NCBI RefSeq assembly: GCF_000348945.1
Contig: NZ_AOCK01000003.1
Span: 1-64,000 of the forward strand
Length of the DNA: 64,000 nt
Origin: Paeniglutamicibacter gangotriensis Lz1y
GTDB lineage: Bacteria > Actinomycetota > Actinomycetes > Actinomycetales > Micrococcaceae
Direction of reading: 5' to 3'
The translations under genes and the position numbers were made by a program. Position 1 is the stretch's first letter, and each line of letters begins with the position of its first letter. The notes beneath the pieces are model-generated. The model was given only the letters and a program-made list of their open reading frames with translations, did not search any database and was not told the origin of the DNA. Positions 1 through 64,000 of this stretch are shown here, piece after piece.

Positions 1-161
1 GGTCCTTTGCTCTAGATGTGACCATATGCGGAAAAATCTCGCATGTATCTAGATAATCGATCAACCGTTTCTCGATCGCTTCAAGCGCTGATCTATAGTC
101 CTCTTGAACCCGTACGTATCTTTCGTAGGTGGCTTTCGCATTCCACTCTTGAGACATTGCG

Positions 162-1268
162 CTATCTCACGTTCGAATTTGATACAGAGCTCAGCGGAAC
201 ACCTCGAATGATGACGTCGTACAGTTCTTCATTGGCACTGTTTGGATGCGGTTCTACAATGACTGTTCCACCTGCACCTATCAAACTTGCAGGCGCGTTG
301 ATAGATATTTCGGCACCGAGATTCAATCGAAGGTTGCTAAGTCGGTTTCTGACACGGCCTGCATCTTTAGAGAACGTGACAAGGGGCATGCCACGTGCAA
401 CCGTCGCTAGTTCCACTTCTTGTTGAGAATGGGCGGGAACATGGGTGCGGATGAAGTCGCCGGCATCAAGGGTCGGCATGTTGCTACTCAATTCGACGCT
501 GAGGGCACTGTGAAGCCTGATCTTCTCGTTTGCATCGAGACTACTAATTTCGATTGCCTCTGACAGTACGTTCAAATACCGTTCTGTCAGAACGACCGGT
601 TGTTCGCCAAGTTTCATTCCCAAGAACTCGCCAATGTAGTAGTTTGCAAAGTTCCTACCATTCTGGACGTCCGCAAGGTATCCATGAGCGACCATAGGCT
701 CAGTGTCAGTGTCAGTGTCAGTCGAAGTCTCGTCGGCATCCAACGCAACATCGCCAGTAAACAGAAGTGCGATCTTGTAGACCCTGTTGAGCTCACTAAA
801 AACTAAGTCGCGGATATGCTCAATTGAGATTCCTTTTAGACCGTTTTCATTTGTAGTCTGTTCGGCACGCATAGCCTCTTGATGCTCGACCTTAGCAACC
901 AAGACACAAGCAATCCCGTCAAGGGTTGCATCGGCAACGACCATTAGTCCAGGCTTCGCGGTTAAACGCTGTACTTCTGCCAACCGAGAAGCGAGGAACT
1001 TGCTGAATCCTAAGAGATCTTGATCCTCAAAAAAGCGTCTTGTTTCCTTCGGCGTTGGAGAATCAACCTTGTCGCTAGGTACAACCCTTAGCGCACGCGA
1101 GGCCAAAGCATCGACAAACCTGTCGATCATGAACTTTCTATCGATATCTTCCAACTGAACTGGCAAGTCCGTCAGAATTGCCTCGAAATGACGATCGTTA
1201 GCTTGCCCTACCGTTGCAATCTGGTGCATGTACACCGTCGACATATCAAGGGTTTGGAAAGCTGGCAT
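162..1268 (-). CDS. Nucleoid-associated protein, NdpA/YejK family
   Basis: This 368-residue protein resembles the 37-kDa nucleoid-associated NdpA/YejK family. The best-matching parts are a central helix region (GYLADVQNGRNFANYYIGEF, about residues 200-220) and a C-terminal beta-rich region ending near 'YDVIIRGVP'. Both line up with the E. coli YejK fold as I remember it. Family members bind DNA, but their exact role is poorly defined, and they recur in bacterial defence islands. The start is supported by a GGAGG Shine-Dalgarno 5-6 nt before the ATG. A Ser/Thr-Asp run (DETSTDTDTDTE, about residues 178-189) is encoded by a short hexanucleotide repeat near 700-720. The gene is divergent from the methylase operon and AT-rich compared with the rest of the window. 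The family call is from remembered sequence similarity, so it is moderate. Confidence 0.65.
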   Translation of the reverse strand: MPAFQTLDMSTVYMHQIATVGQANDRHFEAILTDLPVQLEDIDRKFMIDRFVDALASRALRVVPSDKVDSPTPKETRRFFEDQDLLGFSKFLASRLAEVQRLTAKPGLMVVADATLDGIACVLVAKVEHQEAMRAEQTTNENGLKGISIEHIRDLVFSELNRVYKIALLFTGDVALDADETSTDTDTDTEPMVAHGYLADVQNGRNFANYYIGEFLGMKLGEQPVVLTERYLNVLSEAIEISSLDANEKIRLHSALSVELSSNMPTLDAGDFIRTHVPAHSQQEVELATVARGMPLVTFSKDAGRVRNRLSNLRLNLGAEISINAPASLIGAGGTVIVEPHPNSANEELYDVIIRGVPLSSVSNSNVR

Positions 1269-1362
1269 GTATTCCTCCGAAGGGACTCATAGTTACTGAG
1301 AATCATCGCGGATGAAAGGGAAAATTCCAACTTTGAGTGCAGCAGAATTGACAGGAAGATTG

Positions 1363-1391
1363 ATTACATACGTACGAAACTAATCTATCAA
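1363..1391 (-). promoter_or_regulatory. Probable sigma70-type promoter of the ndpA-like gene
   Basis: Read on the minus strand, TTGATA is followed after 17 bp by TGTAAT, close to the -35/-10 consensus. It lies about 95 bp upstream of the ATG at 1268. The rest of the divergent gap (1269-1735) shows no gene. I found no equally clear promoter for the plus-strand methylase operon, whose first gene has only a GTAGAGGT ribosome site. Confidence 0.5.
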
Positions 1392-1735
1392 GGTTCGACC
1401 TATGGATGCCCCTGCATCCATATCTCGATGGATACCGTGCGACAAGGCCGTAGGGGCACCATGGAACATCCCTTGGCCGCCGTCTAATTCATCTTCGGTC
1501 ATGCACACGGCGGCCGCGCACCGAATTATTCGCTGCCAAACCGAATGTTACAATCGACGAGCAGTTGAACCGTAAGACTTTACCAATGGTGAAGCGTCTG
1601 GGAAGTATGAAACTATTGCGATCGCCGGGCCGCAATATCAAGCTAGCGACGTCCACGCTGATGATGGCGCGCCGGACGCATCCTTAGAACAGGTCGGGCG
1701 GGTCCAATGTCAGGCGTCATCAATAAGGTAGAGGT

Positions 1736-2359
1736 ATGAATCTGGTGAAGTCGAAGCAACGTGTTGAAGACCATGGTGAGGTATTTACGCCGGCTTGGTT
1801 GGTCGAGGCGATGCTTGATCTGGTGAAGGACGAAACCGAGCGCATCGACTCCCGATTCCTCGAGCCGGCTTGCGGGTCAGGAAATTTTATTGTGCGCGTG
1901 CTTCGGCGCAAGCTCGCCGCCGTCGAGATTAAGTACGGCAAGTCTGCCTTCGAGAAGCGCCATTACGCCCTGTACGGCCTCATGTGCATCTACGGTATCG
2001 AGTTACTCCCTGACAATGTCGCCGAGTGCCGTGAGAATATGCTGGAGATCTTCGATGATTTCCTCGCGCTCACGGAGGACGACGAATTCCACCGAGCCGG
2101 GGCATATGTGCTGAGCCAGAACATCGTTCATGGGGATGCCATGACGATGCTAACCGACGATGGCACGGCCATCAGTTTCCCGGAGTGGGGTTACCTCGGG
2201 AAGGGCAAGTTCCAGCGTCGAGACTTCCGCTACGACACCCTCACGCAGATGAGCGCCTTCGGTGGGCAAGACACCCTCTTTGCGGACCTCGGGAGTCACG
2301 ATGTCTTTACCCCGACCAAAAGCTACTTGGCCATGAGTGTTGGAGAGCTGGCGTCATGA
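1736..2359 (+). CDS. Short DNA methyltransferase-fold protein lacking NPPY (RM-like operon, gene 1)
   Basis: The product has 207 residues. It carries the pre-motif 'GEVFTP' (residues about 14-19) and a canonical SAM-binding motif I 'FLEPACGSGNF' (about 42-52). 'YGIELLPDNV' and 'NIVHGDAMTM' follow, the usual run-up to catalytic motif IV. The NPPY catalytic motif itself is absent, and the reading frame ends by overlapping the next gene (ATGA, 2356-2359). It is therefore either a SAM-binding partner for the full methylase downstream or a catalytically incomplete paralogue. The ORF is intact with no visible frameshift, and I have the impression that this short form recurs in other genomes, so I treat it as a real gene. 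It is part of a tightly overlapped three-gene operon. Confidence 0.75.
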   Translation: MNLVKSKQRVEDHGEVFTPAWLVEAMLDLVKDETERIDSRFLEPACGSGNFIVRVLRRKLAAVEIKYGKSAFEKRHYALYGLMCIYGIELLPDNVAECRENMLEIFDDFLALTEDDEFHRAGAYVLSQNIVHGDAMTMLTDDGTAISFPEWGYLGKGKFQRRDFRYDTLTQMSAFGGQDTLFADLGSHDVFTPTKSYLAMSVGELAS

Positions 2360-4020
2360 CCGCCCATGCCAATTTCTCGCTCCGCGGCCGCAACCCCGAC
2401 GTGCTCTCATGCATCGCTAACCTCTCTAATGATGAGGTCTTCACTCCTCCCGAGTTTGCCAACCTCATGCTCGACAACTTGACCCAGGCGTGGGCCGAAG
2501 CTCACGATGGGGAGAACATTTGGTCGAACCCTGCCGTACGGTTCCTCGACCCATTCACCAAGTCAGGTGTGTTCCTGCGGGAGATTACGAGTCGATTGAC
2601 CGAAGGGCTCACTGAGATGATGCCTGACTTGCAGTCCCGTGTCGATCACATCCTCACGAAGCAGGTCTTCGGCATTGCCATCACCCGCCTGACAAGCCTG
2701 ATGGCACGCCGCAGCGTCTATTGCTCAAAGGTGGCCAACGGATCGCGCTCGATCACCGCGGCGTTCGACAACGCGAACGGAAACGTGTGGTTTGAACGCC
2801 TTGAACACACTTGGGAAGGCGGCACCGAATGGGTTCACACAGCTGACCCAGGCGGTAGGCCGATAAAAAAATTCACCAACGGACGCTGCAAGTTCTGCGG
2901 CGCTTCCCAACTAGTGACGGACCGCGGCGCAGAGCTGGAAACCCATGCATACGCCTTCATTCACACACACGATATCAAGGCTCGGCTCTCCGAGTTGTTT
3001 GGAGAAGACATGCAATTTGATGTGATTATCGGGAACCCTCCGTATCAGATTAAAGGCGGGGGCGGCGGTTCCAACGATTCGCCGATCTATAACCTCTTCG
3101 TCAAACAGGCCATTCATCTACAGCCGCGATTCCTCAGCATGGTCATCCAATCCCGCTGGATGGCTGGAGGCAGAGGCTTGAGCGAGTTCCGGGCGGAGTT
3201 TCTGGCTGATTCACACATTCGTACGCTCGTAGACTACGAAAACGCGAAAGATGCTTTTCCCACGGTCGGCATTGGCGGTGGTATCTGCTATTTTCTATGG
3301 GATCGCGACAACCCAGGACTGTGCGAAAGCGTGTATCACCGCAATGACGTGAGCATCGGGCCCTACCCTCGTCGTCTTGATGAGTTCGACGTTTTCGTGC
3401 GGGACAAGCGGGCCGTCGATATCCTTCATAAGGTACTGGCGTTAGGCGAAAGTTCATTTGAGAAACTCGTGAGCGGTGACACGCCATTCGGGCTGGCAAC
3501 AAACTTCAAGGAATACCACAGGGATGCGAGCCCGAAATCTGATCAGATACTTCTCTACGCCAACCTCGGCACCACTCGGGTTCGGGGTGCCATAGACCGC
3601 AATGTGATCAGGAAGAACACCCATCTGATCGACGCATGGAAACTCTTCCTTCCCGTTGCTGGATCAGGCCGTGAGCGTGAACGGAGTGGCGTAGACGTAG
3701 TCCTCAGTCCACCAATCGTTGGAGAACCCCAATCTGCCTGCACGCAGACGTACTTGGTGGCCGGCCCTTTAAGTTCAAAGAACGAGGCACAGAGCATCGA
3801 TTCGTACCTGCGAACACGACTTATTCGGTTCCTCATTTCCCTTCGAAAACCAGCACAGCACGTCTTCCGGGGCATGTACCGATGGGTTCCCCAGCAACCT
3901 TGGGACCGCACGTGGACTGATGCTGCCCTCTATGAGAAGTACGGCATCACCGAGGATGAGGTCGCCTTTATCGAGTCGATGATTCGTCCCATGAATGCGA
4001 CCACAACGGCAGCTGACTGA
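2356..4020 (+). CDS. Eco57I-type N6-adenine DNA methyltransferase (RM-like operon, gene 2)
   Basis: The 554-residue product has an 'FTP' element at about residue 29, a modified motif I 'DPFTKSG' starting at Asp65 (usual form DPxxGSG), and catalytic motif IV 'GNPPY' with Asn227. The target is therefore probably adenine N6. A 'CKFCG' element lies between motif I and NPPY and could be half of a zinc site. The C-terminal half probably recognises DNA. I chose the ATG at 2356 because it overlaps the stop of gene 1 (ATGA). The open frame extends further upstream, but only as an overlap with gene 1. The stop overlaps the start of gene 3 by one base (TGATG), so the operon is translationally coupled. 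Confidence 0.85.
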   Translation: MTAHANFSLRGRNPDVLSCIANLSNDEVFTPPEFANLMLDNLTQAWAEAHDGENIWSNPAVRFLDPFTKSGVFLREITSRLTEGLTEMMPDLQSRVDHILTKQVFGIAITRLTSLMARRSVYCSKVANGSRSITAAFDNANGNVWFERLEHTWEGGTEWVHTADPGGRPIKKFTNGRCKFCGASQLVTDRGAELETHAYAFIHTHDIKARLSELFGEDMQFDVIIGNPPYQIKGGGGGSNDSPIYNLFVKQAIHLQPRFLSMVIQSRWMAGGRGLSEFRAEFLADSHIRTLVDYENAKDAFPTVGIGGGICYFLWDRDNPGLCESVYHRNDVSIGPYPRRLDEFDVFVRDKRAVDILHKVLALGESSFEKLVSGDTPFGLATNFKEYHRDASPKSDQILLYANLGTTRVRGAIDRNVIRKNTHLIDAWKLFLPVAGSGRERERSGVDVVLSPPIVGEPQSACTQTYLVAGPLSSKNEAQSIDSYLRTRLIRFLISLRKPAQHVFRGMYRWVPQQPWDRTWTDAALYEKYGITEDEVAFIESMIRPMNATTTAAD

Positions 4021-6572
4021 TGGGAAAGTCCATCGAGGAACTTCTACCACCGAAACCTGATGCTCGACTGCGGATCTACGCTTACTCCATCGACAGCCCT
4101 GCCCACGTTGGACTTGTCAAAGTGGGGCAGACCACCCGCGACGTGAAGAAGCGGATCGAGGAGCAGACCAAGACGGCTGGCATCACTCCCACGATCCTTT
4201 TAGACGTACCCGCGGAGCGGGAGGATGGCAGTTCCTTCACTGACTTCGAAGTGCGGGCGCGTCTCAAGACCAGGGGCTTAGAGAACGTCCATCTTGAGTG
4301 GATGAGGTGCTCACTCGATGACGTGAAGACGGTGATAACTGAACTGCGTACAGGGAAGAGGCTTGTCGGAACCCATCATGAGACCTTCCGTCCGCGGCGG
4401 GAGCAGGCCGAAGCCGTCAAGAAGACGCGCGACTATTTCCACTCCATCTGGCAGGAGGACATGCACGCCGTTCCGCGGTTCCTCTGGAACGCGAAGATGC
4501 GCTTTGGCAAGACCTTCACCTCCTACCAATTGGCCAAGAGCCTTGGTGCTACTCGCGTCCTTGTGGTGACCTTCAAACCCGCTGTCGAAGATGCATGGCA
4601 AACCGACCTTGAGAACCACGCCGACTTTGAAGGTTGGCAATACATGAGCAAGCAATCCGGTGTCGATCCGTCGGCGGTGGCCAAAGACCAGCCGCTTGTC
4701 TACTTCGGCTCTTTCCAAGACCTGTTGGGCCGCGACAAGGTTGGCAACATCAAGGCCAAGAACCAGTGGCTACACGAAATCAACTGGGATCTGGTTATCT
4801 TCGATGAGTACCACTTCGGCGCATGGCGCGACACCGCCAAGGAGCTTTTCGAGGGGGAGGACGATTCGCAAATTACGGCGGAAACCAAACTTGCTTACAA
4901 CCCCGAGCTGGATGCCTACAATGAAGACTTGGACGTGCTGAGCGAGCCCGAAACGGAGTTCCTTCCTATCACGACACGGGCTTACCTGTACTTGTCTGGT
5001 ACGCCCTTCAAGGCTCTAGCTACGGGCGAGTTTATTGAGGAGCAGATCTTCAACTGGACCTATACGGATGAGCAGCGGGAGAAGGCTCGTTTCGGCAGGG
5101 TTCATTCGGGCGAGTTGAACCCCTATGGGGCCTTGCCAGAGATGCGGCTGATGACCTACCAGATGCCTGATGAACTGCTGTCCATTGCCAGTATGGGCGA
5201 GTTTGATGAGTTCGATCTTAATGCTTTCTTCTCTGCCACCGGTGTCGGAAAGAGCGCTGAGTTCAAACACAAGAACGATGTTCAGAAGTGGCTCGACATC
5301 ATCCGGGGTGCCTACGCCCCAACGCAGGTCGACAACCTCAAGCAAGGCTCTCAGCGACCGCCCTTCCCATACTCGGACATACGGCTACTTCCTTACCTTC
5401 AGCATTCCTTCTGGTTCTTTCCGAATGTGGCTGCCTGCCATGCGATGTCAAACCTGCTTGCGGAACCGCAGAACGCCTTTTTCCACAAATACAGAGTGTT
5501 AACAGTTGCTGGAACGAGCGCAGGAGTCGGTTTGGAAGCCCTTCCGCCCGTGCGAGAGGCTATTGGCAGTGGGCACGGGAACGGCTCAATCACGTTGTCG
5601 TGCGGCAAGCTCACCACCGGCGTGACGGTTCCGCAATGGTCGTCGATCCTCATGCTCCGTAACCTGAAATCCCCTGAGACCTACTTCCAAGCGGCCTTCC
5701 GAGTTCAATCTCCGTGGAGCCAGAAGAATCCCAACGGCAACAACCCCAACGAAGAAGAGATATACAAACCCGTCTGCTTCGTCTTCGATTTTGCCCCGAC
5801 CCGGGCGCTGAGGCAGTTGTCGGACTACGGCGTGGGCCTCAGCCCTAGCGAGAATCCCGAGAACGCACTCGAGGAGCTAGTGTCGTTCCTTCCCGTTCTC
5901 GCCTACGACGGTTCACGCATGGTGCAGATCGATGCGGGCGGGATCCTCGATGTGGCCATGGCTGGCACGAGTGCCACCCTGCTTGCTCGCAAGTGGGAGT
6001 CGGCCATCTTGGTGAACGTAGACAACGACACTCTACGGCGCATCCTCAACAATGAGGAAGCTCTGAAAGCGGTTATGAACATCGAGGGATTTCGAGCGCT
6101 CGGAGACCACGTCATCGAGACCGTTATCAACAAGAGTGAGAAGGTCAAGGCGACAAAGAAGAGTAAGGGCGAGGATCTCACCCCTAAGGAGAAGCGGGAA
6201 ATTACTGCCGAGGAGCGGGAATACAAGTCCAAGCGCAAGCTTATCCAAGAAAAGCTAATAAAGTTCGCGACTCGTATCCCTGCCTTCATGTACCTCACGG
6301 ACTACCGGGAGAACACGCTTCAAGACGTTATTACAAAGCTGGAACCCGATGTCTTTAAGACCGTAACCGGTCTTTCGGTGGAAGATTTCCACCTGCTTGT
6401 ACGGCTCAAGGTATTTAACACTGAACACATGAACCAGGCCGTGTTCGCGTTCAGGCGCTACGAGGATGCATCGCTGTCATACACCGGCATCGAGAGCCAC
6501 GAAGGCCTAACACGGTATGGCCTATATGACACCGTAGTCGCAAGGGAAGTACTGGTGGCTCCGGCTTCCTAA
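4020..6572 (+). CDS. GIY-YIG nuclease fused to SF2 helicase (RM-like operon, gene 3)
   Basis: The 850-residue product starts with a GIY-YIG-like domain (about residues 17-110, 'IYAYSID...VKVGQTTRDVKKRI'). A superfamily 2 helicase/translocase follows, with Walker A 'AKMRFGKT' (158-165), Walker B 'DEYH' (262-265), motif III 'LSGTPF' (from 325), 'CGKLTTGVTV' (from 528) and a motif-VI-like 'AAFRVQSPW' (from 558). The architecture parallels restriction subunits that translocate and cut, with GIY-YIG replacing the usual PD-(D/E)xK domain. A lysine-rich helical stretch lies at about 695-740. The overlap with the adenine methylase gene suggests one restriction-modification complex. The fold calls are firm; the biological role is inferred. 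Confidence 0.8.
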   Translation: MGKSIEELLPPKPDARLRIYAYSIDSPAHVGLVKVGQTTRDVKKRIEEQTKTAGITPTILLDVPAEREDGSSFTDFEVRARLKTRGLENVHLEWMRCSLDDVKTVITELRTGKRLVGTHHETFRPRREQAEAVKKTRDYFHSIWQEDMHAVPRFLWNAKMRFGKTFTSYQLAKSLGATRVLVVTFKPAVEDAWQTDLENHADFEGWQYMSKQSGVDPSAVAKDQPLVYFGSFQDLLGRDKVGNIKAKNQWLHEINWDLVIFDEYHFGAWRDTAKELFEGEDDSQITAETKLAYNPELDAYNEDLDVLSEPETEFLPITTRAYLYLSGTPFKALATGEFIEEQIFNWTYTDEQREKARFGRVHSGELNPYGALPEMRLMTYQMPDELLSIASMGEFDEFDLNAFFSATGVGKSAEFKHKNDVQKWLDIIRGAYAPTQVDNLKQGSQRPPFPYSDIRLLPYLQHSFWFFPNVAACHAMSNLLAEPQNAFFHKYRVLTVAGTSAGVGLEALPPVREAIGSGHGNGSITLSCGKLTTGVTVPQWSSILMLRNLKSPETYFQAAFRVQSPWSQKNPNGNNPNEEEIYKPVCFVFDFAPTRALRQLSDYGVGLSPSENPENALEELVSFLPVLAYDGSRMVQIDAGGILDVAMAGTSATLLARKWESAILVNVDNDTLRRILNNEEALKAVMNIEGFRALGDHVIETVINKSEKVKATKKSKGEDLTPKEKREITAEEREYKSKRKLIQEKLIKFATRIPAFMYLTDYRENTLQDVITKLEPDVFKTVTGLSVEDFHLLVRLKVFNTEHMNQAVFAFRRYEDASLSYTGIESHEGLTRYGLYDTVVAREVLVAPAS

Positions 6573-6728
6573 ACATGCCAGCACCTGGGACACAAGAATC
6601 GTCCTACCATGCTGTCGCACCAGGGGCGCCGGGCCTGAAACTCGGCGAGTTATTTTTGGAGAACCAATACACCGGATCGAGTTCCCAGCTGTGGCCGGTT
6701 CCGCCGATGCAGAATACGAAACGCTGCG

Positions 6729-7070
6729 TCAGCGCGACCCCTCCGAGTCAACAGCAATGCCTGACTTCAGTGAGGGCTGAACTGCAAACGTGACTGTGCA
6801 GTCCCCCGCGAAAAAACACAGACTGCATGAGGAGCATCTCGGGATTCCTAGGCCGCACACTGAACCTGCTCCATGCCGCGCGAGTCGGTGATGGGAGTGG
6901 AGAAGGAGCGGCTGAAGGTCAGTTGGTCCTTGATCTCGCGTTCCTCCTCCATGGGGGATGCTGCCCCAGAATTTCACCGTCGGCAGCCGGGTCAGGAGTT
7001 GTTCCAGGTCCTCCGCGGTGACGGGATTCCACACGTACACCCACCCAGGTGTCGGAATTCCTTGACGCAC
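6729..7070 (-). pseudogene. Possible decayed gene fragment, unrecognised
   Basis: The 668-bp gap between the RM-like operon and the GmrSD-type gene has no convincing intact gene. On the minus strand one frame reads like protein ('PGWVYVWNPVTAEDLEQLL...VKFWGSIP'), and a neighbouring frame continues 'MEEEREIKDQLTFSRSFSTP...' to a stop near 6853. This looks like a frameshifted remnant. I do not recognise the family. Confidence 0.25.
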
Positions 7071-7240
7071 AGGTTTGAAAGCTCGGAAAAGGTCTTGAGC
7101 CCTCGAGAGTCCTCACTACGAGAGCGATCGCCGATAACAGCGCCTTTGTACATCGGAATCATAGGGGCTGGAAGAAACTGTTCCGGGTCACCCTTCGACC
7201 TCGTTGGTGACTTTTCTACAGCAAATGATTTACTGGGATC

Positions 7241-9355
7241 ATGAAGGCAACTGAGGCATCGCTCCTGCAATTCTTGAAGAAATCGCCGCAGTTCGTCATC
7301 CCGATCTATCAACGCACCTACAGCTGGACCGAAAAGGAGTGCGACCAACTCTGGTCCGACGTGATCCGTGCCGGCGAAAACGACGACGCGAACGCGCACT
7401 TCGTCGGCTCGGTGGTCTACGTCGAGAAGGGGATCTACCAGGTATCCAGCCAATCCCCGCTCCTGGTCATCGACGGCCAGCAGCGCCTGACCACCGTGAC
7501 GCTTCTACTCGAGGCGCTCTCACGCCACCTGGGTGACCGCGAACCGGTTGAAGGCTTCTCGGCGAAGAAGCTGCGCAGCTACTACCTGCTCAATCCCCTG
7601 GAAGACGGAGACAAGGCGTTCAAGCTTCTTCTGACGCAGACAGACCGGGAAACCCTGATTAACCTCGTGCAGCAACGCCCGCTTCCGCGGGAACACTCCG
7701 TGCGTGTCCAACAGAACTTCGAGTTTTTCGACCAAAAGGTGCGCCGCCTCGGATCGAACCTGGAACTCTTGTGCCGGGGCCTGGGCAAACTGATGATTGT
7801 CGACGTTGCGCTGAACCGCGAACAGGACAACCCGCAGCTGATTTTCGAGAGCATGAACTCCACCGGCCGCGAACTCAGCCAGGCAGACCTGATCCGCAAC
7901 TACGTGCTGATGGGGCTGGAACCTGAACACCAGACGGAACTGTATGAACTGCACTGGCGACCCATGGAGCTCGAGTTCGGCCAGGAAAGCTACGGGTCGT
8001 ACTTCGACGCCTTCATGCGGCACTACCTCACCGTCAAGACCGGGGACATCCCGAATGTCCGCGCCGTGTACGAGGCGTTCAAGGCCCATGCGAGCCGGCC
8101 CGAGGTCGCGGAAGCCGGTGTGGACGAGCTGGTCAAGGACGTCCAGCTCTACGCGGGATACTACTGCTCCATGGCCCTGGGCCGGGAACCCGACCCCGCG
8201 CTGAAGGATTCCTTCCAGGACCTGCGCGACCTGCGCGTGGATGTCGCCTATCCCCTGCTCCTTGAGCTGTACCACGACTATGCCAATGCAACGCTGCCGC
8301 GGGAGGATTTCCTGCGAGCCCTGCAGCTCATCGAGTCCTACGTCTTCCGGCGCGCCATCTGCGCCATCCCAACCAATTCGCTGAACAAGACCTTCGCGAC
8401 GCTCGGCCGCAGCCTGAAGAAGGACCGGTACCTCGAAAGCCTGGAGGCGAATTTCCTGCTGCTGCCCTCCTACCGGCGCTTCCCCAACGACGAAGAATTC
8501 CGCCGTGAACTTGAAACACGCGACATGTACAACCTCCCCCGCCGCAGCTTCTGGTTGCGCAGGCTGGAAAACCACGGCCGCAAGGAACGGGTGTTCGTCG
8601 ATGAATACACCATCGAGCACATCATGCCCCAAAATCCCACCGTGCCGGAGGAGTGGAAGCGCGAGCTGGGCCCGGAATGGGAACGCATCCACGAAGCGAA
8701 GCTGCACACCCTCGGGAACCTGACCCTCACCGGATACAACAGCGAATACAGCGACCGGCCGTTCCGGCAGAAGCGCGACATGCCAGGCGGGTTCCGCGAG
8801 AGCCCGCTCCACCTGAACCGCGGCATCGGCGCCGTGGAGCAGTGGAGCGAGGACCAGATCGAAGCCAGAGCGGCCGCCCTGTCAAAAACCGCGATCACGG
8901 TATGGCAACGCCCCGACGTCGAGAAAAGCGTGCTCACCGCCTACGGCGCCAAGCCCAGGGGCGACGCCCGGCCTGAATATGGCCTCGAGGACCACCCACA
9001 CCTCTCCGCGGGCCGTCCCATGCGCCGCCTCTTCGAGGCACTGCGCCTCGAATTGCTCGCGCTCGACCCCAACATCGGCGAAGAGATCCTGAAGCTCTAC
9101 ATCGCCTACAAGGCCGAAACCAACGTGGTCGACATCGTCCCCCAGGCTACCCGGCTGCGACTGTCCCTGAACATGCCCTTCCCCGAACTCCTCGACCCCA
9201 AAGGCGTGGCCAAGGATGTGACGAACCTGGGCCGGTGGGGAAACGGCGATGTGGAAGTCGGCCTGTCCACCGTGGGAGAGATCCCCTATGTTCTGGGGCT
9301 AGTGCGGCAATCCCTGGAACGACAGCTCAGCAACGGGACCTCCGCCGCCGAGTAA
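7241..9355 (+). CDS. GmrSD-type type IV restriction enzyme (DUF262-DUF1524)
   Basis: This 704-residue protein has an N-terminal DUF262 domain with 'IPIYQRTYSW' (about 20-29), 'IDGQQRLTT' (77-85) and 'FESMNSTGRELSQADLIRN' (about 203-221). A C-terminal DUF1524 HNH-type nuclease domain has 'IEHIMPQ' (from 458) and 'LGNLTLTGYN' (about 491-500). In the family, DUF262 is the NTP-dependent half and DUF1524 cleaves modified phage DNA, for example glucosylated hydroxymethylcytosine. Single-chain fusions of the two are common. The ATG at 7241 has only a weak GGGA ribosome site. It stands alone between the RM-like operon and the helicase-nuclease gene, and the whole stretch reads as a defence island. 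The substrate is unknown. Confidence 0.85.
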   Translation: MKATEASLLQFLKKSPQFVIPIYQRTYSWTEKECDQLWSDVIRAGENDDANAHFVGSVVYVEKGIYQVSSQSPLLVIDGQQRLTTVTLLLEALSRHLGDREPVEGFSAKKLRSYYLLNPLEDGDKAFKLLLTQTDRETLINLVQQRPLPREHSVRVQQNFEFFDQKVRRLGSNLELLCRGLGKLMIVDVALNREQDNPQLIFESMNSTGRELSQADLIRNYVLMGLEPEHQTELYELHWRPMELEFGQESYGSYFDAFMRHYLTVKTGDIPNVRAVYEAFKAHASRPEVAEAGVDELVKDVQLYAGYYCSMALGREPDPALKDSFQDLRDLRVDVAYPLLLELYHDYANATLPREDFLRALQLIESYVFRRAICAIPTNSLNKTFATLGRSLKKDRYLESLEANFLLLPSYRRFPNDEEFRRELETRDMYNLPRRSFWLRRLENHGRKERVFVDEYTIEHIMPQNPTVPEEWKRELGPEWERIHEAKLHTLGNLTLTGYNSEYSDRPFRQKRDMPGGFRESPLHLNRGIGAVEQWSEDQIEARAAALSKTAITVWQRPDVEKSVLTAYGAKPRGDARPEYGLEDHPHLSAGRPMRRLFEALRLELLALDPNIGEEILKLYIAYKAETNVVDIVPQATRLRLSLNMPFPELLDPKGVAKDVTNLGRWGNGDVEVGLSTVGEIPYVLGLVRQSLERQLSNGTSAAE

Positions 9356-9756
9356 CTGAACGGGAACACCGATATTCCAAGCGACTGACCGCTAGATTTC
9401 CATGCAGCATCCTCGGACCGGCGTATCCAAGGCCGGCACGGCGAGACCGCACGGGATCCGCGTTGGTCAGCCGCCAGGCCCACTTCGAGGTGCACGGCGA
9501 CGCCCTTACCAGAGCGTTTCAGGATCGATGCGGCGACAAGCATTGATGTACGCCGCCGGTCAGGGTACTCCTGACTCCGGTTAGTTTGAACAGCAGGGAC
9601 GGTGCCACCAGTTTATTCATCGACTCAACTTTGGCTATCCCAGCGCGATCAACGTGTACTTTCGCTTCAGGACATGCTTTTCAGGATCAAGATGCTTCAG
9701 AGTATTTTGGGAGGATTCGTTAAGCAATTTCCGCCACCTATCGAAAAAGTTTGGAT
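9356..9756 (+). other. Intergenic, no gene seen
   Basis: This 400-bp stretch lies between the GmrSD-type gene and the helicase-nuclease gene. Short open frames here do not resemble proteins, and I saw no strong hairpin or promoter. Confidence 0.5.
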
Positions 9757-12700
9757 ATGAGTATGCAGGATTCTGTTTCCAGGGCCATTACTACAGCGTC
9801 TAATGAGTGGCGCACCTCCCTGATCGACGTGGGTGGAAATAACCGACTCCTGTACTTCCGTCCAAATGCGTCGACCATACAGCTTGACGCAATGCCTGAA
9901 TCTGCTGCCACCAAGCTCTTCTCCGGCAAAACGGTTCGGCTCAACGAACTCTTCGTGAATGCCGACGCTCTCCGAAAGGCGCAACGGGCCTGCACTGCGC
10001 TTGCCCGAAAGCAGCGCGAGGCCCAGGAAGAATTCGGGGTTCCCGTGGCATTCATGGCCGTGGGGACCGCCACATGGGATCCGACGGCAAGCGAAGCTAT
10101 CATCGCAGCAGAAGCCGACCAAGTAGCAGATCCGGAAGAGGGAAACGCAAAGAAGCGAAACTACACGCTTCCCTCCGCCCCGGTACTTCTGCGCGCGCTC
10201 GAACTTTCACGCAAGAGAGGCGCCCAAGACTCATGGGAACTGCGTCTTGATGAAGATTTCTCACTGAATAGCGTGCTCGTACACGTCATGAATGCGGACC
10301 GCTTTCGCCTGGACGAAGAAGCAATCCTTGACCTCGACAACGGATCCCCACAGAGTGTGAATGAAATGCTTAAGGCGGTAGAAGCCGCGTGCAGGGATGT
10401 TGTTGATTTCAGAATCGAGTCCCATCACTACTTGGGCGCATTTACCTACCTGAAGCAGCCCATGGTCGCTGACATCGACAACCTTGAGGCTCTCGCATCG
10501 TCCGATCTCGTTTCAGCCCTGGCCGGAGATTCCGCTGCAGCTTCCCGAATCAGGGGCCAAAAGCTGGATCTTCGCGAGTCGGGACCTGACTACTCCCCGG
10601 TCGATGCCGAATTTCTTATTCTCGATGCAGACTCCAGCCAGAGCTATGTGATCAACGCTGCGGTAGGCGGCAGCAGCCTGGTAGTCCAGGGACCCCCTGG
10701 AACAGGGAAAAGCCAAACAATCGCCAACACCATTGCATCGTTGGTGGCCGCAGACAAGAAAGTGCTCTTCGTTGCCCAGAAGCGGGCGGCAATTACCGCT
10801 GTCTTGGACAGGCTTAAGGGCGCGCACCTCGAGCATTTGGTGCTCGATCTATTTGCAGCTTCCTCGTCCCGACGCTTTGTCGCAGATGAGCTCCGAAATG
10901 TTCTGGAGTTGCAACAGAACACGGGTGTACCCGACGTAGCCGCCCTGGAATTCACCATGACGCAGTCTCGCGACCGCCTCGTGAGCCACAATGACGCACT
11001 TTCCAAGCCCACCCGAGGGTGGGGCGTTTCCGTTTCGTGGTTGCGTTCCCAACTTCCCGGCATCCCGCCCACTGCCAGGAGCCAGATCCGACTGCCAGCG
11101 ACAACGTTCACCACATGGACAGCATCAAGCCTGACAGAATTTGAAGCGGCTCTCGATAATCTGTTGGCGCTCGGAGCCCTTGAACCGCAGTGGCACCTGT
11201 CACCGGGCTGGAATCCGCAGGCCGTGAACACCCCTGAGGCCGTTAGCAACGGAACCGATGTTGCTCGGAACATGTCCACAGCCGAAGTCCCCGCTCTCCT
11301 CGCGTCACTGACAAAAACCTGTGCTGACATGCGGGTTCCGACCCCGTCCAAATGGCCCGAAATCGATGCCCTGGTTTCACGGATCGAAGAGCTGGCTGCT
11401 GTCCAAAATGCCGTTCCGGAAGCGCTCTCCTTGGAACGCACCAGCGACGAACTTCACGGTCTGCTGTGTGCCACCAACAGGGCGTTCAAGAAGGCGTCCG
11501 CGCAACGATTTAGTTGGAAGGAACGACGCCAGTTCAGCAAACAAGCTGCAGCGTTGAACCCGGCCCTCGACCGTGCCGCGATTCACCAATGGATTCTTCG
11601 GGCAGTCCACATTCGTGACACGTGGACCGGCCACGGCGTAGCTCAAGCAACACCTGACCATCTCCTTTTTGTGGACGCTGCAAAGTCGCTCCGGGGCAGG
11701 CTCGCCCGGCTTCAGGCAGCACTTCAGCACATCGATTTCGATGAGATGCTCCTTGCTGACCTGGCACCGTTCCTGCAGTCGCTTGCAAATCACCCGGCGC
11801 GCATGAATTTCCCCCGCGCGTTCGATCTCGAAGCCCGGCTTTCACAGGCGGGGCTGGGGACTGTTGTCGGGAGCATTTGTGCCGACATGGCGCAACACGG
11901 ACACCTGGGGGGCCGGCCCTCTGAGGTCCTGCGCTGGGTCGTGTACTCTTCGATTCTCGAAGATGCGGAAATGACCGACCCCGGGCTCGCTGGTGTCTCT
12001 GGCAGCGAGCTGGAGTCAGCGAGAAGAAAATTCATTCGCTCCGACATGGACCACATGGCTGCAAATTCTGCCCGCATTCGGCGCCTCGTCGCGGAGCGCC
12101 TAAAGATTGCCCTGGATCATCACCCAGAGGAACACGCCACACTCAAGACGGAACTGACGAAAAAAAGGAACTTTCGTTCCGTCCGAACGTTCTTTAGCGA
12201 GGCACCCACCGTCATCCGTGCAGCCAAGCCCGTATGGGCGATGAGCCCGCTGCAGGTTTCGAGGCTCCTGCCCGCTGAGCAGTGTTTTGATGTCGTGATT
12301 TTCGACGAGGCCAGCCAGATCAAGCCCTCCGACGCGATCCCTGCTCTGCTGCGCGCCAACCAAGCCATCGTTGCCGGTGACAGTCGACAGCTTCCCCCCA
12401 CCGAGTTCTTCAGCAAGGTTCTTGAAGACCTGCCGGAATTGCCAAATGGAAACGGCCCAGATGAATCAGGCCCGGAGGAAGACGGCGCTCTGAATGCCGT
12501 TGAAGAACCGGCGCTGAAGCCCAACAGACCAACGGGTTCCCTCACGAAGGACGCCGAGAGCATCCTTTTCGCCATGGAGCGGCTCTTGGTGGGCCAGTCG
12601 AGGAGTCTTCTGTGGCACTATCGTTCCCGGGACGAAAGGCTGATCGCGGTTTCCAACGCGCACGTCTATAGCGGTTCGCTCACGACCTTTCCGGCTGCGG

Positions 12701-13902
12701 ACGCACTTGATGCCCTCCGGCACGTTGCTGTCGAGCCCAGTGAGGGCATTGGCCAAACGACCAACAGTCCTGTTGCGGAAGTTGAAAAAGTCGTTCAGTT
12801 GGTCAAGGAGCACGTGCGAGAGCGTCCCACGGAATCACTGGGCGTGATCGCGTTCGGTATCAAGCACCAGAACCGCATCGAGATGGCCCTCGATCGTGCC
12901 CGGGTTCAGGATCCTGAATTTGAAGCAGCCCTCTCTGGCCACGATGAGACTTTCTTTGTCAAGAGCATTGAAAGGGTCCAGGGCGATGAAAGGGACGCCA
13001 TCATTCTCACCGTGGGATACGGCAAAGGCATGGATGGAAAAATGCGGTACTTGTGGGGTCCGCTCCTTAAGGAAGGAGGAGAACGCCGCCTCAATGTGGC
13101 AATCAGCCGTGCCAGGCGCCGCATGACTCTCGTGTCCAGCTTTGCCCTGGACGACATCGCCGAGGACGCGCATGCTTCTGCAGGCTTCAAGCTCATGTAC
13201 CGCTTCCTGCGCTTTGTCTCTTCCGGAGGGAAGGAACTCCATGGCGGACCGGATAACACCATGCCGCTGAATCCCTTCGAAATTGATGTCCGGGATCGGC
13301 TCACGGAGGCAGGCCTCCAGCTTGATGCCCAAGTAGGCGTGGGAGCCTATCGGATTGATTTTGCAGTTCGCCACCCCACATTTCCTGGTCGACACATTCT
13401 GGCTATCGAGGCAGATGGCGCTTCGTACCATTCGGGGCACGTTGCCCGTGAACGAGACCGCCTGCGACAGGATCTCCTGGAACGGCGAGGTTGGACCTTC
13501 CATCGCATCTGGAGCACCGACTGGTTCAATAATGCCGAAGCCGAGGTTCGAAAGGTCCAGGCGGCGGTCACGGCCGCCCTTGCCCATACACAACCTGACA
13601 TAAAGGTTTCGATAAGCACCCCAGACCCATCGAACGTTTCTGGGAAAACCTGGAGGGTCATCGAGCAGTCGAGGACCAAGCCAAAACCACATTTCACACC
13701 CGGAAATCCGATACGAACCTATCCGTCCGGCGTGTTGCTAGACCTCGTGATGCATATCCGAAGCGACGGAAAAATCCGGAGTGCAGACGATGAGCTTCTG
13801 GCAACCATGAAAGAACTCGGTTTCTCCTCCCGCGGCCGTAATATCGTCGCTGCCATCGAAGGAGCACAACGAAACGCCGACCTTCTGGAAAACCGACCAT
13901 AG
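9757..13902 (+). CDS. SF1 helicase with C-terminal Vsr/MTES_1575-like nuclease
   Basis: The product has 1,381 residues. A DUF4011-like N-terminus ('EWRTSLIDVGGNNRLLYF') precedes an SF1 helicase core. The core has Walker A 'GPPGTGKS' (312-319), Walker B 'DEAS' (from 850), 'VAGDSRQLPP' (about 871-880) and a late motif 'VAISRARRR' (from 1114). A PD-(D/E)xK-like nuclease follows: 'RIDFAV' with Asp1201, 'AIEADG' with Glu1218, then 'RDRLRQDLLERRGW' and 'RIWSTDW', as in very-short-patch or MTES_1575 restriction endonucleases. The last 60 residues may be a small DNA-binding tail. Starts at TTG 9751, ATG 9757 and ATG 9763 are all possible. Similar helicase-nuclease fusions are typical of defence islands. 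No partner gene is adjacent. Confidence 0.85.
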   Translation: MSMQDSVSRAITTASNEWRTSLIDVGGNNRLLYFRPNASTIQLDAMPESAATKLFSGKTVRLNELFVNADALRKAQRACTALARKQREAQEEFGVPVAFMAVGTATWDPTASEAIIAAEADQVADPEEGNAKKRNYTLPSAPVLLRALELSRKRGAQDSWELRLDEDFSLNSVLVHVMNADRFRLDEEAILDLDNGSPQSVNEMLKAVEAACRDVVDFRIESHHYLGAFTYLKQPMVADIDNLEALASSDLVSALAGDSAAASRIRGQKLDLRESGPDYSPVDAEFLILDADSSQSYVINAAVGGSSLVVQGPPGTGKSQTIANTIASLVAADKKVLFVAQKRAAITAVLDRLKGAHLEHLVLDLFAASSSRRFVADELRNVLELQQNTGVPDVAALEFTMTQSRDRLVSHNDALSKPTRGWGVSVSWLRSQLPGIPPTARSQIRLPATTFTTWTASSLTEFEAALDNLLALGALEPQWHLSPGWNPQAVNTPEAVSNGTDVARNMSTAEVPALLASLTKTCADMRVPTPSKWPEIDALVSRIEELAAVQNAVPEALSLERTSDELHGLLCATNRAFKKASAQRFSWKERRQFSKQAAALNPALDRAAIHQWILRAVHIRDTWTGHGVAQATPDHLLFVDAAKSLRGRLARLQAALQHIDFDEMLLADLAPFLQSLANHPARMNFPRAFDLEARLSQAGLGTVVGSICADMAQHGHLGGRPSEVLRWVVYSSILEDAEMTDPGLAGVSGSELESARRKFIRSDMDHMAANSARIRRLVAERLKIALDHHPEEHATLKTELTKKRNFRSVRTFFSEAPTVIRAAKPVWAMSPLQVSRLLPAEQCFDVVIFDEASQIKPSDAIPALLRANQAIVAGDSRQLPPTEFFSKVLEDLPELPNGNGPDESGPEEDGALNAVEEPALKPNRPTGSLTKDAESILFAMERLLVGQSRSLLWHYRSRDERLIAVSNAHVYSGSLTTFPAADALDALRHVAVEPSEGIGQTTNSPVAEVEKVVQLVKEHVRERPTESLGVIAFGIKHQNRIEMALDRARVQDPEFEAALSGHDETFFVKSIERVQGDERDAIILTVGYGKGMDGKMRYLWGPLLKEGGERRLNVAISRARRRMTLVSSFALDDIAEDAHASAGFKLMYRFLRFVSSGGKELHGGPDNTMPLNPFEIDVRDRLTEAGLQLDAQVGVGAYRIDFAVRHPTFPGRHILAIEADGASYHSGHVARERDRLRQDLLERRGWTFHRIWSTDWFNNAEAEVRKVQAAVTAALAHTQPDIKVSISTPDPSNVSGKTWRVIEQSRTKPKPHFTPGNPIRTYPSGVLLDLVMHIRSDGKIRSADDELLATMKELGFSSRGRNIVAAIEGAQRNADLLENRP

Positions 13903-14137
13903 CCATTGCGCCTTACAGCCCAACCTGACCCCTCCCTGAAACAATGCCGCCACCACTGTAAGTGGGCCATATGGCAGGGTGCTTTCCTCCCGTCTCGGGC
14001 GAGCCACTACCCATTCAATAGTGGCACTTCCGTTGTTTCACCAGGGTGATGTCTTGCCCTGTGCGCATCAGGGCAAGAACCAAAGGAGACGTGGCCTACC
14101 TTTTGCATCGCGGTTCGCCCGTGGAAGATCGATCCCC

Positions 14138-14188
14138 CTGAGTAGGTTGTGGTCCAAGACAGTGGACCACAACCTACTCAGCTTTTTT
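14138..14188 (+). terminator. Very strong hairpin followed by a T-tract
   Basis: A perfect 19-bp stem (14138-14156 paired with 14163-14181) has a 6-nt loop and is followed by TTTTTT at 14183-14188. The T-tract makes it a plus-strand Rho-independent terminator. It sits 236 bp after the helicase-nuclease gene and just past the 3' end of the minus-strand repeat protein gene. Confidence 0.75.
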
Positions 14189-14234
14189 GCTCAGAACGGT
14201 CACACGCTACTGCCGGCCCCCATCCTCACCGACG

Positions 14235-16142
14235 CTAGCAGTAGTAGAAGTCCCGTCCGCCAGGGTAGTAGCAGCGGTTCGGGGCCTTGCCGGAGGAATG
14301 CCCACCGGATCCGCCGGAATCGGGGGCCGGACCCCATGCCACGACAGCCGTATGGCTGGTGCGCGATGTGCTCGAATAGTGGGCACGTTTCGCGGCGACC
14401 TTCACGGTCATGTCGCTCCCCTCGTCGGCGGCACGCAGCTTGTAGGCCTTTTTGGTGGCCCCCTTGATGGCCTTGCCGTCGCGATACCACTGGTAGGAGT
14501 AGGACGTGGCCTGTGGCGAGGCAATTCCGGGCTTGGCGGTCAGCGTATAGCCAACCTTCTTCGTGCCACTGATCTTCGGCCTGCCCACGGACTTGAAGGC
14601 CGTGCCGGCCGCCGTCCGCGCGGCGGTCGTGGCCGACCCCGTCCTGAAACCGTGCCGCTTGGCGGACACCTTCGCCGTGATCTTCCGGCCGATATCCGTG
14701 GTGGTGATTTTGTACTTGGGCTTCGTCGCGCCCTTGATTGCCTTGCCGCTGCGATACCACTGGTAGGCGTACGACGTCGGAGTGATGTTCCAGGACCCCT
14801 TCGTCGCCATGACCGTTGACCCCCGGCGGATGGTCCCGCTGATCTTCGGCTTGCCCACCGGCTTGATCGCCGCACTGGACACCGTCCGCGCGGCAGTGGT
14901 GACGGATCCCGTCTTGTAGCCATACCGCTTGGCGGACACCTTCGCCGTGATCTTCCGGCCGACATCCGTGCCGGTCAGCTTGTAGGTGGGTTTCGTGGCA
15001 CCCTTGATCGCCTTGCCGCTGCGGTACCACTGGTAGGAATACGACGTCGGGGCAAAGTTCCACGACCCCTTCGTCACTGCGACTGCCAACCCCGCGCTGG
15101 CGGTACCGCTGATGGTCGGCTTGCCCTTGGCCAACAGGCTGCCGCCGGAAACCGTCGTCGTCTCCCCTGCCCAGGTTGAGATATTGGTGTAGCCGTGCGC
15201 GAACGCCTCCATCGTCACGTACATCCGCTTGCCGGCATCGGCATGGGTCAAGGTGTATGACCTGCCGGTGGCGCCCTTGATCGGCTGCCCGTTGCGGTGC
15301 CACTGGAAATGGTCCAGATGGACCCCCGCTACATTGAATTTGCCATCCTTTACGGTGAGCTTCGCCCCGGTGCGCAGGGCCCCCGTGATTGTGGATTCAG
15401 ACTTGGCCACTAGGTCCGCGGGGCTGACTCCGAACGTCTGGTAAATTCTCTCTACAGGCCATGCACCTTGCTTGGTGAAAACGGCACGCAGGGAGAATTC
15501 CTGGTCGTAGTGCTCCAAGCCGAGTCGCAACCGCGACGCGGTGGAAATCAGCTGCCCGTCCCCGACGCGGGTCCAGTAATAGTCGACATGGACGCCCGGA
15601 CTGATGTGGCCGTCTATCTCCACGGTTCCACCGACAACGCTGCTTCCACCCACCGATGCATAACCTGGTGCTACGGGGTAAGTCGCGCAAGGCTTGACCT
15701 CCTTCTTGGTGCCCACAGCGCGAGTCGTCACCGCACCGGTGTTGGAGAACAACGGCTGCGCAATGACTTCCACCCACAAACGGTGTCCCAGATCGACACC
15801 CTGGACCCAATATTCGTCTGTTCTGGCCCCGGCAATCGGGGTGTCATCGCGGTACCACTGGTAGACGAGTTGCGGTGCGGCCGTCGGCTCCCACTGCCAG
15901 TAGTCCCCGAGTTCTCCGGCGGTCACTGGCTGGTCCGGGCAGAAGAAGCCTTCCGGATCCGGGTTTCCCTTGAACCGCATCTGGCTGCCGTCATCGGCTT
16001 CCACTGCGGCCGGAACCGCTGTTACAGCAACGGGAGCCGCTGCCGCGGGAGCGCCCAGGCCCATTCCCAGGCCCAGGACGAGGGCAGTGGCGGATACAGC
16101 CGCAAGTACGGTCTTGGCCCAGCGTGGGCGTACTTCTATCAA
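14235..16142 (-). CDS. Secreted Ig-like repeat protein
   Basis: The protein has about 635 residues. A signal peptide (basic 'RPRWAK', hydrophobic 'TVLAAVSATALVLGLGMGL', cleavage after APAAAA) is followed by a unique region and at least four repeats of about 80-90 residues. Each repeat has the pattern 'G-P-x-I-S-G-T ... Y-x-Y-Q-W-Y-R-x-G-K-A-I-K-G-A-T ... Y'. This is a beta-sandwich, Ig-like cell-surface repeat common in Actinobacteria. The sequence ends with a cysteine/tyrosine tail 'CYYPGGRDFYYC'. No LPXTG or membrane anchor is visible, so it is secreted or loosely attached. I prefer the TTG at 16142, preceded by GGGGGAA; the open frame begins at another TTG at 16175. The function is unknown, with adhesion or matrix binding the usual guess. 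Confidence 0.75.
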   Translation of the reverse strand: MIEVRPRWAKTVLAAVSATALVLGLGMGLGAPAAAAPVAVTAVPAAVEADDGSQMRFKGNPDPEGFFCPDQPVTAGELGDYWQWEPTAAPQLVYQWYRDDTPIAGARTDEYWVQGVDLGHRLWVEVIAQPLFSNTGAVTTRAVGTKKEVKPCATYPVAPGYASVGGSSVVGGTVEIDGHISPGVHVDYYWTRVGDGQLISTASRLRLGLEHYDQEFSLRAVFTKQGAWPVERIYQTFGVSPADLVAKSESTITGALRTGAKLTVKDGKFNVAGVHLDHFQWHRNGQPIKGATGRSYTLTHADAGKRMYVTMEAFAHGYTNISTWAGETTTVSGGSLLAKGKPTISGTASAGLAVAVTKGSWNFAPTSYSYQWYRSGKAIKGATKPTYKLTGTDVGRKITAKVSAKRYGYKTGSVTTAARTVSSAAIKPVGKPKISGTIRRGSTVMATKGSWNITPTSYAYQWYRSGKAIKGATKPKYKITTTDIGRKITAKVSAKRHGFRTGSATTAARTAAGTAFKSVGRPKISGTKKVGYTLTAKPGIASPQATSYSYQWYRDGKAIKGATKKAYKLRAADEGSDMTVKVAAKRAHYSSTSRTSHTAVVAWGPAPDSGGSGGHSSGKAPNRCYYPGGRDFYYC

Positions 16143-16450
16143 GTTTGGTTCCCCCAAGGATTTGGGACGGATCAACCGTCCCGCGTGGTCTTTTCGGCCA
16201 GTCTACTGCGCGTCCGGGTCGAATTTGTGCCTTCGGACTTGAGCATGCTCGGCAAGTCCACAAGGCGCCAAGATTTTAGATTCCATGGCCGGGGACACCA
16301 GTAGGCCAGGGACCCCCACGACCACCGTCGGCATCGTCCTGTACGCCCACCACAACACCACGGCTACCACGGGTACGACGACGGATCGATGCTGCGCAAC
16401 AATTCCGTGCCATCGCCCGCGATCTGCAGACCACCGGATAAGTTTGGTCC

Positions 16451-16648
16451 ATGCCGCAGAGAAAAATTGCCATTGAGTTTAGCGACGAGAATGTCACCGA
16501 TGCCCGAGCACTGGCGCGAGCCATGCAATTTGTCTTCGAGGCCAGCCGGGTCGGAGACGGAACCGTCTACGTGGAAGGGTTCGCGATGAATCCGAAAGAC
16601 GGTTGGCAACACGGGGACCACCGCATCGACATCGTGAAAAATCCGTAG
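16451..16648 (+). CDS. Small hypothetical protein
   Basis: This 65-residue frame, 'MPQRKIAIEFSDENVTDAR...', has a balanced, protein-like composition with a predicted beta-alpha start and no membrane segment. There is no good ribosome site. Its neighbours are the promoter region of the repeat protein (divergent) and a decayed stretch. I do not recognise the family, and it could be chance. Confidence 0.35.
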   Translation: MPQRKIAIEFSDENVTDARALARAMQFVFEASRVGDGTVYVEGFAMNPKDGWQHGDHRIDIVKNP

Positions 16649-16776
16649 AAAACTCACGTTGGATCTGGAGTGAAATGGGCATCAGCGAACGGAATATTCC
16701 CCTCCAATCGCCGATAACCGCACATATGACATCAGGAAGTGTTACTCCGGGAGACTATCGGTTCGTTCATTGTCCC

Positions 16777-17089
16777 GTCTCAGTATTGTTGGCAATATTC
16801 TCAATACACTTGGCAAGATACGGATTACAAGGTTTGTCTCATTCAAGTTGGCAACGCGGAGGCTCCGAGGTCAATGTTGCTGAACTAGAGAGATTCCGTG
16901 CACATGCTGGGCTATTTTGAGATCACTCCAGTCGAATGGGCGGTATCAATGCACTTTCGCCAAATACAGTCCAGCTAGCTACCCGTAAGAAGGATACGGA
17001 ATTGCCAACTTCATTGAGACGAAACGGCCAATATCCGTCTCACTAAACATGGCAAAACCCCACGTCAGCGTTGCCAACAATACTGAGAC
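16777..17089. repeat. Cluster of six 19-bp repeats in both orientations
   Basis: The motif is GTCTCAxTxxxxxTGGCAA. Direct copies are at 16777-16795, 16798-16816 (degenerate first base), 16836-16854 and 17037-17055. Inverted copies are at 17002-17020 and 17071-17089. The outermost two (16777 direct, 17071 inverted) match 19 of 19, and the match extends a few bases outward. The whole is about 310 bp with inverted ends and contains no plausible gene. This looks like the recombinase-binding ends of a mobile element that has lost its coding part, or a non-autonomous miniature element. Confidence 0.7.
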
Positions 17090-17169
17090 CGGACATTCAT
17101 AGTCTGGAACTTGTTGCTGCAGTACGTCGTCATCGGGCCGATGCAGCAGCATCACCTTCCTCGCCCTAG

Positions 17170-17911
17170 CCGTGTGGGTTCTGTTGCCTTGGGTCCTCCC
17201 CTGCTGTGCCCGGACCTTCGAGCGCTTCGAGCTGATGGAGCTTCTTCCTGATCCTGTTCATCATCGCCCCTGGGCACCTTCTAGATCGGCGCCGGGAACT
17301 ACAACCCGATCATGCCCGGAGGGTTCTGCCCGGTGGTGGCCCGGAAAGCGTCGGTGTTCTTCGCGGTCTTCGGCTACGACGCCATCAGCACCGCCGCCGA
17401 GAAGCAGACCTAGGGCAAGAAGCACATGCCCAAGACAAGCGTCTTCTCGCTGGTCATCGTCAGGCTGCCCTACGCGGCTGCCACTCTGGTGCTCACCGGC
17501 ACGCAGAACCACCAAGAAGGCGATCCGACCCTAGGATACCCCTTCGAGTTCAACAGCGTAGGGCTTCGCATCACTGCCACAGTCATCTCCGAGTTCGCGG
17601 TCTTGCCCATCGTCAGCGTGATGTTTGTTGAGCTTCTTGCTTGGCGTCATCCGGGACTGATTCTCCCAGACCGACCGCAACGGAACACCCAAGCGCATCA
17701 CATGGATCGCGGGCATCCCTTCCACGCTGATGGCCCGAGTCTTGCCGATCAAGGCCATCGAGCACCTGAATGACACCGGAATCATTGCAGCCTTCGCGGT
17801 GGTCTGCCGGTCCGTGATCAACTACTTCGTCTGCGCCCGCGTTTCTCTCTTATGAACCCGGACGGCCCACGTCACGACGAACGCGTGGTGCTGCAGCACG
17901 GGGAAACCTAA
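17170..17911 (+). pseudogene. Decayed APC-family amino-acid permease
   Basis: Pieces of a cationic amino-acid/polyamine-type permease can be read in different frames: 'IGAGNYNPIMPGGF' then 'FFAVFGYDAISTAAEKQT' followed by an in-frame TAG near 17411; then 'GKKHMPKTSVFSLVIV...AATLVLTG'; then, after a shift, 'TDRNGTPKRITWIAGIPS...'; then the tail 'MNPDGPRHDERVVLQHGET' (17852-17911). The 5' half of the gene is missing. With a premature stop and at least two frameshifts, it cannot make a full transporter. Confidence 0.75.
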
Positions 17912-17980
17912 GCAGTGTCCCTGGCCCACCGCAGAAAATCGTGAGCATTCTGCGGAACCCCACCAGCCGCTTGCCGGGTC

Positions 17981-18874
17981 GTGGACTGCAAGCCCGACGA
18001 AACGCCGGAAGTCAGAACACTATTGCACTGCGCGCGGTGCTGGCATGCTGGTGGGCTGAGACCAATCCTGTCTGATCCACCCCGTACCGCCCGCAGCTGG
18101 AAACTCCTACCAGCAGCGCTGCTCTCAATGTCCGGAGTACTGCTTTTTGGCGTAGGCAACGACCCGGTGGGCTACACCCTACTCGCCTTGAGCGTGCTCA
18201 CGGCTGTATTTACCGACCGCGGGCTCGCACGCCACCTTGCCCTGATCGCGGCGGGACTGTTGATCATCAGCGCTGTTCCGCTAAATGCCGATTTGAGCAC
18301 CCAGCATATGATCCTGATGGGCGGTGCGCTCACTCTGGCCGTATTGGTGCCGTGGCTAGTCTCGCGGTTTGTTTACCGCGAGGAGGTCATCAAGTTTCCG
18401 GTGAACACCGGACGTAAATGGCCGTTGAGTGCCAAGCTGTACCTGCTCGGTGTCGTGGCGCTCGGATACCTCATTTTGCCGGTGTACTTGATCGGCACGG
18501 GGGTCTACCAAAACTGGCCGGATGCGTCGGAGGCCACCATCTTCGGCCGGCTCTTTCTGGGAGTGAATGCCGTCGGCATCTGGGACGAGCTGTTCTTTAT
18601 CTGCACCACCTTCACGCTGTTGAGGCGGCACTTTCCGGATTGGCTCGCCAACATCCTGCAGGCGGTGATCTTCTCATCTTTTCTGTGGGAGATCGGCTAT
18701 CAATCCTGGGGTCCACTTTTGACGTTCCCCTTCGCGTTGCTGCAGGGGTACACCTTCAAACTGACCAAGTCGTTGACCTATGTCGTCTCCGTGCATTTGA
18801 TCTTCGACTTTGTTTTGTTCCTCGTACTGGTGCACGCCCACAACCGTGACTGGCTGCCGATTTTCTTGTACTGA
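17981..18874 (+). CDS. CPBP-like intramembrane protease family protein
   Basis: The product has up to 297 residues from a GTG start and about eight hydrophobic segments. The CPBP (Abi/Rce1-like) signature is present in a variant form. 'WDELFF' has Asp202-Glu203 where EExxxR is usual, a 'FSSFLWEIGYQSWG' segment follows, and 'HLIFDF' with His272 provides the third motif. Members are intramembrane metalloproteases or their inactive relatives, involved in protein processing or bacteriocin immunity. The changed first glutamate may affect activity. The start is uncertain because the first 25-30 residues look poorly conserved. It stands alone just after the permease pseudogene. Confidence 0.65.
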   Translation: MDCKPDETPEVRTLLHCARCWHAGGLRPILSDPPRTARSWKLLPAALLSMSGVLLFGVGNDPVGYTLLALSVLTAVFTDRGLARHLALIAAGLLIISAVPLNADLSTQHMILMGGALTLAVLVPWLVSRFVYREEVIKFPVNTGRKWPLSAKLYLLGVVALGYLILPVYLIGTGVYQNWPDASEATIFGRLFLGVNAVGIWDELFFICTTFTLLRRHFPDWLANILQAVIFSSFLWEIGYQSWGPLLTFPFALLQGYTFKLTKSLTYVVSVHLIFDFVLFLVLVHAHNRDWLPIFLY

Positions 18875-19042
18875 GACCCCTGCCCATGTACGCCGGGCAA
18901 CGAATGGCGGGATCAAGCTCCCACTCGTGCACGCGCAATCGCAGGGCAGAAGACGGCAGACAACCATTGCGGTCAGCTTGGAGGCAGATGACAAAATCCG
19001 TCCGGGTTCCTGAGCCTCCTGCCGTCTTGCAGAGACGCAACC

Positions 19043-19396
19043 CTAAATTCCGGCAACCGTTGGACCCACAAACCGATACTTGACCGCAACACTCCCTCGC
19101 AGAAAACCCGGTCTTCTATCCACGCGCGGCGGCCAGCCACCCAAGGATTCGCGAGTCGAGCTATTCTCATAATCCTTTGGATTCCGAGACACTTCAGGAA
19201 GGCCAGCCCAATCAAGATGATCGACCTGCATTTCGCGCGGAAGATCGACTCGGAAAGGGATATCAGCAATCCGACGACATTCTAACGACCCGTCAGCCGG
19301 TCCCCACCTCGCCACCCGCGTACCAAAATCCGACAGTTTAGATATGACTGTTCGTAGGTAACGAAAGTTCCTTCTTTTACCCAGAAATGGCGGTTA
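19043..19396 (-). pseudogene. Unrecognised protein-like fragment
   Basis: The minus strand carries a protein-like frame, 'NFRYLRTVISKLSDFGTRV', then 'RWGPADGSLECRRIADIPF' and 'DLPREMQVDHLDWAGLPEV', ending at 19043. The frame opens after a stop near 19397 and has no ATG; a GTG exists at 19315. It may be the 3' part of a lost gene. I do not recognise the family. The rest of 18875-19520 shows nothing else. Confidence 0.3.
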
Positions 19397-19520
19397 CCGC
19401 CGAATTTGCGTGTTCTGTCAGGATCGGTTTTGAGCAGGGCCCCTTCAGCCTAGGCGGGGGCGGAAACCTCGGCGTTTTGAAGTTCGAACATCCGCTACAA
19501 CGATCTGACGAGTCGGTAGG

Positions 19521-19563
19521 CCCAGGGTGGGCCTGGTTCCGTGAGAACCATACCCACCCTGGG
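19521..19563. terminator. Two-part hairpin between converging genes
   Basis: An 11-bp perfect stem (CCCAGGGTGGG / CCCACCCTGGG) encloses a second stem (TGGTTC / GAACCA). It lies 12 bp past the end of the TetR gene. There is no T-tract, so it may act bidirectionally or be a processing structure. Confidence 0.5.
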
Positions 19564-19575
19564 CATTACCAGTTG

Positions 19576-20142
19576 TTATGAGATTGGATATCGCTGAAGT
19601 ATCTCCCAGAGGGCCCGATGCCGGGCCTCATAGTTCTCTGGTGAGTTGTAGATAAGTTCGACCTGCAAGCTGTCGACGATGCCAAGGTATGCATCGACTA
19701 GCGTTGTAGCATTATGCGGGTCGAGACTTCTGGGCAGAGCTGCAATGAACAGTGATCTTAGATCCGCCTCAAAGAGTCGGTACTTGGTGATCACGTCCTC
19801 GCGGAGCGCAAGCGGTGGAGCATAGACGGTGCGCAACAAGAAACGGAAGTCCGGCGATGACGCGTATCTGGTGTGCAGAGCGTTTAGATACTCACCACCG
19901 GGCAAGGGTACGCCTGATTCTGCGGCGAAGGCATTGCTTGCAGCGAGACGTTCCTCCCGCAGGGCGATGTCCATGACCTCGTTGAAGAGCCCATCCTTGT
20001 TGGCAAAGTGGGCATAAAGGGAGGCCTTTCGCATCCCGGCCTGTTCCGCGATCACCGTGAGCGAGGAAGCGTCGTAACCGAATTCTGCGAAGTGTTCAAC
20101 AGCAAAGGTGCAAATCTTCTTTGCCGATGGGGACAATGACAT
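19576..20142 (-). CDS. TetR/AcrR-family transcriptional regulator
   Basis: The 188-residue product has a TetR helix-turn-helix at about residues 25-50 ('LTVIAEQAGMRKASLYAHFANKDGLF'), followed by the usual variable helical ligand domain. It lies 37 bp downstream of the efflux gene on the same strand, so both are likely transcribed together. The palindrome upstream of the efflux gene (21436-21459) is its probable operator, giving autoregulation that drug binding would relieve. The ligand is unknown. Confidence 0.9.
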   Translation of the reverse strand: MSLSPSAKKICTFAVEHFAEFGYDASSLTVIAEQAGMRKASLYAHFANKDGLFNEVMDIALREERLAASNAFAAESGVPLPGGEYLNALHTRYASSPDFRFLLRTVYAPPLALREDVITKYRLFEADLRSLFIAALPRSLDPHNATTLVDAYLGIVDSLQVELIYNSPENYEARHRALWEILQRYPIS

Positions 20143-20179
20143 TGGGTGCTCATGCTCCGTATTCGTTGGGTCGAAACGA

Positions 20180-21400
20180 TTAGTGGCTGCCGAGATCGGT
20201 CACGGCAGGTGCGCGTTTGACGCTCACTGCCACGATAGCAATGGCAACCGCACCGACCACCATCAGGAATGCCAGCCAGGCCAGGGGTCCTGTCTCGACC
20301 ATTACTCCCGCGATGGGGGTAGCGGCCGAGGAAATGATGAGCTGGAATGCTCCTAGCAGGGCTGCTGTAGAACCCAGGGACGTGTGCTGGGATGCCATGG
20401 CCAGTGCCATAAGTGTCGCTTCCGCGATGCCAATGCCGAAAAGTGAAATGAACATGCCAATGACGATGCCCGGTAGACCCATTCCCAACAGCACCAGCAC
20501 GAAACCGACCGCGGCACCGAGCGCCACGAGGATGGTTCCAGCCATTCCTAGTGCACCAGCGCCGAATCGTGTCACGGTGCGTCCAGCGACGATGGCACCG
20601 AGCATGACGGAAAGTCCCGTTCCCCCGAACACGAGCCCGAAGGTGTTGGCATCAAGATCAAAATGACCTTGGTAGATGAATGGTGCACCTCCGATGTAGC
20701 CAAAAAGGAAAAAGAACACCGCGGACAGCCCCAAGGCCGGAAGCAGGAATCCGGCATCCTTGGCAATTCGCTTGTAAGTGCTAAGGACCGTTCCCAGCCG
20801 GAGGGAAGATCGGGTTTCCACCGGGAGAGTCTCACGCAGGTTGACCGTCGAGTTGGCTAGTGCGATGGCGGCCAGACCTGCAAGAACCAGCAGCACTGCG
20901 CGCCAGCCAAAGTGCTGGTCAACGAACCCGCCGATGGTCGGTGCAAGCACCGGGGCAAGGCCCTCAATTGTCATCAACAATGCGAAGAGCTGAGCGGCGC
21001 GCACTCCTTGAGCCGCATCCCGAACCATGCTCAAGGCCACGACGAGTGTCAGCGCCGCCGCGAGCCCTTGTAAGGCGCGAGCCGTTAGGAGGATTCCCAT
21101 AGTTGGGCTGGCTGCTGCCCAGAGCGAAGCCAGAAGAAATACCACCAAGGCGACCAAGAGGGGGCGACGTCGACCGAAGGCATCGGTGATTGGACCAAAA
21201 ATTAGTTGTCCCGCGCCCATCGCCAGCAGGTAAACCGTGAGGGTCAACTGGCCAGACGCTGCGGTTCCGTTGAGTTGCTGGACGATGTCGGGCAGGGAGG
21301 CCAGGTACATGTCGGTGCCGGCCGGGCCCAGTACGGTCACCAGCGCTAGCGACACGGCGAACCACGCACCCACTTTCCGTTGGCGCTGAATAGTAGTCAT
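20180..21400 (-). CDS. Bcr/CflA-family MFS drug efflux transporter
   Basis: The 406-residue membrane protein has 12 predicted segments. Signatures include 'GPAGTDMYLASLP' in segment 1, 'GPITDAFGRRRPLL' in loop 2-3 and the segment-5 motif 'APVLAPTIGG'. The Bcr/CflA family exports drugs such as chloramphenicol, bicyclomycin or sulfonamides by proton antiport. GGAG lies nine bases before the ATG. The gene heads a two-gene unit with the TetR regulator. Confidence 0.9.
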   Translation of the reverse strand: MTTIQRQRKVGAWFAVSLALVTVLGPAGTDMYLASLPDIVQQLNGTAASGQLTLTVYLLAMGAGQLIFGPITDAFGRRRPLLVALVVFLLASLWAAASPTMGILLTARALQGLAAALTLVVALSMVRDAAQGVRAAQLFALLMTIEGLAPVLAPTIGGFVDQHFGWRAVLLVLAGLAAIALANSTVNLRETLPVETRSSLRLGTVLSTYKRIAKDAGFLLPALGLSAVFFFLFGYIGGAPFIYQGHFDLDANTFGLVFGGTGLSVMLGAIVAGRTVTRFGAGALGMAGTILVALGAAVGFVLVLLGMGLPGIVIGMFISLFGIGIAEATLMALAMASQHTSLGSTAALLGAFQLIISSAATPIAGVMVETGPLAWLAFLMVVGAVAIAIVAVSVKRAPAVTDLGSH

Positions 21401-21435
21401 TGTGGGGATCTCCTCAAAAATCGAATGAATTCAGT

Positions 21436-21459
21436 TGCCTACCTACCGATAGGTAGGCA
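21436..21459. promoter_or_regulatory. Probable TetR operator
   Basis: TGCCTACCTA and TAGGTAGGCA form a perfect 10-bp inverted repeat around a 4-bp centre (CCGA). It lies 36 bp upstream of the efflux gene ATG. Size, symmetry and position fit a TetR-family operator overlapping the promoter. Confidence 0.8.
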
Positions 21460-21785
21460 GCTGACTCTAACGCACATGGGAAATCAAGTGCAACAATCCG
21501 AAGAGGTCATGGCAGACGCCACACTAGGGGTCCAAGGAGCTTGCAGACGCGGCGGTACACAGATGCCGGCGCGGGCGGATGCAACAGGCGACTCCTAGGC
21601 CACGAATATGCCCGTAGACCTTTCGGAACGAGCAGCGCATCAGCCGTGCAGGCATCTCCTAACACCGGACCTTCCGGCGATATCCCCGGTCGACCGAGGT
21701 ATTTTGAAAACTTTATGGTTTTCAAGACATCTCGAAGCATAGACATCGCAGATATTCGAGGCATGCCACAGCATCTGGTCGAGAA

Positions 21786-21935
21786 CACCCGCGTCTTCAT
21801 CAACTATCTGAACCTCGCCTCGCAGCAATCCGGACTCAAGGCACTTGGCGTCCCGGACGACTTGGTCTATGTCGACTACGGGCTCACCGGGCACAATCGT
21901 GAAACCCCAGGACTGGATCAAGCCCCGGAGGCACG
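21786..21935 (+). pseudogene. Serine recombinase (resolvase/invertase) fragment
   Basis: The frame reads 'LASQQSGLKALGVPDDLVYV' and 'DYGLTGHNRETPGLDQA'. This matches the first part of Tn3-type resolvases, which run 'RVST..Q.L..Q..AL.ALGV....IY.D.G.TG..R.RPGLD.AL'. The true N-terminus with the catalytic serine and the DNA-binding domain are missing. It is a relic of a mobile element. Confidence 0.6.
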
Positions 21936-22010
21936 TTTTCCGGGGCCAGGAGGGGCGTTGGCATTGGGTGGGAACGCTTAGCTGAACGGTGATGATGGGT
22001 CTAGCACGTC

Positions 22011-22124
22011 GTCAGTCGGGCCATCTACATCGTCCACTTCATCTACGGCCGCAAGCACCCACTCATGAATCCTGACTGCCCTTGGCATGAGGCGCATGTG
22101 GTCCTGCAGCGCGCGGAAACCTAG
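22011..22124 (+). pseudogene. C-terminal fragment of a second APC permease
   Basis: The frame 'SRAIYIVHFIYGRKHPLMN' followed by 'PDCPWHEAHVVLQRAET' to a TAG is the typical last helix and tail of an APC permease. It is a diverged paralogue of the tail at 17852-17911 and lies in the same orientation. No upstream part of the gene remains. Confidence 0.6.
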
Positions 22125-22169
22125 ACGACTGCAGATACAGGGAACGCGGAGTATAGGGCGAACGCAAAA

Positions 22170-22205
22170 GTCCCCGTTCCGGATCGACCGATCAGGAACG
22201 AGGAC
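22170..22205 (-). terminator. Terminator of the M23 peptidase gene
   Basis: A hairpin (GTCCcCGTTCCgGAT / ATCaGGAACGaGGAC, three mismatches) lies 11 bp past the stop. On the minus strand it is followed by a short T-run. Confidence 0.6.
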
Positions 22206-22215
22206 AAATGAAGTT

Positions 22216-23292
22216 TTAGAGACGGCTCTCGGGGTCGACCCACTCGCCATTAACAATGACTTCGAGGTGTAGGTGGGGACCTGTCGAGTTGCCCGTACTA
22301 CCGGAAAGCGCAACAACTTCGCCGACCGAGACCTTTTGTCCCACGGAGACCTGCAGGGACGAGTTGTGGTTGTAGCTAGTTTCTAGCCCGTTGCCGTGGT
22401 CAATCTTGACCCGGTTTCCGGAGTGCCCAGCAAATTCGGCCTGCACGACGGTGCCTGAGGCGCTGGCCTTGACCGGTGTTCCCATGGGAACTGCGTAGTC
22501 CAGGCCGTTGTGAATCATGTAGCCGGGTCCGGTCGGGTTCTTGCGGTGTCCGAAGCGAGAGGTCAACCGGATGCTGTCAACCGGCTGGGCCAGGGCTCCG
22601 TTAGCGGGCATCTCGGTGATCCCTCCAGCGGCAGCTGTCGTGGTCGTTCCCAGCTTGTCCGCCTTGGTGGTTGTTTTCCCGCCAGCGGTCGTGACAGGTG
22701 CCGGCTTTTCTTTCTTGGGCTCGATGTACTCACTGGTCACCGAGGCGCGATCTACCGTGAGCTTGTCGTCGGCCGGTGCTTTGACATCTGCAACAGCACT
22801 TTGGGCGACGCGCTGGGGGTCAGCGGCAACTTTTTCAGCTTCTTGTGCGGGGGCGGCAGCGAATGCCAAGCCGGTCACTGCGGCGATCGCGGCGAGCTTG
22901 TGCACAAACCCCAGTCGAGGCCGTTGGGCTCGGGGTGTGGACTTCAGAGCGTTGTCCAGTTTGTCGCCTTCGGTGCCCTTCGCCGATGGCACCGGGAGTG
23001 CATCATTCTCTGAAGGAAGTTCGGCAGCGGCGATGGATGCCGGCTCCGGTGAGGCGGCATAGCCAGAACTTGCCACATAGCGGCGACCACCCTTCTGCTC
23101 GGCATTAGGGGTCTCGACGGAATCAGGGACCGCGCTTGAAGCGCGTCGGCCGGGGCGTCGGGAAGTTCTCTCGCCGGTAAGTGCGGTGTCCACGATCTGC
23201 TCTAGCGAACCATCGGTAGGCGAAGCGTCAACGGGATTGGCCGCACGGGAACGCCCGGAATTGTGCTGCTGGGTCAAATGATTACCTCTCAT
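22216..23292 (-). CDS. M23-family peptidoglycan endopeptidase
   Basis: The 358-residue product has a long low-complexity, charged cytoplasmic N-terminus. One membrane anchor follows at about 128-148 ('LAAIAAVTGLAFAAAPA') and then a Pro/Thr-rich linker. The C-terminal LytM/M23 domain has zinc ligands His261 and Asp265 ('HNGLD') and His340/His342 ('HLHLEV'). Such enzymes cut peptide cross-links in the wall. There is no LysM domain. The gene is preceded by a leader with features of a c-di-AMP riboswitch, as is common for actinobacterial wall hydrolases. The start at 23292 lies after a weak GAGAGG ribosome site. Confidence 0.9.
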   Translation of the reverse strand: MRGNHLTQQHNSGRSRAANPVDASPTDGSLEQIVDTALTGERTSRRPGRRASSAVPDSVETPNAEQKGGRRYVASSGYAASPEPASIAAAELPSENDALPVPSAKGTEGDKLDNALKSTPRAQRPRLGFVHKLAAIAAVTGLAFAAAPAQEAEKVAADPQRVAQSAVADVKAPADDKLTVDRASVTSEYIEPKKEKPAPVTTAGGKTTTKADKLGTTTTAAAGGITEMPANGALAQPVDSIRLTSRFGHRKNPTGPGYMIHNGLDYAVPMGTPVKASASGTVVQAEFAGHSGNRVKIDHGNGLETSYNHNSSLQVSVGQKVSVGEVVALSGSTGNSTGPHLHLEVIVNGEWVDPESRL

Positions 23293-23324
23293 GTGTCGCC
23301 TGCGAAGTTAGCTGTCGGATTCGA

Positions 23325-23515
23325 GTCATGAGATCAACTCGGCCGAGCCCGCCTAGGCGGACTCAGCTTCACCCCGAGATCCATGGTCCAAGACCAGGAA
23401 CGGTTGATTGGGTCCTCCGCCCCTACCGGGAATTCTTGATCCGCGATCCGCCGGTAGGGTTGTGCGAACCGGATCGGGACTGGGTTGCCCAAGTGCAACC
23501 TGACATACGACGCTA
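23325..23515 (-). ncRNA. Probable c-di-AMP (ydaO/yuaA) riboswitch
   Basis: The minus-strand leader of the M23 gene is about 200 nt long, structured and GC-rich. It contains 'GGGGCGGAGGACCC' and, about 45 nt later, 'CGGGGTGAAGC', the two conserved blocks I associate with ydaO leaders. A closing helix of GGGCTCGGCCGAG type follows. In Actinobacteria this riboswitch precedes wall hydrolase genes and turns them off at high c-di-AMP. A TATAAC -10-like box lies upstream near 23535. The call rests on motif memory and gene context, not a covariance search. Confidence 0.6.
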
Positions 23516-23559
23516 CCGAGGTAAAGGCAAAAGTTATAATTTCGTTATCAATCCAAACA

Positions 23560-24056
23560 GCTGACAAACGCAAGGGAAACAACTGCTTTCGGCAGCACTA
23601 CGGCGCCACCTTTCCCTACGGCTGCACAATGATGTGATACCGCCCCTCTCGGGGTGACTAGGCACCCGATCGAATGCTGCTATAGCCGGGCTAGTCCAAC
23701 AGGTCAAGTTCCATCTGGATGATTTCGGCCGGGCGCTCCCCCATGACGGCGGCGTAAACGTGATCAAGGAGACCGTATTCCCGGGGTCTACAACGGTGCG
23801 AATGGTCCCATCTGGGGTTGGACGAGAGTGCTGAAATCTCCAACCGCGGTTCTCCACGTTCCCAACAGCCGGTCCTTTCGGAAACTAGTCTCAGCCGTCG
23901 GAAGCACATAGAAAGTCCCAGAACCGATCGCCTACCGCGACCCTTGGTAATCAAGTAACCGCCTATTGAATCCGCATGGTTCTTACTGTTCGCGAAAGCG
24001 AACTTCGGTGCGGCAGATCAATCAGGGGGTAGGCAGGTCACGGGCACTCCCCTAGG
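23560..24056 (-). other. Mostly empty gap, possible gene remnant
   Basis: No intact gene is seen. On the minus strand, 'WRFQHSRPTPDGTIRTVVD' in one frame and 'YGLLDHVYAAVMGERPAEI' ending in 'LDLLD' at 23691 in another look like pieces of one frameshifted gene. I do not recognise it. Confidence 0.3.
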
Positions 24057-24083
24057 GTGGGAAGAGGACGAAAGGAGCACTTC

Positions 24084-24863
24084 ATGAAGAAAATTCTCAT
24101 GGTTCTGACCAGCGTTTCCGAGATCGGCGATACGGGAGAGGCGACCGGCTACAACGTGGCCGAGGCCGCGCACCCTTGGAAGGTCTTCAAGGATTCCGGG
24201 CACTTCGTTGACTTCGCCTCCATCCAGGGCGGCCAGCCCCCGCGCGACACCGTGGACACCGAAGATCCCATCCAAGTTGCTTTCACCGAAGACGAGACCA
24301 CGCGCGCCGGTCTCTACAACACCGCCCGAGTCGACGTCATCGACCCCAGCCAATACGACGCCGTCTACCTCGTGGGTGGCCACGGCACCATGTGGGACTT
24401 CCCAGACAGCGAAGGCCTGCAAAACATCGTGGCTAACGTCTACAACACCGGCGGCGTAGTCGGCGCGGTCTGCCACGGCCCTGCCGGTCTGGTGAACGTG
24501 GAACTCGACAACGGGTTCCGCCTCGTCGAGGGACGCAGGGTGGCTGCCTTCACCAACGACGAAGAAGTTGCCGCGGAGAAGGACAAAATCATCCCATTCT
24601 TCCTAGCCGATCGGCTGGAAGAACAAGGAGCAACCCACGTGCCAGCGGATAACTGGGCGGAAAACGTCGTAGTTGACGAACGCCTGGTCACTGGACAGAA
24701 CCCCGCCTCAGCCGCCGGTGTGGCCAAGGAAATGGAGAAGCTCCTAGCGGAGGCCATCCACCAGGAGAAGGCCGAGGAATCGGACGAGGCCGACGCCGTG
24801 CGGGCCGAGAAGGACGCCGAAAAGGCGGCCAAGAAGGCAGCAGAGGCGCACCCTGAGCATTAA
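24084..24863 (+). CDS. DJ-1/PfpI-family type 1 glutamine amidotransferase-like protein
   Basis: The 259-residue product has the DJ-1/PfpI fold. The nucleophile elbow is 'GAVCHGPA' with Cys130-His131, and 'YLVGGHGTMWDFPD' precedes it, as in Hsp31-like glyoxalase/chaperone members. The last 35 residues are a charged Ala/Lys/Glu helix ('EKAAKKAAEAHPEH') beyond the normal family end. The ATG at 24084 has AAAGGAG at good spacing; an upstream GTG at 24057 is less likely. The gene is monocistronic with a strong hairpin after it. A detoxification or stress role is inferred from the family. Confidence 0.85.
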   Translation: MKKILMVLTSVSEIGDTGEATGYNVAEAAHPWKVFKDSGHFVDFASIQGGQPPRDTVDTEDPIQVAFTEDETTRAGLYNTARVDVIDPSQYDAVYLVGGHGTMWDFPDSEGLQNIVANVYNTGGVVGAVCHGPAGLVNVELDNGFRLVEGRRVAAFTNDEEVAAEKDKIIPFFLADRLEEQGATHVPADNWAENVVVDERLVTGQNPASAAGVAKEMEKLLAEAIHQEKAEESDEADAVRAEKDAEKAAKKAAEAHPEH

Positions 24864-24881
24864 GACGAACAGTTCACTGTG

Positions 24882-24917
24882 ACTGGCGGTCGTCCCCTCG
24901 AGGGGACGACCGCCAGT
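24882..24917. terminator. Perfect 36-bp palindrome, bidirectional terminator
   Basis: The stretch from ACTGGCGGTC to GACCGCCAGT is fully self-complementary (18-bp arms with no fixed loop). It lies 19 bp after the DJ-1 gene, between converging genes. Confidence 0.65.
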
Positions 24918-25193
24918 TGTCGTTTCCGGCAAATTTGAACGTCTCTGTGCCGGGGGTTGCCACAGCGCTTCCCGGTGCATCCCGCCGCTTCTTATGTTGT
25001 TGGCCGGGGTCGACTCCTCCAGACCGATTCATCTCGAAAATGAAGCCGCACACTGACACGGGTTAGTACGGTTCCGGTCCGTCGGGAAGCTGCGTTCACG
25101 CACCAAGGACCATTTGGTCACTTTACCCCCCACTTCCATGCCGGGCACCACCGAATTACTGGAGTTGGGCTGACACCGTCGGGGCACGAAAAC

Positions 25194-25229
25194 GCGGACC
25201 TCTCCTGCTATTCCGCAGGAAAGGTCCGC
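25194..25229 (-). terminator. Terminator of the MFS transporter gene
   Basis: A 15-bp stem with one mismatch (GCGGACCTcTCCTGC / GCAGGAaAGGTCCGC) and a 6-nt loop is followed on the minus strand by GTTTTCG. It lies 41 bp past the transporter stop. Confidence 0.7.
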
Positions 25230-25270
25230 TCTGGTTTTCCAGCAGTGGCTGGCCCCCGTTTTGCCGGGGC

Positions 25271-26611
25271 CTAGGCGTCCTGCAGGTTCTTTTTGTCGCC
25301 CTTCGTCTGGACCTTCTTTGGGTCCAGTTGCAGGAAGCAGGCCGCAACAACAGCCAGCAGCAGCAGGCCGATGGCGAACCACAGACCGCCCAGCCCGCTG
25401 CCGGTACGGGATTCCACCGCACCCATGATGGTCGGTCCGAAGAACCCTCCGGTGATGCCAATGGTGTTCATCAGGGCCAGGCCGGAGGCGAGGGTGACCC
25501 CGTTCAGGCGGGTGCCGGGCACCGAGAACATGATCGGCTGGACCACGAACCAGAACAGGCCGGCCAACGCGAAGCCGACCAGACTCAGCACCGAGCCGCC
25601 CAGCACACCGATGGTCGTGCCGACGCTCATGGCAATCAGGCCAATGATCACGAAGTTCTTGCTCTTCTGCGGGGTGTTGGCACGCGGGGTGATGAACAGT
25701 GCCCCAAGGGCGCCGAAAAGCCACGGGACCGCAGCCAGGGATCCGACCAGCCACGGTGCCATGTCATTGGACTTGGCAATGACACTGGGCAGGAAGTAGG
25801 TGACGGAGTACAGGGAGACCTGGTGGGCTAGGTTGATGAAGATCGCCAGCATGACCGTGCGGTCTTTGAAGATCTGGAAGAACGAGTGTGTGCCGGAGGC
25901 CTCGATCGACTCGGCTTGTTCTGCCGCGAGGCGGCATTCCAATTCGGAGGATTGCTCGGCCGTGAGCCACTTGGCGTCCTGGGGCCGGTTCGGCAAATGC
26001 TTCCAAACCACGAAGGCCAGCAGCACAGCGGGGATGCCTTCGATTATGAACATCCACTGCCAGCCGTGCCAGCCGCCGATGCCTTCCATTTCCAGCAGCA
26101 GGCCGCCCAGCGGACCGCCGGCGACGACGGCAATGCAGGCACCGATCAGGAAGTAGCCATTTGCCCGCGCCCGTACATCGCGACCGAACCAATAGGTCAG
26201 ATAGAGCATCACACCCGGAAACAGTCCCGCCTCGGCGGCGCCCAACAGGACCCGCATGATGTAGAAGGAAGTGTCATTGACGACAAACGCCATGCAGGCC
26301 GAAAGCACGCCCCAGGTGATCATGATACGGGTGATCCAGAAGCGGGCACCGACCTTGTGCATGATCAGGTTGCTGGGGATTTCCAATGCCGCGTAGGCCA
26401 GGAAGAAGAGCCCGGCGCCGAGCCCGTAGGCTGCGGCACTGATCCCCAGGTCGATTTCCAAGCGGTCCTTGGCCATGCCGATATTGGTCCGGTCCAGGAA
26501 CGAAATGATGTAGGCGAGAATCAACAACGGCATGAGTTTGCGGAAGTTGAGCTTGTTCATGGCTGCCACATAGGCCGGGTTGCCGGGCTTCAGCGAAGCG
26601 AGTGCTTTCAT
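25271..26611 (-). CDS. MFS transporter, anion:cation symporter (ACS) family
   Basis: The 446-residue product has 12 predicted membrane segments. 'SFLDRTNIGMAKDRLEIDLG' in segment 1 and 'GARFWITRIMITWGVLSACM' in segments 3-4 are typical of the ACS family, which imports hexuronates, glucarate, tartrate, phthalate and other organic acids. The ATG at 26611 follows AAGGACA; upstream in-frame residues are non-coding. It lies just downstream of the 2-oxoacid dehydrogenase genes on the same strand, so it probably brings in the substrate or a precursor for that pathway. The substrate cannot be read from sequence. Confidence 0.85.
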   Translation of the reverse strand: MKALASLKPGNPAYVAAMNKLNFRKLMPLLILAYIISFLDRTNIGMAKDRLEIDLGISAAAYGLGAGLFFLAYAALEIPSNLIMHKVGARFWITRIMITWGVLSACMAFVVNDTSFYIMRVLLGAAEAGLFPGVMLYLTYWFGRDVRARANGYFLIGACIAVVAGGPLGGLLLEMEGIGGWHGWQWMFIIEGIPAVLLAFVVWKHLPNRPQDAKWLTAEQSSELECRLAAEQAESIEASGTHSFFQIFKDRTVMLAIFINLAHQVSLYSVTYFLPSVIAKSNDMAPWLVGSLAAVPWLFGALGALFITPRANTPQKSKNFVIIGLIAMSVGTTIGVLGGSVLSLVGFALAGLFWFVVQPIMFSVPGTRLNGVTLASGLALMNTIGITGGFFGPTIMGAVESRTGSGLGGLWFAIGLLLLAVVAACFLQLDPKKVQTKGDKKNLQDA

Positions 26612-26684
26612 AGCTGTCCTTATGTCTGGTGCAGGGCGGCGACCATGCACACACGATTTTAGTGGGTTGGTGGGAGGGTGTGCG

Positions 26685-27938
26685 CTACAGCAGGATCGAG
26701 AGCGGATGTTCAATCCGCTCCTTGAAGACGCGCATGAGCCGGGCGGCCACGGCACCGTCGATGACTCGGTGGTCGGCCGAAAGCGTGCACGTCATGACCG
26801 TGGCCACGGACAGTTCTCCGTCGTTCACCACGGGACGTGGTTCCGCGGCCCCCACGGCTAGGATCCCTGCCTGCGGCGGGTTCAGGATCGCGGAGAACTC
26901 CTTGGTGCCGAACATTCCGAGGTTCGAGACGGTGAAGGTTCCTCCGGCCAATTCCTCCGGGCGGATCTTGCCGGCGTGCGCGCGCTGCGCATAGTCGGCG
27001 ATCGTGGCGGAAAGCTTGGAGATCGAGGTGCTCTCAACGCGGCGTGCGATCGGTGTCAACAGCCCGGTCTCGGTCGCGATGGCCACCGAGATGTCGGCAT
27101 GGCGGTGGCGAATGATCGCGTCCCCGTCCCAGGTGGAGTTTGCTTCGGGCACCTCGCTGAGGGCCAACGCCATCGCACGCACGACCAGGTCGTTGACCGT
27201 GATCTTGCGGGGTGCCCCTGCATTGATCTGCTTGCGCAGTCCCAGCAGCTCGTCCATGCGCACATCAACGGTGAGGTAGAAGTGCGGGACGGTGGTCTTG
27301 GATTCAGTCAGCCGGCGGGCAATGACCTGGCGCATTCGGGTCAGTTCGATGCGTTCGGTGCCCTCTGCCAGGGCATCGGGCTCCGTTGCCGGCTGTTCGG
27401 GGGCCGGAGGCTCCGCTACGGGGGTAGAACACGCGGCGGCGGCTTCGACGTCTTGGCGCAGGATGCGGCCGGACGGGCCAGTTCCCACGAGCACGGCGAG
27501 GTCTACCTCTAGCTCGCGCGCCAGACGGCGGGCCAACGGGGAGCTAAAGACCCGCGGCGCGGCCGGTGCCCGATCCGCGGGATTCGAGGGGGCCTGGGGC
27601 CATGGGTCGGATTCACCGGGACTCGGTGCGCCGGCCAGGGCAGGCTCCGGCACCGCTCCGGCAGCGGCCAACAACGCATCAATCGCGGCATCGTCATCAC
27701 TTTCCGCGGCGATGACGGCGATCGGCGTGCCGACCTCCACGTCGATCCCGGGGCTGACCAGGAGGCGGGCCACTACGCCGGCGGTGTCGGCTTCCATTTC
27801 CACCGTGGCTTTTTCCGTCTCGATTTCTGCCAGCGGCTCGCCGATCGCTACGGTTTGGCCGACAGATTTGAGCCAGGCGGCGAGGAACGCCGAGTCGGCG
27901 TCGGCCACGATGGCCGGCATCTTCACAAGGGTTGCCAT
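26685..27938 (-). CDS. 2-oxoacid dehydrogenase E2, dihydrolipoamide acyltransferase
   Basis: The 417-residue product has one lipoyl domain with lipoylated Lys43 ('ETEKATVEME'). An Ala/Pro linker follows, then an E3-binding domain ('SPLARRLARELEVDLAVLVG', about 130-150). The catalytic domain ends with the 'DHRVIDG' motif (from Asp389). It would form the core of a multi-enzyme complex with the adjacent E1. The ATG at 27938 opens at the lipoyl domain; the longer frame is spurious. No E3 (dihydrolipoamide dehydrogenase) gene is nearby, so the complex must borrow one. Acetoin/pyruvate-type complexes are the nearest in style. Confidence 0.9.
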   Translation of the reverse strand: MATLVKMPAIVADADSAFLAAWLKSVGQTVAIGEPLAEIETEKATVEMEADTAGVVARLLVSPGIDVEVGTPIAVIAAESDDDAAIDALLAAAGAVPEPALAGAPSPGESDPWPQAPSNPADRAPAAPRVFSSPLARRLARELEVDLAVLVGTGPSGRILRQDVEAAAACSTPVAEPPAPEQPATEPDALAEGTERIELTRMRQVIARRLTESKTTVPHFYLTVDVRMDELLGLRKQINAGAPRKITVNDLVVRAMALALSEVPEANSTWDGDAIIRHRHADISVAIATETGLLTPIARRVESTSISKLSATIADYAQRAHAGKIRPEELAGGTFTVSNLGMFGTKEFSAILNPPQAGILAVGAAEPRPVVNDGELSVATVMTCTLSADHRVIDGAVAARLMRVFKERIEHPLSILL

Positions 27939-27966
27939 AAGAGCTGTTTCTCCAGTTCCGGTGGGC

Positions 27967-30174
27967 CTAGCGGCCCAGGTTGGTGGCGGCGGTTGCCAGC
28001 GCTGCGTTGATTTCTTCGCGGCCGGTGAAGGCCGCACGTTCCAGCACCTTGGAGATGCTCGGCGAGGACTCCGCACCGGTCACCCGCTGGATCGGGGAGT
28101 CGAGGTAGTCGAAGTAGCGCCGCTGGATCTCGTCGGAGAGCCAGTCGCCATAGGAGGTTCCTCGGGCGCCCTGTTCGACGATGAGCACGTTATTGGTTTT
28201 CTTGATGCTCGTCCCGATGGTGTCCCAGTCGATGGAAGCCCTATCTAGCCAGCGCAGGTCGATGACTTCGGTGTCCAGCTGGGATTCTTCCGCGGCAGCC
28301 AGCGCCGGCGCGACCATCGCCAGGTAGGTCAGCACGGTGAGTTCGCTGCCTTCGCGACGTACGGCTGCCTTGCCCAGTTCCAGATGGTGGTCGAAGTCGG
28401 AGACCGGGGACACTCCGGTGGAGGAATAGAGGTCCACATGCTCGATGATGATCACCGGGTCGTTCAGTGCCAGCGCGGTGTTCATGGCCCCGACGTAGTC
28501 GAAGGGCGTCGATGGGGCAACGATGCGCCACCCGGGCTGGGTCGCGAACACCCCGGCCGGGTCCATCGAGTGCTGGGAGCCGTACCCGGTTCCCATGGCG
28601 ACCTTCGAGCGCAACACCACCGGCATGGTTCCCTGGTCGCCAAACATGTGACGGGACTTGCCGATCTGGTTGAACAACTGATCTGCTGCAACCCACATGA
28701 AGTCGGCGTACATGAACTCGATCACGGGCTTGTAGCGACCGTCCATGGCCATGCCCCCGGCGAGCCCGGTGAACGCGTTCTCCGCGATGGGGGTTCCCAG
28801 CACCCGGTCCGGATGTGCGTCGACCAATCCCCGGGTCGCACCGTTGGTTCCGCCCTTGAGCCGGTGCACGTCTTCGCCCAGGACCACGATTGACTCATCG
28901 GCGTCCATCCTCGCGCCCATGACGTCGGCGACCGCGTCGATGAACCGGCGTTCGGCCAGCTCACCGACGAAGGTCTCGGCCTCGGCGGTACGGGCGCTGG
29001 CCAGTTCGCTTCCGTCTCCGCGGATTCCCACGTCCACAAAGGAGGGGTCGGGCCACAGCTCGGGGCGGATTCGGCGGCGTTCCTTTGCCGACTCGGGGTC
29101 TTGCTCGGTCAGTGCCGCCACGGCCTCGGCGCAGGCGGCGTCGATCACAGTGGTCATCGCGGAGATCGCCTCCCCGTCCATCAGTCCGCGGCGCAGCAGT
29201 TCTTCTGCCACGCGCAAGATCGGGTCGCGTTCACGCCAGGCTTTTTCCTCTGCCTTGGACCGGTAGCCGAAGGCGCTTCCGGGAAACGGGCCGTTCTGGT
29301 GGAAGAAGCGGTAAACCTGGGCCTCGATGAGCGCCGGGCCGTGGCCGGCGCGCATGTGCTCGGCGGCTTGTTCGGTGGCCAGGTAAACGGCCAACGGATC
29401 CATGCCGTCCACACGCCAGGAGCGGATCCCAAACCCGGGTCCACGGCCAGAAAGCCGGGATTCACCGGTGACATCGGCAACGTGGGTGGAGACCGCGTAG
29501 AGATTGTTTTCAATGAAGAACAGCAGGGGCAGCTTCCAAGCGGCAGCAAGATTCATGGTTTCCAGCGAAGAACCGATATTTGTGGCACCGTCACCGAAGT
29601 AGGTTGCCGTCAGATCGCTGGACCCGGCCCCCGCGTCCGTGTGGCGCTGCGCCCAGGCGTTTCCCGCGGCCAGCGGGACTCCCCCGCCGACGATCGCGTT
29701 GGTCCCCAGGGCCCCTGCTTCGAGCCACTGCAGGTGCATGGAACCGCCCCGGCCGCGACTGAAACCTTGTTCCAGTCCGAGGATTTCGGCCAACGTTCGC
29801 TGGAGCAATTTCTGCAGTTCTGGAGATACCGGCTTTCCCGGGTCCATGCGGCCGCCGTTTCCCCGGGCCAGGTAGGACATGGCCTTGGCCAAGAACTGGT
29901 GGTGTCCGCGGTGGGTACCGTTGACGCCGTCGCCGGGACGCATATCGATGGCGGAGCCCACGGCCCCGCCTTCCTGGCCAATGCTTGAATGGGCTGGTCC
30001 GTGGACCAGGCCGGCGCCGGCAAGTTCCAGCACCGCTTCTTCGAACGACCTGATCACCTGCATCTGCACCAGCATGGTGCGCAGCAGCCCGGGATCGGCG
30101 GCGTCCCAGTCCGCCGCCGTGGTCGTAAGTTCGACCCAATCCACGTTCGGGGTCAGGGGGTGTGCTTCTGGCAT
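27967..30174 (-). CDS. 2-oxoacid dehydrogenase E1, alpha-beta fusion
   Basis: The 735-residue product joins both E1 subunits. The alpha part (about 1-400) has the thiamine-diphosphate motif 'GDGATN' (from Gly194) and 'PLLFFIENN'. The beta part (from about 405, 'RRFIDAVADVMGARM') has 'VVLGEDV' and ends '..RVTGAESSPSISK'. It would decarboxylate a 2-oxoacid and pass the acyl group to the E2 encoded next. GGAG precedes the ATG at 30174; the upstream open frame is the promoter region. The gene heads an E1-E2-MFS operon. The substrate is unknown, with pyruvate, acetoin or a short branched 2-oxoacid all possible. Confidence 0.9.
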   Translation of the reverse strand: MPEAHPLTPNVDWVELTTTAADWDAADPGLLRTMLVQMQVIRSFEEAVLELAGAGLVHGPAHSSIGQEGGAVGSAIDMRPGDGVNGTHRGHHQFLAKAMSYLARGNGGRMDPGKPVSPELQKLLQRTLAEILGLEQGFSRGRGGSMHLQWLEAGALGTNAIVGGGVPLAAGNAWAQRHTDAGAGSSDLTATYFGDGATNIGSSLETMNLAAAWKLPLLFFIENNLYAVSTHVADVTGESRLSGRGPGFGIRSWRVDGMDPLAVYLATEQAAEHMRAGHGPALIEAQVYRFFHQNGPFPGSAFGYRSKAEEKAWRERDPILRVAEELLRRGLMDGEAISAMTTVIDAACAEAVAALTEQDPESAKERRRIRPELWPDPSFVDVGIRGDGSELASARTAEAETFVGELAERRFIDAVADVMGARMDADESIVVLGEDVHRLKGGTNGATRGLVDAHPDRVLGTPIAENAFTGLAGGMAMDGRYKPVIEFMYADFMWVAADQLFNQIGKSRHMFGDQGTMPVVLRSKVAMGTGYGSQHSMDPAGVFATQPGWRIVAPSTPFDYVGAMNTALALNDPVIIIEHVDLYSSTGVSPVSDFDHHLELGKAAVRREGSELTVLTYLAMVAPALAAAEESQLDTEVIDLRWLDRASIDWDTIGTSIKKTNNVLIVEQGARGTSYGDWLSDEIQRRYFDYLDSPIQRVTGAESSPSISKVLERAAFTGREEINAALATAATNLGR

Positions 30175-30249
30175 GTTGTGTTCTCCGCTGGGTTTGGCCC
30201 GCCGGCATCCGGTAGGTCTGATCGTCGTGACGTGATGTCCGTCTCGGAA

Positions 30250-30273
30250 ATCCAATGTAACCACAGATTGGAT
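30250..30273. promoter_or_regulatory. Probable operator between the E1 and SDR operons
   Basis: ATCCAAT (30250-30256) and ATTGGAT (30267-30273) form an inverted repeat with a 10-bp centre. A further TGGATCCA palindrome lies at 30331-30338. The gap is a divergent promoter region, and the GntR/FCD gene at 31996 is the nearest regulator. I did not find the same site before that regulator, so the pairing is a guess. Confidence 0.4.
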
Positions 30274-30390
30274 ACAACGCAAACGAAAACGACGTCTATT
30301 TCACACTTTCATGCAAGAATAGTGAACAAATGGATCCAAAGACTCGTTCAAGGTCCCACCCCACTCGATTTTCGGCAGGAATTAATAACC

Positions 30391-31161
30391 ATGGCATCCC
30401 CTCTCGCAACAGCACCCGTAGCGGTGGTGACCGGCGGCGGCGCAGGCATCGGCCTGTCGTTCGCCGAACGTTGGGTCGACGGTGGCGGACGCGTCGTGCT
30501 GCTCGATGTATCCCCTAGCCACCTGCGGACCGCGGTCGCCCGGCTCGGGCCGGACAATGCGCGGGCCCTCGAGGTCGATGTCACCAACGACCAGGACGTT
30601 GTGGCCGCTTTCGGCTCGATCGCTGACACCGAAGGGTCGCTGGATGCCCTGGTGAACTCCGCCGGCCTGTCCCGCCCGGCGCCTAGCCACCAGGTCGACC
30701 CCGCGTCGTTCAACCGGGTTCTGGACATCAATCTCACCGGCACTCTGCGCGCCTGCCAACAGGCATTCCCACTGCTCGCGGTCTCGCCGCGCGCGGCCAT
30801 CGTCAATCTTGCCTCGGTCGCCGCGCACTCGGGCATGCCGGGGCGTGCCAGCTACACCACGTCCAAGGCCGGTGTCGGCGGGCTGACGCGCACGTTGGCA
30901 GTGGAATGGGCACCCCACGGCATCCGCGTCAACGCCGTGGGACCCGGCTACGTCCGCACGAACCTGACAGCCACGCAGATCGAGTCGGGACTGCTGGATG
31001 CGGCCCCCATCGAAAAGCGCACCCCGCTGGGCCGATTTGCCGAACCGCAAGAAATTGCCGAGGTCATCAATTTCCTCGCATCCCCTGCCGCCTCCTACGT
31101 CACAGGTCATCTAATGATGGTCGACGGCGGCCTGACCATCGACGGGAACTGGTACGAATGA
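30391..31161 (+). CDS. Short-chain dehydrogenase/reductase (SDR)
   Basis: The classical SDR product has 256 residues, with nucleotide-binding 'TGGGAGIG' (about 12-19), 'NSAG' in place of NNAG, the catalytic Ser region 'NLASVAA' and the Tyr-Lys pair 'YTTSK'. It probably oxidises a secondary alcohol with NAD(P). It starts at the ATG of 'MASPLATAP' after an AGGA site; the open frame extends upstream across the promoter but is not coding there. It overlaps the next SDR by four bases (ATGA). Confidence 0.9.
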   Translation: MASPLATAPVAVVTGGGAGIGLSFAERWVDGGGRVVLLDVSPSHLRTAVARLGPDNARALEVDVTNDQDVVAAFGSIADTEGSLDALVNSAGLSRPAPSHQVDPASFNRVLDINLTGTLRACQQAFPLLAVSPRAAIVNLASVAAHSGMPGRASYTTSKAGVGGLTRTLAVEWAPHGIRVNAVGPGYVRTNLTATQIESGLLDAAPIEKRTPLGRFAEPQEIAEVINFLASPAASYVTGHLMMVDGGLTIDGNWYE

Positions 31162-31910
31162 GCACCCCACGTTACGACTTCACGAACAAGACGGCCCTGA
31201 TCACCGGGGCGACCGGAGGCATTGGGCGTGAGATCTGCCGCCTATTCGCCGATTTCGGGGCCAATCTGGTCATGCTGGACCTTGACCCCGGGCCACTGGC
31301 CGCGCTGGCCACAGCGCTCGGGGCCCCGGGCCGCGTGGCCACACTGGCAGGAAACGCCTCCGCGCAATGGACCATCGATGAGGCCCTGTCCATGGCCGCG
31401 GCACGCTTCGGAGCCGTGGATGTACTGGTTCCAGTGGCCGGAATCTACCCCGAGTCTCCCGTCATCGAAACCAGCAACGAGCTGTGGCGCCAGGTCATGG
31501 ACATCAATCTGGACGGGACCTTCCGGCTATTGCGGTCCGCTGCCCCGCTGATGAACGACGGCGGCGCCATCGTGACCTTTGCTTCCGTGGCAGGGCACCG
31601 CGGCAGCAAGAACCACGCGCACTACGCGGCCAGCAAAGCTGGAGTCATCGCCCTGACCCGTTCCCTCGCCCATGAACTTGGGCACCGAAATATCCGCGTC
31701 AACGCGGTTTCCCCGGGCACGATCTCCACCCCGATGGTCCAAGCCCTAGTGGCCGAACGCGGGGACTCGATGCTCTCCGGGACCCCGCTGCACCGCTTCG
31801 GCCGCGCCGAGGAGGTCGCCCAAGCCGCCGTGTTCCTAGCCAGCGAAGGCGCAAGTTTCATCAACGGGGAGACACTTCACGTCAATGGCGGGCTTTTCAT
31901 GGCTGGTTGA
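31158..31910 (+). CDS. Short-chain dehydrogenase/reductase (SDR)
   Basis: The product has 250 residues. It has 'TGATGGIG' for cofactor binding, 'VPVAGIYP' where NNAG normally stands, the catalytic 'TFASVAG' serine and 'YAASK' tyrosine-lysine. The ATG overlaps the previous stop. A pair of SDRs acting on one substrate would fit step-wise oxidation or epimerisation of a polyol or hydroxyacid that feeds the divergent 2-oxoacid dehydrogenase. Confidence 0.9.
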   Translation: MSTPRYDFTNKTALITGATGGIGREICRLFADFGANLVMLDLDPGPLAALATALGAPGRVATLAGNASAQWTIDEALSMAAARFGAVDVLVPVAGIYPESPVIETSNELWRQVMDINLDGTFRLLRSAAPLMNDGGAIVTFASVAGHRGSKNHAHYAASKAGVIALTRSLAHELGHRNIRVNAVSPGTISTPMVQALVAERGDSMLSGTPLHRFGRAEEVAQAAVFLASEGASFINGETLHVNGGLFMAG

Positions 31911-31995
31911 TACTGCCCCTGAGTAGCCGTAATTCAGCGCGAACGCCTCCCACGTCATATGATGAATCCGAATCAGACGAGAATGAGGTCAATTG

Positions 31996-32649
31996 GTGAA
32001 GAAGTCCGCAAGCCTGCGCATTGCGGCGGCGCTGCGTCAGGAAATTCTGGATGGCATGCGCAAGCCCGGCGAACGCATCCTGCAGGAACTGGTGGCCGAG
32101 GAATTCGGTGCCAGCCGCCTGCCGGTGCGAGAAGCCCTGCGCATGCTCGAATCGGATGGACTGGTCACGCTGGTGGCCAATACCGGTGCATGGGTCACCG
32201 CCATGGACTTGGCCGAATGCACCGAAACCTACCTGATTCGTGAACGACTGGATTCGCTTTTGCTTTCATGCGCCGTTGCCAGGTACACCGAAGCGGACGT
32301 TAATCATCTTGAGCGGCTACTGCAGGCCATTGAAGACGCCACTGATGTGACTGGATATCTGGCTGCCGATCGCGAATTTCACCTGGAAAGCTACAAGCCA
32401 GCGCGCATGGACAACCTCTATTCCATGGTGAAACGCATGTGGGACACCACCGAGCACTACCGCCGCGCGTACTCCCAAATCATCGGCTGGGAGGGACTGC
32501 AAATCACCCATTCGGAACACAAGCTTCTCTTCGAGGCCTTCAAGCATCGGGACGCCGAGGACGCCGAACGCCTCATGTTCTCGCATCTACGACGCACCCG
32601 ACTGGAACTGGCCCGACACCCCGAAGTTTTTGACCCCGCAGCCGACTGA
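31996..32649 (+). CDS. GntR-family regulator, FCD type
   Basis: The 217-residue product has an N-terminal winged helix ('LVAEEFGASRLPVREALRML', about 30-50) and an all-helical FCD ligand domain with metal-binding His/Asp candidates ('DREFH', 'HSEHK'). The GTG at 31996 has GAGG upstream at good spacing; a TTG at 31993 is an alternative. It follows the two SDR genes by 85 bp and probably controls the divergent SDR and E1-E2-MFS operons. FCD regulators usually sense organic acids. Confidence 0.85.
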   Translation: MKKSASLRIAAALRQEILDGMRKPGERILQELVAEEFGASRLPVREALRMLESDGLVTLVANTGAWVTAMDLAECTETYLIRERLDSLLLSCAVARYTEADVNHLERLLQAIEDATDVTGYLAADREFHLESYKPARMDNLYSMVKRMWDTTEHYRRAYSQIIGWEGLQITHSEHKLLFEAFKHRDAEDAERLMFSHLRRTRLELARHPEVFDPAAD

Positions 32650-33253
32650 CACTTGTTCAAACAGCGAGGCCGACTGTCACCCTCCGTGTCCCAGTGGCTT
32701 TGTCCACACAACGCGACTCTCCGCCCGTCGATCAAGTAACTAATGTCGCCCCGTGGATCCAAAATCGGAAACTCTTTGAGCCCATGTTCGTACTCCAGGC
32801 CAGTCGACTTTTGGCGACTTTTAGAGTTCAAAGAAACATCGCCGAGAGCAACGGGTAAGGCAATGCCAGTGCTCTGGATGCATGGAGCAACGGACACAAC
32901 GCGAACATTGAACTAGTACGGTTGCGATCCCCGGTGAGGCGCATGAACGGCAAGGCTCAGAGTCCCCGACGCTCCGAGGAGGCTCAACTCCGTCAGCGAA
33001 TCAGAGATTTCAAGATCTCGACCACGTGACAAGGCCAATTGCAATTCTTTGTATCGCGTCCTCCAAGAGCGTGCGCCCCAGAGAACCTTGACGGCCGTCA
33101 ACAGCAGGTTTTTCACCACGCGGTTCATCCGGAGGAGCCAGGTGTCAGGCGCTCGCCAAGGGTGGGAAGTGGACGAAAAGAGCCAGATCCAAAGTCACGG
33201 GTCCCAGGGCACCGAAGGCGGTTTCCGGTGCGGCAGAGCAGCTTATTGTTTTG
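32650..33253 (-). other. Gap without a confident gene
   Basis: A minus-strand frame of 71 residues (32913-33128, 'MNRVVKNLLLTAVKVLWGAR...') looks slightly protein-like but has no ribosome site. At 33159-33183 there is a near copy of the leader just before the DJ-1 gene (24054-24078). Confidence 0.3.
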
Positions 33254-34501
33254 TTAACTTGCGGCGGCAGGTGCCACCGGTGTCGGTGATGCGCTGTTGA
33301 CCTCGACCAGCAAAGCCGCGGCGATGGCATCGAAGGCGTGCAATGTGGGAAAGAGCCGGGCTGGGTCCTGCGGAATCGGCCAGCTGGACAACTTCACTGC
33401 CACAACTTCGGCGGGACGATTGATATAGACCATCTGCCCGTGGATCCCGAGGCACAGCACCACGTCGTCGCCGGGGTACGGGAACCACATCTGGTTCCGG
33501 TACATCCCGCCTGGCATCAGGTTGTCCACCGGGCTGTCGGCAAAGGCATCGCGGGAATCAGGTGCCCCGGCAAAGGTCTGGGCTATCCATTCTTTCGAGA
33601 GCACCTGCTCGCCGCTCGGTGAGAGTCCGTCGTTCAGGAAGAGGGAACCAAAACGGGCCATGTCGCGCATCGTGGCGTTGATCCCGCCATCGAATATCCC
33701 GGTGCCGAACTGGTCGATGCCCATGGTGGCATCGAATTCAGCGCCGAGCTTGCTCCACACCAGCTCGGACATCAACGCGGCCATGGGGCTCTTTGCTGCG
33801 GCCTCGCAGACCCAGCCAAGCATATCGGTCTCACAAGAGCGGTATTCAAAGACTCCGCCGTGGGCCGTCTTGCGGACCAACGTGCGCAAGTACGGGTACA
33901 TGCCCGTTGGCCCGGGAGCCCTGAGGGCGGACCAACCGATGGCCTGCTCCATCATCCGCACCCCTGCGCTCGGGTCCAGATAGTTCTCGGAGAATTCAAT
34001 GCCCGAGCGCATGTCCAGCAACTGGCGCACCGTCGCTCCGGCATATCCGGCATATCCGGCATCGGCAAGCTCGGGAAGGTAGTCGGTCAATTGCGCGTCG
34101 ACATGAAGTACCCCCGAGTCGCACAAGGCTCCGGCCACCGCGCCGATCAGCGACTTGCTCATGGACATCAGCAGGTGCGGGGTCTGGGCGCCCATCTCTC
34201 CGAAGTACTGCTCGGTGAGCACCGTGCCGCGGTGCATGAGCATCCATCCGTCGGTCTCTGTCGTATTCATGATTGCGCCAACACTCACCGGCGCTCCCCC
34301 GGGAATCGCCGGGGCCACCATGACCGAGTCCAAGTCACGCAGTGCCGCCGATAGCTGCGCTACCGGTCCCTCGCCTCGGGATATTGCAGCCGTGGGCAGG
34401 AAGTCGGCCATATGTTGGAAGGACCAGCGCAGGTTCTCGGGCAGCTTCCAGTTGTTCATGTCCACACCCGCCGGGACGTAATCCAAGTTTGTGCCGTCCA
34501 T
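33254..34501 (-). CDS. NylB-like serine hydrolase (beta-lactamase fold, amide/oligomer hydrolase)
   Basis: The 415-residue product has the class C beta-lactamase fold and aligns well with 6-aminohexanoate-dimer hydrolase NylB. Shared blocks are 'NLRWSFQHMADFLPTAAISR', 'HLLMSMSKSL' with nucleophile Ser113 and Lys116, 'FEYRSCETD' with Tyr220 (equivalent to Tyr215 of NylB), and 'GIHGQ...VVAVKLSSWP'. The NylB Tyr170 position is occupied by Tyr174 ('ENYLDP'). It therefore likely hydrolyses amide or ester bonds of small linear compounds. There is no signal peptide, so it is cytoplasmic. It sits close to an oligopeptide ABC importer and an amidase. Start: ATG after AGGGA. Confidence 0.85.
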   Translation of the reverse strand: MDGTNLDYVPAGVDMNNWKLPENLRWSFQHMADFLPTAAISRGEGPVAQLSAALRDLDSVMVAPAIPGGAPVSVGAIMNTTETDGWMLMHRGTVLTEQYFGEMGAQTPHLLMSMSKSLIGAVAGALCDSGVLHVDAQLTDYLPELADAGYAGYAGATVRQLLDMRSGIEFSENYLDPSAGVRMMEQAIGWSALRAPGPTGMYPYLRTLVRKTAHGGVFEYRSCETDMLGWVCEAAAKSPMAALMSELVWSKLGAEFDATMGIDQFGTGIFDGGINATMRDMARFGSLFLNDGLSPSGEQVLSKEWIAQTFAGAPDSRDAFADSPVDNLMPGGMYRNQMWFPYPGDDVVLCLGIHGQMVYINRPAEVVAVKLSSWPIPQDPARLFPTLHAFDAIAAALLVEVNSASPTPVAPAAAS

Positions 34502-34800
34502 GAGTATTCCCTATCCGTTGCTGCCCCAGTGAATATATGGACATTACCACTGGGTAACCCTCCCGCCCCAGTCCACTCCGTCAGTACTCCGGGCGGAGCC
34601 GACTATGACGTACCGGCAGCCGGCATAACAGCGGTGGGCTGCCGGTGCTGTGAAGAAAGTTGAGAAGTCTCTGGTGGTGTCTTCCCCCCGGTAGGGAGCC
34701 GAAATCATGGCGAAAACGAGGCACTGAGAACTGCGAAACGTGACAAAAACTTCGGCATGTAATCTGGAATTATCGGTTCCATCTAAATTAGGGGGAAACC

Positions 34801-35091
34801 TTGGAGTATAAAAACTCTGCGGGGCTCTATGTCGGCGGTATCAGCCTGATTCTTGCCGGCCCACTAATCGTTTTCATTGCAGTAACGTTCCATGCCTGGA
34901 TGATTTTCGACAATCCCTCAGCCAACGTGGACGGTGTCTTCATAGGCTTAGGCGTATTCGGAGGGCTGCTAGGCATTGTGGGACTGATCCTCCTGATTGC
35001 GGCGACGTACCGGGCGCTGGTCAAGATCGATGCCATGCAGGTGATGCGCCCCTCAGCATCAAGGGAAAACCGGCCAGCCGACCACCGGTAA
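34801..35091 (+). CDS. Small membrane protein, unknown
   Basis: The 96-residue product has two strong membrane segments (about 9-32 and 47-68), a short outside loop and a charged C-terminal tail. The start is TTG with a strong GGGGG ribosome site at good spacing. No family is recognised. It stands alone between the hydrolase and the dehydrogenase gene. The upstream gap 34502-34800 holds an inverted repeat TTACC-ACTG-GGTAA (34544-34557). Confidence 0.65.
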   Translation: MEYKNSAGLYVGGISLILAGPLIVFIAVTFHAWMIFDNPSANVDGVFIGLGVFGGLLGIVGLILLIAATYRALVKIDAMQVMRPSASRENRPADHR

Positions 35092-35130
35092 TCATCCATT
35101 CGAGGCCTTGGCCGCACCGGCCCCCGGCAA

Positions 35131-36285
35131 CTACTTGTTTTTGGCGGCAGCCATTGCCTCCATGATTGACTGCCCTGCCAGCAGCGGAGTTTTCCCCTTG
35201 GCGACAGCTTCAAGAGCCGTCACGATGCGCTGGCCCACCTCGATAGTAGTTCCACCCATCGCAGCACCAGCTAGGCCCTCCATGGATCCCAAGACTTCCA
35301 CCACAGCGGTTTCCACTGCATGGGCGGCAACAGGTTCACCCAAGTGCGCCAGGCACATCGCCAAGGAAAGCACCGCGCCGGCGGGGTTTGCCAAGCCCAT
35401 TCCGGCGATGTCCGGTGCTGAGCCGTGGATCGCTTCGAACATACTCGGTGCACTGCCATCGAGGTTGAGGTTTGCACTTGCGGCAACACCCAACCCTCCC
35501 TGGATCACCGCACCAAGATCGGTGATGATGTCGCCAAAAAGATTATCGGTCACCACCACATCAAAACGCTCCGGAGAGATCGGCAGGTGGAAACACATGG
35601 CATCAACGTGGACGTAGTCCGTCTCCACCTCCGGGTAGCGCTTGGCAACATCGGCCATAGTGTCGCTCCACAGCCTCCCGGCCTCGACCAGGATGTTGGT
35701 CTTGTGGCACAGCGTCAGTTTCTTGCGTCGTGAGGCCGCCAGGCGAAAGGCATAGTCGATCACGCGTTCAACACCGGCCCGGGTATTGACCGATTCCTGG
35801 ATCGCGACGGCGTTCTTTGTTCCTGCATGCACCGTCGAGCCGCGCCCCACATAGGCACCCTCGGTATTCTCCCGAACGATCACCAAGTCGCAGCGTTCGG
35901 GACTCAGGTCAGCGATCGGCGTCTTCACCCCGGGATACAGCCGTACCGGGCGCAAGTTCACTGCCTGTTCAAACCCCTGGCGCATGGCCAAAATGAAGCC
36001 GCGCTCCAAGATGCCAGGGGTCACCGATGGATCGCCCATGGAACCAAACAAGATGGCGTCCTTGCCCCGTAGGCTCTCCTCGATGGGTCCGGCGAAAAGC
36101 TCACCGGTGGCCACATAGTGTTGGGCGCCAGCCTGAATATGCTCGCGTTCGGTGGCAAAACCAAAGAGTTCCTCGGCCTTGCCCAAGACGGCCAAGGCGC
36201 AACCTGTCACCTCCGGGCCGATCCCGTCACCCGGGACAACGGCCAGTGAATAGGTGCGTGCGGGGGTAGTCGAACCGGCTGTCAT
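35131..36285 (-). CDS. Isocitrate/isopropylmalate dehydrogenase-family enzyme
   Basis: The 384-residue product belongs to the metal-dependent beta-decarboxylating dehydrogenase family: 'VVPGDGIGPEV', 'VRENTEGAYVGRG', 'KTNILVEAGRLW', 'DNLFGDIITDLGA' and 'EAIHGSAPDIAG' are all present. The family includes LeuB, tartrate/D-malate dehydrogenase and homoisocitrate dehydrogenase. The 'GDGIGPEV' and 'HGSAPDI' forms are like LeuB, but the position inside a catabolic island, divergent from an aldehyde dehydrogenase, points to a catabolic role. I prefer the ATG at 36285, which has GGAG six bases upstream, over 36297. Confidence 0.85.
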   Translation of the reverse strand: MTAGSTTPARTYSLAVVPGDGIGPEVTGCALAVLGKAEELFGFATEREHIQAGAQHYVATGELFAGPIEESLRGKDAILFGSMGDPSVTPGILERGFILAMRQGFEQAVNLRPVRLYPGVKTPIADLSPERCDLVIVRENTEGAYVGRGSTVHAGTKNAVAIQESVNTRAGVERVIDYAFRLAASRRKKLTLCHKTNILVEAGRLWSDTMADVAKRYPEVETDYVHVDAMCFHLPISPERFDVVVTDNLFGDIITDLGAVIQGGLGVAASANLNLDGSAPSMFEAIHGSAPDIAGMGLANPAGAVLSLAMCLAHLGEPVAAHAVETAVVEVLGSMEGLAGAAMGGTTIEVGQRIVTALEAVAKGKTPLLAGQSIMEAMAAAKNK

Positions 36286-36337
36286 TGTGATCTCCATTGC
36301 ATCGTCCTGCCATTGACCAGTAGTCTACCTATATCAC

Positions 36338-36348
36338 TGGTAAGACCA
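36338..36348. promoter_or_regulatory. GntR (FadR/LldR-type) operator TGGT-AAG-ACCA
   Basis: An 11-bp palindrome of the TGGTnnnACCA type lies in the divergent promoter region of the IPMDH-family and aldehyde dehydrogenase genes. The 12-mer CTGGTAAGACCA recurs in reverse at 45519-45530, beside a FadR-type GntR gene and before the ABC operon. Confidence 0.65.
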
Positions 36349-36397
36349 CTCGTTCAATAGCGGGCCCGACGGCGGACCCCGGATAGGATGACCACCC

Positions 36398-37876
36398 ATG
36401 AGCACCCGCTCCCCGTTTCCCGCCCAGTTGGCCCAGATGCTGCCCGTGGGCGAGCACGGTGTCGGGTCCACCACCAGCTCACCTGTCGTTTTCCCCTATG
36501 ACGGCTCGGTCATCGGCCAGGCACCCTGCGGCGATGCCAGCACCGCGGCACTTGCCTTGGACGAGGCAGCCGGCACGCAGGCGGTCATGGCCGGAACCAC
36601 CACCGGAGCCCGCCGGGCACTGTTGATGGCCATCCACGATGCCCTGGCCTCACGCGGAACAGAGCTGCAGGAGCTGCTGGTGCTCGAAACCGGCAAGCCC
36701 GCCATCGACTGCGCCGTGGAAATGGCACGCACACTCACCACCTGGCAGGCAGCCGCCGAGGAAGTCACCCGGATGACCGGCGAAACGGTCCCTCTCGATC
36801 TGCAGCCCTTGGGCACAGGAATGCTGGGCTACTACACCCGTCGACCAGCAGGCATTGTGGTGGGTATCGCCGGTTTCAACTACCCGGTGCTGCTGGCGAG
36901 TCACAAGATCGCCCCGGCACTGGCCGCCGGATGCCCCATCATCATCAAGCCCTCCCCCGATACTCCGCTGGCCACCTTGTGGATGGTGGCGCTGATCCGC
37001 GAGGTCTTGGCCGAGCACGGTTTGCCGCGCTCGATCGTGCAATTAGTCAACGGCGGGATAGAAGTCGGCGAGAGACTCGTGAACGATCCGCGCGCCGCGG
37101 TAGTCTCCTTCACCGGTTCGGCCGACGTGGGCCACCAGATCGCCCGCGCCGCCGCGCCGCGCAAGGTAGTCCTCGAGCTCGGCTCCAACACCGGGCTGAT
37201 CGTCGACGCCGATGCCGATCTGGATGCCGCCGTAGACGCGGTGATCCGCGGCGGATTCTACGCCAACGGGCAGGCCTGCATCTCCATCCAGCGCGTGGCG
37301 CTGCATCAGGACATCGCCGCCGAATTCACCACCAAGCTCGCGGCCCGGATGCCCGAAGTGGTGGTTGGCGACCCACGCGATCCAGCGACCCGAGTAGCCC
37401 CGGTCATCAATGCCGCTTCCGCCACCCGCATCCGGACCTGGATCCACGAGGCATTGGACGCCGGAGCCCAGATCCTGGAAACCGAGGCGGCCCCCGAGAA
37501 TCAAGACGGAACCGATGCCCTGGTGCGCCCCACCGTGCTCTTAGGGGTGCCGCGCAACTCCGCTTTGTGGGCGCAGGAAATCTTTGGTCCGGTGTTATGC
37601 CTAGAAACTGTCGCAAACATCGACGAGGCCATCGATTTGGTCAATGACTCCCGTTATGGTCTGCAAGCCGCGGTCTACACCCGCTCATTGGCCAACGCCT
37701 TCGAGGCCATTAATCGCTTGGACGTCGGCGGTGTGGTGGTCAACGAAATCCCGGGCTTCCGCTCCGACATCATGCCCTACGGCGGGGTCAAAGACTCCGG
37801 GGTGGGGCGCGAAGGACCACGGTGGGCCATCGAGGAATTCACCATCACCCGCATGGCCATGATTCGTCCGGCCTAA
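36398..37876 (+). CDS. NAD(P)-dependent aldehyde dehydrogenase
   Basis: The 492-residue product is a classical ALDH with 'FTGSADVG' for cofactor binding, catalytic Glu in 'LELGSNTG' and catalytic Cys in 'NGQACIS'. The 'GFNYPVLLASHKIAPALAAG' segment is typical. It oxidises an unknown aldehyde to the acid. It forms an operon with the downstream SDR (31-bp gap) and is divergent from the IPMDH-family gene, with a GntR-type operator between them. Confidence 0.9.
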   Translation: MSTRSPFPAQLAQMLPVGEHGVGSTTSSPVVFPYDGSVIGQAPCGDASTAALALDEAAGTQAVMAGTTTGARRALLMAIHDALASRGTELQELLVLETGKPAIDCAVEMARTLTTWQAAAEEVTRMTGETVPLDLQPLGTGMLGYYTRRPAGIVVGIAGFNYPVLLASHKIAPALAAGCPIIIKPSPDTPLATLWMVALIREVLAEHGLPRSIVQLVNGGIEVGERLVNDPRAAVVSFTGSADVGHQIARAAAPRKVVLELGSNTGLIVDADADLDAAVDAVIRGGFYANGQACISIQRVALHQDIAAEFTTKLAARMPEVVVGDPRDPATRVAPVINAASATRIRTWIHEALDAGAQILETEAAPENQDGTDALVRPTVLLGVPRNSALWAQEIFGPVLCLETVANIDEAIDLVNDSRYGLQAAVYTRSLANAFEAINRLDVGGVVVNEIPGFRSDIMPYGGVKDSGVGREGPRWAIEEFTITRMAMIRPA

Positions 37877-37907
37877 GAGAACTCAGCAGCAAGCGAAGGA
37901 AACGAAC

Positions 37908-38690
37908 GTGAACGCAGCAATGGATTACAGCAAATTGTTCCGCCTTGACGGACGCAAGGCCATGGTGATCGGTGCCGGCAGCGGAATCGGTCGTGAGGCT
38001 GCCCTGGCGCTGGCCGCCCAGGGAGCAACGGTGGTATGCGCCGACAGGAACCTTGAGGCGGCCACGGAAACCGCCCAGCTCGCCGGGGCCCTGGCCACCG
38101 CCTACGCACTGGATGTCACCGACCTTGAAGCCGTCACCGCAGCATCCGCAGCACACACGGATTTAGATTCGTTGGTCTTCACTGCAGCCACCAACGTCCG
38201 CAAGCGGATCGCCGAGTACTCCATGGAGGAGTTCGACACCGTGGTGAATTTGAACCTTCGAGCCAGCTTCTCACTGATCCGTGCCTTCGCCCCGAACATG
38301 GCCCAGCACGGGGGCGGATCGATCACCGGTTTCGCCTCGATCCGCGCGACAGTGGTGGAGCCGGGACAGGGTGTCTATGCCGCGACCAAGGCTGGCCTGG
38401 TCCAGCTGCTGAAGACCGCCGCCGCCGAGTTCGGTCCCCAGGGCGTTCGGGTAAATGCGATTGCCCCGGGTGTGGTGGAGACCCCGTTGACCGCCCAGAT
38501 CAAGGCCAACCAAGAATGGTACGACGCCTACGCGAACAAGAGCGCGCTGGGCCGCTGGTCGCGACCTGAGGAATTGGCCGGGGCCGTGGTCTACCTGGCC
38601 TCGGAGGCAGCCAGCTTTGTCACCGGTTCGGTACTCACCGTCGATGGTGGCTGGACTGCCATTGACGGGCGCTTCACCCCGCCGTCCTAA
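37908..38690 (+). CDS. Short-chain dehydrogenase/reductase (SDR)
   Basis: The 260-residue product has 'GAGSGIG' for cofactor binding, 'TAATN' where NNAG usually stands, a 'GFASIRA' serine and 'YAATK' tyrosine-lysine pair. It is closest in style to gluconate 5-dehydrogenase-like SDRs. GTG start after GAAGGAAAC; an internal ATG at 37920 is the alternative. Co-transcription with the aldehyde dehydrogenase suggests alcohol-to-aldehyde-to-acid steps. Confidence 0.9.
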   Translation: MNAAMDYSKLFRLDGRKAMVIGAGSGIGREAALALAAQGATVVCADRNLEAATETAQLAGALATAYALDVTDLEAVTAASAAHTDLDSLVFTAATNVRKRIAEYSMEEFDTVVNLNLRASFSLIRAFAPNMAQHGGGSITGFASIRATVVEPGQGVYAATKAGLVQLLKTAAAEFGPQGVRVNAIAPGVVETPLTAQIKANQEWYDAYANKSALGRWSRPEELAGAVVYLASEAASFVTGSVLTVDGGWTAIDGRFTPPS

Positions 38691-38714
38691 ACTAAAAACC
38701 TCGTCTCAACAAGA

Positions 38715-38758
38715 TGGGCCGTGTTGCTTCCCTCAATTGAGGGAAGCACCACGGCCCA
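38715..38758. terminator. Bidirectional terminator between converging genes
   Basis: A 44-nt hairpin with arms TGGGCCGTG-TTGCTTCCCTCA and complement has only one mismatched position. It lies between the SDR and amidase stops. Confidence 0.7.
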
Positions 38759-38794
38759 TTTGTGGTTTCACGACGTCGCGGTGCTGCCCCCGGG

Positions 38795-40186
38795 CTAGGG
38801 AACCCGCGACCAGTCCGGGGCCGCGTCACCACGGACCGACTCGTACCAGGCACACGCAGCCAGCACGTCATCGTCGGCCCCGACGCGCCCTGCCACCTGC
38901 AACCCGATGGTGCGCCCATCGGAGGTGAACCCGCAGTTGATCGTTGCCGCGGGCTGCCCTGACATGTTGTAGGGCAGGGTGAAGGAAATGTGGGTCATCG
39001 GCGTATCCGGGTCATTCGATGGCATCGGGTCTTCGGCGCCGAACGCCGCCATCGGGGCCACCGGGGAGAGCACCAGGTCAAAGCCCTCGGTGGCTTCCCG
39101 GGTCGCCTGCTGCAATTGGCCAAAACGTTGATAATTCTGGATTGTTGCCGCACCGTCGTAGTCCTTGCCGCCGGTGCACCACCGGGCGATGTACGGCAGC
39201 AGGCTGCCGCGTGCTTCCTCGTCCAGGGCCTTGTAGTCGGCCCAGGACCGGGTGCGCCAGAAGGCGTCGATCCCGGTAAGCACTTCTTGGGTCAGGAATG
39301 GAGCCACGGACACCACGGTGGCCCCTGCCGCGGAGAACATTTCTGCGGCGCTCTGGACAGCTGCCGCCACCTCCGGGTCCACTGCGGCACCCGGGCCTGC
39401 GTGGAGCTGTAAGCCCACACGCAGGCCCCGCGGTGAGGATAGGATTTTGGTCCAATCCATCTGCGGGTAGGGACGGGTCGAGTAGTCCCGGGCATCCGGG
39501 CGGGCTATGACGCTCATCAAGTCCGCGGCACCGGCCACGGTGCGGGACAGCGGTCCGGCAGCGCGCCCCAGATAGGGAGCATGCAGCGGGACCAGTCCGG
39601 CACTGGGTTTCAGTGTTGCCAAGCCCGCCCAGGTGCCGGGCAACCGGATGGATCCTCCGATGTCCGTGCCCACGTGCAGCGGCCCGTAGCCGGCCGCGGC
39701 TGCTGCACCGGCACCTGCACTGGACCCACCGGTGGTTAGTGCGGGGTTCCAGGCGTTGCGGGAAATCCCATGTAGGGACGAGACCCCGGAGGAGAGCATC
39801 CCCCAGTCGGGCATGGTGGTGGACCCCAGGATCACCATGCCGGCCTCCAGCAGCCTGTCGGTCACCGGGGCATTGGACTGGGCAATCGGCGGGTTGGCCA
39901 GGGCCGTGCCCGAGGGGACGGGGTGTCCGGCACGCGGGATGTTTTCCTTGACGGTGACAGGCACACCGTCATATTTCGATCGCTGTGTGCCGGCCGCCCA
40001 GCGGGCGGCGGAGGCCGCGGCGTCGGCGCGGACCTGGTCCGGGTCATGTAGGTAAAAGGCATTGAGCACCGGCTCACGCTCGGCGATCCGTGACAGGACC
40101 GCCTCGGCGACCTCGCGCGGGTCCAGTCCCGCGGCGAATCCGGCCGCTAGGTCGGCGGTGGTGGTGTCTTGGGTCTGCTGCGTCAT
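38795..40186 (-). CDS. Amidase signature family enzyme
   Basis: The 463-residue product has the amidase-signature Ser-cisSer-Lys core: 'VTVKENI' (Lys), 'TTGGSSAGAGAAAAAGYGPL' (Gly/Ser block) and 'GTDIGGSIRLP' with the nucleophilic serine. It hydrolyses amides or small acyl-amide substrates. I prefer the ATG at 40186 with AAGGA upstream. An ATG at 40237 overlaps the ABC ATPase stop (ATGA), so either start is coupled to the transporter operon. It is the last gene of that operon, implying that imported compounds are cleaved by it. Confidence 0.9.
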   Translation of the reverse strand: MTQQTQDTTTADLAAGFAAGLDPREVAEAVLSRIAEREPVLNAFYLHDPDQVRADAAASAARWAAGTQRSKYDGVPVTVKENIPRAGHPVPSGTALANPPIAQSNAPVTDRLLEAGMVILGSTTMPDWGMLSSGVSSLHGISRNAWNPALTTGGSSAGAGAAAAAGYGPLHVGTDIGGSIRLPGTWAGLATLKPSAGLVPLHAPYLGRAAGPLSRTVAGAADLMSVIARPDARDYSTRPYPQMDWTKILSSPRGLRVGLQLHAGPGAAVDPEVAAAVQSAAEMFSAAGATVVSVAPFLTQEVLTGIDAFWRTRSWADYKALDEEARGSLLPYIARWCTGGKDYDGAATIQNYQRFGQLQQATREATEGFDLVLSPVAPMAAFGAEDPMPSNDPDTPMTHISFTLPYNMSGQPAATINCGFTSDGRTIGLQVAGRVGADDDVLAACAWYESVRGDAAPDWSRVP

Positions 40187-40233
40187 GCTGGATTCCTTCT
40201 TCTCGGCGCGTTGTGACACATGCTCTGCAAGGC

Positions 40234-41982
40234 TCATGCGGTCCCTGCCTTGGCCAGTACCTCGGCATGCAGGTTCATGGAGCTGGCCACGAGCTTGGCG
40301 GTATAGGGATGTTGTGGATTGGTATACACCGATTCGGTGTCTCCAGCCTCCACAATGATTCCGCTTTGCATCACCACGACCTTGTCGCAGAGGTAGCGCA
40401 CCACGGCCAGGTCATGGGAAACAAAAACGAGGGTGAGCTGGTAGGCATCAACCAAATCTGCCAGCAGGTTCAACACCTGAGCGCGCACCGAGACATCCAA
40501 TGCCGAGACCGGCTCATCGGCCACCAGCACCCGGGGCCGGCAGATCAGGGCGCGGGCAATCGAGATGCGTTGGCGCTGACCACCGGAAAACTGGTGTGGA
40601 TAGCGCTCGAGAGTCTCGGCTCCCAGGCCCACGGCCTCAAGCATCTCTTCGGCCATCTTCCGGCGCTTGGCCGCATTCTCGGTGCGTCCCGGGACCAGCA
40701 GCGGTTCGGTGACGATGTCCAGCACCTTCATCCGTGGGTTCAGCGAGCCCATCGGGTCTTGGAAGACGATTTGCAGTTCTTGGCGCAGCTGCACCAGCTG
40801 GGACTCTGGGGCCCCTGCGACCTCGTTGCCGGCAACCACCGCGGAGCCGGAGGTGGGCTGGTCCAGGCCGGCCAGGATGCGCAACAGCGTTGACTTGCCC
40901 GAGCCGGATTCTCCCACCACACCCAGGCGCTCCCCCGGGAGCACCGTGAAGTTGGCCTTTTGCAACGCATGGACCTCGGTGGGCTTGCCAAAGAGCGAAG
41001 TGCGTCCGCGCTTGTAGGTGCGTGAAAGGTCGGTGATCTTGATGACCGGCTGGATCTCCGCGTCCTGCTGCGGGGCTGCGGGTTCCACGGGGGTTTCTTC
41101 GGCGGCCGCGGCGTGCGCTTCAGTCTCGGCGACCGTCCACGGGACGTACGCGGCGGCCGAGGCCACGGTGAACAACCGTCCGTCGTGGTCAGTGGCTTCC
41201 AGGTCACTGGCGGCCAGCAATCCCCGCGTGTAAGGGTGCTGGGGCCGGGTGAAGATCTCCTCGGTGGCACCTTGTTCCACGACCTTGCCGTTGTTCATCA
41301 CCAGTACGCGGGTGCACATATTGGCCACCACCGCCAGATCGTGGGTGATGAACAGCAACCCGGTTCCGCGTTGCACCACCGACTCCAAGACCAGGTCTAG
41401 GACCTGGCGTTGCACCGTGACATCCAACGCGGTGGTGGGCTCGTCGCAGAGCAGCAAGGAAGGGTCATTGGCCAATGCCATCGCCAGCATCACGCGCTGG
41501 CGTTGGCCGCCGGAAAGTTGGTGTGGGTAGGCCATCGCGGCCTCGGCGGGGTCCGGCAGCTTGACCGAGGCCAGCATCTCGATGGCCTTGGCCTTCGCGG
41601 CCCGGCGCGAGGGAACCATCTGGTGCTGCAGCATGATCTCGGCGACCTGGGCCCCGGCCCGCATCAGCGGGTTCAGTGCCGTCAAGGGTTCTTGGAACAC
41701 CATGGCCATATCTCGTCCGCGGATCTTACGCATGACCGCATCGGAGGCATCAACAAAGTTCGCTTCATGCCCGGCAAGTTTCACCGTGCCGGTGGCCTGG
41801 AGCCCGTCGGGCAGCAGGCTCATCAACGCGGTGCTGGTCACCGATTTGCCGGACCCCGATTCACCGATCAGACCAATGCGCTCACCGCGGGCCATCGCGA
41901 AGTTCACGTCGTGGACCAGCGGGAACCTTCCGGTGGATACCGATAGTCCTTCGACGCTGAGCAAGGTATTTTCATTCTTCAT
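40234..41982 (-). CDS. Oligopeptide ABC importer, fused double ATPase
   Basis: The 582-residue product carries two ABC ATPase units. Each has Walker A 'GESGSGKS', signature 'LSGGQRQR' (first half) or 'FSGGQRQR' (second half), and Walker B ending 'LLCDEP' or 'LVADEP'. The pair corresponds to DppD and DppF fused. The linker is Ala/Pro/Glu-rich. The ATG overlaps the stop of the permease gene (ATGA). Confidence 0.95.
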   Translation of the reverse strand: MKNENTLLSVEGLSVSTGRFPLVHDVNFAMARGERIGLIGESGSGKSVTSTALMSLLPDGLQATGTVKLAGHEANFVDASDAVMRKIRGRDMAMVFQEPLTALNPLMRAGAQVAEIMLQHQMVPSRRAAKAKAIEMLASVKLPDPAEAAMAYPHQLSGGQRQRVMLAMALANDPSLLLCDEPTTALDVTVQRQVLDLVLESVVQRGTGLLFITHDLAVVANMCTRVLVMNNGKVVEQGATEEIFTRPQHPYTRGLLAASDLEATDHDGRLFTVASAAAYVPWTVAETEAHAAAAEETPVEPAAPQQDAEIQPVIKITDLSRTYKRGRTSLFGKPTEVHALQKANFTVLPGERLGVVGESGSGKSTLLRILAGLDQPTSGSAVVAGNEVAGAPESQLVQLRQELQIVFQDPMGSLNPRMKVLDIVTEPLLVPGRTENAAKRRKMAEEMLEAVGLGAETLERYPHQFSGGQRQRISIARALICRPRVLVADEPVSALDVSVRAQVLNLLADLVDAYQLTLVFVSHDLAVVRYLCDKVVVMQSGIIVEAGDTESVYTNPQHPYTAKLVASSMNLHAEVLAKAGTA

Positions 41983-42839
41983 GAACGTTCTCCGTTCAGC
42001 TTGGGATCAAAGCGGTCGCGTAGACCGTCACCCAGTAAGTTGAAACCCATGACGGCCACGGCAATGGCCAGGCCTGGCCAGACCACCAGCATCGGGTTGA
42101 TGGAGATGTACTGCTGGGATTCCTGCAGCATCCGACCCCAGGAAGCCGTGGGCGGCTGCGTGCCTAGGCCCAGGAAGGACAGTGCGGCTTCGGCCAGCAC
42201 CGCCAGGGCAAAGGTCACCGAGCTCTGCACCACCACCATGCCGACAATATTGGGCATCACGTGGCGCCAGGCCACGCGAAGTGCCGGTTGCGAAGAGGCG
42301 CGGGCCGCCTGCACGTATTCGGTGCTCATCACCTGCAGCGTCCCGGACCGAGCAATGCGCGCAAACCCGGGGATCGAGCCGATACCGATGGCCACCATCG
42401 CCGAGACGGTGCCCGGACCATAAACTGCGGCAAACATGATCGCCATCAGCAGGGCCGGGAAGGCCAAGAGGATATCGGCGAAACGCATGGTGACTTCTTC
42501 GGTGGCACCACGTTTCATCCCGGCAAGAATGCCCAACGGGGTGCCGACCAACAGGGCGATGCCCACGGCCACCAAACCGACCAACAGCGTGATCCGGGCA
42601 CCATAGAGGATGTTGGAGAAGACATCGCGTCCCAGCCGATCGGTGCCCATCAGGTGGCTGAGGCTCGAGCCTTGGTGCTTTTCGGCAAAAAACTGTTCGT
42701 AGGGGTTATACGGCGTCCAGATGAAGGACAAGACCGCGGCCAGGACCACCAGGGATACCAGCACGGAGCCGATGAGCATATTGGTGTTTCTGCGCCTCGA
42801 GCGCTTGGCGCGCAGCTCGGTGATTGATGATGTTGTCAT
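41979..42839 (-). CDS. Oligopeptide ABC importer permease (DppC type)
   Basis: The 286-residue product has six predicted membrane segments, with a DppC-style N-terminal segment and 'HLMGTDRLGRDVFSNILYGA' typical of the family. The EAA loop reads 'EAALSFLGLG'. It sits 11 bp after the DppB-type gene. Confidence 0.95.
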   Translation of the reverse strand: MTTSSITELRAKRSRRRNTNMLIGSVLVSLVVLAAVLSFIWTPYNPYEQFFAEKHQGSSLSHLMGTDRLGRDVFSNILYGARITLLVGLVAVGIALLVGTPLGILAGMKRGATEEVTMRFADILLAFPALLMAIMFAAVYGPGTVSAMVAIGIGSIPGFARIARSGTLQVMSTEYVQAARASSQPALRVAWRHVMPNIVGMVVVQSSVTFALAVLAEAALSFLGLGTQPPTASWGRMLQESQQYISINPMLVVWPGLAIAVAVMGFNLLGDGLRDRFDPKLNGERS

Positions 42840-42850
42840 GGTCCGCTCCC

Positions 42851-43798
42851 CTAGGCCGATTTCCGAATTCGCGGATCAACCACGGTGTACAAGAGGTCAA
42901 CGATCAAGTTGATGGCCAGGGTGATTCCCACCAGCACCATCACCACGGACTGGACGGTGAGCATGTCCCGGTTGCCCACGGCATCGAGCAGCATCGAGCC
43001 GAGTCCCGGGATCACAAAGACCCGCTCAATGACCACCGCACCGATGATCAGCGCTGCCAGCTGAACGGAGGTGACGGTGATGACCGGGATGGCCGCGTTG
43101 CGCAGCCCGTGCTTGAACAGGGCCTTCATCGGCGACAGCCCCTTGGCCCGTGCGGTGCGCAGGTAGTCCTCGCTCATCACTTCCAGCACGGCCGAGCGGA
43201 CGTAGCGGGTCAGGATGGCTGCCTGGACCGAGGCCAGGGCCACCACCGGCAGCGCCACCCGGGAGAGGAATTCGCCGAAGTCCACCCCGGGGGCGGTCCA
43301 GCCGTTCGAGGGGAACCAGCCCAGCTTCAGGGCAAAGAAAATCACCAACAGCAGACCGGCCAGGAAGCCGGGAATCGCGATGCCCAACTGGCTGACCGCG
43401 CTGACCACCGCACCGGAGACCTTGTTGTGCCGCACCGCGGCAAAGGTCCCGAACGGGATGGCGATCACCAGGGCCAAGATCATGGCCAAGAGCACCAGGA
43501 TCAAGGAGACCTGCACCTTGTCCAGCACCATCGGGCTGATGTCCTGGCGGGAAAGGTAGGAGGTGCCAAAGTCGCCGAAGGGTAATCCCGAGGCCCAGTC
43601 GAAGTATTGGACCAGCACGGGCCTATCGGTACCGAATTCGGCGCGCTTGGCCTCGAGCAGCGCGGGGCTGGCGTCGACTCCGAGAGCGATTTGGGCCGGA
43701 TCGCCCGGCACCAGGCGCAGCACCACAAACACCAGGATGCTGGCGGCGATGATGCTTGCGACGAATCGGGCGATGTTGGTCAGGATGCGCATGACCAT
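42851..43798 (-). CDS. Oligopeptide ABC importer permease (DppB type)
   Basis: The 315-residue product starts with the DppB helix and 'RLVPGDPAQIALG', carries the EAA-like loop 'DYLRTARAKGLSPMKALFKH', and ends 'DLLYTVVDPRIR'. It has six predicted membrane segments. It pairs with the next permease in the operon. Confidence 0.95.
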   Translation of the reverse strand: MVMRILTNIARFVASIIAASILVFVVLRLVPGDPAQIALGVDASPALLEAKRAEFGTDRPVLVQYFDWASGLPFGDFGTSYLSRQDISPMVLDKVQVSLILVLLAMILALVIAIPFGTFAAVRHNKVSGAVVSAVSQLGIAIPGFLAGLLLVIFFALKLGWFPSNGWTAPGVDFGEFLSRVALPVVALASVQAAILTRYVRSAVLEVMSEDYLRTARAKGLSPMKALFKHGLRNAAIPVITVTSVQLAALIIGAVVIERVFVIPGLGSMLLDAVGNRDMLTVQSVVMVLVGITLAINLIVDLLYTVVDPRIRKSA

Positions 43799-43836
43799 GG
43801 CTGGCCCTCCTGGGATCTGGGTAGTGGTGCAAGGTC

Positions 43837-43876
43837 AGGGATCGGTTCCCTCGACTATGGCGAGCGAACCGATCCC
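43837..43876 (-). terminator. Intercistronic hairpin after the binding-protein gene
   Basis: A 12-bp perfect stem (AGGGATCGGTTC / GAACCGATCCCT) lies in the 101-bp gap between the binding protein and the first permease gene. Such hairpins often attenuate or protect the mRNA so that the binding protein is made in excess. Confidence 0.6.
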
Positions 43877-43899
43877 TGGGGTGGAGACGTCGGGGCCGG

Positions 43900-45420
43900 C
43901 TACTTCCAGCCGATGACGCTCAGATCCAGTCCTTCGGACACGGCGTTGGCAGGAATCCCGGTGACGTCAGCCTTGGCCAAGACGGTGTTGGGGAAGATGA
44001 AGAGCGTGTCGGATGCTGCATCGTCGACGATGGTGCGCACGACCTTCTTCATCCCCTCGATGTAGCCTGCCTCATCGGCCTGGTCCGCCGCCGCGGCCTC
44101 GGCCTTGATCTTCGAATTGTCGTATCCGATGTAGTAGTCCGGATCGTTGAAGATGGTCAGCACGTCACGCGGTTCAACAGCCAGGATGATGGACATCTGG
44201 AAGTCGTGCTTGGTGAAGACCTTATCCAGCCAGACGGCAGGGAACTCGGAGGATTCGATGGTCGCGTTGATACCCACATCCTTGAGCTGGGCCACGACGA
44301 TCTCCGAGATGGCCGTGGCGTAGGGGCGGGTCGGAACGGTGAAGGTGATGTTCGTATTCTCTGCCCCGGCTTCCTTCAACAGTGATTTGGCCTTGGCCGG
44401 GTCGAAGGGGTATTCGCCGTTGAGGTCCTCGTAGTACGGATCCGTGGGCGGAACCGGGCCACCGACCAAGGTGCCCTTCCCGTTCCAGGCCGCGTCCATG
44501 ACTGCCTGGCGGTCAATGGCGTACATGACTGCTTGGCGTACCTTCACGTCGTCGAAGGGCGCCACGCGGTTATTCATCGAAAGAATGATTTCACCGGTCG
44601 AGGTGCCATCAAGGATCTGGTACTCCGGGTTGCCTTCAAAGGTCGTCAACAGATCCGGAGCCTGCATGTTGTAGACGATATCGACATCACCGGATTGCAG
44701 GGCGTTGGTCGTCGCGGTGACATCGGCGAAGTACCTGAGCGTCGCGGTTTTGATCTGTGGTGCCTCACCCCAATAGTCCTCGCGTGCAGCCAGGGCCATG
44801 GATTCGTTCGGCTTCCAAGACTCGACCGTATAGGGGCCGGTGCCAATCGCCGTTTTGGCCAGGTCGTCGACGCCGCTTTCATCGAACATCGCGCCAATAC
44901 GGGTAGCCATGTCGTAGAGCCAGGCGTTGCTGGGTTGCTTCAGGACGATCTGGACTTCGGTGTCGCTGAGCACTTTCACGGAGTCAACGACATTCATCTT
45001 GTTCTTGACGCTGGAAGTCCAGGCATCAGATTTAACGCGGTCGATGCTGAATTTCACGTCTTCGGCGGTGAAGTCCGCGCCGTTGGAGAATTTAACGTCC
45101 GGGTGAAGTTTGAAATCGTAGGTCTTCAGGTCATCGCTGACGCTCCAAGATTCCGCCAGCAGCGGCTCAAGGGCGCCCTCCTGGTTGATCTGCACCAGGC
45201 CTTGGTAGACGTTGGCCATGAGTGCCTGTGGTATCGCGGCTCCGGCGGTGGTGGTGAAGTCGAGGTTCACGGGCGGGCCGGTCAGCGCGAGGGTGACTGA
45301 GGTCTTCTCGCTCTCGGTCCCTCCGCTGCTTTCGCCGGAGCCAGCGGAACACGAGGTCAGCGCGAGCGTCGCGGCCATTAAGGCAGCAAGCGAGAGGCTG
45401 GTCTTCTTGGAGCGGGACAT
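43900..45420 (-). CDS. ABC importer substrate-binding lipoprotein, family 5
   Basis: The 506-residue product has a lipoprotein signal peptide with lipobox 'LALTSC'. The SBP_bac_5 body includes 'LAESWSVSDDLKTYDFKLHP' and 'VKFSNGADFTAEDVKFSIDR'. It binds peptides or related solutes outside the membrane. I prefer the second ATG (45420), where GGAG is nine bases upstream; 45426 is the alternative. It is the first gene of a five-gene operon (binding protein, two permeases, double ATPase, amidase). Confidence 0.95.
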   Translation of the reverse strand: MSRSKKTSLSLAALMAATLALTSCSAGSGESSGGTESEKTSVTLALTGPPVNLDFTTTAGAAIPQALMANVYQGLVQINQEGALEPLLAESWSVSDDLKTYDFKLHPDVKFSNGADFTAEDVKFSIDRVKSDAWTSSVKNKMNVVDSVKVLSDTEVQIVLKQPSNAWLYDMATRIGAMFDESGVDDLAKTAIGTGPYTVESWKPNESMALAAREDYWGEAPQIKTATLRYFADVTATTNALQSGDVDIVYNMQAPDLLTTFEGNPEYQILDGTSTGEIILSMNNRVAPFDDVKVRQAVMYAIDRQAVMDAAWNGKGTLVGGPVPPTDPYYEDLNGEYPFDPAKAKSLLKEAGAENTNITFTVPTRPYATAISEIVVAQLKDVGINATIESSEFPAVWLDKVFTKHDFQMSIILAVEPRDVLTIFNDPDYYIGYDNSKIKAEAAAADQADEAGYIEGMKKVVRTIVDDAASDTLFIFPNTVLAKADVTGIPANAVSEGLDLSVIGWK

Positions 45421-45519
45421 GGGCATGCTCTCCGATGTTAGAGGGGGTGGAAAATCATTCCGCCCTTTAGTATGTGATTCATCTAACAGCAGGGTGCTGT
45501 ATATTTCAACCTATACGCA

Positions 45520-45530
45520 TGGTCTTACCA
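45520..45530. promoter_or_regulatory. GntR (FadR/LldR-type) operator TGGT-CTT-ACCA
   Basis: A palindrome of the same class as at 36338 lies about 100 bp upstream of the binding-protein gene and before the sulfatase-remnant/gntR unit. It is bracketed by CATCTAAC (45480-45487) and GTTAGATG (45531-45538), a longer inverted repeat. Confidence 0.7.
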
Positions 45531-45700
45531 GTTAGATGAAGTGGCGTTGGTGCGGCCCCCAGAGGGGCGCTGAGACGGCTCCGGGTCCGGCACCGGACCG
45601 ACAGGTCGATTCAGGCGCGGATTCGCACCTAACCTTACCGCTGGCACAGGTCACGGACCCAAGCGGACGAGTCCGATCCCCTCCGACGAAGGAGCAGAAT

Positions 45701-46096
45701 ATGACATATATCCCTCTTCCCGGGACCGTTACTTTCCAAGGCCGGATCGGGCGCACCCATGAGGATTCTGTGCCCTGGTGGCCGGAGCCCGACGCCGCTA
45801 CCCCGGGTTCCCCCAACATCATCTACGCGGTTCTTGACGACGTGGGACTCGCGGACCTGGGTTGCTACGGATCAAAGATCCGCACGCCACATCTCGGCGG
45901 TGCAGCAGGAAGCACGGATTTCCCCGCCGTCCTGCCGAATTTCCAGGGATGGTATGGTTTGCACCTGGGTGCGGACAAGCTATCCCCCGTCTCATCGAGC
46001 AACACCGGCGTTTTTCCCTTCACGGGTAGGCTGGAGAAAGTCGTTTTCACTTTGTCCGAATCCAAGGAAACGACCGTTTTCGAGGCGGAGGACTAA
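45701..46096 (+). pseudogene. Arylsulfatase with internal deletion
   Basis: This 131-residue frame begins exactly like an arylsulfatase: 'IGRTHEDSVPWWPEPDAATP' then 'IIYAVLDDVGLADLGCYGSK', the metal-binding start. It ends like one: 'GLHLGADKLSPVSSSNTGVF' then 'PFTGRLEKVVFTLSE'. Everything between, including the catalytic C-x-P-x-R site, is missing, so several hundred residues were lost in frame or nearly so. A strong AAGGAG ribosome site survives. The stop overlaps the start of the GntR gene (TAATG), so the remnant may persist because it carries translation into the regulator. Confidence 0.75.
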
Positions 46097-46941
46097 TGGC
46101 CAATTCCCCCTCTACATCGCCCCGTGCACCTATGTCCGGCCAATCGTCCGGTCCCGGTACATCCAACACCTCGAGCGTCAGGTCCCCCATGAATACCGTC
46201 TCCTTCACTCCGGCCGTGGCCACCCTCACCTACGAACGGGTGGTCGAACAGATCGAGAAGGCCATCACCTCGGGCTCCATCGTGCCCGGTGACCACCTGC
46301 CCTCCGAACGCGAGCTCATGGTGCAGTTTTCGGTCTCTCGTCCGACCATCCGCGAGGCATTGCGCGTACTCCAGTCCATGGGTTTGATCGAATCCAAGCC
46401 CGGTGGTCGAGGTGGACCCAAGGTCCTCGAGCCTTCCCCGGCAACGCTCGCCCGATCGTTTACCACCATGGCCCGGCTCGAAGCCCTCTCCATGGATGAT
46501 CTTGTTCCATTCAGGCTGGTGCTTGATTCCGCCGCGTGCCGTCTGGCAGCTGCCCTGCACACCCCGGAACAGCTCCAGAGAATGGAATCCGGGATCGTGC
46601 GTATGGAAGCAGCGGTGGGCACCGACGCCGAGGCCTTCGCTCGAGCAGATGTGGAATTCCACGAAGCAGTCTGGGAAGCCAGCGGTAATGCGTTGGTTTC
46701 CCTCTGTGGCCAGGCCGTATCCGGCGCCATCTTCGACCTGATCAGCCAACAGTTGAAGGATTCACCCGACTCGACACGCACCGAGGCCGATTCCGCCGCA
46801 CTGGACCGGGGCATCTTCGAGGCCATCGCGGCCCGCGACGCAGTGGAGGCGGGGAGGCTCGCCCGGCAGGCGATCTACGACCGCTACTCCGATTTGCTCC
46901 CTACCGGTGGCGTGCTGGGACTGGATGCCCTGCTCGGTTAG
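46096..46941 (+). CDS. GntR-family regulator, FadR/LldR type (FCD)
   Basis: The 281-residue product has a 35-residue Ser/Pro-rich lead and then a winged helix: 'GDHLPSERELMVQFSVSRPT' followed by 'IREALRVLQSMGLI'. An FCD ligand domain ('FHEAVWEASGN') completes it. The start at 46096 overlaps the sulfatase stop; 46189 (ATG) is a plausible shorter start. FadR/LldR-type members bind TGGTnnnACCA, the palindrome found at 45520 and 36338. It likely controls the ABC importer/amidase operon, itself, and the aldehyde dehydrogenase/IPMDH-family pair. Confidence 0.9.
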   Translation: MANSPSTSPRAPMSGQSSGPGTSNTSSVRSPMNTVSFTPAVATLTYERVVEQIEKAITSGSIVPGDHLPSERELMVQFSVSRPTIREALRVLQSMGLIESKPGGRGGPKVLEPSPATLARSFTTMARLEALSMDDLVPFRLVLDSAACRLAAALHTPEQLQRMESGIVRMEAAVGTDAEAFARADVEFHEAVWEASGNALVSLCGQAVSGAIFDLISQQLKDSPDSTRTEADSAALDRGIFEAIAARDAVEAGRLARQAIYDRYSDLLPTGGVLGLDALLG

Positions 46942-47329
46942 GCAATAACGGCTCAACACGGAGTGCTGGAGAGCGAGCTCGAAGCCGTTGCTCCCACCTT
47001 GGAGATCGATGCGACTATCGAGGGGAACTACAAGGTGGGCTCCGGCCCAATTTCAGGTGGTGGCCTGAGTAAAGGGACCACCCCTGTTGCCCCCAACTCA
47101 ACGAACGTCTCGGGGCTATATCGGGCCACCGGAAATGAACTCGAGCCTCGTGTCATCGTGGCGCCTTGGTATCGTGCTCCGCGCAAGCGATACCGGCCCA
47201 CGGAACCCAGTTGGTTTTCCCGACTTCGCAGCTGCCCCGGGCACGTCACGGAACTAAATCCCGTTGAGACTTCCATGTGCCCACAAGAATCGCCCCCCAT
47301 AGCCTTCGCCATCAAGTTCCTACATACAG
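46942..47329 (+). other. Gap, no gene seen
   Basis: I could not recognise any gene here. A weak plus-strand frame begins 'MLESELEAVAPTLEIDA' but soon loses protein character. Confidence 0.4.
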
Positions 47330-47580
47330 AGATTCCTCGGCACCCTGTGCAGGGAGCCGGGGAATCTCACTCAAATCGAGCCTCGCAGTCCGAGGCACTA
47401 GATGTCGGTGCCCGTGAGGTATGCAAGCAAACGACGACGACACGACCAACCAGCCCCATCACGCCGCGGCGGGTGTGGTGGACATGCTGGTGAATCTTCA
47501 GGTGCTCCCGTCGGTTCCAAGATGCGCCGTGACGTCACGGCGATCCGCACTTCGGGGCAGCGATATCGCCTACGCAGGTG
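47330..47580 (-). pseudogene. Decayed partial copy of rpsO with its terminator
   Basis: The minus strand reads 'CPEVRIAVTSRRILEPTG' and then, with frameshifts, 'RRRLLAYLTGTDI'. This corresponds to ribosomal protein S15 '[20 protein letters not shown] ... [13 protein letters not shown]'. Base by base, about four in five positions match the intact rpsO at 54470-54739 over roughly 170 bp. The flank 'CCGGGGAATCTCACTCAAAT' resembles the rpsO terminator and its sequel. A piece of the C-terminal coding part is deleted and small insertions break the frame. Confidence 0.8.
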
Positions 47581-47629
47581 GCGGGCCAATCCCCGGAACC
47601 GACATCCAGGCAGATACCCCGGTTCCGAG

Positions 47630-50152
47630 CTACAGCCGAGGGTCCAACGGCTCGGACTCGAGAGCAAGGACCCCGAAGACCATCTGGTGAATCTTCCACA
47701 TCGGTGCTCCGGAGGCTGTCAGCCGCAAAGATTCAAGCCCCAAAATGTACTCTTGCAGGGCCCGATTGCGTTTCCTGTCCGTGGCACGCTGGCGCAGACG
47801 CTCAAGGTTTCCATCTTCGAGGTAGTCAGGTCCGTAAATCAACCGCAGGTACTCCCTGCCGCGTACCTTGATACCCGGCTGCACCAGGCCGCGCTTCGCG
47901 CGGGTGAGGTTCTGCCAGGGCTTGACCACCATGCCTTCAGAGCCGGCAGCGGTCATCTCCTCCCACCAGCGCACCGCGGCGTCAATGTCGGCGTCTTGGT
48001 TCAGATCCACGCTCAGGTTTCTGGTGGTGGCGAACAGCTCGGGTCCGGCCGCGGCGAGTCTGTCGCTGATCTCCAGGTGCCAGCCGTGGTCCCGGGTTTC
48101 AAAGCTTTGTCCCTCGGCTGCCAACACCTGGAAGGCAGCGAAGCGCAGCTCGTTATCCGAGCCGACATAGCGTCGGTAGGATTCCCGGAACGCTTTGGCA
48201 TTGGTGTGGCGTGTCCGGGTACGTGAGAGCAATCCTTCGACGTCAATACCGCTGTTGGCTGCCTGTTCAAGCACTGCCACGGATGCGTCCGTCGCGGCAA
48301 TGGCCGAGGCGGCCATCGAGGCGTACGTGTCCTTGATCAAGGATTCGGCCTTCAACGACCACGGCATCAGCTCGCCATCAAGCAGCACCCAGTCACTGTC
48401 CAACTCGTCCCACAACCCGGCGCGTTCCACGGCTTCGTGTGCCTGCTGCAGCACTCGGTGCTCGTGTTCCGCCGCCAGGAACTGGCGTCCGGTACGGGTG
48501 TGCAGCGCGCCCAGCCAACCCTCGGGTGCATCGAAGCGATCGGGGTTGCGGGACAGCAGCATCACGGCTCGCGATCCCATGTGTTTTTCTTCGCAGACCA
48601 GCTGCGTGACGCCCTGGCGCTTGTAGTACTCAAAAGCTTCCTGCGGATGCTCCAGGTAGCCGGGCTGTGTCGAGGACTCTGCAGGCGACATGGTCGGCGG
48701 CAAGTAGCACAACCACCGCGGGTCGATGGCAAACCTGCTCATGGTCTCCAACGCGCCGGCGGCCTGGGCCTCGTTGATCTTCACGGTTCCCAGGCCTTCG
48801 GCCTTGAGGAACTGCGCTCCGGAAACGTCCTTCATGGACAACACTCCGGGTTCGCGTTCCGGCCCGCGCGGAGATTCCAGCGGCCTTCCCGGTTCGCAGT
48901 ACTGCTTCAGCGCCTGGACCTGTACGACTTCACGTTCGGGATAGCGCATGGCACTGAGCGCTCCCCCGAAGACGCAACCGGTATCCAGACAGGCGGTGTT
49001 GTTGATCCACGCCACCTCGGTGACGGCTGTGTGCCCGTAGAGCACCGCGGCGTCCCCGCGGTATTCGTTGGCCCACGGGTAGCGCACCGGCAGACCATAC
49101 TCATCAACTTCACCTGTCACCTGTCCATAGAGGGCAAAGGCACGCACGCGTCTGGAGGCACGGCCGTGGTACTGCTGGATCAGCCCCGCATGGGCAATCA
49201 CCAGTTTTCCCTCGTCCAGGACCAGGTGGGAAACCAGCTCATCGCAGAAGTCGGCGACCTTGCGGCCAAAGCCTTCCTCCTGCCCCGCCAGCTGGTCCAT
49301 GGTTGCACCCAGCCCGTGGGTCAGTGCCACCTTGCGCCCGCGCAAGGCGCGCACCAACTTGTCCTCGTGGTTGCCCGGCACACACAGCGCATGGCCGTTG
49401 CCGACCATGCCCATGGCCAGCCGCAACACCCCGGCGGAGTCGGGTCCGCGGTCCACCAGGTCCCCGACAAAGATGACCCTGCGTCCTTGAGGATGCGCGG
49501 CATCCACTGCCCTGCCCTGTTCATCGCGCGCCACCTCGTAGCCGAGGGTCTCAAGCAGCAGCAACAGCTCGTCGAGGCAACCGTGGACATCCCCGATCAC
49601 GTCGAAGGGCCCGTGCTGGTCGCGGAAGTCATTAAGCAGCTTGTGGCGGTGGACCACCGCGCTCTCGATCTCCTCCGCTGTGGAAAGCACATGGACCCGG
49701 GCAAAGCCCTCGCGGCGCATGCCACGCAGTGACTTGCGCAGCTGCCGGTGCTGTCGGTCAATCACCGCCGGTGCGATCGCACGATCTCCACGGCCCTCGT
49801 TGCGTTCCAGGCACAGCTTCACCGGCACATCCAGTACGATCGCGGAGATGAGCATGTCCTGTGCCCGGGCCACCTCCACCAGCTTCTCCCGGGCTGCGGA
49901 CTGCACATTTGTGGCATCCACCACCGTCAACAGACCCGCTTCCAAACGTTTGGTCGCCACGAAGTTCAAGGCTTCGAAGGCCGCCGGGGTCACCGATTGG
50001 TCGTTCACGTCGTTGCCGACCAGCCCACGGAAGTAGTCGCTGGAAAGCACCTCGAATTCCCCAAAGTGCTTGGCCGCGAAGTGGGACTTGCCCGAACCCG
50101 AGACACCGACCAGCAACACCAACCCGACCTCTGGGATCTGGATTTCGTTCAT
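47630..50152 (-). CDS. pnkp: Polynucleotide kinase-phosphatase-ligase (RNA repair)
   Basis: The 840-residue product has the three-domain bacterial Pnkp layout. The 5' kinase has P-loop 'GVSGSGKSH' (about 16-24). The central metallophosphoesterase 2',3' phosphatase has 'GDVHGC', 'GDLVDRGPDS' and 'GNHEDK'. The C-terminal adenylyltransferase/ligase has 'EKHMGSRAV' with the nucleotidyl-accepting lysine. The partner Hen1 is encoded immediately upstream with an ATGA overlap. Together they heal and seal ribotoxin-cut RNA, the methylation preventing re-cutting. The start at 50152 lies within the overlap. Confidence 0.95.
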   Translation of the reverse strand: MNEIQIPEVGLVLLVGVSGSGKSHFAAKHFGEFEVLSSDYFRGLVGNDVNDQSVTPAAFEALNFVATKRLEAGLLTVVDATNVQSAAREKLVEVARAQDMLISAIVLDVPVKLCLERNEGRGDRAIAPAVIDRQHRQLRKSLRGMRREGFARVHVLSTAEEIESAVVHRHKLLNDFRDQHGPFDVIGDVHGCLDELLLLLETLGYEVARDEQGRAVDAAHPQGRRVIFVGDLVDRGPDSAGVLRLAMGMVGNGHALCVPGNHEDKLVRALRGRKVALTHGLGATMDQLAGQEEGFGRKVADFCDELVSHLVLDEGKLVIAHAGLIQQYHGRASRRVRAFALYGQVTGEVDEYGLPVRYPWANEYRGDAAVLYGHTAVTEVAWINNTACLDTGCVFGGALSAMRYPEREVVQVQALKQYCEPGRPLESPRGPEREPGVLSMKDVSGAQFLKAEGLGTVKINEAQAAGALETMSRFAIDPRWLCYLPPTMSPAESSTQPGYLEHPQEAFEYYKRQGVTQLVCEEKHMGSRAVMLLSRNPDRFDAPEGWLGALHTRTGRQFLAAEHEHRVLQQAHEAVERAGLWDELDSDWVLLDGELMPWSLKAESLIKDTYASMAASAIAATDASVAVLEQAANSGIDVEGLLSRTRTRHTNAKAFRESYRRYVGSDNELRFAAFQVLAAEGQSFETRDHGWHLEISDRLAAAGPELFATTRNLSVDLNQDADIDAAVRWWEEMTAAGSEGMVVKPWQNLTRAKRGLVQPGIKVRGREYLRLIYGPDYLEDGNLERLRQRATDRKRNRALQEYILGLESLRLTASGAPMWKIHQMVFGVLALESEPLDPRL

Positions 50153-51567
50153 GCTCCCACCTTTTCGAAGATTGCCATTTGGGTGGGTGGCCCGGCTTTG
50201 GCCGCTTCCTCGCCCACGGGACGGTATTCGACGTCATAGCCATGGCGTTGCGCCACCGCCTGCGCCCACCGGGCGAACTCGGCCCGCGTCCATTCAAAGC
50301 GGTGGTCATCGTGACGCATGGTTCCGGCGGCCAGGTTCGGGTACAGGTGGTTGTATTCGGAGTTCGGGGTTGTCACGATCACGTGGCGCGGAGCCGCGGC
50401 GGCAAAGATCGAATCCTCCAACGCCGCAAGCCGGCTTGGCTCGATATGTTCAATGACTTCCATCAGCACCGCGGCGTCAAAGCCCGCGATCCGCTGATCG
50501 CGGTACAACACGGAGCTGTGCAGCAACGTGATCCGGTCCTTGTCGGAGTCGGCGAGTTCATCGAGGTTCATGGTCCTGGCCGCTTGTTCCAGCGACCGCA
50601 CCGAGACATCGGTACCGAGGATCTTGGTGAAGAACCTGTCCTTGCGCATCCGGTGCAGCAGTGCACCCGGTCCCGATCCCACATCGACCACCTGGTGGGC
50701 GCCGCAATCCTTGAGCGCGGCCATGACCGCCTCGGCACGTTGCACCCGCAACGGAGTTGCCCCGCCTTCCTGGGCTTGGGCCGGCGCCAGCGCATCAGGT
50801 GTGGAGTCCGAGGTTTCCGCGGCGATCCGGGTGTCGACGGCGGCTACCAGGTCCTTCTGGTGCGCGAGGTACCGATGGGAAATCAGTGCACGCTCCGGAT
50901 GGTCGGGCAACCAACCCTCGCCCTGGCGCACCAGCTTCTGAGCTTCATCGTCGCTGACCCAATAATGCTTGCTGTCATCGAGCACCGGCAGCAATACGTA
51001 GAGCTGTCGCAGGGCCAGATGCAGGGGCACCGTGCCGGTGAGCACCAGCTGGCTGTAGCGCGAGTCCTCCCACAAGGGGTAGGCATCGTCCAGGGCAATG
51101 GGGCGTTGCTCGATTCTCCAGCCCAACGGGGCGAACAGCCGCTGGGCCAGATCGTGGCCGTCGCGGCCGCGGGTGGAGATCACCGGCACTTCGAGGCGCA
51201 GCGGCAGCGGTGTGGTGGCCAGTTCCGGGTAGGTCTCGCTGGTGGTAGTCATGGCGCTGCGCAGCACCTTGCCCAGGGCCACGCTCAACAGGCTGGAGGC
51301 CGTGTACGGCCGATCATTGATGTAGTAGTCAAGCACCCCGTTGTCGCCACGGAAACGCTTGCTGCGGACCAGTCCGATGGCATCGACTTCCAGCAGCAGG
51401 GCCGCGGTGGTCCGTTCCGGCGAATACTCCGGGTAGAACACGTGGGCTTTGCCGACCGAAAGCTCGAAGGTCTGCAGTCTGCCGGGATGCTTGCGCAGCA
51501 AATGGGAGAGGGCCGTGGCATCGATTTGGGAGCCGCTCTCCGGTTCCAGTGTGATGCTGATCAGCAA
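50149..51567 (-). CDS. hen1: Hen1 RNA 3'-terminal ribose 2'-O-methyltransferase
   Basis: The product has about 472 residues. The N-terminal half ('LEPESGSQIDATALSHLLRK', 'AHVFYPEYSPERTTAALLLE') is the bacterial Hen1 domain that activates Pnkp. The C-terminal methyltransferase has SAM motif 'VVDVGSGPGALL' and the metal-binding 'EVIEHIEP' with Glu and His ligands. The TTG at 51567 has AAGGAG five bases upstream and gives the usual short N-terminus; a TTG at 51594 is less likely. It forms a two-gene operon with pnkp. Confidence 0.95.
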   Translation of the reverse strand: MLISITLEPESGSQIDATALSHLLRKHPGRLQTFELSVGKAHVFYPEYSPERTTAALLLEVDAIGLVRSKRFRGDNGVLDYYINDRPYTASSLLSVALGKVLRSAMTTTSETYPELATTPLPLRLEVPVISTRGRDGHDLAQRLFAPLGWRIEQRPIALDDAYPLWEDSRYSQLVLTGTVPLHLALRQLYVLLPVLDDSKHYWVSDDEAQKLVRQGEGWLPDHPERALISHRYLAHQKDLVAAVDTRIAAETSDSTPDALAPAQAQEGGATPLRVQRAEAVMAALKDCGAHQVVDVGSGPGALLHRMRKDRFFTKILGTDVSVRSLEQAARTMNLDELADSDKDRITLLHSSVLYRDQRIAGFDAAVLMEVIEHIEPSRLAALEDSIFAAAAPRHVIVTTPNSEYNHLYPNLAAGTMRHDDHRFEWTRAEFARWAQAVAQRHGYDVEYRPVGEEAAKAGPPTQMAIFEKVGA

Positions 51568-51703
51568 CGTCTCTCCTTCAAGAACTCCTGGCAATCAAAT
51601 GCCTACTAGGCCTTTTCGAAGAAAACTACGCTAAAAGCCGCGTCGCGGAGGGCTCGGAAACAGCGCGCCGCCACGGTAGACGATGCGTGACTTCGTTTTC
51701 TGG

Positions 51704-51987
51704 TCAGGCAGCGTCGAGCGGCTTCACCCCGTGGGTATTGTTCTTGAGCCCTCGGGCGAGGTCGTACTTCGTCTGCATGGCGAGCCATCCTCGAGCCAAT
51801 CCCCCGCCCCGGCCCGCTCCAACCACACGGCCAGGCTCGGGCCGATGTCGGCGTGCTCGTTGATCACACGGCCCAGCGTCGCGCGGGAGACGTCAATCCT
51901 GAGGGCTGCCTCCGCAACGGTGGGCTTGAGCTCAACGAGCACGTCTACACGCATGATCTCTCCTGGGCACGGAGGGGACTTCACCAT
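51704..51987 (-). pseudogene. higA: HigA-type antitoxin, frameshifted
   Basis: 'SPPCPGEIMRVDVLVELKPT' followed by 'VAEAALRIDVSRATLGRVIN' is the XRE-type HigA antitoxin. After about residue 65 the expected end, 'WLAMQTKYDLARGLKNN', lies in another frame and stops at 51704. The open frame as it stands ends at 51724 with an unrelated tail. Confidence 0.75.
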
Positions 51988-51999
51988 GGGTCAATTCCG

Positions 52000-52251
52000 T
52001 CAGGGGTAGCCCTGGCAGTCAACGAGTCCAACGTCTTGACCGATACATCGGAACGTCAAACGCCAGTTGCCGTTGTCCCCGCGCGATAGGTACCCGGCAG
52101 GGGCGCCCTTCAGCACACGCCAGCAGAACGCGGCAATAGCCAGGCCGCCCGCCGTTTGCACAACATCGAGCGCTCCCCGGATGCGGGCGGGCTTCGTGCC
52201 GTGGGCTGGCGGTACGCCCCTCATGGAATGCTCACGGTAGAGCAATTCCAA
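52000..52251 (-). pseudogene. higB: HigB-type toxin, N-terminus lost
   Basis: The frame ends with 'NGNWRLTFRCIGQDVGLVDC', the RelE/HigB signature. Upstream, 'SVLRHKGLELLYREHS' matches the usual HigB beginning, but it is preceded by a TGA and has no proper start codon. Only TTG at 52251 is available, which would remove the first strand. It lies 12 bp before the higA remnant in the normal toxin-antitoxin order. It is probably inactive. Confidence 0.75.
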
Positions 52252-52295
52252 TCCCTTGTGCCGGAGAACGCTTTGTCAAAACAAGTGACAACTGA

Positions 52296-53273
52296 CTAGG
52301 GGCGCAACATGATTTTTCCAACGCGGCCCGGCGCGAAGTTTGCCTGGGTTGCGGCACCTGCTTCTTCTAAGGAGAAGATAGCTTCAACGGGAAGAGTCAA
52401 ATCACCGGCACCAAGGTGCTTGAAGAGTTCACCCATCAGCTCACGACGCTTTTCGGCGGGCATTGAGGCGCTCACTTTGCTTCCCCAGAACCCACGGATG
52501 GTGACCTGTTTGAAGATCACAGCCCCGGAACCGATTTCCATCACCGGAGACTGCATGGCCCCGAACACCACAAGGGTGCCATTTTCGGCAAGCAGCGAGA
52601 GCACCTCTCCGCTTGCGCTGCCACCAACGGAGTCAACACCGGCGATAATTGGTGCGCCGGCTGCGATGGCATGAACCTGATCGACCCAGCCTTCGGTGTC
52701 AGTGGCAACAATGTTGCCAATTCCCTGGGCCGAAAGTTCCTCGACGCCGGCGCTTCGGCGGACCAACCCAATGACATTGATGCCGCGTGCTGCAGCTAGC
52801 TGCGCAACCAGGCGTCCAACAGCACCGTTTGCAGCGTTCTGTACAAGCCAGTCACCCTCTTCGAGGTTCAAGGACTCCACCAGGCTGATGGCGCTGAAAG
52901 GCATTGACACGAGCTGGGCAGCAACCTCATCGGGGATTGCCTCGGCGACCGGGATGAGTGCGGCAGCCTTGGCGATGAAGTATTCGGCCCAAACACCAAA
53001 GGTGCCGCCCGTTGCCACTCGCTGACCAATTTCAAGGCCGGTGACCCCTTCACCCATAGCATCGACGATTCCAACTGCTTCGGAACCCGAGCGGGCCGGG
53101 AATTCGGGTTTGAAACCGTAGCTGCCGCGTATGGTCCACAAATCGTGGTTGTGGATGGGCGAAAGCAGCGTGCGGACGCGAACTTCGCCGGGGCCGGGAT
53201 CCGGAACTGGGATGTTCTCGATGGTCAGGACCTCTGCTGGGTCACCGAATTCGCTATGCATTAGTGCACGCAT
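52296..53273 (-). CDS. Zinc-binding/quinone oxidoreductase-like protein (MDR superfamily)
   Basis: The 325-residue product has the GroES-like start 'SPIHNHDLWTIRGSYG' and 'GSEAVGIVDAMGEGV', then a Rossmann domain with 'NAANGAVGRLVAQLAAARGI' for NADPH. The catalytic zinc ligands of alcohol dehydrogenases are not evident, so it fits quinone oxidoreductase or 2-enal reductase types. The ATG at 53273 opens at the domain start. It lies 128 bp after ohr on the same strand, so a role in oxidative stress is plausible. Confidence 0.85.
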   Translation of the reverse strand: MRALMHSEFGDPAEVLTIENIPVPDPGPGEVRVRTLLSPIHNHDLWTIRGSYGFKPEFPARSGSEAVGIVDAMGEGVTGLEIGQRVATGGTFGVWAEYFIAKAAALIPVAEAIPDEVAAQLVSMPFSAISLVESLNLEEGDWLVQNAANGAVGRLVAQLAAARGINVIGLVRRSAGVEELSAQGIGNIVATDTEGWVDQVHAIAAGAPIIAGVDSVGGSASGEVLSLLAENGTLVVFGAMQSPVMEIGSGAVIFKQVTIRGFWGSKVSASMPAEKRRELMGELFKHLGAGDLTLPVEAIFSLEEAGAATQANFAPGRVGKIMLRP

Positions 53274-53401
53274 GATGCTCTCAATCGTTTGTTTTTTAGG
53301 CGCTTCGTTTGAAGCTGCCAAGAAAAGGTTGTGGTCTTGAGGCAAGTCTTGCTTGCCTGTCCTGGGCGGTCCTAGGAGTGTGTCCTAGCCCGCGAGCGGA
53401 C

Positions 53402-53824
53402 CTAGTCGTCGGTGACGTTCACGATGACTTCGATGTTGCCGCGGGTCGCATTCGAGTACGGGCAAACCTTGTGTGCTGCATCGGCCAACGCTCGCGCTTG
53501 TTCGTGCGCCATCCCTGGGATAACAACTTCGAGCGTGACAGCAAGAATGAAGCCGCCTTCCCCGTTGGGCAGCACACCGACTCGGCTGCCTACAGATGTA
53601 TCGGTGAGGGTGAGCTTCTGGGTGCGTGCAACCATTTGCAGCGCCGAGTGGAAGCAAGCGGCATAGCCTGCGGCGAAGAGCTCTTCCGGGTTCGCACCGT
53701 TCCCCGCGCCACCCATTTCTTTGGGAATCGCCAGGTCCAGATCGATAGTGCCAGATGTCGTGGAGACGCGACCGTTGCGGCCGGCTCCCGTTGACAAAGC
53801 TTCGGCTGTGTAAATGGCAGTCAT
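53402..53824 (-). CDS. ohr: Organic hydroperoxide resistance protein (Ohr/OsmC family)
   Basis: The 140-residue product has the peroxidatic Cys in 'AAGYAACFHSALQ', the resolving Cys in 'AHKVCPYSNATRGN', and the Ohr start 'TAIYTAEALSTGAGRNGRVS'. It reduces organic peroxides with lipoamide-dependent thiols. It lies 3 bp after the ohrR gene. Confidence 0.95.
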   Translation of the reverse strand: MTAIYTAEALSTGAGRNGRVSTTSGTIDLDLAIPKEMGGAGNGANPEELFAAGYAACFHSALQMVARTQKLTLTDTSVGSRVGVLPNGEGGFILAVTLEVVIPGMAHEQARALADAAHKVCPYSNATRGNIEVIVNVTDD

Positions 53825-53827
53825 GAG

Positions 53828-54316
53828 TTACGACCTTTCGACAGGAGGATTTTCAGGCGCGGGTGCGCTGGCTAGATTGGTTGCTACATTGCGCAGCAGT
53901 GAGAGCGCAGAGTTGCTATCGGCAAGAGTGAGCTTGGTTGCCTCCGCAACGCATCCAGGAATATGAGCTAATTCCTTGCGCAAGGCGGTACCGGATTCGG
54001 TCATGGAGACGATTACCGTGCGTTCGTCATCCACTGAGCGTTCCTTTGTCAGGAAGCCCCTTGCCTCTAATCTTCGGATCAGGGGTGAGGTTGTGCCCGA
54101 ATCCAGCTTCAGGTGCTCGGCAACATCCTTCACGGACAGCGACCGATGTGTCCATAGCAATACGAGCACCAGGTATTGCGGATACGTCAGCCCCCACGGC
54201 TTGAGCAGTGATACATAACAGCGGTTTGTGGCACGTGCTGCAGCATAAAGTGCAAAGCAAATCATCTGATCGAGTGGATCAGATTCATCGTTGGGGACGC
54301 CTCGGCTGTCGTTCAT
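53828..54316 (-). CDS. ohrR: MarR-family peroxide sensor OhrR
   Basis: The 162-residue product has a redox-sensing Cys in 'DQMICFALYAAAR' near the N-terminus, as in OhrR, and a winged helix with 'LKLDSGTTSPLIRRLEARGF'. Oxidation of the cysteine by organic peroxides would release DNA and turn on ohr. The ATG at 54316 is preferred; a GTG at 54349 would lie inside the palindrome upstream. It precedes ohr in the same operon. Confidence 0.9.
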   Translation of the reverse strand: MNDSRGVPNDESDPLDQMICFALYAAARATNRCYVSLLKPWGLTYPQYLVLVLLWTHRSLSVKDVAEHLKLDSGTTSPLIRRLEARGFLTKERSVDDERTVIVSMTESGTALRKELAHIPGCVAEATKLTLADSNSALSLLRNVATNLASAPAPENPPVERS

Positions 54317-54340
54317 ACAATAAGGCTTGCACACATGTAA

Positions 54341-54352
54341 CTTGTGCACAAG
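54341..54352. promoter_or_regulatory. Probable OhrR operator
   Basis: CTTGTGCACAAG is a perfect 12-bp palindrome 24 bp upstream of the ohrR ATG. Its position fits autoregulation. Confidence 0.55.
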
Positions 54353-54410
54353 CTAAATAGCGTGACGTTGGCATCAAGGCTCAGGGCTCGCTACCCAAAA
54401 TGAACTAAAA

Positions 54411-54447
54411 AAATTCCCCGGTTCCTTTGACAGGAACCGGGGAATTT
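54411..54447 (-). terminator. rpsO terminator
   Basis: A perfect 15-bp stem (AAATTCCCCGGTTCC / GGAACCGGGGAATTT) has a 7-nt loop, with a run of T on the minus strand after it. It lies 22 bp past the rpsO stop. A degenerate version accompanies the rpsO remnant at 47.3 kb. Confidence 0.9.
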
Positions 54448-54469
54448 CAATCAAACCTAGTGCTAAAAA

Positions 54470-54739
54470 TTAGCGACGCAGGCCGAGGCGTTCGATCAGC
54501 GTACGGTAACGCTGGATGTCGGCGCCCTTGAGGTACGCAAGCATACGACGACGACGACCAACCAGGGCCATCAGGCCGCGGCGGGTGTGGTGATCATGCT
54601 TGTGCATCTTCAGGTGCTCCGTCAGATCCAGGATGCGACGTGACATCACGGCGATCTGAACCTCGGGGGAACCGGTATCGCCTTCGCTGATGGCGTAGGC
54701 CTTCATGATTTCCTGCTTGATAGCGGCGTCTAATGCCAC
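54470..54739 (-). CDS. rpsO: 30S ribosomal protein S15
   Basis: The 89-residue product is typical S15: '[20 protein letters not shown]', '[20 protein letters not shown]', '[11 protein letters not shown]'. It binds 16S rRNA. The GTG start at 54739 has AGGAG six bases upstream and gives the standard length; the open frame runs further but is not coding there. Confidence 0.97.
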
Positions 54740-55122
54740 AATAACTCCTAGAGTTGTACCGCGTTTCAAAAACACCGTCACCGGCAGGTGCACTCGCAAC
54801 CGCGGACTGCAGCGGGCACCGCAGATCAGTCTAGCAAACGGATGTGCACCCTGGCACGCGCGGAGACGCAGAGCACATGCATCGCTGCCTGCAGATACCC
54901 ATTCACTCCATATCGCCGCATGCGATGATCCGGCCGATTCCTGTTGATTTGTCTGGCTTCTCTGGCCACCTGCCCCTTGGATGCCTAGGGTGAAGGCATG
55001 AAAGTAAGCCCAAGGGGTCCACAATCCGAAGATCAGGCTGCTCTCAAGCCCACGGGACGGAGCATGGATCCTTCTCGTCAAAACGCCGGGCCCCGACCCT
55101 CGATTGGGCCGGACCGGTAGCC
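54740..55122. other. Gap between rpsO and the TDT transporter gene
   Basis: The minus strand holds the rpsO leader and probably its promoter, and the plus strand the start region of the transporter gene. I saw no further gene. Confidence 0.4.
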
Positions 55123-56250
55123 ATGCAGGCCTCTGACGAGTTCAGTGAAGGTCAACTCAATCCCGCCAACGCACCGATCCCCGGTGTCGACAAACCAACG
55201 GGCGGACTGATCGCCAACCTGCCGCCGGCTTCCTTTTCTTTTGTGATGGCCACCGGAATAGTCTCGACCGGTCTGGAGCTTTACGGGGCAGCATTGCCGT
55301 CGCTGGTGCTTTTCATCATTGCCGTTCTCGCCGGCATCGTGCTCGCCGCAGCCACCCTGATGCGCTTGATCGGGACGTTCGGCCTGGTGATGCGCGATAT
55401 CCGCAGTCCCGGTCGTGCCTTCGGGTTCTTCACGATCGTGGCGGCCGCCAACGTGCTTGGCGCACGATTTGAGATGTACGGCTGGATCACGATGGCCCTG
55501 GCGATGGCCATCTTGGGCGCCGTCGTGTGGGTGGTGCTGAACTACACGCTGCCAACGGAATTGCTGGTGGCGGAGCGCAAAACCCCCATGATCGCGGAAA
55601 TCAACGGCAGCTGGTTTTTGTGGGTGGTGGGAACCCAGTCCGTTGCCGTGGCGGCAGCCATGGTGGCCCGCCTGGGCGGATCGGCGCTGCTGGGTGCAGC
55701 TGCCGTCGGGCTGTGGGGCGTCGGGGTGATGCTCTATCTGCTTGTGGCCACCCTTGTCACGATACGGCTGCTCACCCACCCGGTGGACCCCGCGTCCCTG
55801 AGCCCCACCTACTGGATCTACATGGGTGCCACGGCCATCTCCGTGCTGGCCGGATCGCGGATCCTGCTGCTTGACGCCACGATGCCCATCATGGAAACCG
55901 CGACGCCGGTTGTTGCCGGAATCAGCTTCATCCTGTGGGCCCTGGGTCTGTGGTGGATCCCGCTGTTGATCCTCTTCGGGATCTGGCGGCACGTGCTGCG
56001 GCACCGCCCGTTACGCTATGAAATCAGCCTGTGGAGCATCGTCTTCCCGCTAGGCATGTACGCCACCGCCAGCATGCTCTTTGGCGGTGTCGAAGGACTG
56101 GACTTCATGGTGGGCCTGGGTCGGATCATCATTTGGGTGGCGCTGCTCGCCTGGCTGGCATCCTCCCTCGCCATGGCCCATGCTGCATTCTCCTGGCTAC
56201 GCCGTCGCCGCGACCTCCGTGGAGCGAGACCGGGCCCTTCTTCGCCCTGA
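55123..56250 (+). CDS. TDT-family transporter (TehA/SLAC1 type)
   Basis: The 375-residue product has ten predicted membrane segments and the family opening '[20 protein letters not shown]'. TDT members are anion channels or carriers (TehA, SLAC1, malate and sulfite exporters). The ribosome site is weak. It faces the nar operon end to end. Nitrate or nitrite transport is a possible role from context, because no narK lies within the window, but this is only an inference. Confidence 0.85.
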
Positions 56251-56301
56251 AATCATGGGTCCGGCCCCGCGGAGATCACCTGATTCGCGCGCTGCCCAAC
56301 G

Positions 56302-57048
56302 TCACTTTCGGCGGCGCGGAATCGTGTCGACTTTGTCCCAGCCGCGCCTATGCGCCCGCGAACCCTCATGTGCATCGCGGCTGCGATACACGATGTACGG
56401 GCGGAAGAGGTAGCCCAGAGGGGCCGTGAACACATGCACCAGACGGGTGAAGGGCCACAAGGCGAACAGCGCGATGGCGGCAATGGCATGGAACTGGAAG
56501 CTCAGCGGAGCGCCGACCATCAGCTCGGGCTGCGGGTTGAAATAGAAGATGCCGCGGAACCAGATGGACACACCCTCCCGGTAGTTGTAATCACCCACCG
56601 CTCCGGTGGCGGTGTTCAGCAGGCCGCCCAAGATCACGATTCCGAGCATGAAGTACATGACCTTGTCCATCACGGTGGTTGCCCCCATCACCGCCTTGGT
56701 GAAGCGGCGCCGGTAGAGCAGGCCAATGAATCCCACAATGGTGAAGATCCCCGCGACGGCACCCACGGAGATCGCCATGAAGTGGTACATCGAATGCGAG
56801 ATCCCTGCCGCATCCGTCCAGGTTTGCGGGATGCCCAGGCCCATGACATGGCCGAGAAAGACCGCCAGGATGCCGAAGTGGAACATCGGGTTGGCCCAGC
56901 GCAGGATGCTGCTCTCATACATCTGGCTTGAGCGCGAGGTCCACCCGAACTTGTCATAGCGGTAGCGCCAGATGTGTCCCAAGATAAAGATCGTCAAGCA
57001 GATGTAGGGAAAAATCAGCCACAGGAAAATATCGAATCCGTTGTCCAT
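56302..57048 (-). CDS. narI: Respiratory nitrate reductase gamma subunit
   Basis: The 248-residue cytochrome b-type membrane subunit has five predicted segments. Candidate haem-ligand histidines are in 'NPMFHFGILAVFLGH' and 'FQFHAIAAIALFALWPF...H'. It passes electrons from menaquinol to NarH. The ATG at 57048 overlaps the narJ stop (TGATG), with AAGGAGG upstream; a GTG at 57051 is the alternative. Confidence 0.95.
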   Translation of the reverse strand: MDNGFDIFLWLIFPYICLTIFILGHIWRYRYDKFGWTSRSSQMYESSILRWANPMFHFGILAVFLGHVMGLGIPQTWTDAAGISHSMYHFMAISVGAVAGIFTIVGFIGLLYRRRFTKAVMGATTVMDKVMYFMLGIVILGGLLNTATGAVGDYNYREGVSIWFRGIFYFNPQPELMVGAPLSFQFHAIAAIALFALWPFTRLVHVFTAPLGYLFRPYIVYRSRDAHEGSRAHRRGWDKVDTIPRRRK

Positions 57049-57704
57049 CACATGCCTCCTTGGATCGGTGCCAAATCCGGGACTCCATAAGTGTCTAGGC
57101 CAACTTGTTCATCCGCGGGGCCTTCGGCAATGAGCCGTGCCACCGCTTCATGGTCCTTGCCCTTCAGTGGCGGAAGCGTGGCACAGACCGATTCGATGGC
57201 CCCCGACCACGGCGAGCCGGTCTCGCGCAGGTGAAGGCGCAGCAGTTCCAGGCCTGCCCGATTGTCCAGGATGATCTTCAGACCCGCCTTGGCATCGGTG
57301 AGCGCGCCGAACTCCAGGACCACGCAGAGGTGATCCGGCAGCTGCTCCGGGGCCAACTCCACCCCGGCCCGGGCGTAGACCTGTTTGATGCGCAGCAGCG
57401 CCAGGCCCCGCTTTCTGGTCTCGCCGTTGGAGAAGTAGGTCAAGAACAGGCAGCCGCGCCGGCGGGTGTCGAAGGTGTCAACATATTGGCTTTGTGTCGC
57501 CCCCACGCCGGGCCGGCGCAGGTACTGAATCGTTTCCAGCAGCCCGGCTCCGATGGTGGCCGGCAGGGATGCGGCGACCTCCTCGAGCAGGTCCAGGCGC
57601 GAGAGCAGCTGCTCGTCGGGATAGTCCAGCAGGATGGAGGCGCACTGCCACGCGTGGGTGATGTCCTCCGGGGAATACTTCAGCGCCGGGACCTTGGGTG
57701 TCAT
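57048..57704 (-). CDS. narJ: Nitrate reductase assembly chaperone
   Basis: The 218-residue helical NarJ/TorD-family chaperone includes 'QCASILLDYPDEQLLSRLDL', 'YVDTFDTRRRGCLFLTYFSN' and 'DHLCVVLEFGA'. It is needed for cofactor insertion into NarG. It overlaps narH (ATGA) and narI. Confidence 0.95.
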   Translation of the reverse strand: MTPKVPALKYSPEDITHAWQCASILLDYPDEQLLSRLDLLEEVAASLPATIGAGLLETIQYLRRPGVGATQSQYVDTFDTRRRGCLFLTYFSNGETRKRGLALLRIKQVYARAGVELAPEQLPDHLCVVLEFGALTDAKAGLKIILDNRAGLELLRLHLRETGSPWSGAIESVCATLPPLKGKDHEAVARLIAEGPADEQVGLDTYGVPDLAPIQGGM

Positions 57705-59332
57705 GGGGTCTCTCCCGGGGCCGGGGGCGTACCGGGGAACAAACCTGTCGGAGTGCCCTGGCCGTTCCAGTTCAGCAGGTTAATCCGTACCCCTTCGGGG
57801 CGTCCCGGGACCTCCGGTCCCCCGGTTCCTGGCTCGTCACCAAAGGAATCGTCCATGCCACCCATCCCGCCCATGCCAGGCCCTCCCTCGACGTTCAACG
57901 AGCAGTCGGTGGCGATGTTTTCCAGCTTGTGGGCATCCTCGTAGTGGGCCGCAGGGATCACGTAGCGCTCGTCGTACTTGGCGATCGCCAGCAGCCGGTA
58001 CATGTCCTGGATCTGTTGCCCGGTCATCCCCACCGCCTCGGCGATGGACTCCTGCGGTTCCCAGCCCATGTTGATGTCGCGCATGTACGAGCGCATCGCG
58101 GCGAGCTTGTGCAGGACCTTGTCCACCGGCACGGTGTCCCCGGCGGTGAACAACCCCGCCAGGTATTCGATCGGGATCCGCAGCTGGTCGATGGCGGCAA
58201 ACAGGTTCTCCTGCTTTTCCCCGTCTTGGCCGGTCTCGGTGACTGCGTCCACCACCGGGGACAGCGGCGGGATGTACCAGACCATCGGCATGGTCCGGTA
58301 TTCGGGGTGCAGCGGCAGGGCCACCTTGAATTCATTGATCAAGGCCCAAATCGGCGAGCGCTGGGCGGCTTCCACCCAGTCATCGGGAATGCCAGCCAAC
58401 TTCGCTTCGTAGATAACCTTTGGATCCTTGGGATCCAGGAACACGCCGCGCTGGGCTTCGTACAGGCCGTGTTCGTCGGTGGTGGACGCCGCCTCCAGCA
58501 CCTTGTCCGCGTCATAGAGCATCAGTCCCAGGTAGCGCAGGCGCCCCACACAGGTCTCGGAGCAGATGGTGGGCTGGCCGATCTCAATGCGCGGGTAGCA
58601 GAAGGTGCATTTCTCGACCTTGCCGGTTTTGTGGTTGAAATACATTTTCTTGTACGGGCAGCCACCCACGCACTGGCGCCAGCCCCGGCAGCGGTCCTGG
58701 TCCACCAGCACGATCCCGTCTTCCTCGCGCTTGTAGATGGCCCCGGTGGGACAGGCAGCGACGCAGGCCGGGTTCAGGCAGTGCTCGCAGATGCGCGGCA
58801 GGTAGAACATGAAGGTTTGTTCGTATTCGAACTTGATCTTGTCCCCGACCTGCTTCAGGATCGGGTCGTTGTGGGTGTTTTGGGTGGATCCGGCCAGATC
58901 GTCGTCCCAGTTCGAGGACCAGGTGATCTTGGTGTTTTCTCCGGTGAGCAACGACTTGGGCCGGGCCACCGGCATGTGGGCCTGGGCCGGGGCAGTGGTG
59001 AGGTTCTCGTAGTCGTAGGTCCACGGCTCGTAGTAGTCCTTGATGCCCGGCAGGTTGGGGGCCGCGAAGATCGTCGCCAGGTTCTTCAGCCGCCCTCCGG
59101 CCTTGAGCTTGATCCGGCCGCGCTTGGTCAGCGTCCAGCCGCCCTTCCACTTGTCCTGGTCCTCATAGGTGCGCGGGTACCCTTGCCCGGGACGCGTCTC
59201 CACGTTGTTGAACCAGACGTGCTCCGCCCCTGACTTGTTGGTCCAGACCTGCTTGCACGTGACCGAGCAGGTGTGGCAGCCAATACATTTGTCTAGGTTC
59301 ATCACCATCGCCATTTGAGCCATGACACGCAT
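57701..59332 (-). CDS. narH: Respiratory nitrate reductase beta subunit
   Basis: The 543-residue ferredoxin-like subunit has cysteine groups 'CIGCHTCSVTC', 'CEHCLNPACVAAC', 'CRGWRQCVGGC' (a Trp replaces one Cys, as in NarH with its [3Fe-4S] cluster) and 'CTFCYPRIEIGQPTICSETC'. The ATG at 59332 overlaps the narG stop (ATGA); the longer open frame is the narG antisense. The C-terminus is Gly/Met-rich. Confidence 0.97.
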   Translation of the reverse strand: MRVMAQMAMVMNLDKCIGCHTCSVTCKQVWTNKSGAEHVWFNNVETRPGQGYPRTYEDQDKWKGGWTLTKRGRIKLKAGGRLKNLATIFAAPNLPGIKDYYEPWTYDYENLTTAPAQAHMPVARPKSLLTGENTKITWSSNWDDDLAGSTQNTHNDPILKQVGDKIKFEYEQTFMFYLPRICEHCLNPACVAACPTGAIYKREEDGIVLVDQDRCRGWRQCVGGCPYKKMYFNHKTGKVEKCTFCYPRIEIGQPTICSETCVGRLRYLGLMLYDADKVLEAASTTDEHGLYEAQRGVFLDPKDPKVIYEAKLAGIPDDWVEAAQRSPIWALINEFKVALPLHPEYRTMPMVWYIPPLSPVVDAVTETGQDGEKQENLFAAIDQLRIPIEYLAGLFTAGDTVPVDKVLHKLAAMRSYMRDINMGWEPQESIAEAVGMTGQQIQDMYRLLAIAKYDERYVIPAAHYEDAHKLENIATDCSLNVEGGPGMGGMGGMDDSFGDEPGTGGPEVPGRPEGVRINLLNWNGQGTPTGLFPGTPPAPGETP

Positions 59333-62300
59333 CAGTACTGAACCTCCTGGTTGCGGCGGCGAATCACTGTGACTTCGTCGCGTTGGTTTCCCGTGGGCCC
59401 CATGTAGTTGAAGGCGTAGGTCTGTTGGGCGTAGCCGCCGATCATATGCGTGGGTTTGATCATCAGCCGGGTCAACGAGTTGTGGTTGCCTCCGCGCTGG
59501 CCGCTGGTCTCCGAGAGCGGCATATCGATCAGTCGGTCCTGGGAGTGATACATGTACACGGTCCCCTCCGGCATCCGGTGCGAGACGATGGCCCGGGCGG
59601 TGACGGTGCCGTTGCGGTTCACCGCCTCGATCCATTCGTTGTCCTTCACCCCGATCTTCTCCGCATCGATCGGGCTCATCCAGATCCCCGGCCCGCCCCT
59701 GAACAGCGAGAGCATGAATAAGTTGTCCTGGTATTCCGAGTGGATGGACCATTTGTTGTGTGGGGTCAGGTAGCGCACGGTGATGCCCGCCGCCGAGGTC
59801 GACCCGATTGCCGGTTCATCGAACAGCGCGGTCATATCCAGTGGCGGACGGAAGATCGGCAGCGATTCGCCCAGCTCGGTCATCCAGTCATGATCCAGGT
59901 AGAAATGCATGCGTCCGGTGAGCGTGTGCCAGGGCTTGAGGCGTTCGACGTTGATAGTGAAGGGCGAATACCGCCGGCCCCCGGATTCGGAACCCGACCA
60001 TTCCGGGGAGGTGATCACCGGTACCGGCCCACGTTGGGTGTCTTCGAAGGTGATGCGTTTGCCCTCATGCTCCGAGGCCAGGTCATGCAGCTTGGTCCCG
60101 GTGCGTTTCTCCAAGGTCTTGAAACCTTGGGTTGCCAGGCGCCCGTTGGTGGTGCCCGAAAGCATCAGGATCATCTCGCAGGCCTGGATGTCCTTGAGGA
60201 TGTCGGGACGCCCGTGGGCCACACCGCCGCGCACGGTCCCGTTCTTCTTCTTGAGTTCTTCGATTTCCGGGCCCAGCTCATAGGTGATGCCCTTGGTGGT
60301 GGCACCCAGGGTGTCCAGTAGCGGCCCGACCGCGCGCATCTTGTCTGCGATGGCGGTGTAGTCCCGCTCGATCTCAACGATCTTGGGCATGGTAACCCCG
60401 GGCTCTGGCTCGCATTCACCGTATTTCCAGTCGCGCACCTTTCCGTGCGGGGCGGCCATCGCATCGGGGGTGTCGTGGGTCAGCGGCACCGCAACGACGT
60501 CGGTCTGTGTGCCCAGGTGGTCCACCGCGAGCTTGCTGAAGACCCGGGAGATCTCCTGCCAGGCGTCCCAGTCGGTGCGCGAGAGCCAGGGTGGGGAGAT
60601 CGCGGGGTTGAAGGAGTTCACAAACGGGTGCATGTCGGTGGTGGAGAGGTCGTGTTTCTCATACCAGGTGGCAGCCGGCAGCACGATGTCCGAGTGCAGG
60701 GTCGAACTGGTCATCCGGAAATCCAGGGTGGTCAGCAGATCAAGCTTGCCAATGGGCGCTTCCTGATGCCATTTCACTTCCTTGGGCCGGAAGCGTTCGG
60801 CGGTTTCCTTCGCCGTGATGGTGTGTGATGCCCCCAGCAGGTGGTTCAGGAAATATTCGTTGCCCTTGGCCGAGGACCCGATCAGGTTTGAGCGCCATAG
60901 CGAGAGCACCCGGGGGTAGTTCTCTTGCGCATCCGGATCCTCCGCAGCGAAATTCAGGTTCCCCGCCTTGAGCTCATCCACCACGTAGTCCTTGGCCGAC
61001 TGGCCTTTCTCCCGCGCCTGGGCACCGATCACCAGCGGGTTGCGGTCAAAGGTGGGATAGGAGGGCATCCAGCCCAGGCGGGCTGACTGGGCAATGACAT
61101 CTGCCATCGTCTTGCCCGCCAGCTGGCCCTTGCCGGTTTGCGCGGTCAACGCGTCGGCCCCGAACTGGTCGTAGCGGAACTGGTCGGTGTGCAAATACCA
61201 GTACGCGGTCTGGACCATGTTGCGCGGCGGGCGCATCCAGTCCAGGGCGTTGGCCAGCTGGGTGTAGCCGGTGAGCGGGCGGACCTTTTCCTGGCCCACG
61301 TAGTGGGCCCAGCCGCCCCCGTTCACGCCCTGGCAGCCGGTGATCGTGGTCAGGGTCAAAAATGTGCGGTAAATGGTGTCCGAATGGAACCAGTGGTTGG
61401 TTCCGGCGCCCATCAGGATCATGGAGCGGCCCGTGGAATCCTGGGCGTTCTGCGCGAACTCCCGGGCGATCTTCTCCGCCGAGGCGGCCTTCACCCCGGT
61501 GATTCTTTCCTGCCAGGCCGGAGTGTTCGGCGAGTTGGCGTCGTCATAGCCGGTGGGCCACTCACCGGGCAGCCCGGGACGCCCTACCCCGTACTGGGCC
61601 AATAGCAGATCAAAGACCGTGGTCACCAGTCGGCCTGCGACCCTGCGTGCAGGGACCCCGCGGCGGATGACACCGATGTTGCCCTGCCCCGCATCAAAGC
61701 GCGGCATTTCCACCGGCACGTTTTCATCGGCACTCTCAAGCAGCGTGAGTTTGGGGTCGATTTCCCCCAGATCCAGGTTCCATTTGCCGTTGCCGGTTTC
61801 ACCGTAGCGGTGGCCCAGCGTGCCCGGGGGCACGACCAGCTGGTTGGTGGCCGCATCCACCAGCACCGTCTTGAAGGCGGCGTTTTCTTCCTCAGGCGCG
61901 ATCTCATCGGTCAGGTCCGCCGCGGTGAGGAACTTTCCGGCGGTGAAGGTCCGCTCCCCGGCAGCATCCCGGGCCTCGTCCAGGGCCTCGTCCAGGGTGA
62001 CCAGGAAGGGCAGATCGGTGTACTTCTTCACGTAGTTGGTGAAGTAGGGGGTCTGTTTCTCGACGTGGAATTCCTTGAGGATCACATGGCCCATGGCCAT
62101 GGCCAGGGCGCCATCGGTGCCCGGCTCGGCGGGCAGCCACTCATCGGCGAACTTGGTACTGTCGGCAAAGTCCGGCGAGACCACCACCACCTTCTGTCCC
62201 CGGTAACGAGCCTCGATCATCCAGTGCGCATCGGGGGTCCGGGTCACCGGGACATTGGTTCCCCAGATGATCAGGTACCCGGCATCCCACCAATCCCCGG

Positions 62301-63048
62301 ATTCCGGGACGTCGGTCTGGTCCCCGAACACCTGCGGAGAGGCCACGGGCATGTCCGCATACCAGTCGTAGAAGCTGAGCATGGACCCGCCGATGAGGTT
62401 CACAAAGCGTGCCCCCGAGGCATGGGAGACCATCGACATTGCCGGGATCGGCGAGAAGCCCGCCACCCGGTCCGGCCCCCATTTGCGGATGGTGTGCACA
62501 TGCGCCGCAGCGACGATCTCAATGGCCTCGTCCCAGCTGGCACGCACCAGACCGCCCTTGCCGCGGGCACGCTTGTACTTCGCCGCGCGTTCGGGATCCT
62601 CGGTGACATCAGCCCACGCCAGCACCGGGTCCTGGAGCCGCGATTTGGCTTCGCGGTACATTTCCAGCAGCACCCCGCGGATGTAGGGATAACGCGTGCG
62701 GGTAGGCGAGTAGGTGTACCAGGAGAAAGAAGCGCCGCGTGGGCAGCCGCGCGGCTCGTATTCCGGTTTGTCAGGTCCGGTGGTGGGGTAATCGACGGCC
62801 TGGGTTTCCCAGGTGATGATGCCGTCCTTGACGTACACGTTCCATGAGCAGGATCCCGTGCAGTTCACCCCGTGCGTCGAGCGGACCACCTTGTCGTGGC
62901 TCCAGCGATCGCGGTGGAACGCATCCCCGGTGCGTCCTCCGACCTTGAGCAGGGACCGCCCATCGGGGGACACCACCTCTTTGGGAGTAAAGAATCTTCG
63001 TGTTTTAATCAGCGCGTCGGTCAGGCCGGAGTTCATGCTGGTGCCCAT
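59332..63048 (-). CDS. narG: Respiratory nitrate reductase alpha subunit
   Basis: The 1,238-residue molybdopterin catalytic subunit has an N-terminal Fe-S site 'HGVNCTGSCSWNVYVKDG' with His as ligand, and the Mo-ligand region 'WYADMPVASPQVFGDQTDVP' containing the conserved Asp. The C-terminus has 'EWIEAVNRNGTVTARAIVSH'. It reduces nitrate to nitrite on the cytoplasmic side. The ATG at 63048 has AAGGA at good spacing. It is the first gene of narGHJI, all overlapping. Confidence 0.97.
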   Translation of the reverse strand: MGTSMNSGLTDALIKTRRFFTPKEVVSPDGRSLLKVGGRTGDAFHRDRWSHDKVVRSTHGVNCTGSCSWNVYVKDGIITWETQAVDYPTTGPDKPEYEPRGCPRGASFSWYTYSPTRTRYPYIRGVLLEMYREAKSRLQDPVLAWADVTEDPERAAKYKRARGKGGLVRASWDEAIEIVAAAHVHTIRKWGPDRVAGFSPIPAMSMVSHASGARFVNLIGGSMLSFYDWYADMPVASPQVFGDQTDVPESGDWWDAGYLIIWGTNVPVTRTPDAHWMIEARYRGQKVVVVSPDFADSTKFADEWLPAEPGTDGALAMAMGHVILKEFHVEKQTPYFTNYVKKYTDLPFLVTLDEALDEARDAAGERTFTAGKFLTAADLTDEIAPEEENAAFKTVLVDAATNQLVVPPGTLGHRYGETGNGKWNLDLGEIDPKLTLLESADENVPVEMPRFDAGQGNIGVIRRGVPARRVAGRLVTTVFDLLLAQYGVGRPGLPGEWPTGYDDANSPNTPAWQERITGVKAASAEKIAREFAQNAQDSTGRSMILMGAGTNHWFHSDTIYRTFLTLTTITGCQGVNGGGWAHYVGQEKVRPLTGYTQLANALDWMRPPRNMVQTAYWYLHTDQFRYDQFGADALTAQTGKGQLAGKTMADVIAQSARLGWMPSYPTFDRNPLVIGAQAREKGQSAKDYVVDELKAGNLNFAAEDPDAQENYPRVLSLWRSNLIGSSAKGNEYFLNHLLGASHTITAKETAERFRPKEVKWHQEAPIGKLDLLTTLDFRMTSSTLHSDIVLPAATWYEKHDLSTTDMHPFVNSFNPAISPPWLSRTDWDAWQEISRVFSKLAVDHLGTQTDVVAVPLTHDTPDAMAAPHGKVRDWKYGECEPEPGVTMPKIVEIERDYTAIADKMRAVGPLLDTLGATTKGITYELGPEIEELKKKNGTVRGGVAHGRPDILKDIQACEMILMLSGTTNGRLATQGFKTLEKRTGTKLHDLASEHEGKRITFEDTQRGPVPVITSPEWSGSESGGRRYSPFTINVERLKPWHTLTGRMHFYLDHDWMTELGESLPIFRPPLDMTALFDEPAIGSTSAAGITVRYLTPHNKWSIHSEYQDNLFMLSLFRGGPGIWMSPIDAEKIGVKDNEWIEAVNRNGTVTARAIVSHRMPEGTVYMYHSQDRLIDMPLSETSGQRGGNHNSLTRLMIKPTHMIGGYAQQTYAFNYMGPTGNQRDEVTVIRRRNQEVQY

Positions 63049-63402
63049 GTTGATCCTTCTCCCCCGGCGCCGAAACGCCGGAATGAATCAGTGCCCATGT
63101 CCGAACCCGTTTGGCCAATACCGCTGCAACCGAATCCGGAGCCTCAAAGTCCACTCACGCTAACACGAAAAGTTGAGACTACCATCACATTTGGGTCGGC
63201 GAAGGGGTCACCAAGATCGGAAAATACGCAGTCCTTATCCGTCAAAACGGTTCAGGGAACGTTTTCCCCTGACGACGGCGTGAAGACAATACCGGTGCGT
63301 GGGACATCCAACCGTCGAGGGTTTCCCCACGCCGGTCCGGGAAGCCCTCGGTGCGTCCGGTGCTTCAGTGCCCGGTGCCTGACATGTGGGGACAGCGGGT
63401 GG
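63049..63402 (-). other. Upstream region of narGHJI
   Basis: It must hold the nar promoter. I could not pick out a convincing FNR-type or two-component binding site, or any gene. Confidence 0.4.
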
Positions 63403-64000
63403 CTAGGCTGCGCGCAGCCGGGCCCGCCAGGCATGGGTCAGGTATGGCAAAGCGAACGGCTCCCCCGGGGTGTGGCCCAGGTGGTCGTAGAGGTACCAAG
63501 AGAGGTTGTGCTCCACCCGTGCCCGGGTAGCTGCCCCGGCACGCAGGTAGTAGCTGCGGGACTTGGCCAGCTCGATGACCTGCTCGGGGCTCATCGGCAG
63601 TTCCCAGGTCCACGATCCGGATTCGGGGGTGTGGAATTCGGGACCCAGCGGCGGGACGAAGTCCGGGCGGTGTACATCCCCGGCATGCATGATCCGGGCC
63701 AGCCGGTGCACCCAGGGCACCGAGACATCAAATTGATTCCATACCAACGCCAACTGACCATGCGGACGCAGCACCCTCGCGGCCTCTGCACTGGCAGCCT
63801 TGGGATCCACCCAATGCCAGGCCTGGGCGTAAGTGATCACATCGGTGCTGGATTCTTCCAGCCCGGTCTCTTCACCGGTCCCGGCCTTGTCCTGGACCTC
63901 GGGTAGGCGAACCCGCAGCACCTCGAGCATGTCGCTCGAGGGTTCCACGGCAGTGACGTTCAGCCCCAGGGCCAGCAGCTGTGCGGTGAAAATCCCGGTG
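63403..64000 (-). CDS. Class I SAM-dependent methyltransferase, partial
   Basis: The gene runs off the right edge, so the N-terminus is missing. The visible part begins 'TGIFTAQLLALGLNVTAVEP' (late motif I and acidic motif II). It continues with 'AQAWHWVDPKAASAEAARVL' and 'GQLALVWNQFD', typical of UbiE/Methyltransf_11-like enzymes. The substrate cannot be told. Confidence 0.85.
   Translation of the reverse strand, partial: TGIFTAQLLALGLNVTAVEPSSDMLEVLRVRLPEVQDKAGTGEETGLEESSTDVITYAQAWHWVDPKAASAEAARVLRPHGQLALVWNQFDVSVPWVHRLARIMHAGDVHRPDFVPPLGPEFHTPESGSWTWELPMSPEQVIELAKSRSYYLRAGAATRARVEHNLSWYLYDHLGHTPGEPFALPYLTHAWRARLRAA

What the first reader, a model, noticed from the sequence alone, without database searches (positions are those of the whole stretch)
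1736..6572. Compact three-gene RM-like system: NPPY-less methylase, N6-adenine methylase, GIY-YIG/SF2 helicase
Seen directly: three overlapping genes, two of which share the FTP + motif I architecture, but only the second has NPPY. The third fuses a GIY-YIG nuclease to an SF2 motor. GIY-YIG in a translocating restriction subunit is unusual, and a split or duplicated methylase suggests that one copy is a SAM-binding or specificity partner. I know of no named defence system with this exact layout.
Basis: partly seen in the sequence, partly recalled or inferred. Interest (0 to 1): 0.75.

Follow-up and report, generated by a model that had tools for sequence, protein, structure and literature searches.

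The report
Split methylase with a dead twin
A widespread bacterial gene trio, probably an anti-virus system, seems to mark DNA with an enzyme split over two proteins, and it also keeps a disabled copy of one enzyme half that appears to tie the marking part to a DNA-cutting motor; some viruses carry only the two working halves, perhaps to protect themselves.

Summary
The trio is real and not a frameshift artefact. Gene order g1 | g2 | g3 recurs in 72 merged loci from chromosomes, plasmids and viral contigs.

The data point elsewhere. g1 holds the intact SAM-binding half and lacks NPPY. g2 holds NPPY and the variable recognition region, but its N-terminal half (g2N) looks like a SAM-dead copy of g1: in 97 evaluable core loci the motif I glycine is replaced in all (Lys in 94) and the motif II acid lost in 96, while g1 keeps both in 97.

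Relatives shuffle the pieces. g1 is fused directly to the C-terminal half (g2C), without g2N or a detected motor, in viral contigs L105 and L106; elsewhere g2N ends the GIY-YIG–helicase protein. So the methyltransferase is most likely g1+g2C, and g2N goes with the motor. AlphaFold2 builds g1+g2C and g2N+g2C as the same CamA-like fold.

GIY-YIG residues are conserved. Best reading: an ATP-dependent, GIY-YIG-armed restriction-modification system with a split methylase and a SAM-dead mimic. Competition between g1 and g2N is attractive but unproven. Nothing was tested biochemically.

The parts
1736..2359 (+). g1: SAM-binding half of an N6-adenine methyltransferase (207 aa), no catalytic NPPY
1856..1888 (+). 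g1 motif I FLEPACGSGNF (residues 41-51), intact
   Evidence: E43, G47, G49 invariant in 14 of 14 rows; acid and GxG in 97 of 97 evaluable loci
2356..4020 (+). g2: Eco57I-type methylase protein (554 aa) = g2N + g2C
2356..3003 (+). g2N: SAM-dead copy of the g1 half (about residues 1-216)
   Evidence: profile g2N; motif I G->K, motif II acid lost
2542..2574 (+). g2N degenerate motif I FLDPFTKSGVF (Lys69 at codon 2560-2562)
3010..4017 (+). g2C: catalytic and target-recognition half, from Met219
   Evidence: natural fusions to g1 begin here (L105, L106); profile g2C
3034..3045 (+). NPPY catalytic motif (residues 227-230)
   Evidence: NPPY in the best g2C reading frame of 112 of 116 merged loci
3106..3705 (+). 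approximate variable (target-recognition) region of g2 (residues 251-450)
   Evidence: in blocks of 50 residues, identity to the two Arthrobacter relatives L041 and L049 is 26-56% here and 68-78% over residues 1-200; g1 is 84-86%; g3 is 87% in L049 and 89-91% by segments in L041
4020..6572 (+). g3: GIY-YIG nuclease domain fused to an SF2 helicase-like motor (850 aa)
4065..4355 (+). GIY-YIG (T5orf172) domain of g3
   Evidence: Y20, K34, G36, R45 in 107 of 107 and E93 in 105 of 107 distinct homologous domains
4377..6059 (+). SF2 motor (about residues 120-680; Walker A in NAKMRFGKT and a DEYH box, motif names recalled)

Best explanation
This is an ATP-dependent restriction-modification system whose adenine methyltransferase is split over two proteins. 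g1 binds SAM and docks on the C-terminal half of g2 (g2C), which carries NPPY and the target-recognition region; together they methylate the site. g2N is a degenerate copy of g1 that cannot bind SAM in the normal way. It is predicted to take the same place on g2C and belongs functionally to the restriction arm, linking recognition to the SF2 motor and GIY-YIG nuclease of g3. On unmethylated foreign sites the motor is released and cuts; methylated host sites are spared. Shown here by sequence and modelling: the split, the complementary motif loss in the core family, the shuffled architectures, the common predicted fold and the conserved nuclease residues. Inferred: SAM binding by g1, methylation, translocation, cutting and phage defence.
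For: Motif complementarity: of 100 merged loci with strong g1 and g2N, 97 are evaluable; g1 keeps the motif I acid, GxG and the motif II acid in 97 of 97, g2N has the first Gly in 0 of 97 (Lys in 94) and the motif II acid in 1 of 97; NPPY-like motifs occur in 0 of 122 separate g1 reading frames. Domain shuffling: g1-g2C in one protein without g2N and without a detected motor in viral contigs L105 and L106; g1-variant fused to g2C beside a GIY-helicase-g2N protein (L208, L214; sequences); g1 | g2C | GIY-helicase-g2N (L213, L217, L218); g1 | GIY-helicase-g2N | g2C (L068, L136); g1 | GIY-helicase-g2N-g2C (L062, L064, L066, L069). g1 was not found in one protein with the motor in any locus. Of 86 merged g2C loci with at least 1.5 kb on both sides, 80 have motor and g2N, 4 have neither, 1 has motor only and 1 has g2N only; 32 more with shorter flanks were left out of this count. 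AlphaFold2 of the natural L105 fusion: pLDDT 91.2, pTM 0.89; CamA 7lt5_B Z 24.2, rmsd 5.0, 417 aligned over model residues 6-497. Named phages agree: Fusobacterium phage FNU4 carries a g1-variant-g2C protein and Tenacibaculum phage PTm1 carries g2C plus a nearby g1-variant; a search of the phage collection with g3 matched 5 records, neither of these among them. g2C holds the fast-diverging part, as expected of a specificity domain.
Against: g2N+g2C also folds confidently as a whole methyltransferase (pLDDT 89.1, pTM 0.87, CamA Z 22.7), so g2 alone could be an enzyme with an unusual SAM pocket. No complex was modelled and no SAM was placed. Outside the core family the complementarity fails or is unclear: in viral contigs L203, L204, L222, L224-L228, L230 and L238 the g2N-like stretch has a canonical glycine motif; these fall below the score limits and may be other methylases. 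g1 also occurs without g2C: 25 merged groups have strong g1 and no strong g2C, and 20 of them have no neighbouring protein with NPP(Y/F/W) within 2.5 kb; three of these (L108, L119, L124) carry a g2N piece without motor. L105 has only 316 bases before the fusion and L107 (g1 | g2C) ends about 100 bases after g2C, so a motor beyond the contig end is possible there; only L106 has more than 5 kb on both sides. L114 has g1 and g2 but no g3 in the next 2.1 kb; L179 has g2C plus a g3 remnant (residues 1-55) without g2N. Covariation between g1 and g2C did not stand out from controls. In distant relatives the g1 motif I is a different variant (GEAP type). B. subtilis DnmA-YeeB-YeeC, with similar parts, did not protect from three phages (PMC9973331).
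Confidence: 0.72

Rival explanations
1. Gene 2 alone is the active methyltransferase: Lys in motif I is an alternative SAM contact. Gene 1 is an auxiliary subunit, for example a SAM sensor, a hemimethylation reader or a stabiliser.
For: g2 models as a complete CamA-like fold; NPPY is kept; Lys69 is kept in 94 of 97 rather than randomly decayed; g1 also occurs without g2C in viral contigs.
Against: The motif II acid is lost in 96 of 97 g2N domains while kept in 97 of 97 g1. L105 and L106 keep g1 and lack g2N. g2N is fused to the motor, away from NPPY, in L068, L136, L208, L211, L213, L214, L215, L217 and L218.
Confidence: 0.15
2. Asymmetric double methylase: the complex holds two g2C bodies at once, one completed by g1 (writes the mark) and one by g2N (reads the site for restriction), rather than an exchange on one body. 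This concerns the assembly and is compatible with the core claim that g1+g2C is the methyltransferase.
For: Both halves are predicted to fit the same body; a dimeric Mod that methylates one strand is reported for Type III EcoP15I (PMC4490356, search listing only).
Against: Nearly every locus has one g2C gene, so a second body would be a second copy of the same chain (L201 has two more g2C copies); no stoichiometry data.
Confidence: 0.3
3. Ordinary Type ISP or Type IIG enzyme broken into pieces, with g1 a decaying duplicate of no function.
For: PADLOC labels the fused relatives REase_MTase_IIG; the L105 model also matches LlaGI 5ffj_B at Z 20.5.
Against: g1 keeps the checked SAM residues in 97 of 97 loci, is 84-86% identical between the two Arthrobacter relatives and the window, and accompanies the main architectures. 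The nuclease family differs.
Confidence: 0.06

Closest known systems
Type ISP restriction-modification enzymes (LlaGI, LlaBIII)
   Same: Order nuclease, SF2 motor, methyltransferase, target-recognition region in the fused relatives (L062, L064, L066, L069); fold match of the methyltransferase part (5ffj_B Z 20.5).
   Different: GIY-YIG instead of an Mrr nuclease; SAM half in a separate protein; SAM-dead duplicate half in the chain; three genes in the window. Type ISP definition from PMC3874165 and PMC4666363 (passages read).
DnmA (YeeA)-YeeB-YeeC of Bacillus subtilis and its Vibrio crassostreae homologues
   Same: Adenine methylase, SF2 helicase and T5orf172/GIY-YIG protein in one putative operon in a horizontally acquired region (PMC9973331, passages read).
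   Different: There the nuclease and helicase are separate proteins and the methylase is one MmeI-like chain; sequence relation to g1-g3 was not tested here.
CamA of Clostridioides difficile
   Same: Best structural match of both models by VIA-align (Z 24.2 and 22.7); for g2, Foldseek ranks BrxX first.
   Different: Orphan methylase without a restriction endonuclease (PMC8187626, search listing).
PADLOC PDLC03626 REase_MTase_IIG
   Same: A 1359-position profile that covers both g3 (4e-29) and g2 residues 216-545 (2.8e-37), that is, the fused relatives.
   Different: Labelled Type IIG although it spans an SF2 motor; not among the 25 of 38 families listed for g1.
Naturally split C5 methyltransferase M.AquI; MTA1-MTA9 and METTL3-METTL14
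   Same: A methyltransferase made of two chains, or of an active and an inactive copy (PMC3404938, PMC9174199, PMC6928010; search listings only; details recalled).
   Different: In those, as far as I recall, no second dead copy of the SAM half is kept beside the live one, and none is tied to a restriction motor.

Membership tests
gamma-type N6-adenine DNA methyltransferase (for g1+g2C) | Motif I (D/E)PxxGxG and motif II acid | tested here: met
   acid, GxG and motif II acid in 97 of 97 evaluable g1
gamma-type N6-adenine DNA methyltransferase (for g1+g2C) | (N/D)PP(Y/F) catalytic motif | tested here: met
   NPPY in 112 of 116 g2C reading frames; the others are L005 (NPPD), L046 (split by a transposase gene) and L085, L087 (in two frames or cut)
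gamma-type N6-adenine DNA methyltransferase (for g1+g2C) | Whole methyltransferase fold with recognition domain | tested here: met
   L105 fusion: AF2 pLDDT 91.2; CamA Z 24.2 over residues 6-497
gamma-type N6-adenine DNA methyltransferase (for g1+g2C) | m6A activity at a specific site | not testable with these tools
   needs a methylome
GIY-YIG nuclease (T5orf172 family) | Family profile above its cut-off and conserved Tyr, Gly, Arg, Glu | tested here: met
   29.0 bits against 20; Y, K-V/I-G and R in 107 of 107, E in 105 of 107
GIY-YIG nuclease (T5orf172 family) | GIY-YIG fold | not tested
Type ISP | N-terminal Mrr-family nuclease | tested here: not met
   the N-terminus of g3 is T5orf172/GIY-YIG
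Type ISP | Single polypeptide | tested here: not met
   three genes in the window; the most fused relatives still have g1 as a separate gene
Type ISP | ATP-driven translocation from an asymmetric site, head-to-head cleavage | not testable with these tools
   biochemistry needed
Type IIG (PADLOC label of relatives) | Nuclease and methyltransferase in one chain | tested here: not met
   in the window the nuclease is in g3 and the methylase in g1 and g2
DnmA-YeeB-YeeC | Single-chain methylase, separate SF2 helicase, separate T5orf172 protein | tested here: not met
   nuclease and helicase are one protein and the methylase is split; direct sequence comparison not done
Type III (Mod/Res) | Mod is a complete methylase in one chain (recalled) | tested here: not met
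   SAM and catalytic motifs stand on different chains
Type III (Mod/Res) | Res with a C-terminal PD-(D/E)XK nuclease (recalled) | tested here: inconclusive
   at E up to 1 Pfam gives only ResIII, T5orf172 and MUG113 for g3; its C-terminal 170 residues match nothing

The most novel reading that the evidence does not exclude
A subunit-exchange switch: one catalytic and target-reading body (g2C) accepts either a live SAM half (g1) or a SAM-dead mimic (g2N) attached to itself or to the motor. Which half is docked decides whether the site is methylated or handed to the GIY-YIG motor. Phages escape by carrying body plus live half, or perhaps the live half alone (20 loci with g1 and no neighbouring NPPY-type protein), which would push a host complex from cutting to marking. 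The conserved Lys of g2N would be the switch residue that fills the empty SAM site.
Probability: 0.25. Interest if true: 0.86.

Novelty: new variant of a known kind. Interest (0 to 1): 0.66.

Why it matters
Restriction-modification enzymes must choose between marking and cutting at the same site. Here evolution has separated the pieces: a live SAM half, a dead SAM half and a shared body, each found in several covalent combinations. That makes the choice testable with gene deletions and methylomes. It also gives a joint role to proteins that databases annotate only as 'N-6 DNA methylase', 'Eco57I domain protein' and 'GIY-YIG nuclease family protein', and it predicts that phage g1-g2C proteins, and perhaps lone phage g1 proteins, are counter-defence factors against this system.

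Tried and rejected
Frameshift or annotation artefact for gene 1: rejected, since it is a separate gene, often with the same 4-base overlap, in distant loci and in annotated plasmids.

Domain-swap idea in which g1's own C-terminus replaces the NPPY strand: not favoured. In the L105 model that stretch (strands 152-160 and 163-170, helix 171-180) precedes the strand 195-198 that leads into NPPY. Not excluded for a complex.

Covariation (MI with APC, 82 complete loci, N_eff 73 at 80% and 26 at 62%): top-10 mean Z for g1-g2C 4.33, g2N-g2C 4.17, g1-helicase 4.19, g2N-helicase 4.19; inconclusive.

Solved relatives by sequence: none for g2 at E up to 1, nor for its profile at 0.01; for the g1 profile only weak MmeI and type I M hits (E 0.007 and 0.008); nothing convincing for g3 (best E 0.075). 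The GIY alignment A8 was not searched further, and g3 was not folded.

Literature: searches (open-access PMC text only) showed no title or abstract, among the papers listed, that describes a split methylase with a SAM-dead twin or a g1-g2-g3 system. Some of these searches found more papers than were listed. Passages only were read in six papers. Subscription papers and REBASE were not searchable.

Rows dropped: 3 of 100 loci (L034, L108, L119: motif columns missing); loci below the score limits (g1 100, g2N 50 bits) never entered that count. The census merges loci with an identical domain and does not include loci fetched later (L251-L260). Ten of the loci counted as g2N without motor are short stretches from whole-genome searches and say nothing about the motor. 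The confidence was lowered from 0.74 to 0.72, and rival 1 raised from 0.13 to 0.15, after the recount showed g1 without g2C, and after L107 was found to end too close to g2C to judge its motor.
Full report
What is there. The window begins at the first base of contig C3 of its genome. At 1736-6572 three + strand genes overlap by a few bases: g1 (207 aa), g2 (554 aa from ATG 2356) and g3 (850 aa). Pfam gives N6_Mtase for g1 (2e-5), Eco57I for g2 (5.6e-33), and T5orf172 (a GIY-YIG-clan domain; clan recalled) plus ResIII for g3 (1.6e-6 and 1.3e-6). g1 has an intact SAM motif I but no NPPY. g2 has NPPY, but its motif I reads FLDPFTKSGVF.

Conservation. A scan of one genome per species found 58 loci with relatives of g3; the record titles name many phyla, and many are metagenome assemblies. 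Where the contig reaches far enough, g1 and g2 usually lie upstream in the same order, often with the same short overlaps. In L002, L008, L009, L011, L013, L028 and L032 other DNA lies between g2 and g3. Of 296 Actinomycetota genomes, 20 have a g1 match at E 1e-8 or better and 11, the window's own among them, at E below 1e-45. In the window's genus only 2 of 14 other genomes carry a g3 relative, at 46% identity, so the operon is patchy and probably mobile. Plasmid searches found 79 records for g3, 87 for g2 and 75 for g1. Between the two nearest Arthrobacter relatives and the window, g1 is 84-86% identical and g3 87-91% (by segments for the interrupted copy in L041), while residues 251-450 of g2 fall to 26-56% per block of 50. 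That is the pattern expected of a recognition domain.

Which half does what. Profiles for g1, g2N, g2C, GIY and helicase were built and run on the loci fetched so far. Of 100 merged loci with strong g1 and g2N, 97 could be read at all positions. There g1 has the motif I acid, both glycines and the motif II acid in 97 of 97; g2N has the first glycine in none (Lys in 94, Thr in 2, Ala in 1) and keeps the motif II acid in one. None of 122 separate g1 reading frames has an NPPY-like motif; the best g2C reading frame has NPPY in 112 of 116 loci. So in the core family the SAM site and the catalytic site stand on different chains, and g2N looks like a SAM-dead copy of g1 whose lysine is itself conserved. 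Whether those are the same system is open.

Natural rearrangements. The merged census (242 loci, 198 groups) shows: g1 | g2N-g2C | GIY-helicase in 72; g1 | GIY-helicase-g2N-g2C in 4; g1 | g2C | GIY-helicase-g2N in 3, plus 2 with a g1 variant; g1 | GIY-helicase-g2N | g2C in 2; g1-variant-g2C | GIY-helicase-g2N in 2; GIY-helicase-g2N-g2C | g1 in 1; g1-g2C in one protein in 2 (L105, L106). Other groups are partial, single or cut off. In L105 and L106 g1 runs straight into the first residues of g2C, with different junctions and without any g2N; both keep motif I, the motif II acid and NPPY. L106 has more than 5 kb on both sides without GIY or helicase; L105 has 6 kb downstream but only 316 bases upstream. 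L107 has g1 | g2C but its contig ends about 100 bases later, so it says nothing about the motor. Named phages repeat the pattern: Fusobacterium phage FNU4 has one g1-variant-g2C protein, and Tenacibaculum phage PTm1 has g2C and a g1-variant two genes apart. A search of the phage collection with g3 matched 5 records, not these. In L105 the fusion lies ahead of a T7/N4-type RNA polymerase gene, one short reading frame between them, with a single-strand-binding protein and a primase downstream; in T7 that early region carries anti-restriction genes (recalled). Four neighbours of the L106 fusion matched no PHROG (4 of 4), so its phage nature rests on the collection.

g1 was not found in one protein with the motor. 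g2N is joined to the motor, to g2C or to both except in L034, L046, L108, L119, L124 and L226, of which L034 and L046 are interrupted copies. Among 86 merged g2C loci with 1.5 kb or more on both sides, 80 have motor and g2N, 4 neither (L106, L140, L204, L205), 1 motor only (L179, a remnant with g3 residues 1-55) and 1 g2N only (L114). The simplest reading is that g1+g2C is the modification enzyme and g2N belongs to the restriction arm. Against a strict reading, 25 merged groups have strong g1 without strong g2C, and in 20 of them no neighbouring reading frame of 150 aa or more within 2.5 kb has NPP(Y/F/W). Lone g1 may be a remnant, may work with a host g2C, or may have another role.

Structure. 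AlphaFold2 of the L105 fusion (79 rows) gives pLDDT 91.2 and pTM 0.89. VIA-align matches are CamA (7lt5_B, Z 24.2, rmsd 5.0, 417 aligned), DrdV, LlaGI and BrxX (Z 20-21) and M.BseCI (Z 19.9). AlphaFold2 of g2 (69 rows) gives pLDDT 89.1 and pTM 0.87 and also matches CamA over most of its length (7rfk_A, Z 22.7, rmsd 4.3, 412 aligned, residues 14-531). So g1 and g2N are predicted to sit in the same place on g2C. Either they exchange or the complex holds two g2C bodies; the covariation test could not tell. AlphaFold2 tends to complete a canonical fold, so this is support, not proof.

Nuclease and motor. In 107 distinct GIY domains the Tyr, Lys-Val/Ile-Gly and Arg positions are invariant and the Glu is present in 105. 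The conserved motor and nuclease suggest translocation-coupled cutting as in Type ISP enzymes, but this is inference. The domain order of the fused relatives (nuclease, motor, methyltransferase, recognition) is the Type ISP order (PMC3874165 and PMC4666363, passages). Two defining Type ISP features, the Mrr nuclease and the single chain, were tested and are not met.

Known or new. PADLOC profile PDLC03626 (REase_MTase_IIG) spans g3 and g2C, so fused relatives are already catalogued, though as Type IIG. DnmA-YeeB-YeeC of B. subtilis has methylase, SF2 helicase and T5orf172 protein; deletions did not change susceptibility to three phages in B. subtilis, while deletions of dnmA and yeeB homologues in Vibrio crassostreae raised sensitivity to some phages (PMC9973331, passages). 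The searches listed under Tried and rejected showed no description of the split methylase with a dead twin. I file it as a new variant of ATP-dependent restriction-modification, with a possibly new switching principle.

Limits. No activity is shown. Many loci are metagenome assemblies. Score limits for the census were set by hand. The distant g1 variant (GEAP-type motif I) and the viral loci L216-L248 were seen but not analysed in depth.

Noticed in passing
window 7241-9355: GmrSD-like protein (GmrSD_N 7e-34, GmrSD_C 5.6e-25, DUF5655 at the C-terminus) downstream of the trio.
   Followed up: no
window 9751-13902: 1383-aa helicase with an MTES_1575 nuclease domain, related to ProA/Hhe (below their curated cut-offs) and to PADLOC PDC-S37. 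With the trio and GmrSD it suggests a defence island at the contig start; of ten ORFs examined between 14 and 35 kb none looks like a defence gene.
   Followed up: partly
window 162-1268, minus strand: Divergent NA37-family (37-kD nucleoid-associated) protein, 25.1 bits against a cut-off of 24.6.
   Followed up: no
L110, L126, L134, L135, L137 and others: Viral contigs with a strong lone g1 and no neighbouring NPPY-type protein: 20 of 25 merged groups with strong g1 and no strong g2C (two of the 20, L034 and L079, are not viral contigs). Possible counter-defence factors.
   Followed up: partly
L002, L008, L009, L011, L032, L046: Cargo between g2 and g3 in relatives that looks like a PIN-type toxin pair, RhuM-like proteins and transposases; in L046 a transposase-like gene interrupts g2 (names recalled from sequence, no family search).
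   Followed up: partly
L105:317-5205: The g1-g2C fusion sits ahead of the RNA polymerase gene of a T7-like phage contig.
   Followed up: yes
L258:4538-7436 (Tenacibaculum phage PTm1): g2C and a g1-variant as separate genes, plus a short upstream reading frame weakly like g2N (18 bits) that may be a remnant.
   Followed up: partly
L256:7026-7955 (Limosilactobacillus reuteri pAN417A): An extra gene annotated 'restriction endonuclease' lies between the fused GIY-helicase-g2N-g2C gene and g1.
   Followed up: no
L216-L248: Many of these viral contigs have a weak g2C match beside a small g1-like protein, some with a GIY-domain match (L222-L225, L231-L234): possibly a deep branch of the same arrangement, though several have a canonical motif I in the g2-like protein.
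   Followed up: no
L034, L041: Interrupted copies: in Mycobacterium gastri g2N runs into a truncated g3; in Arthrobacter sp. H16F315 g3 lies in three frames.
   Followed up: no
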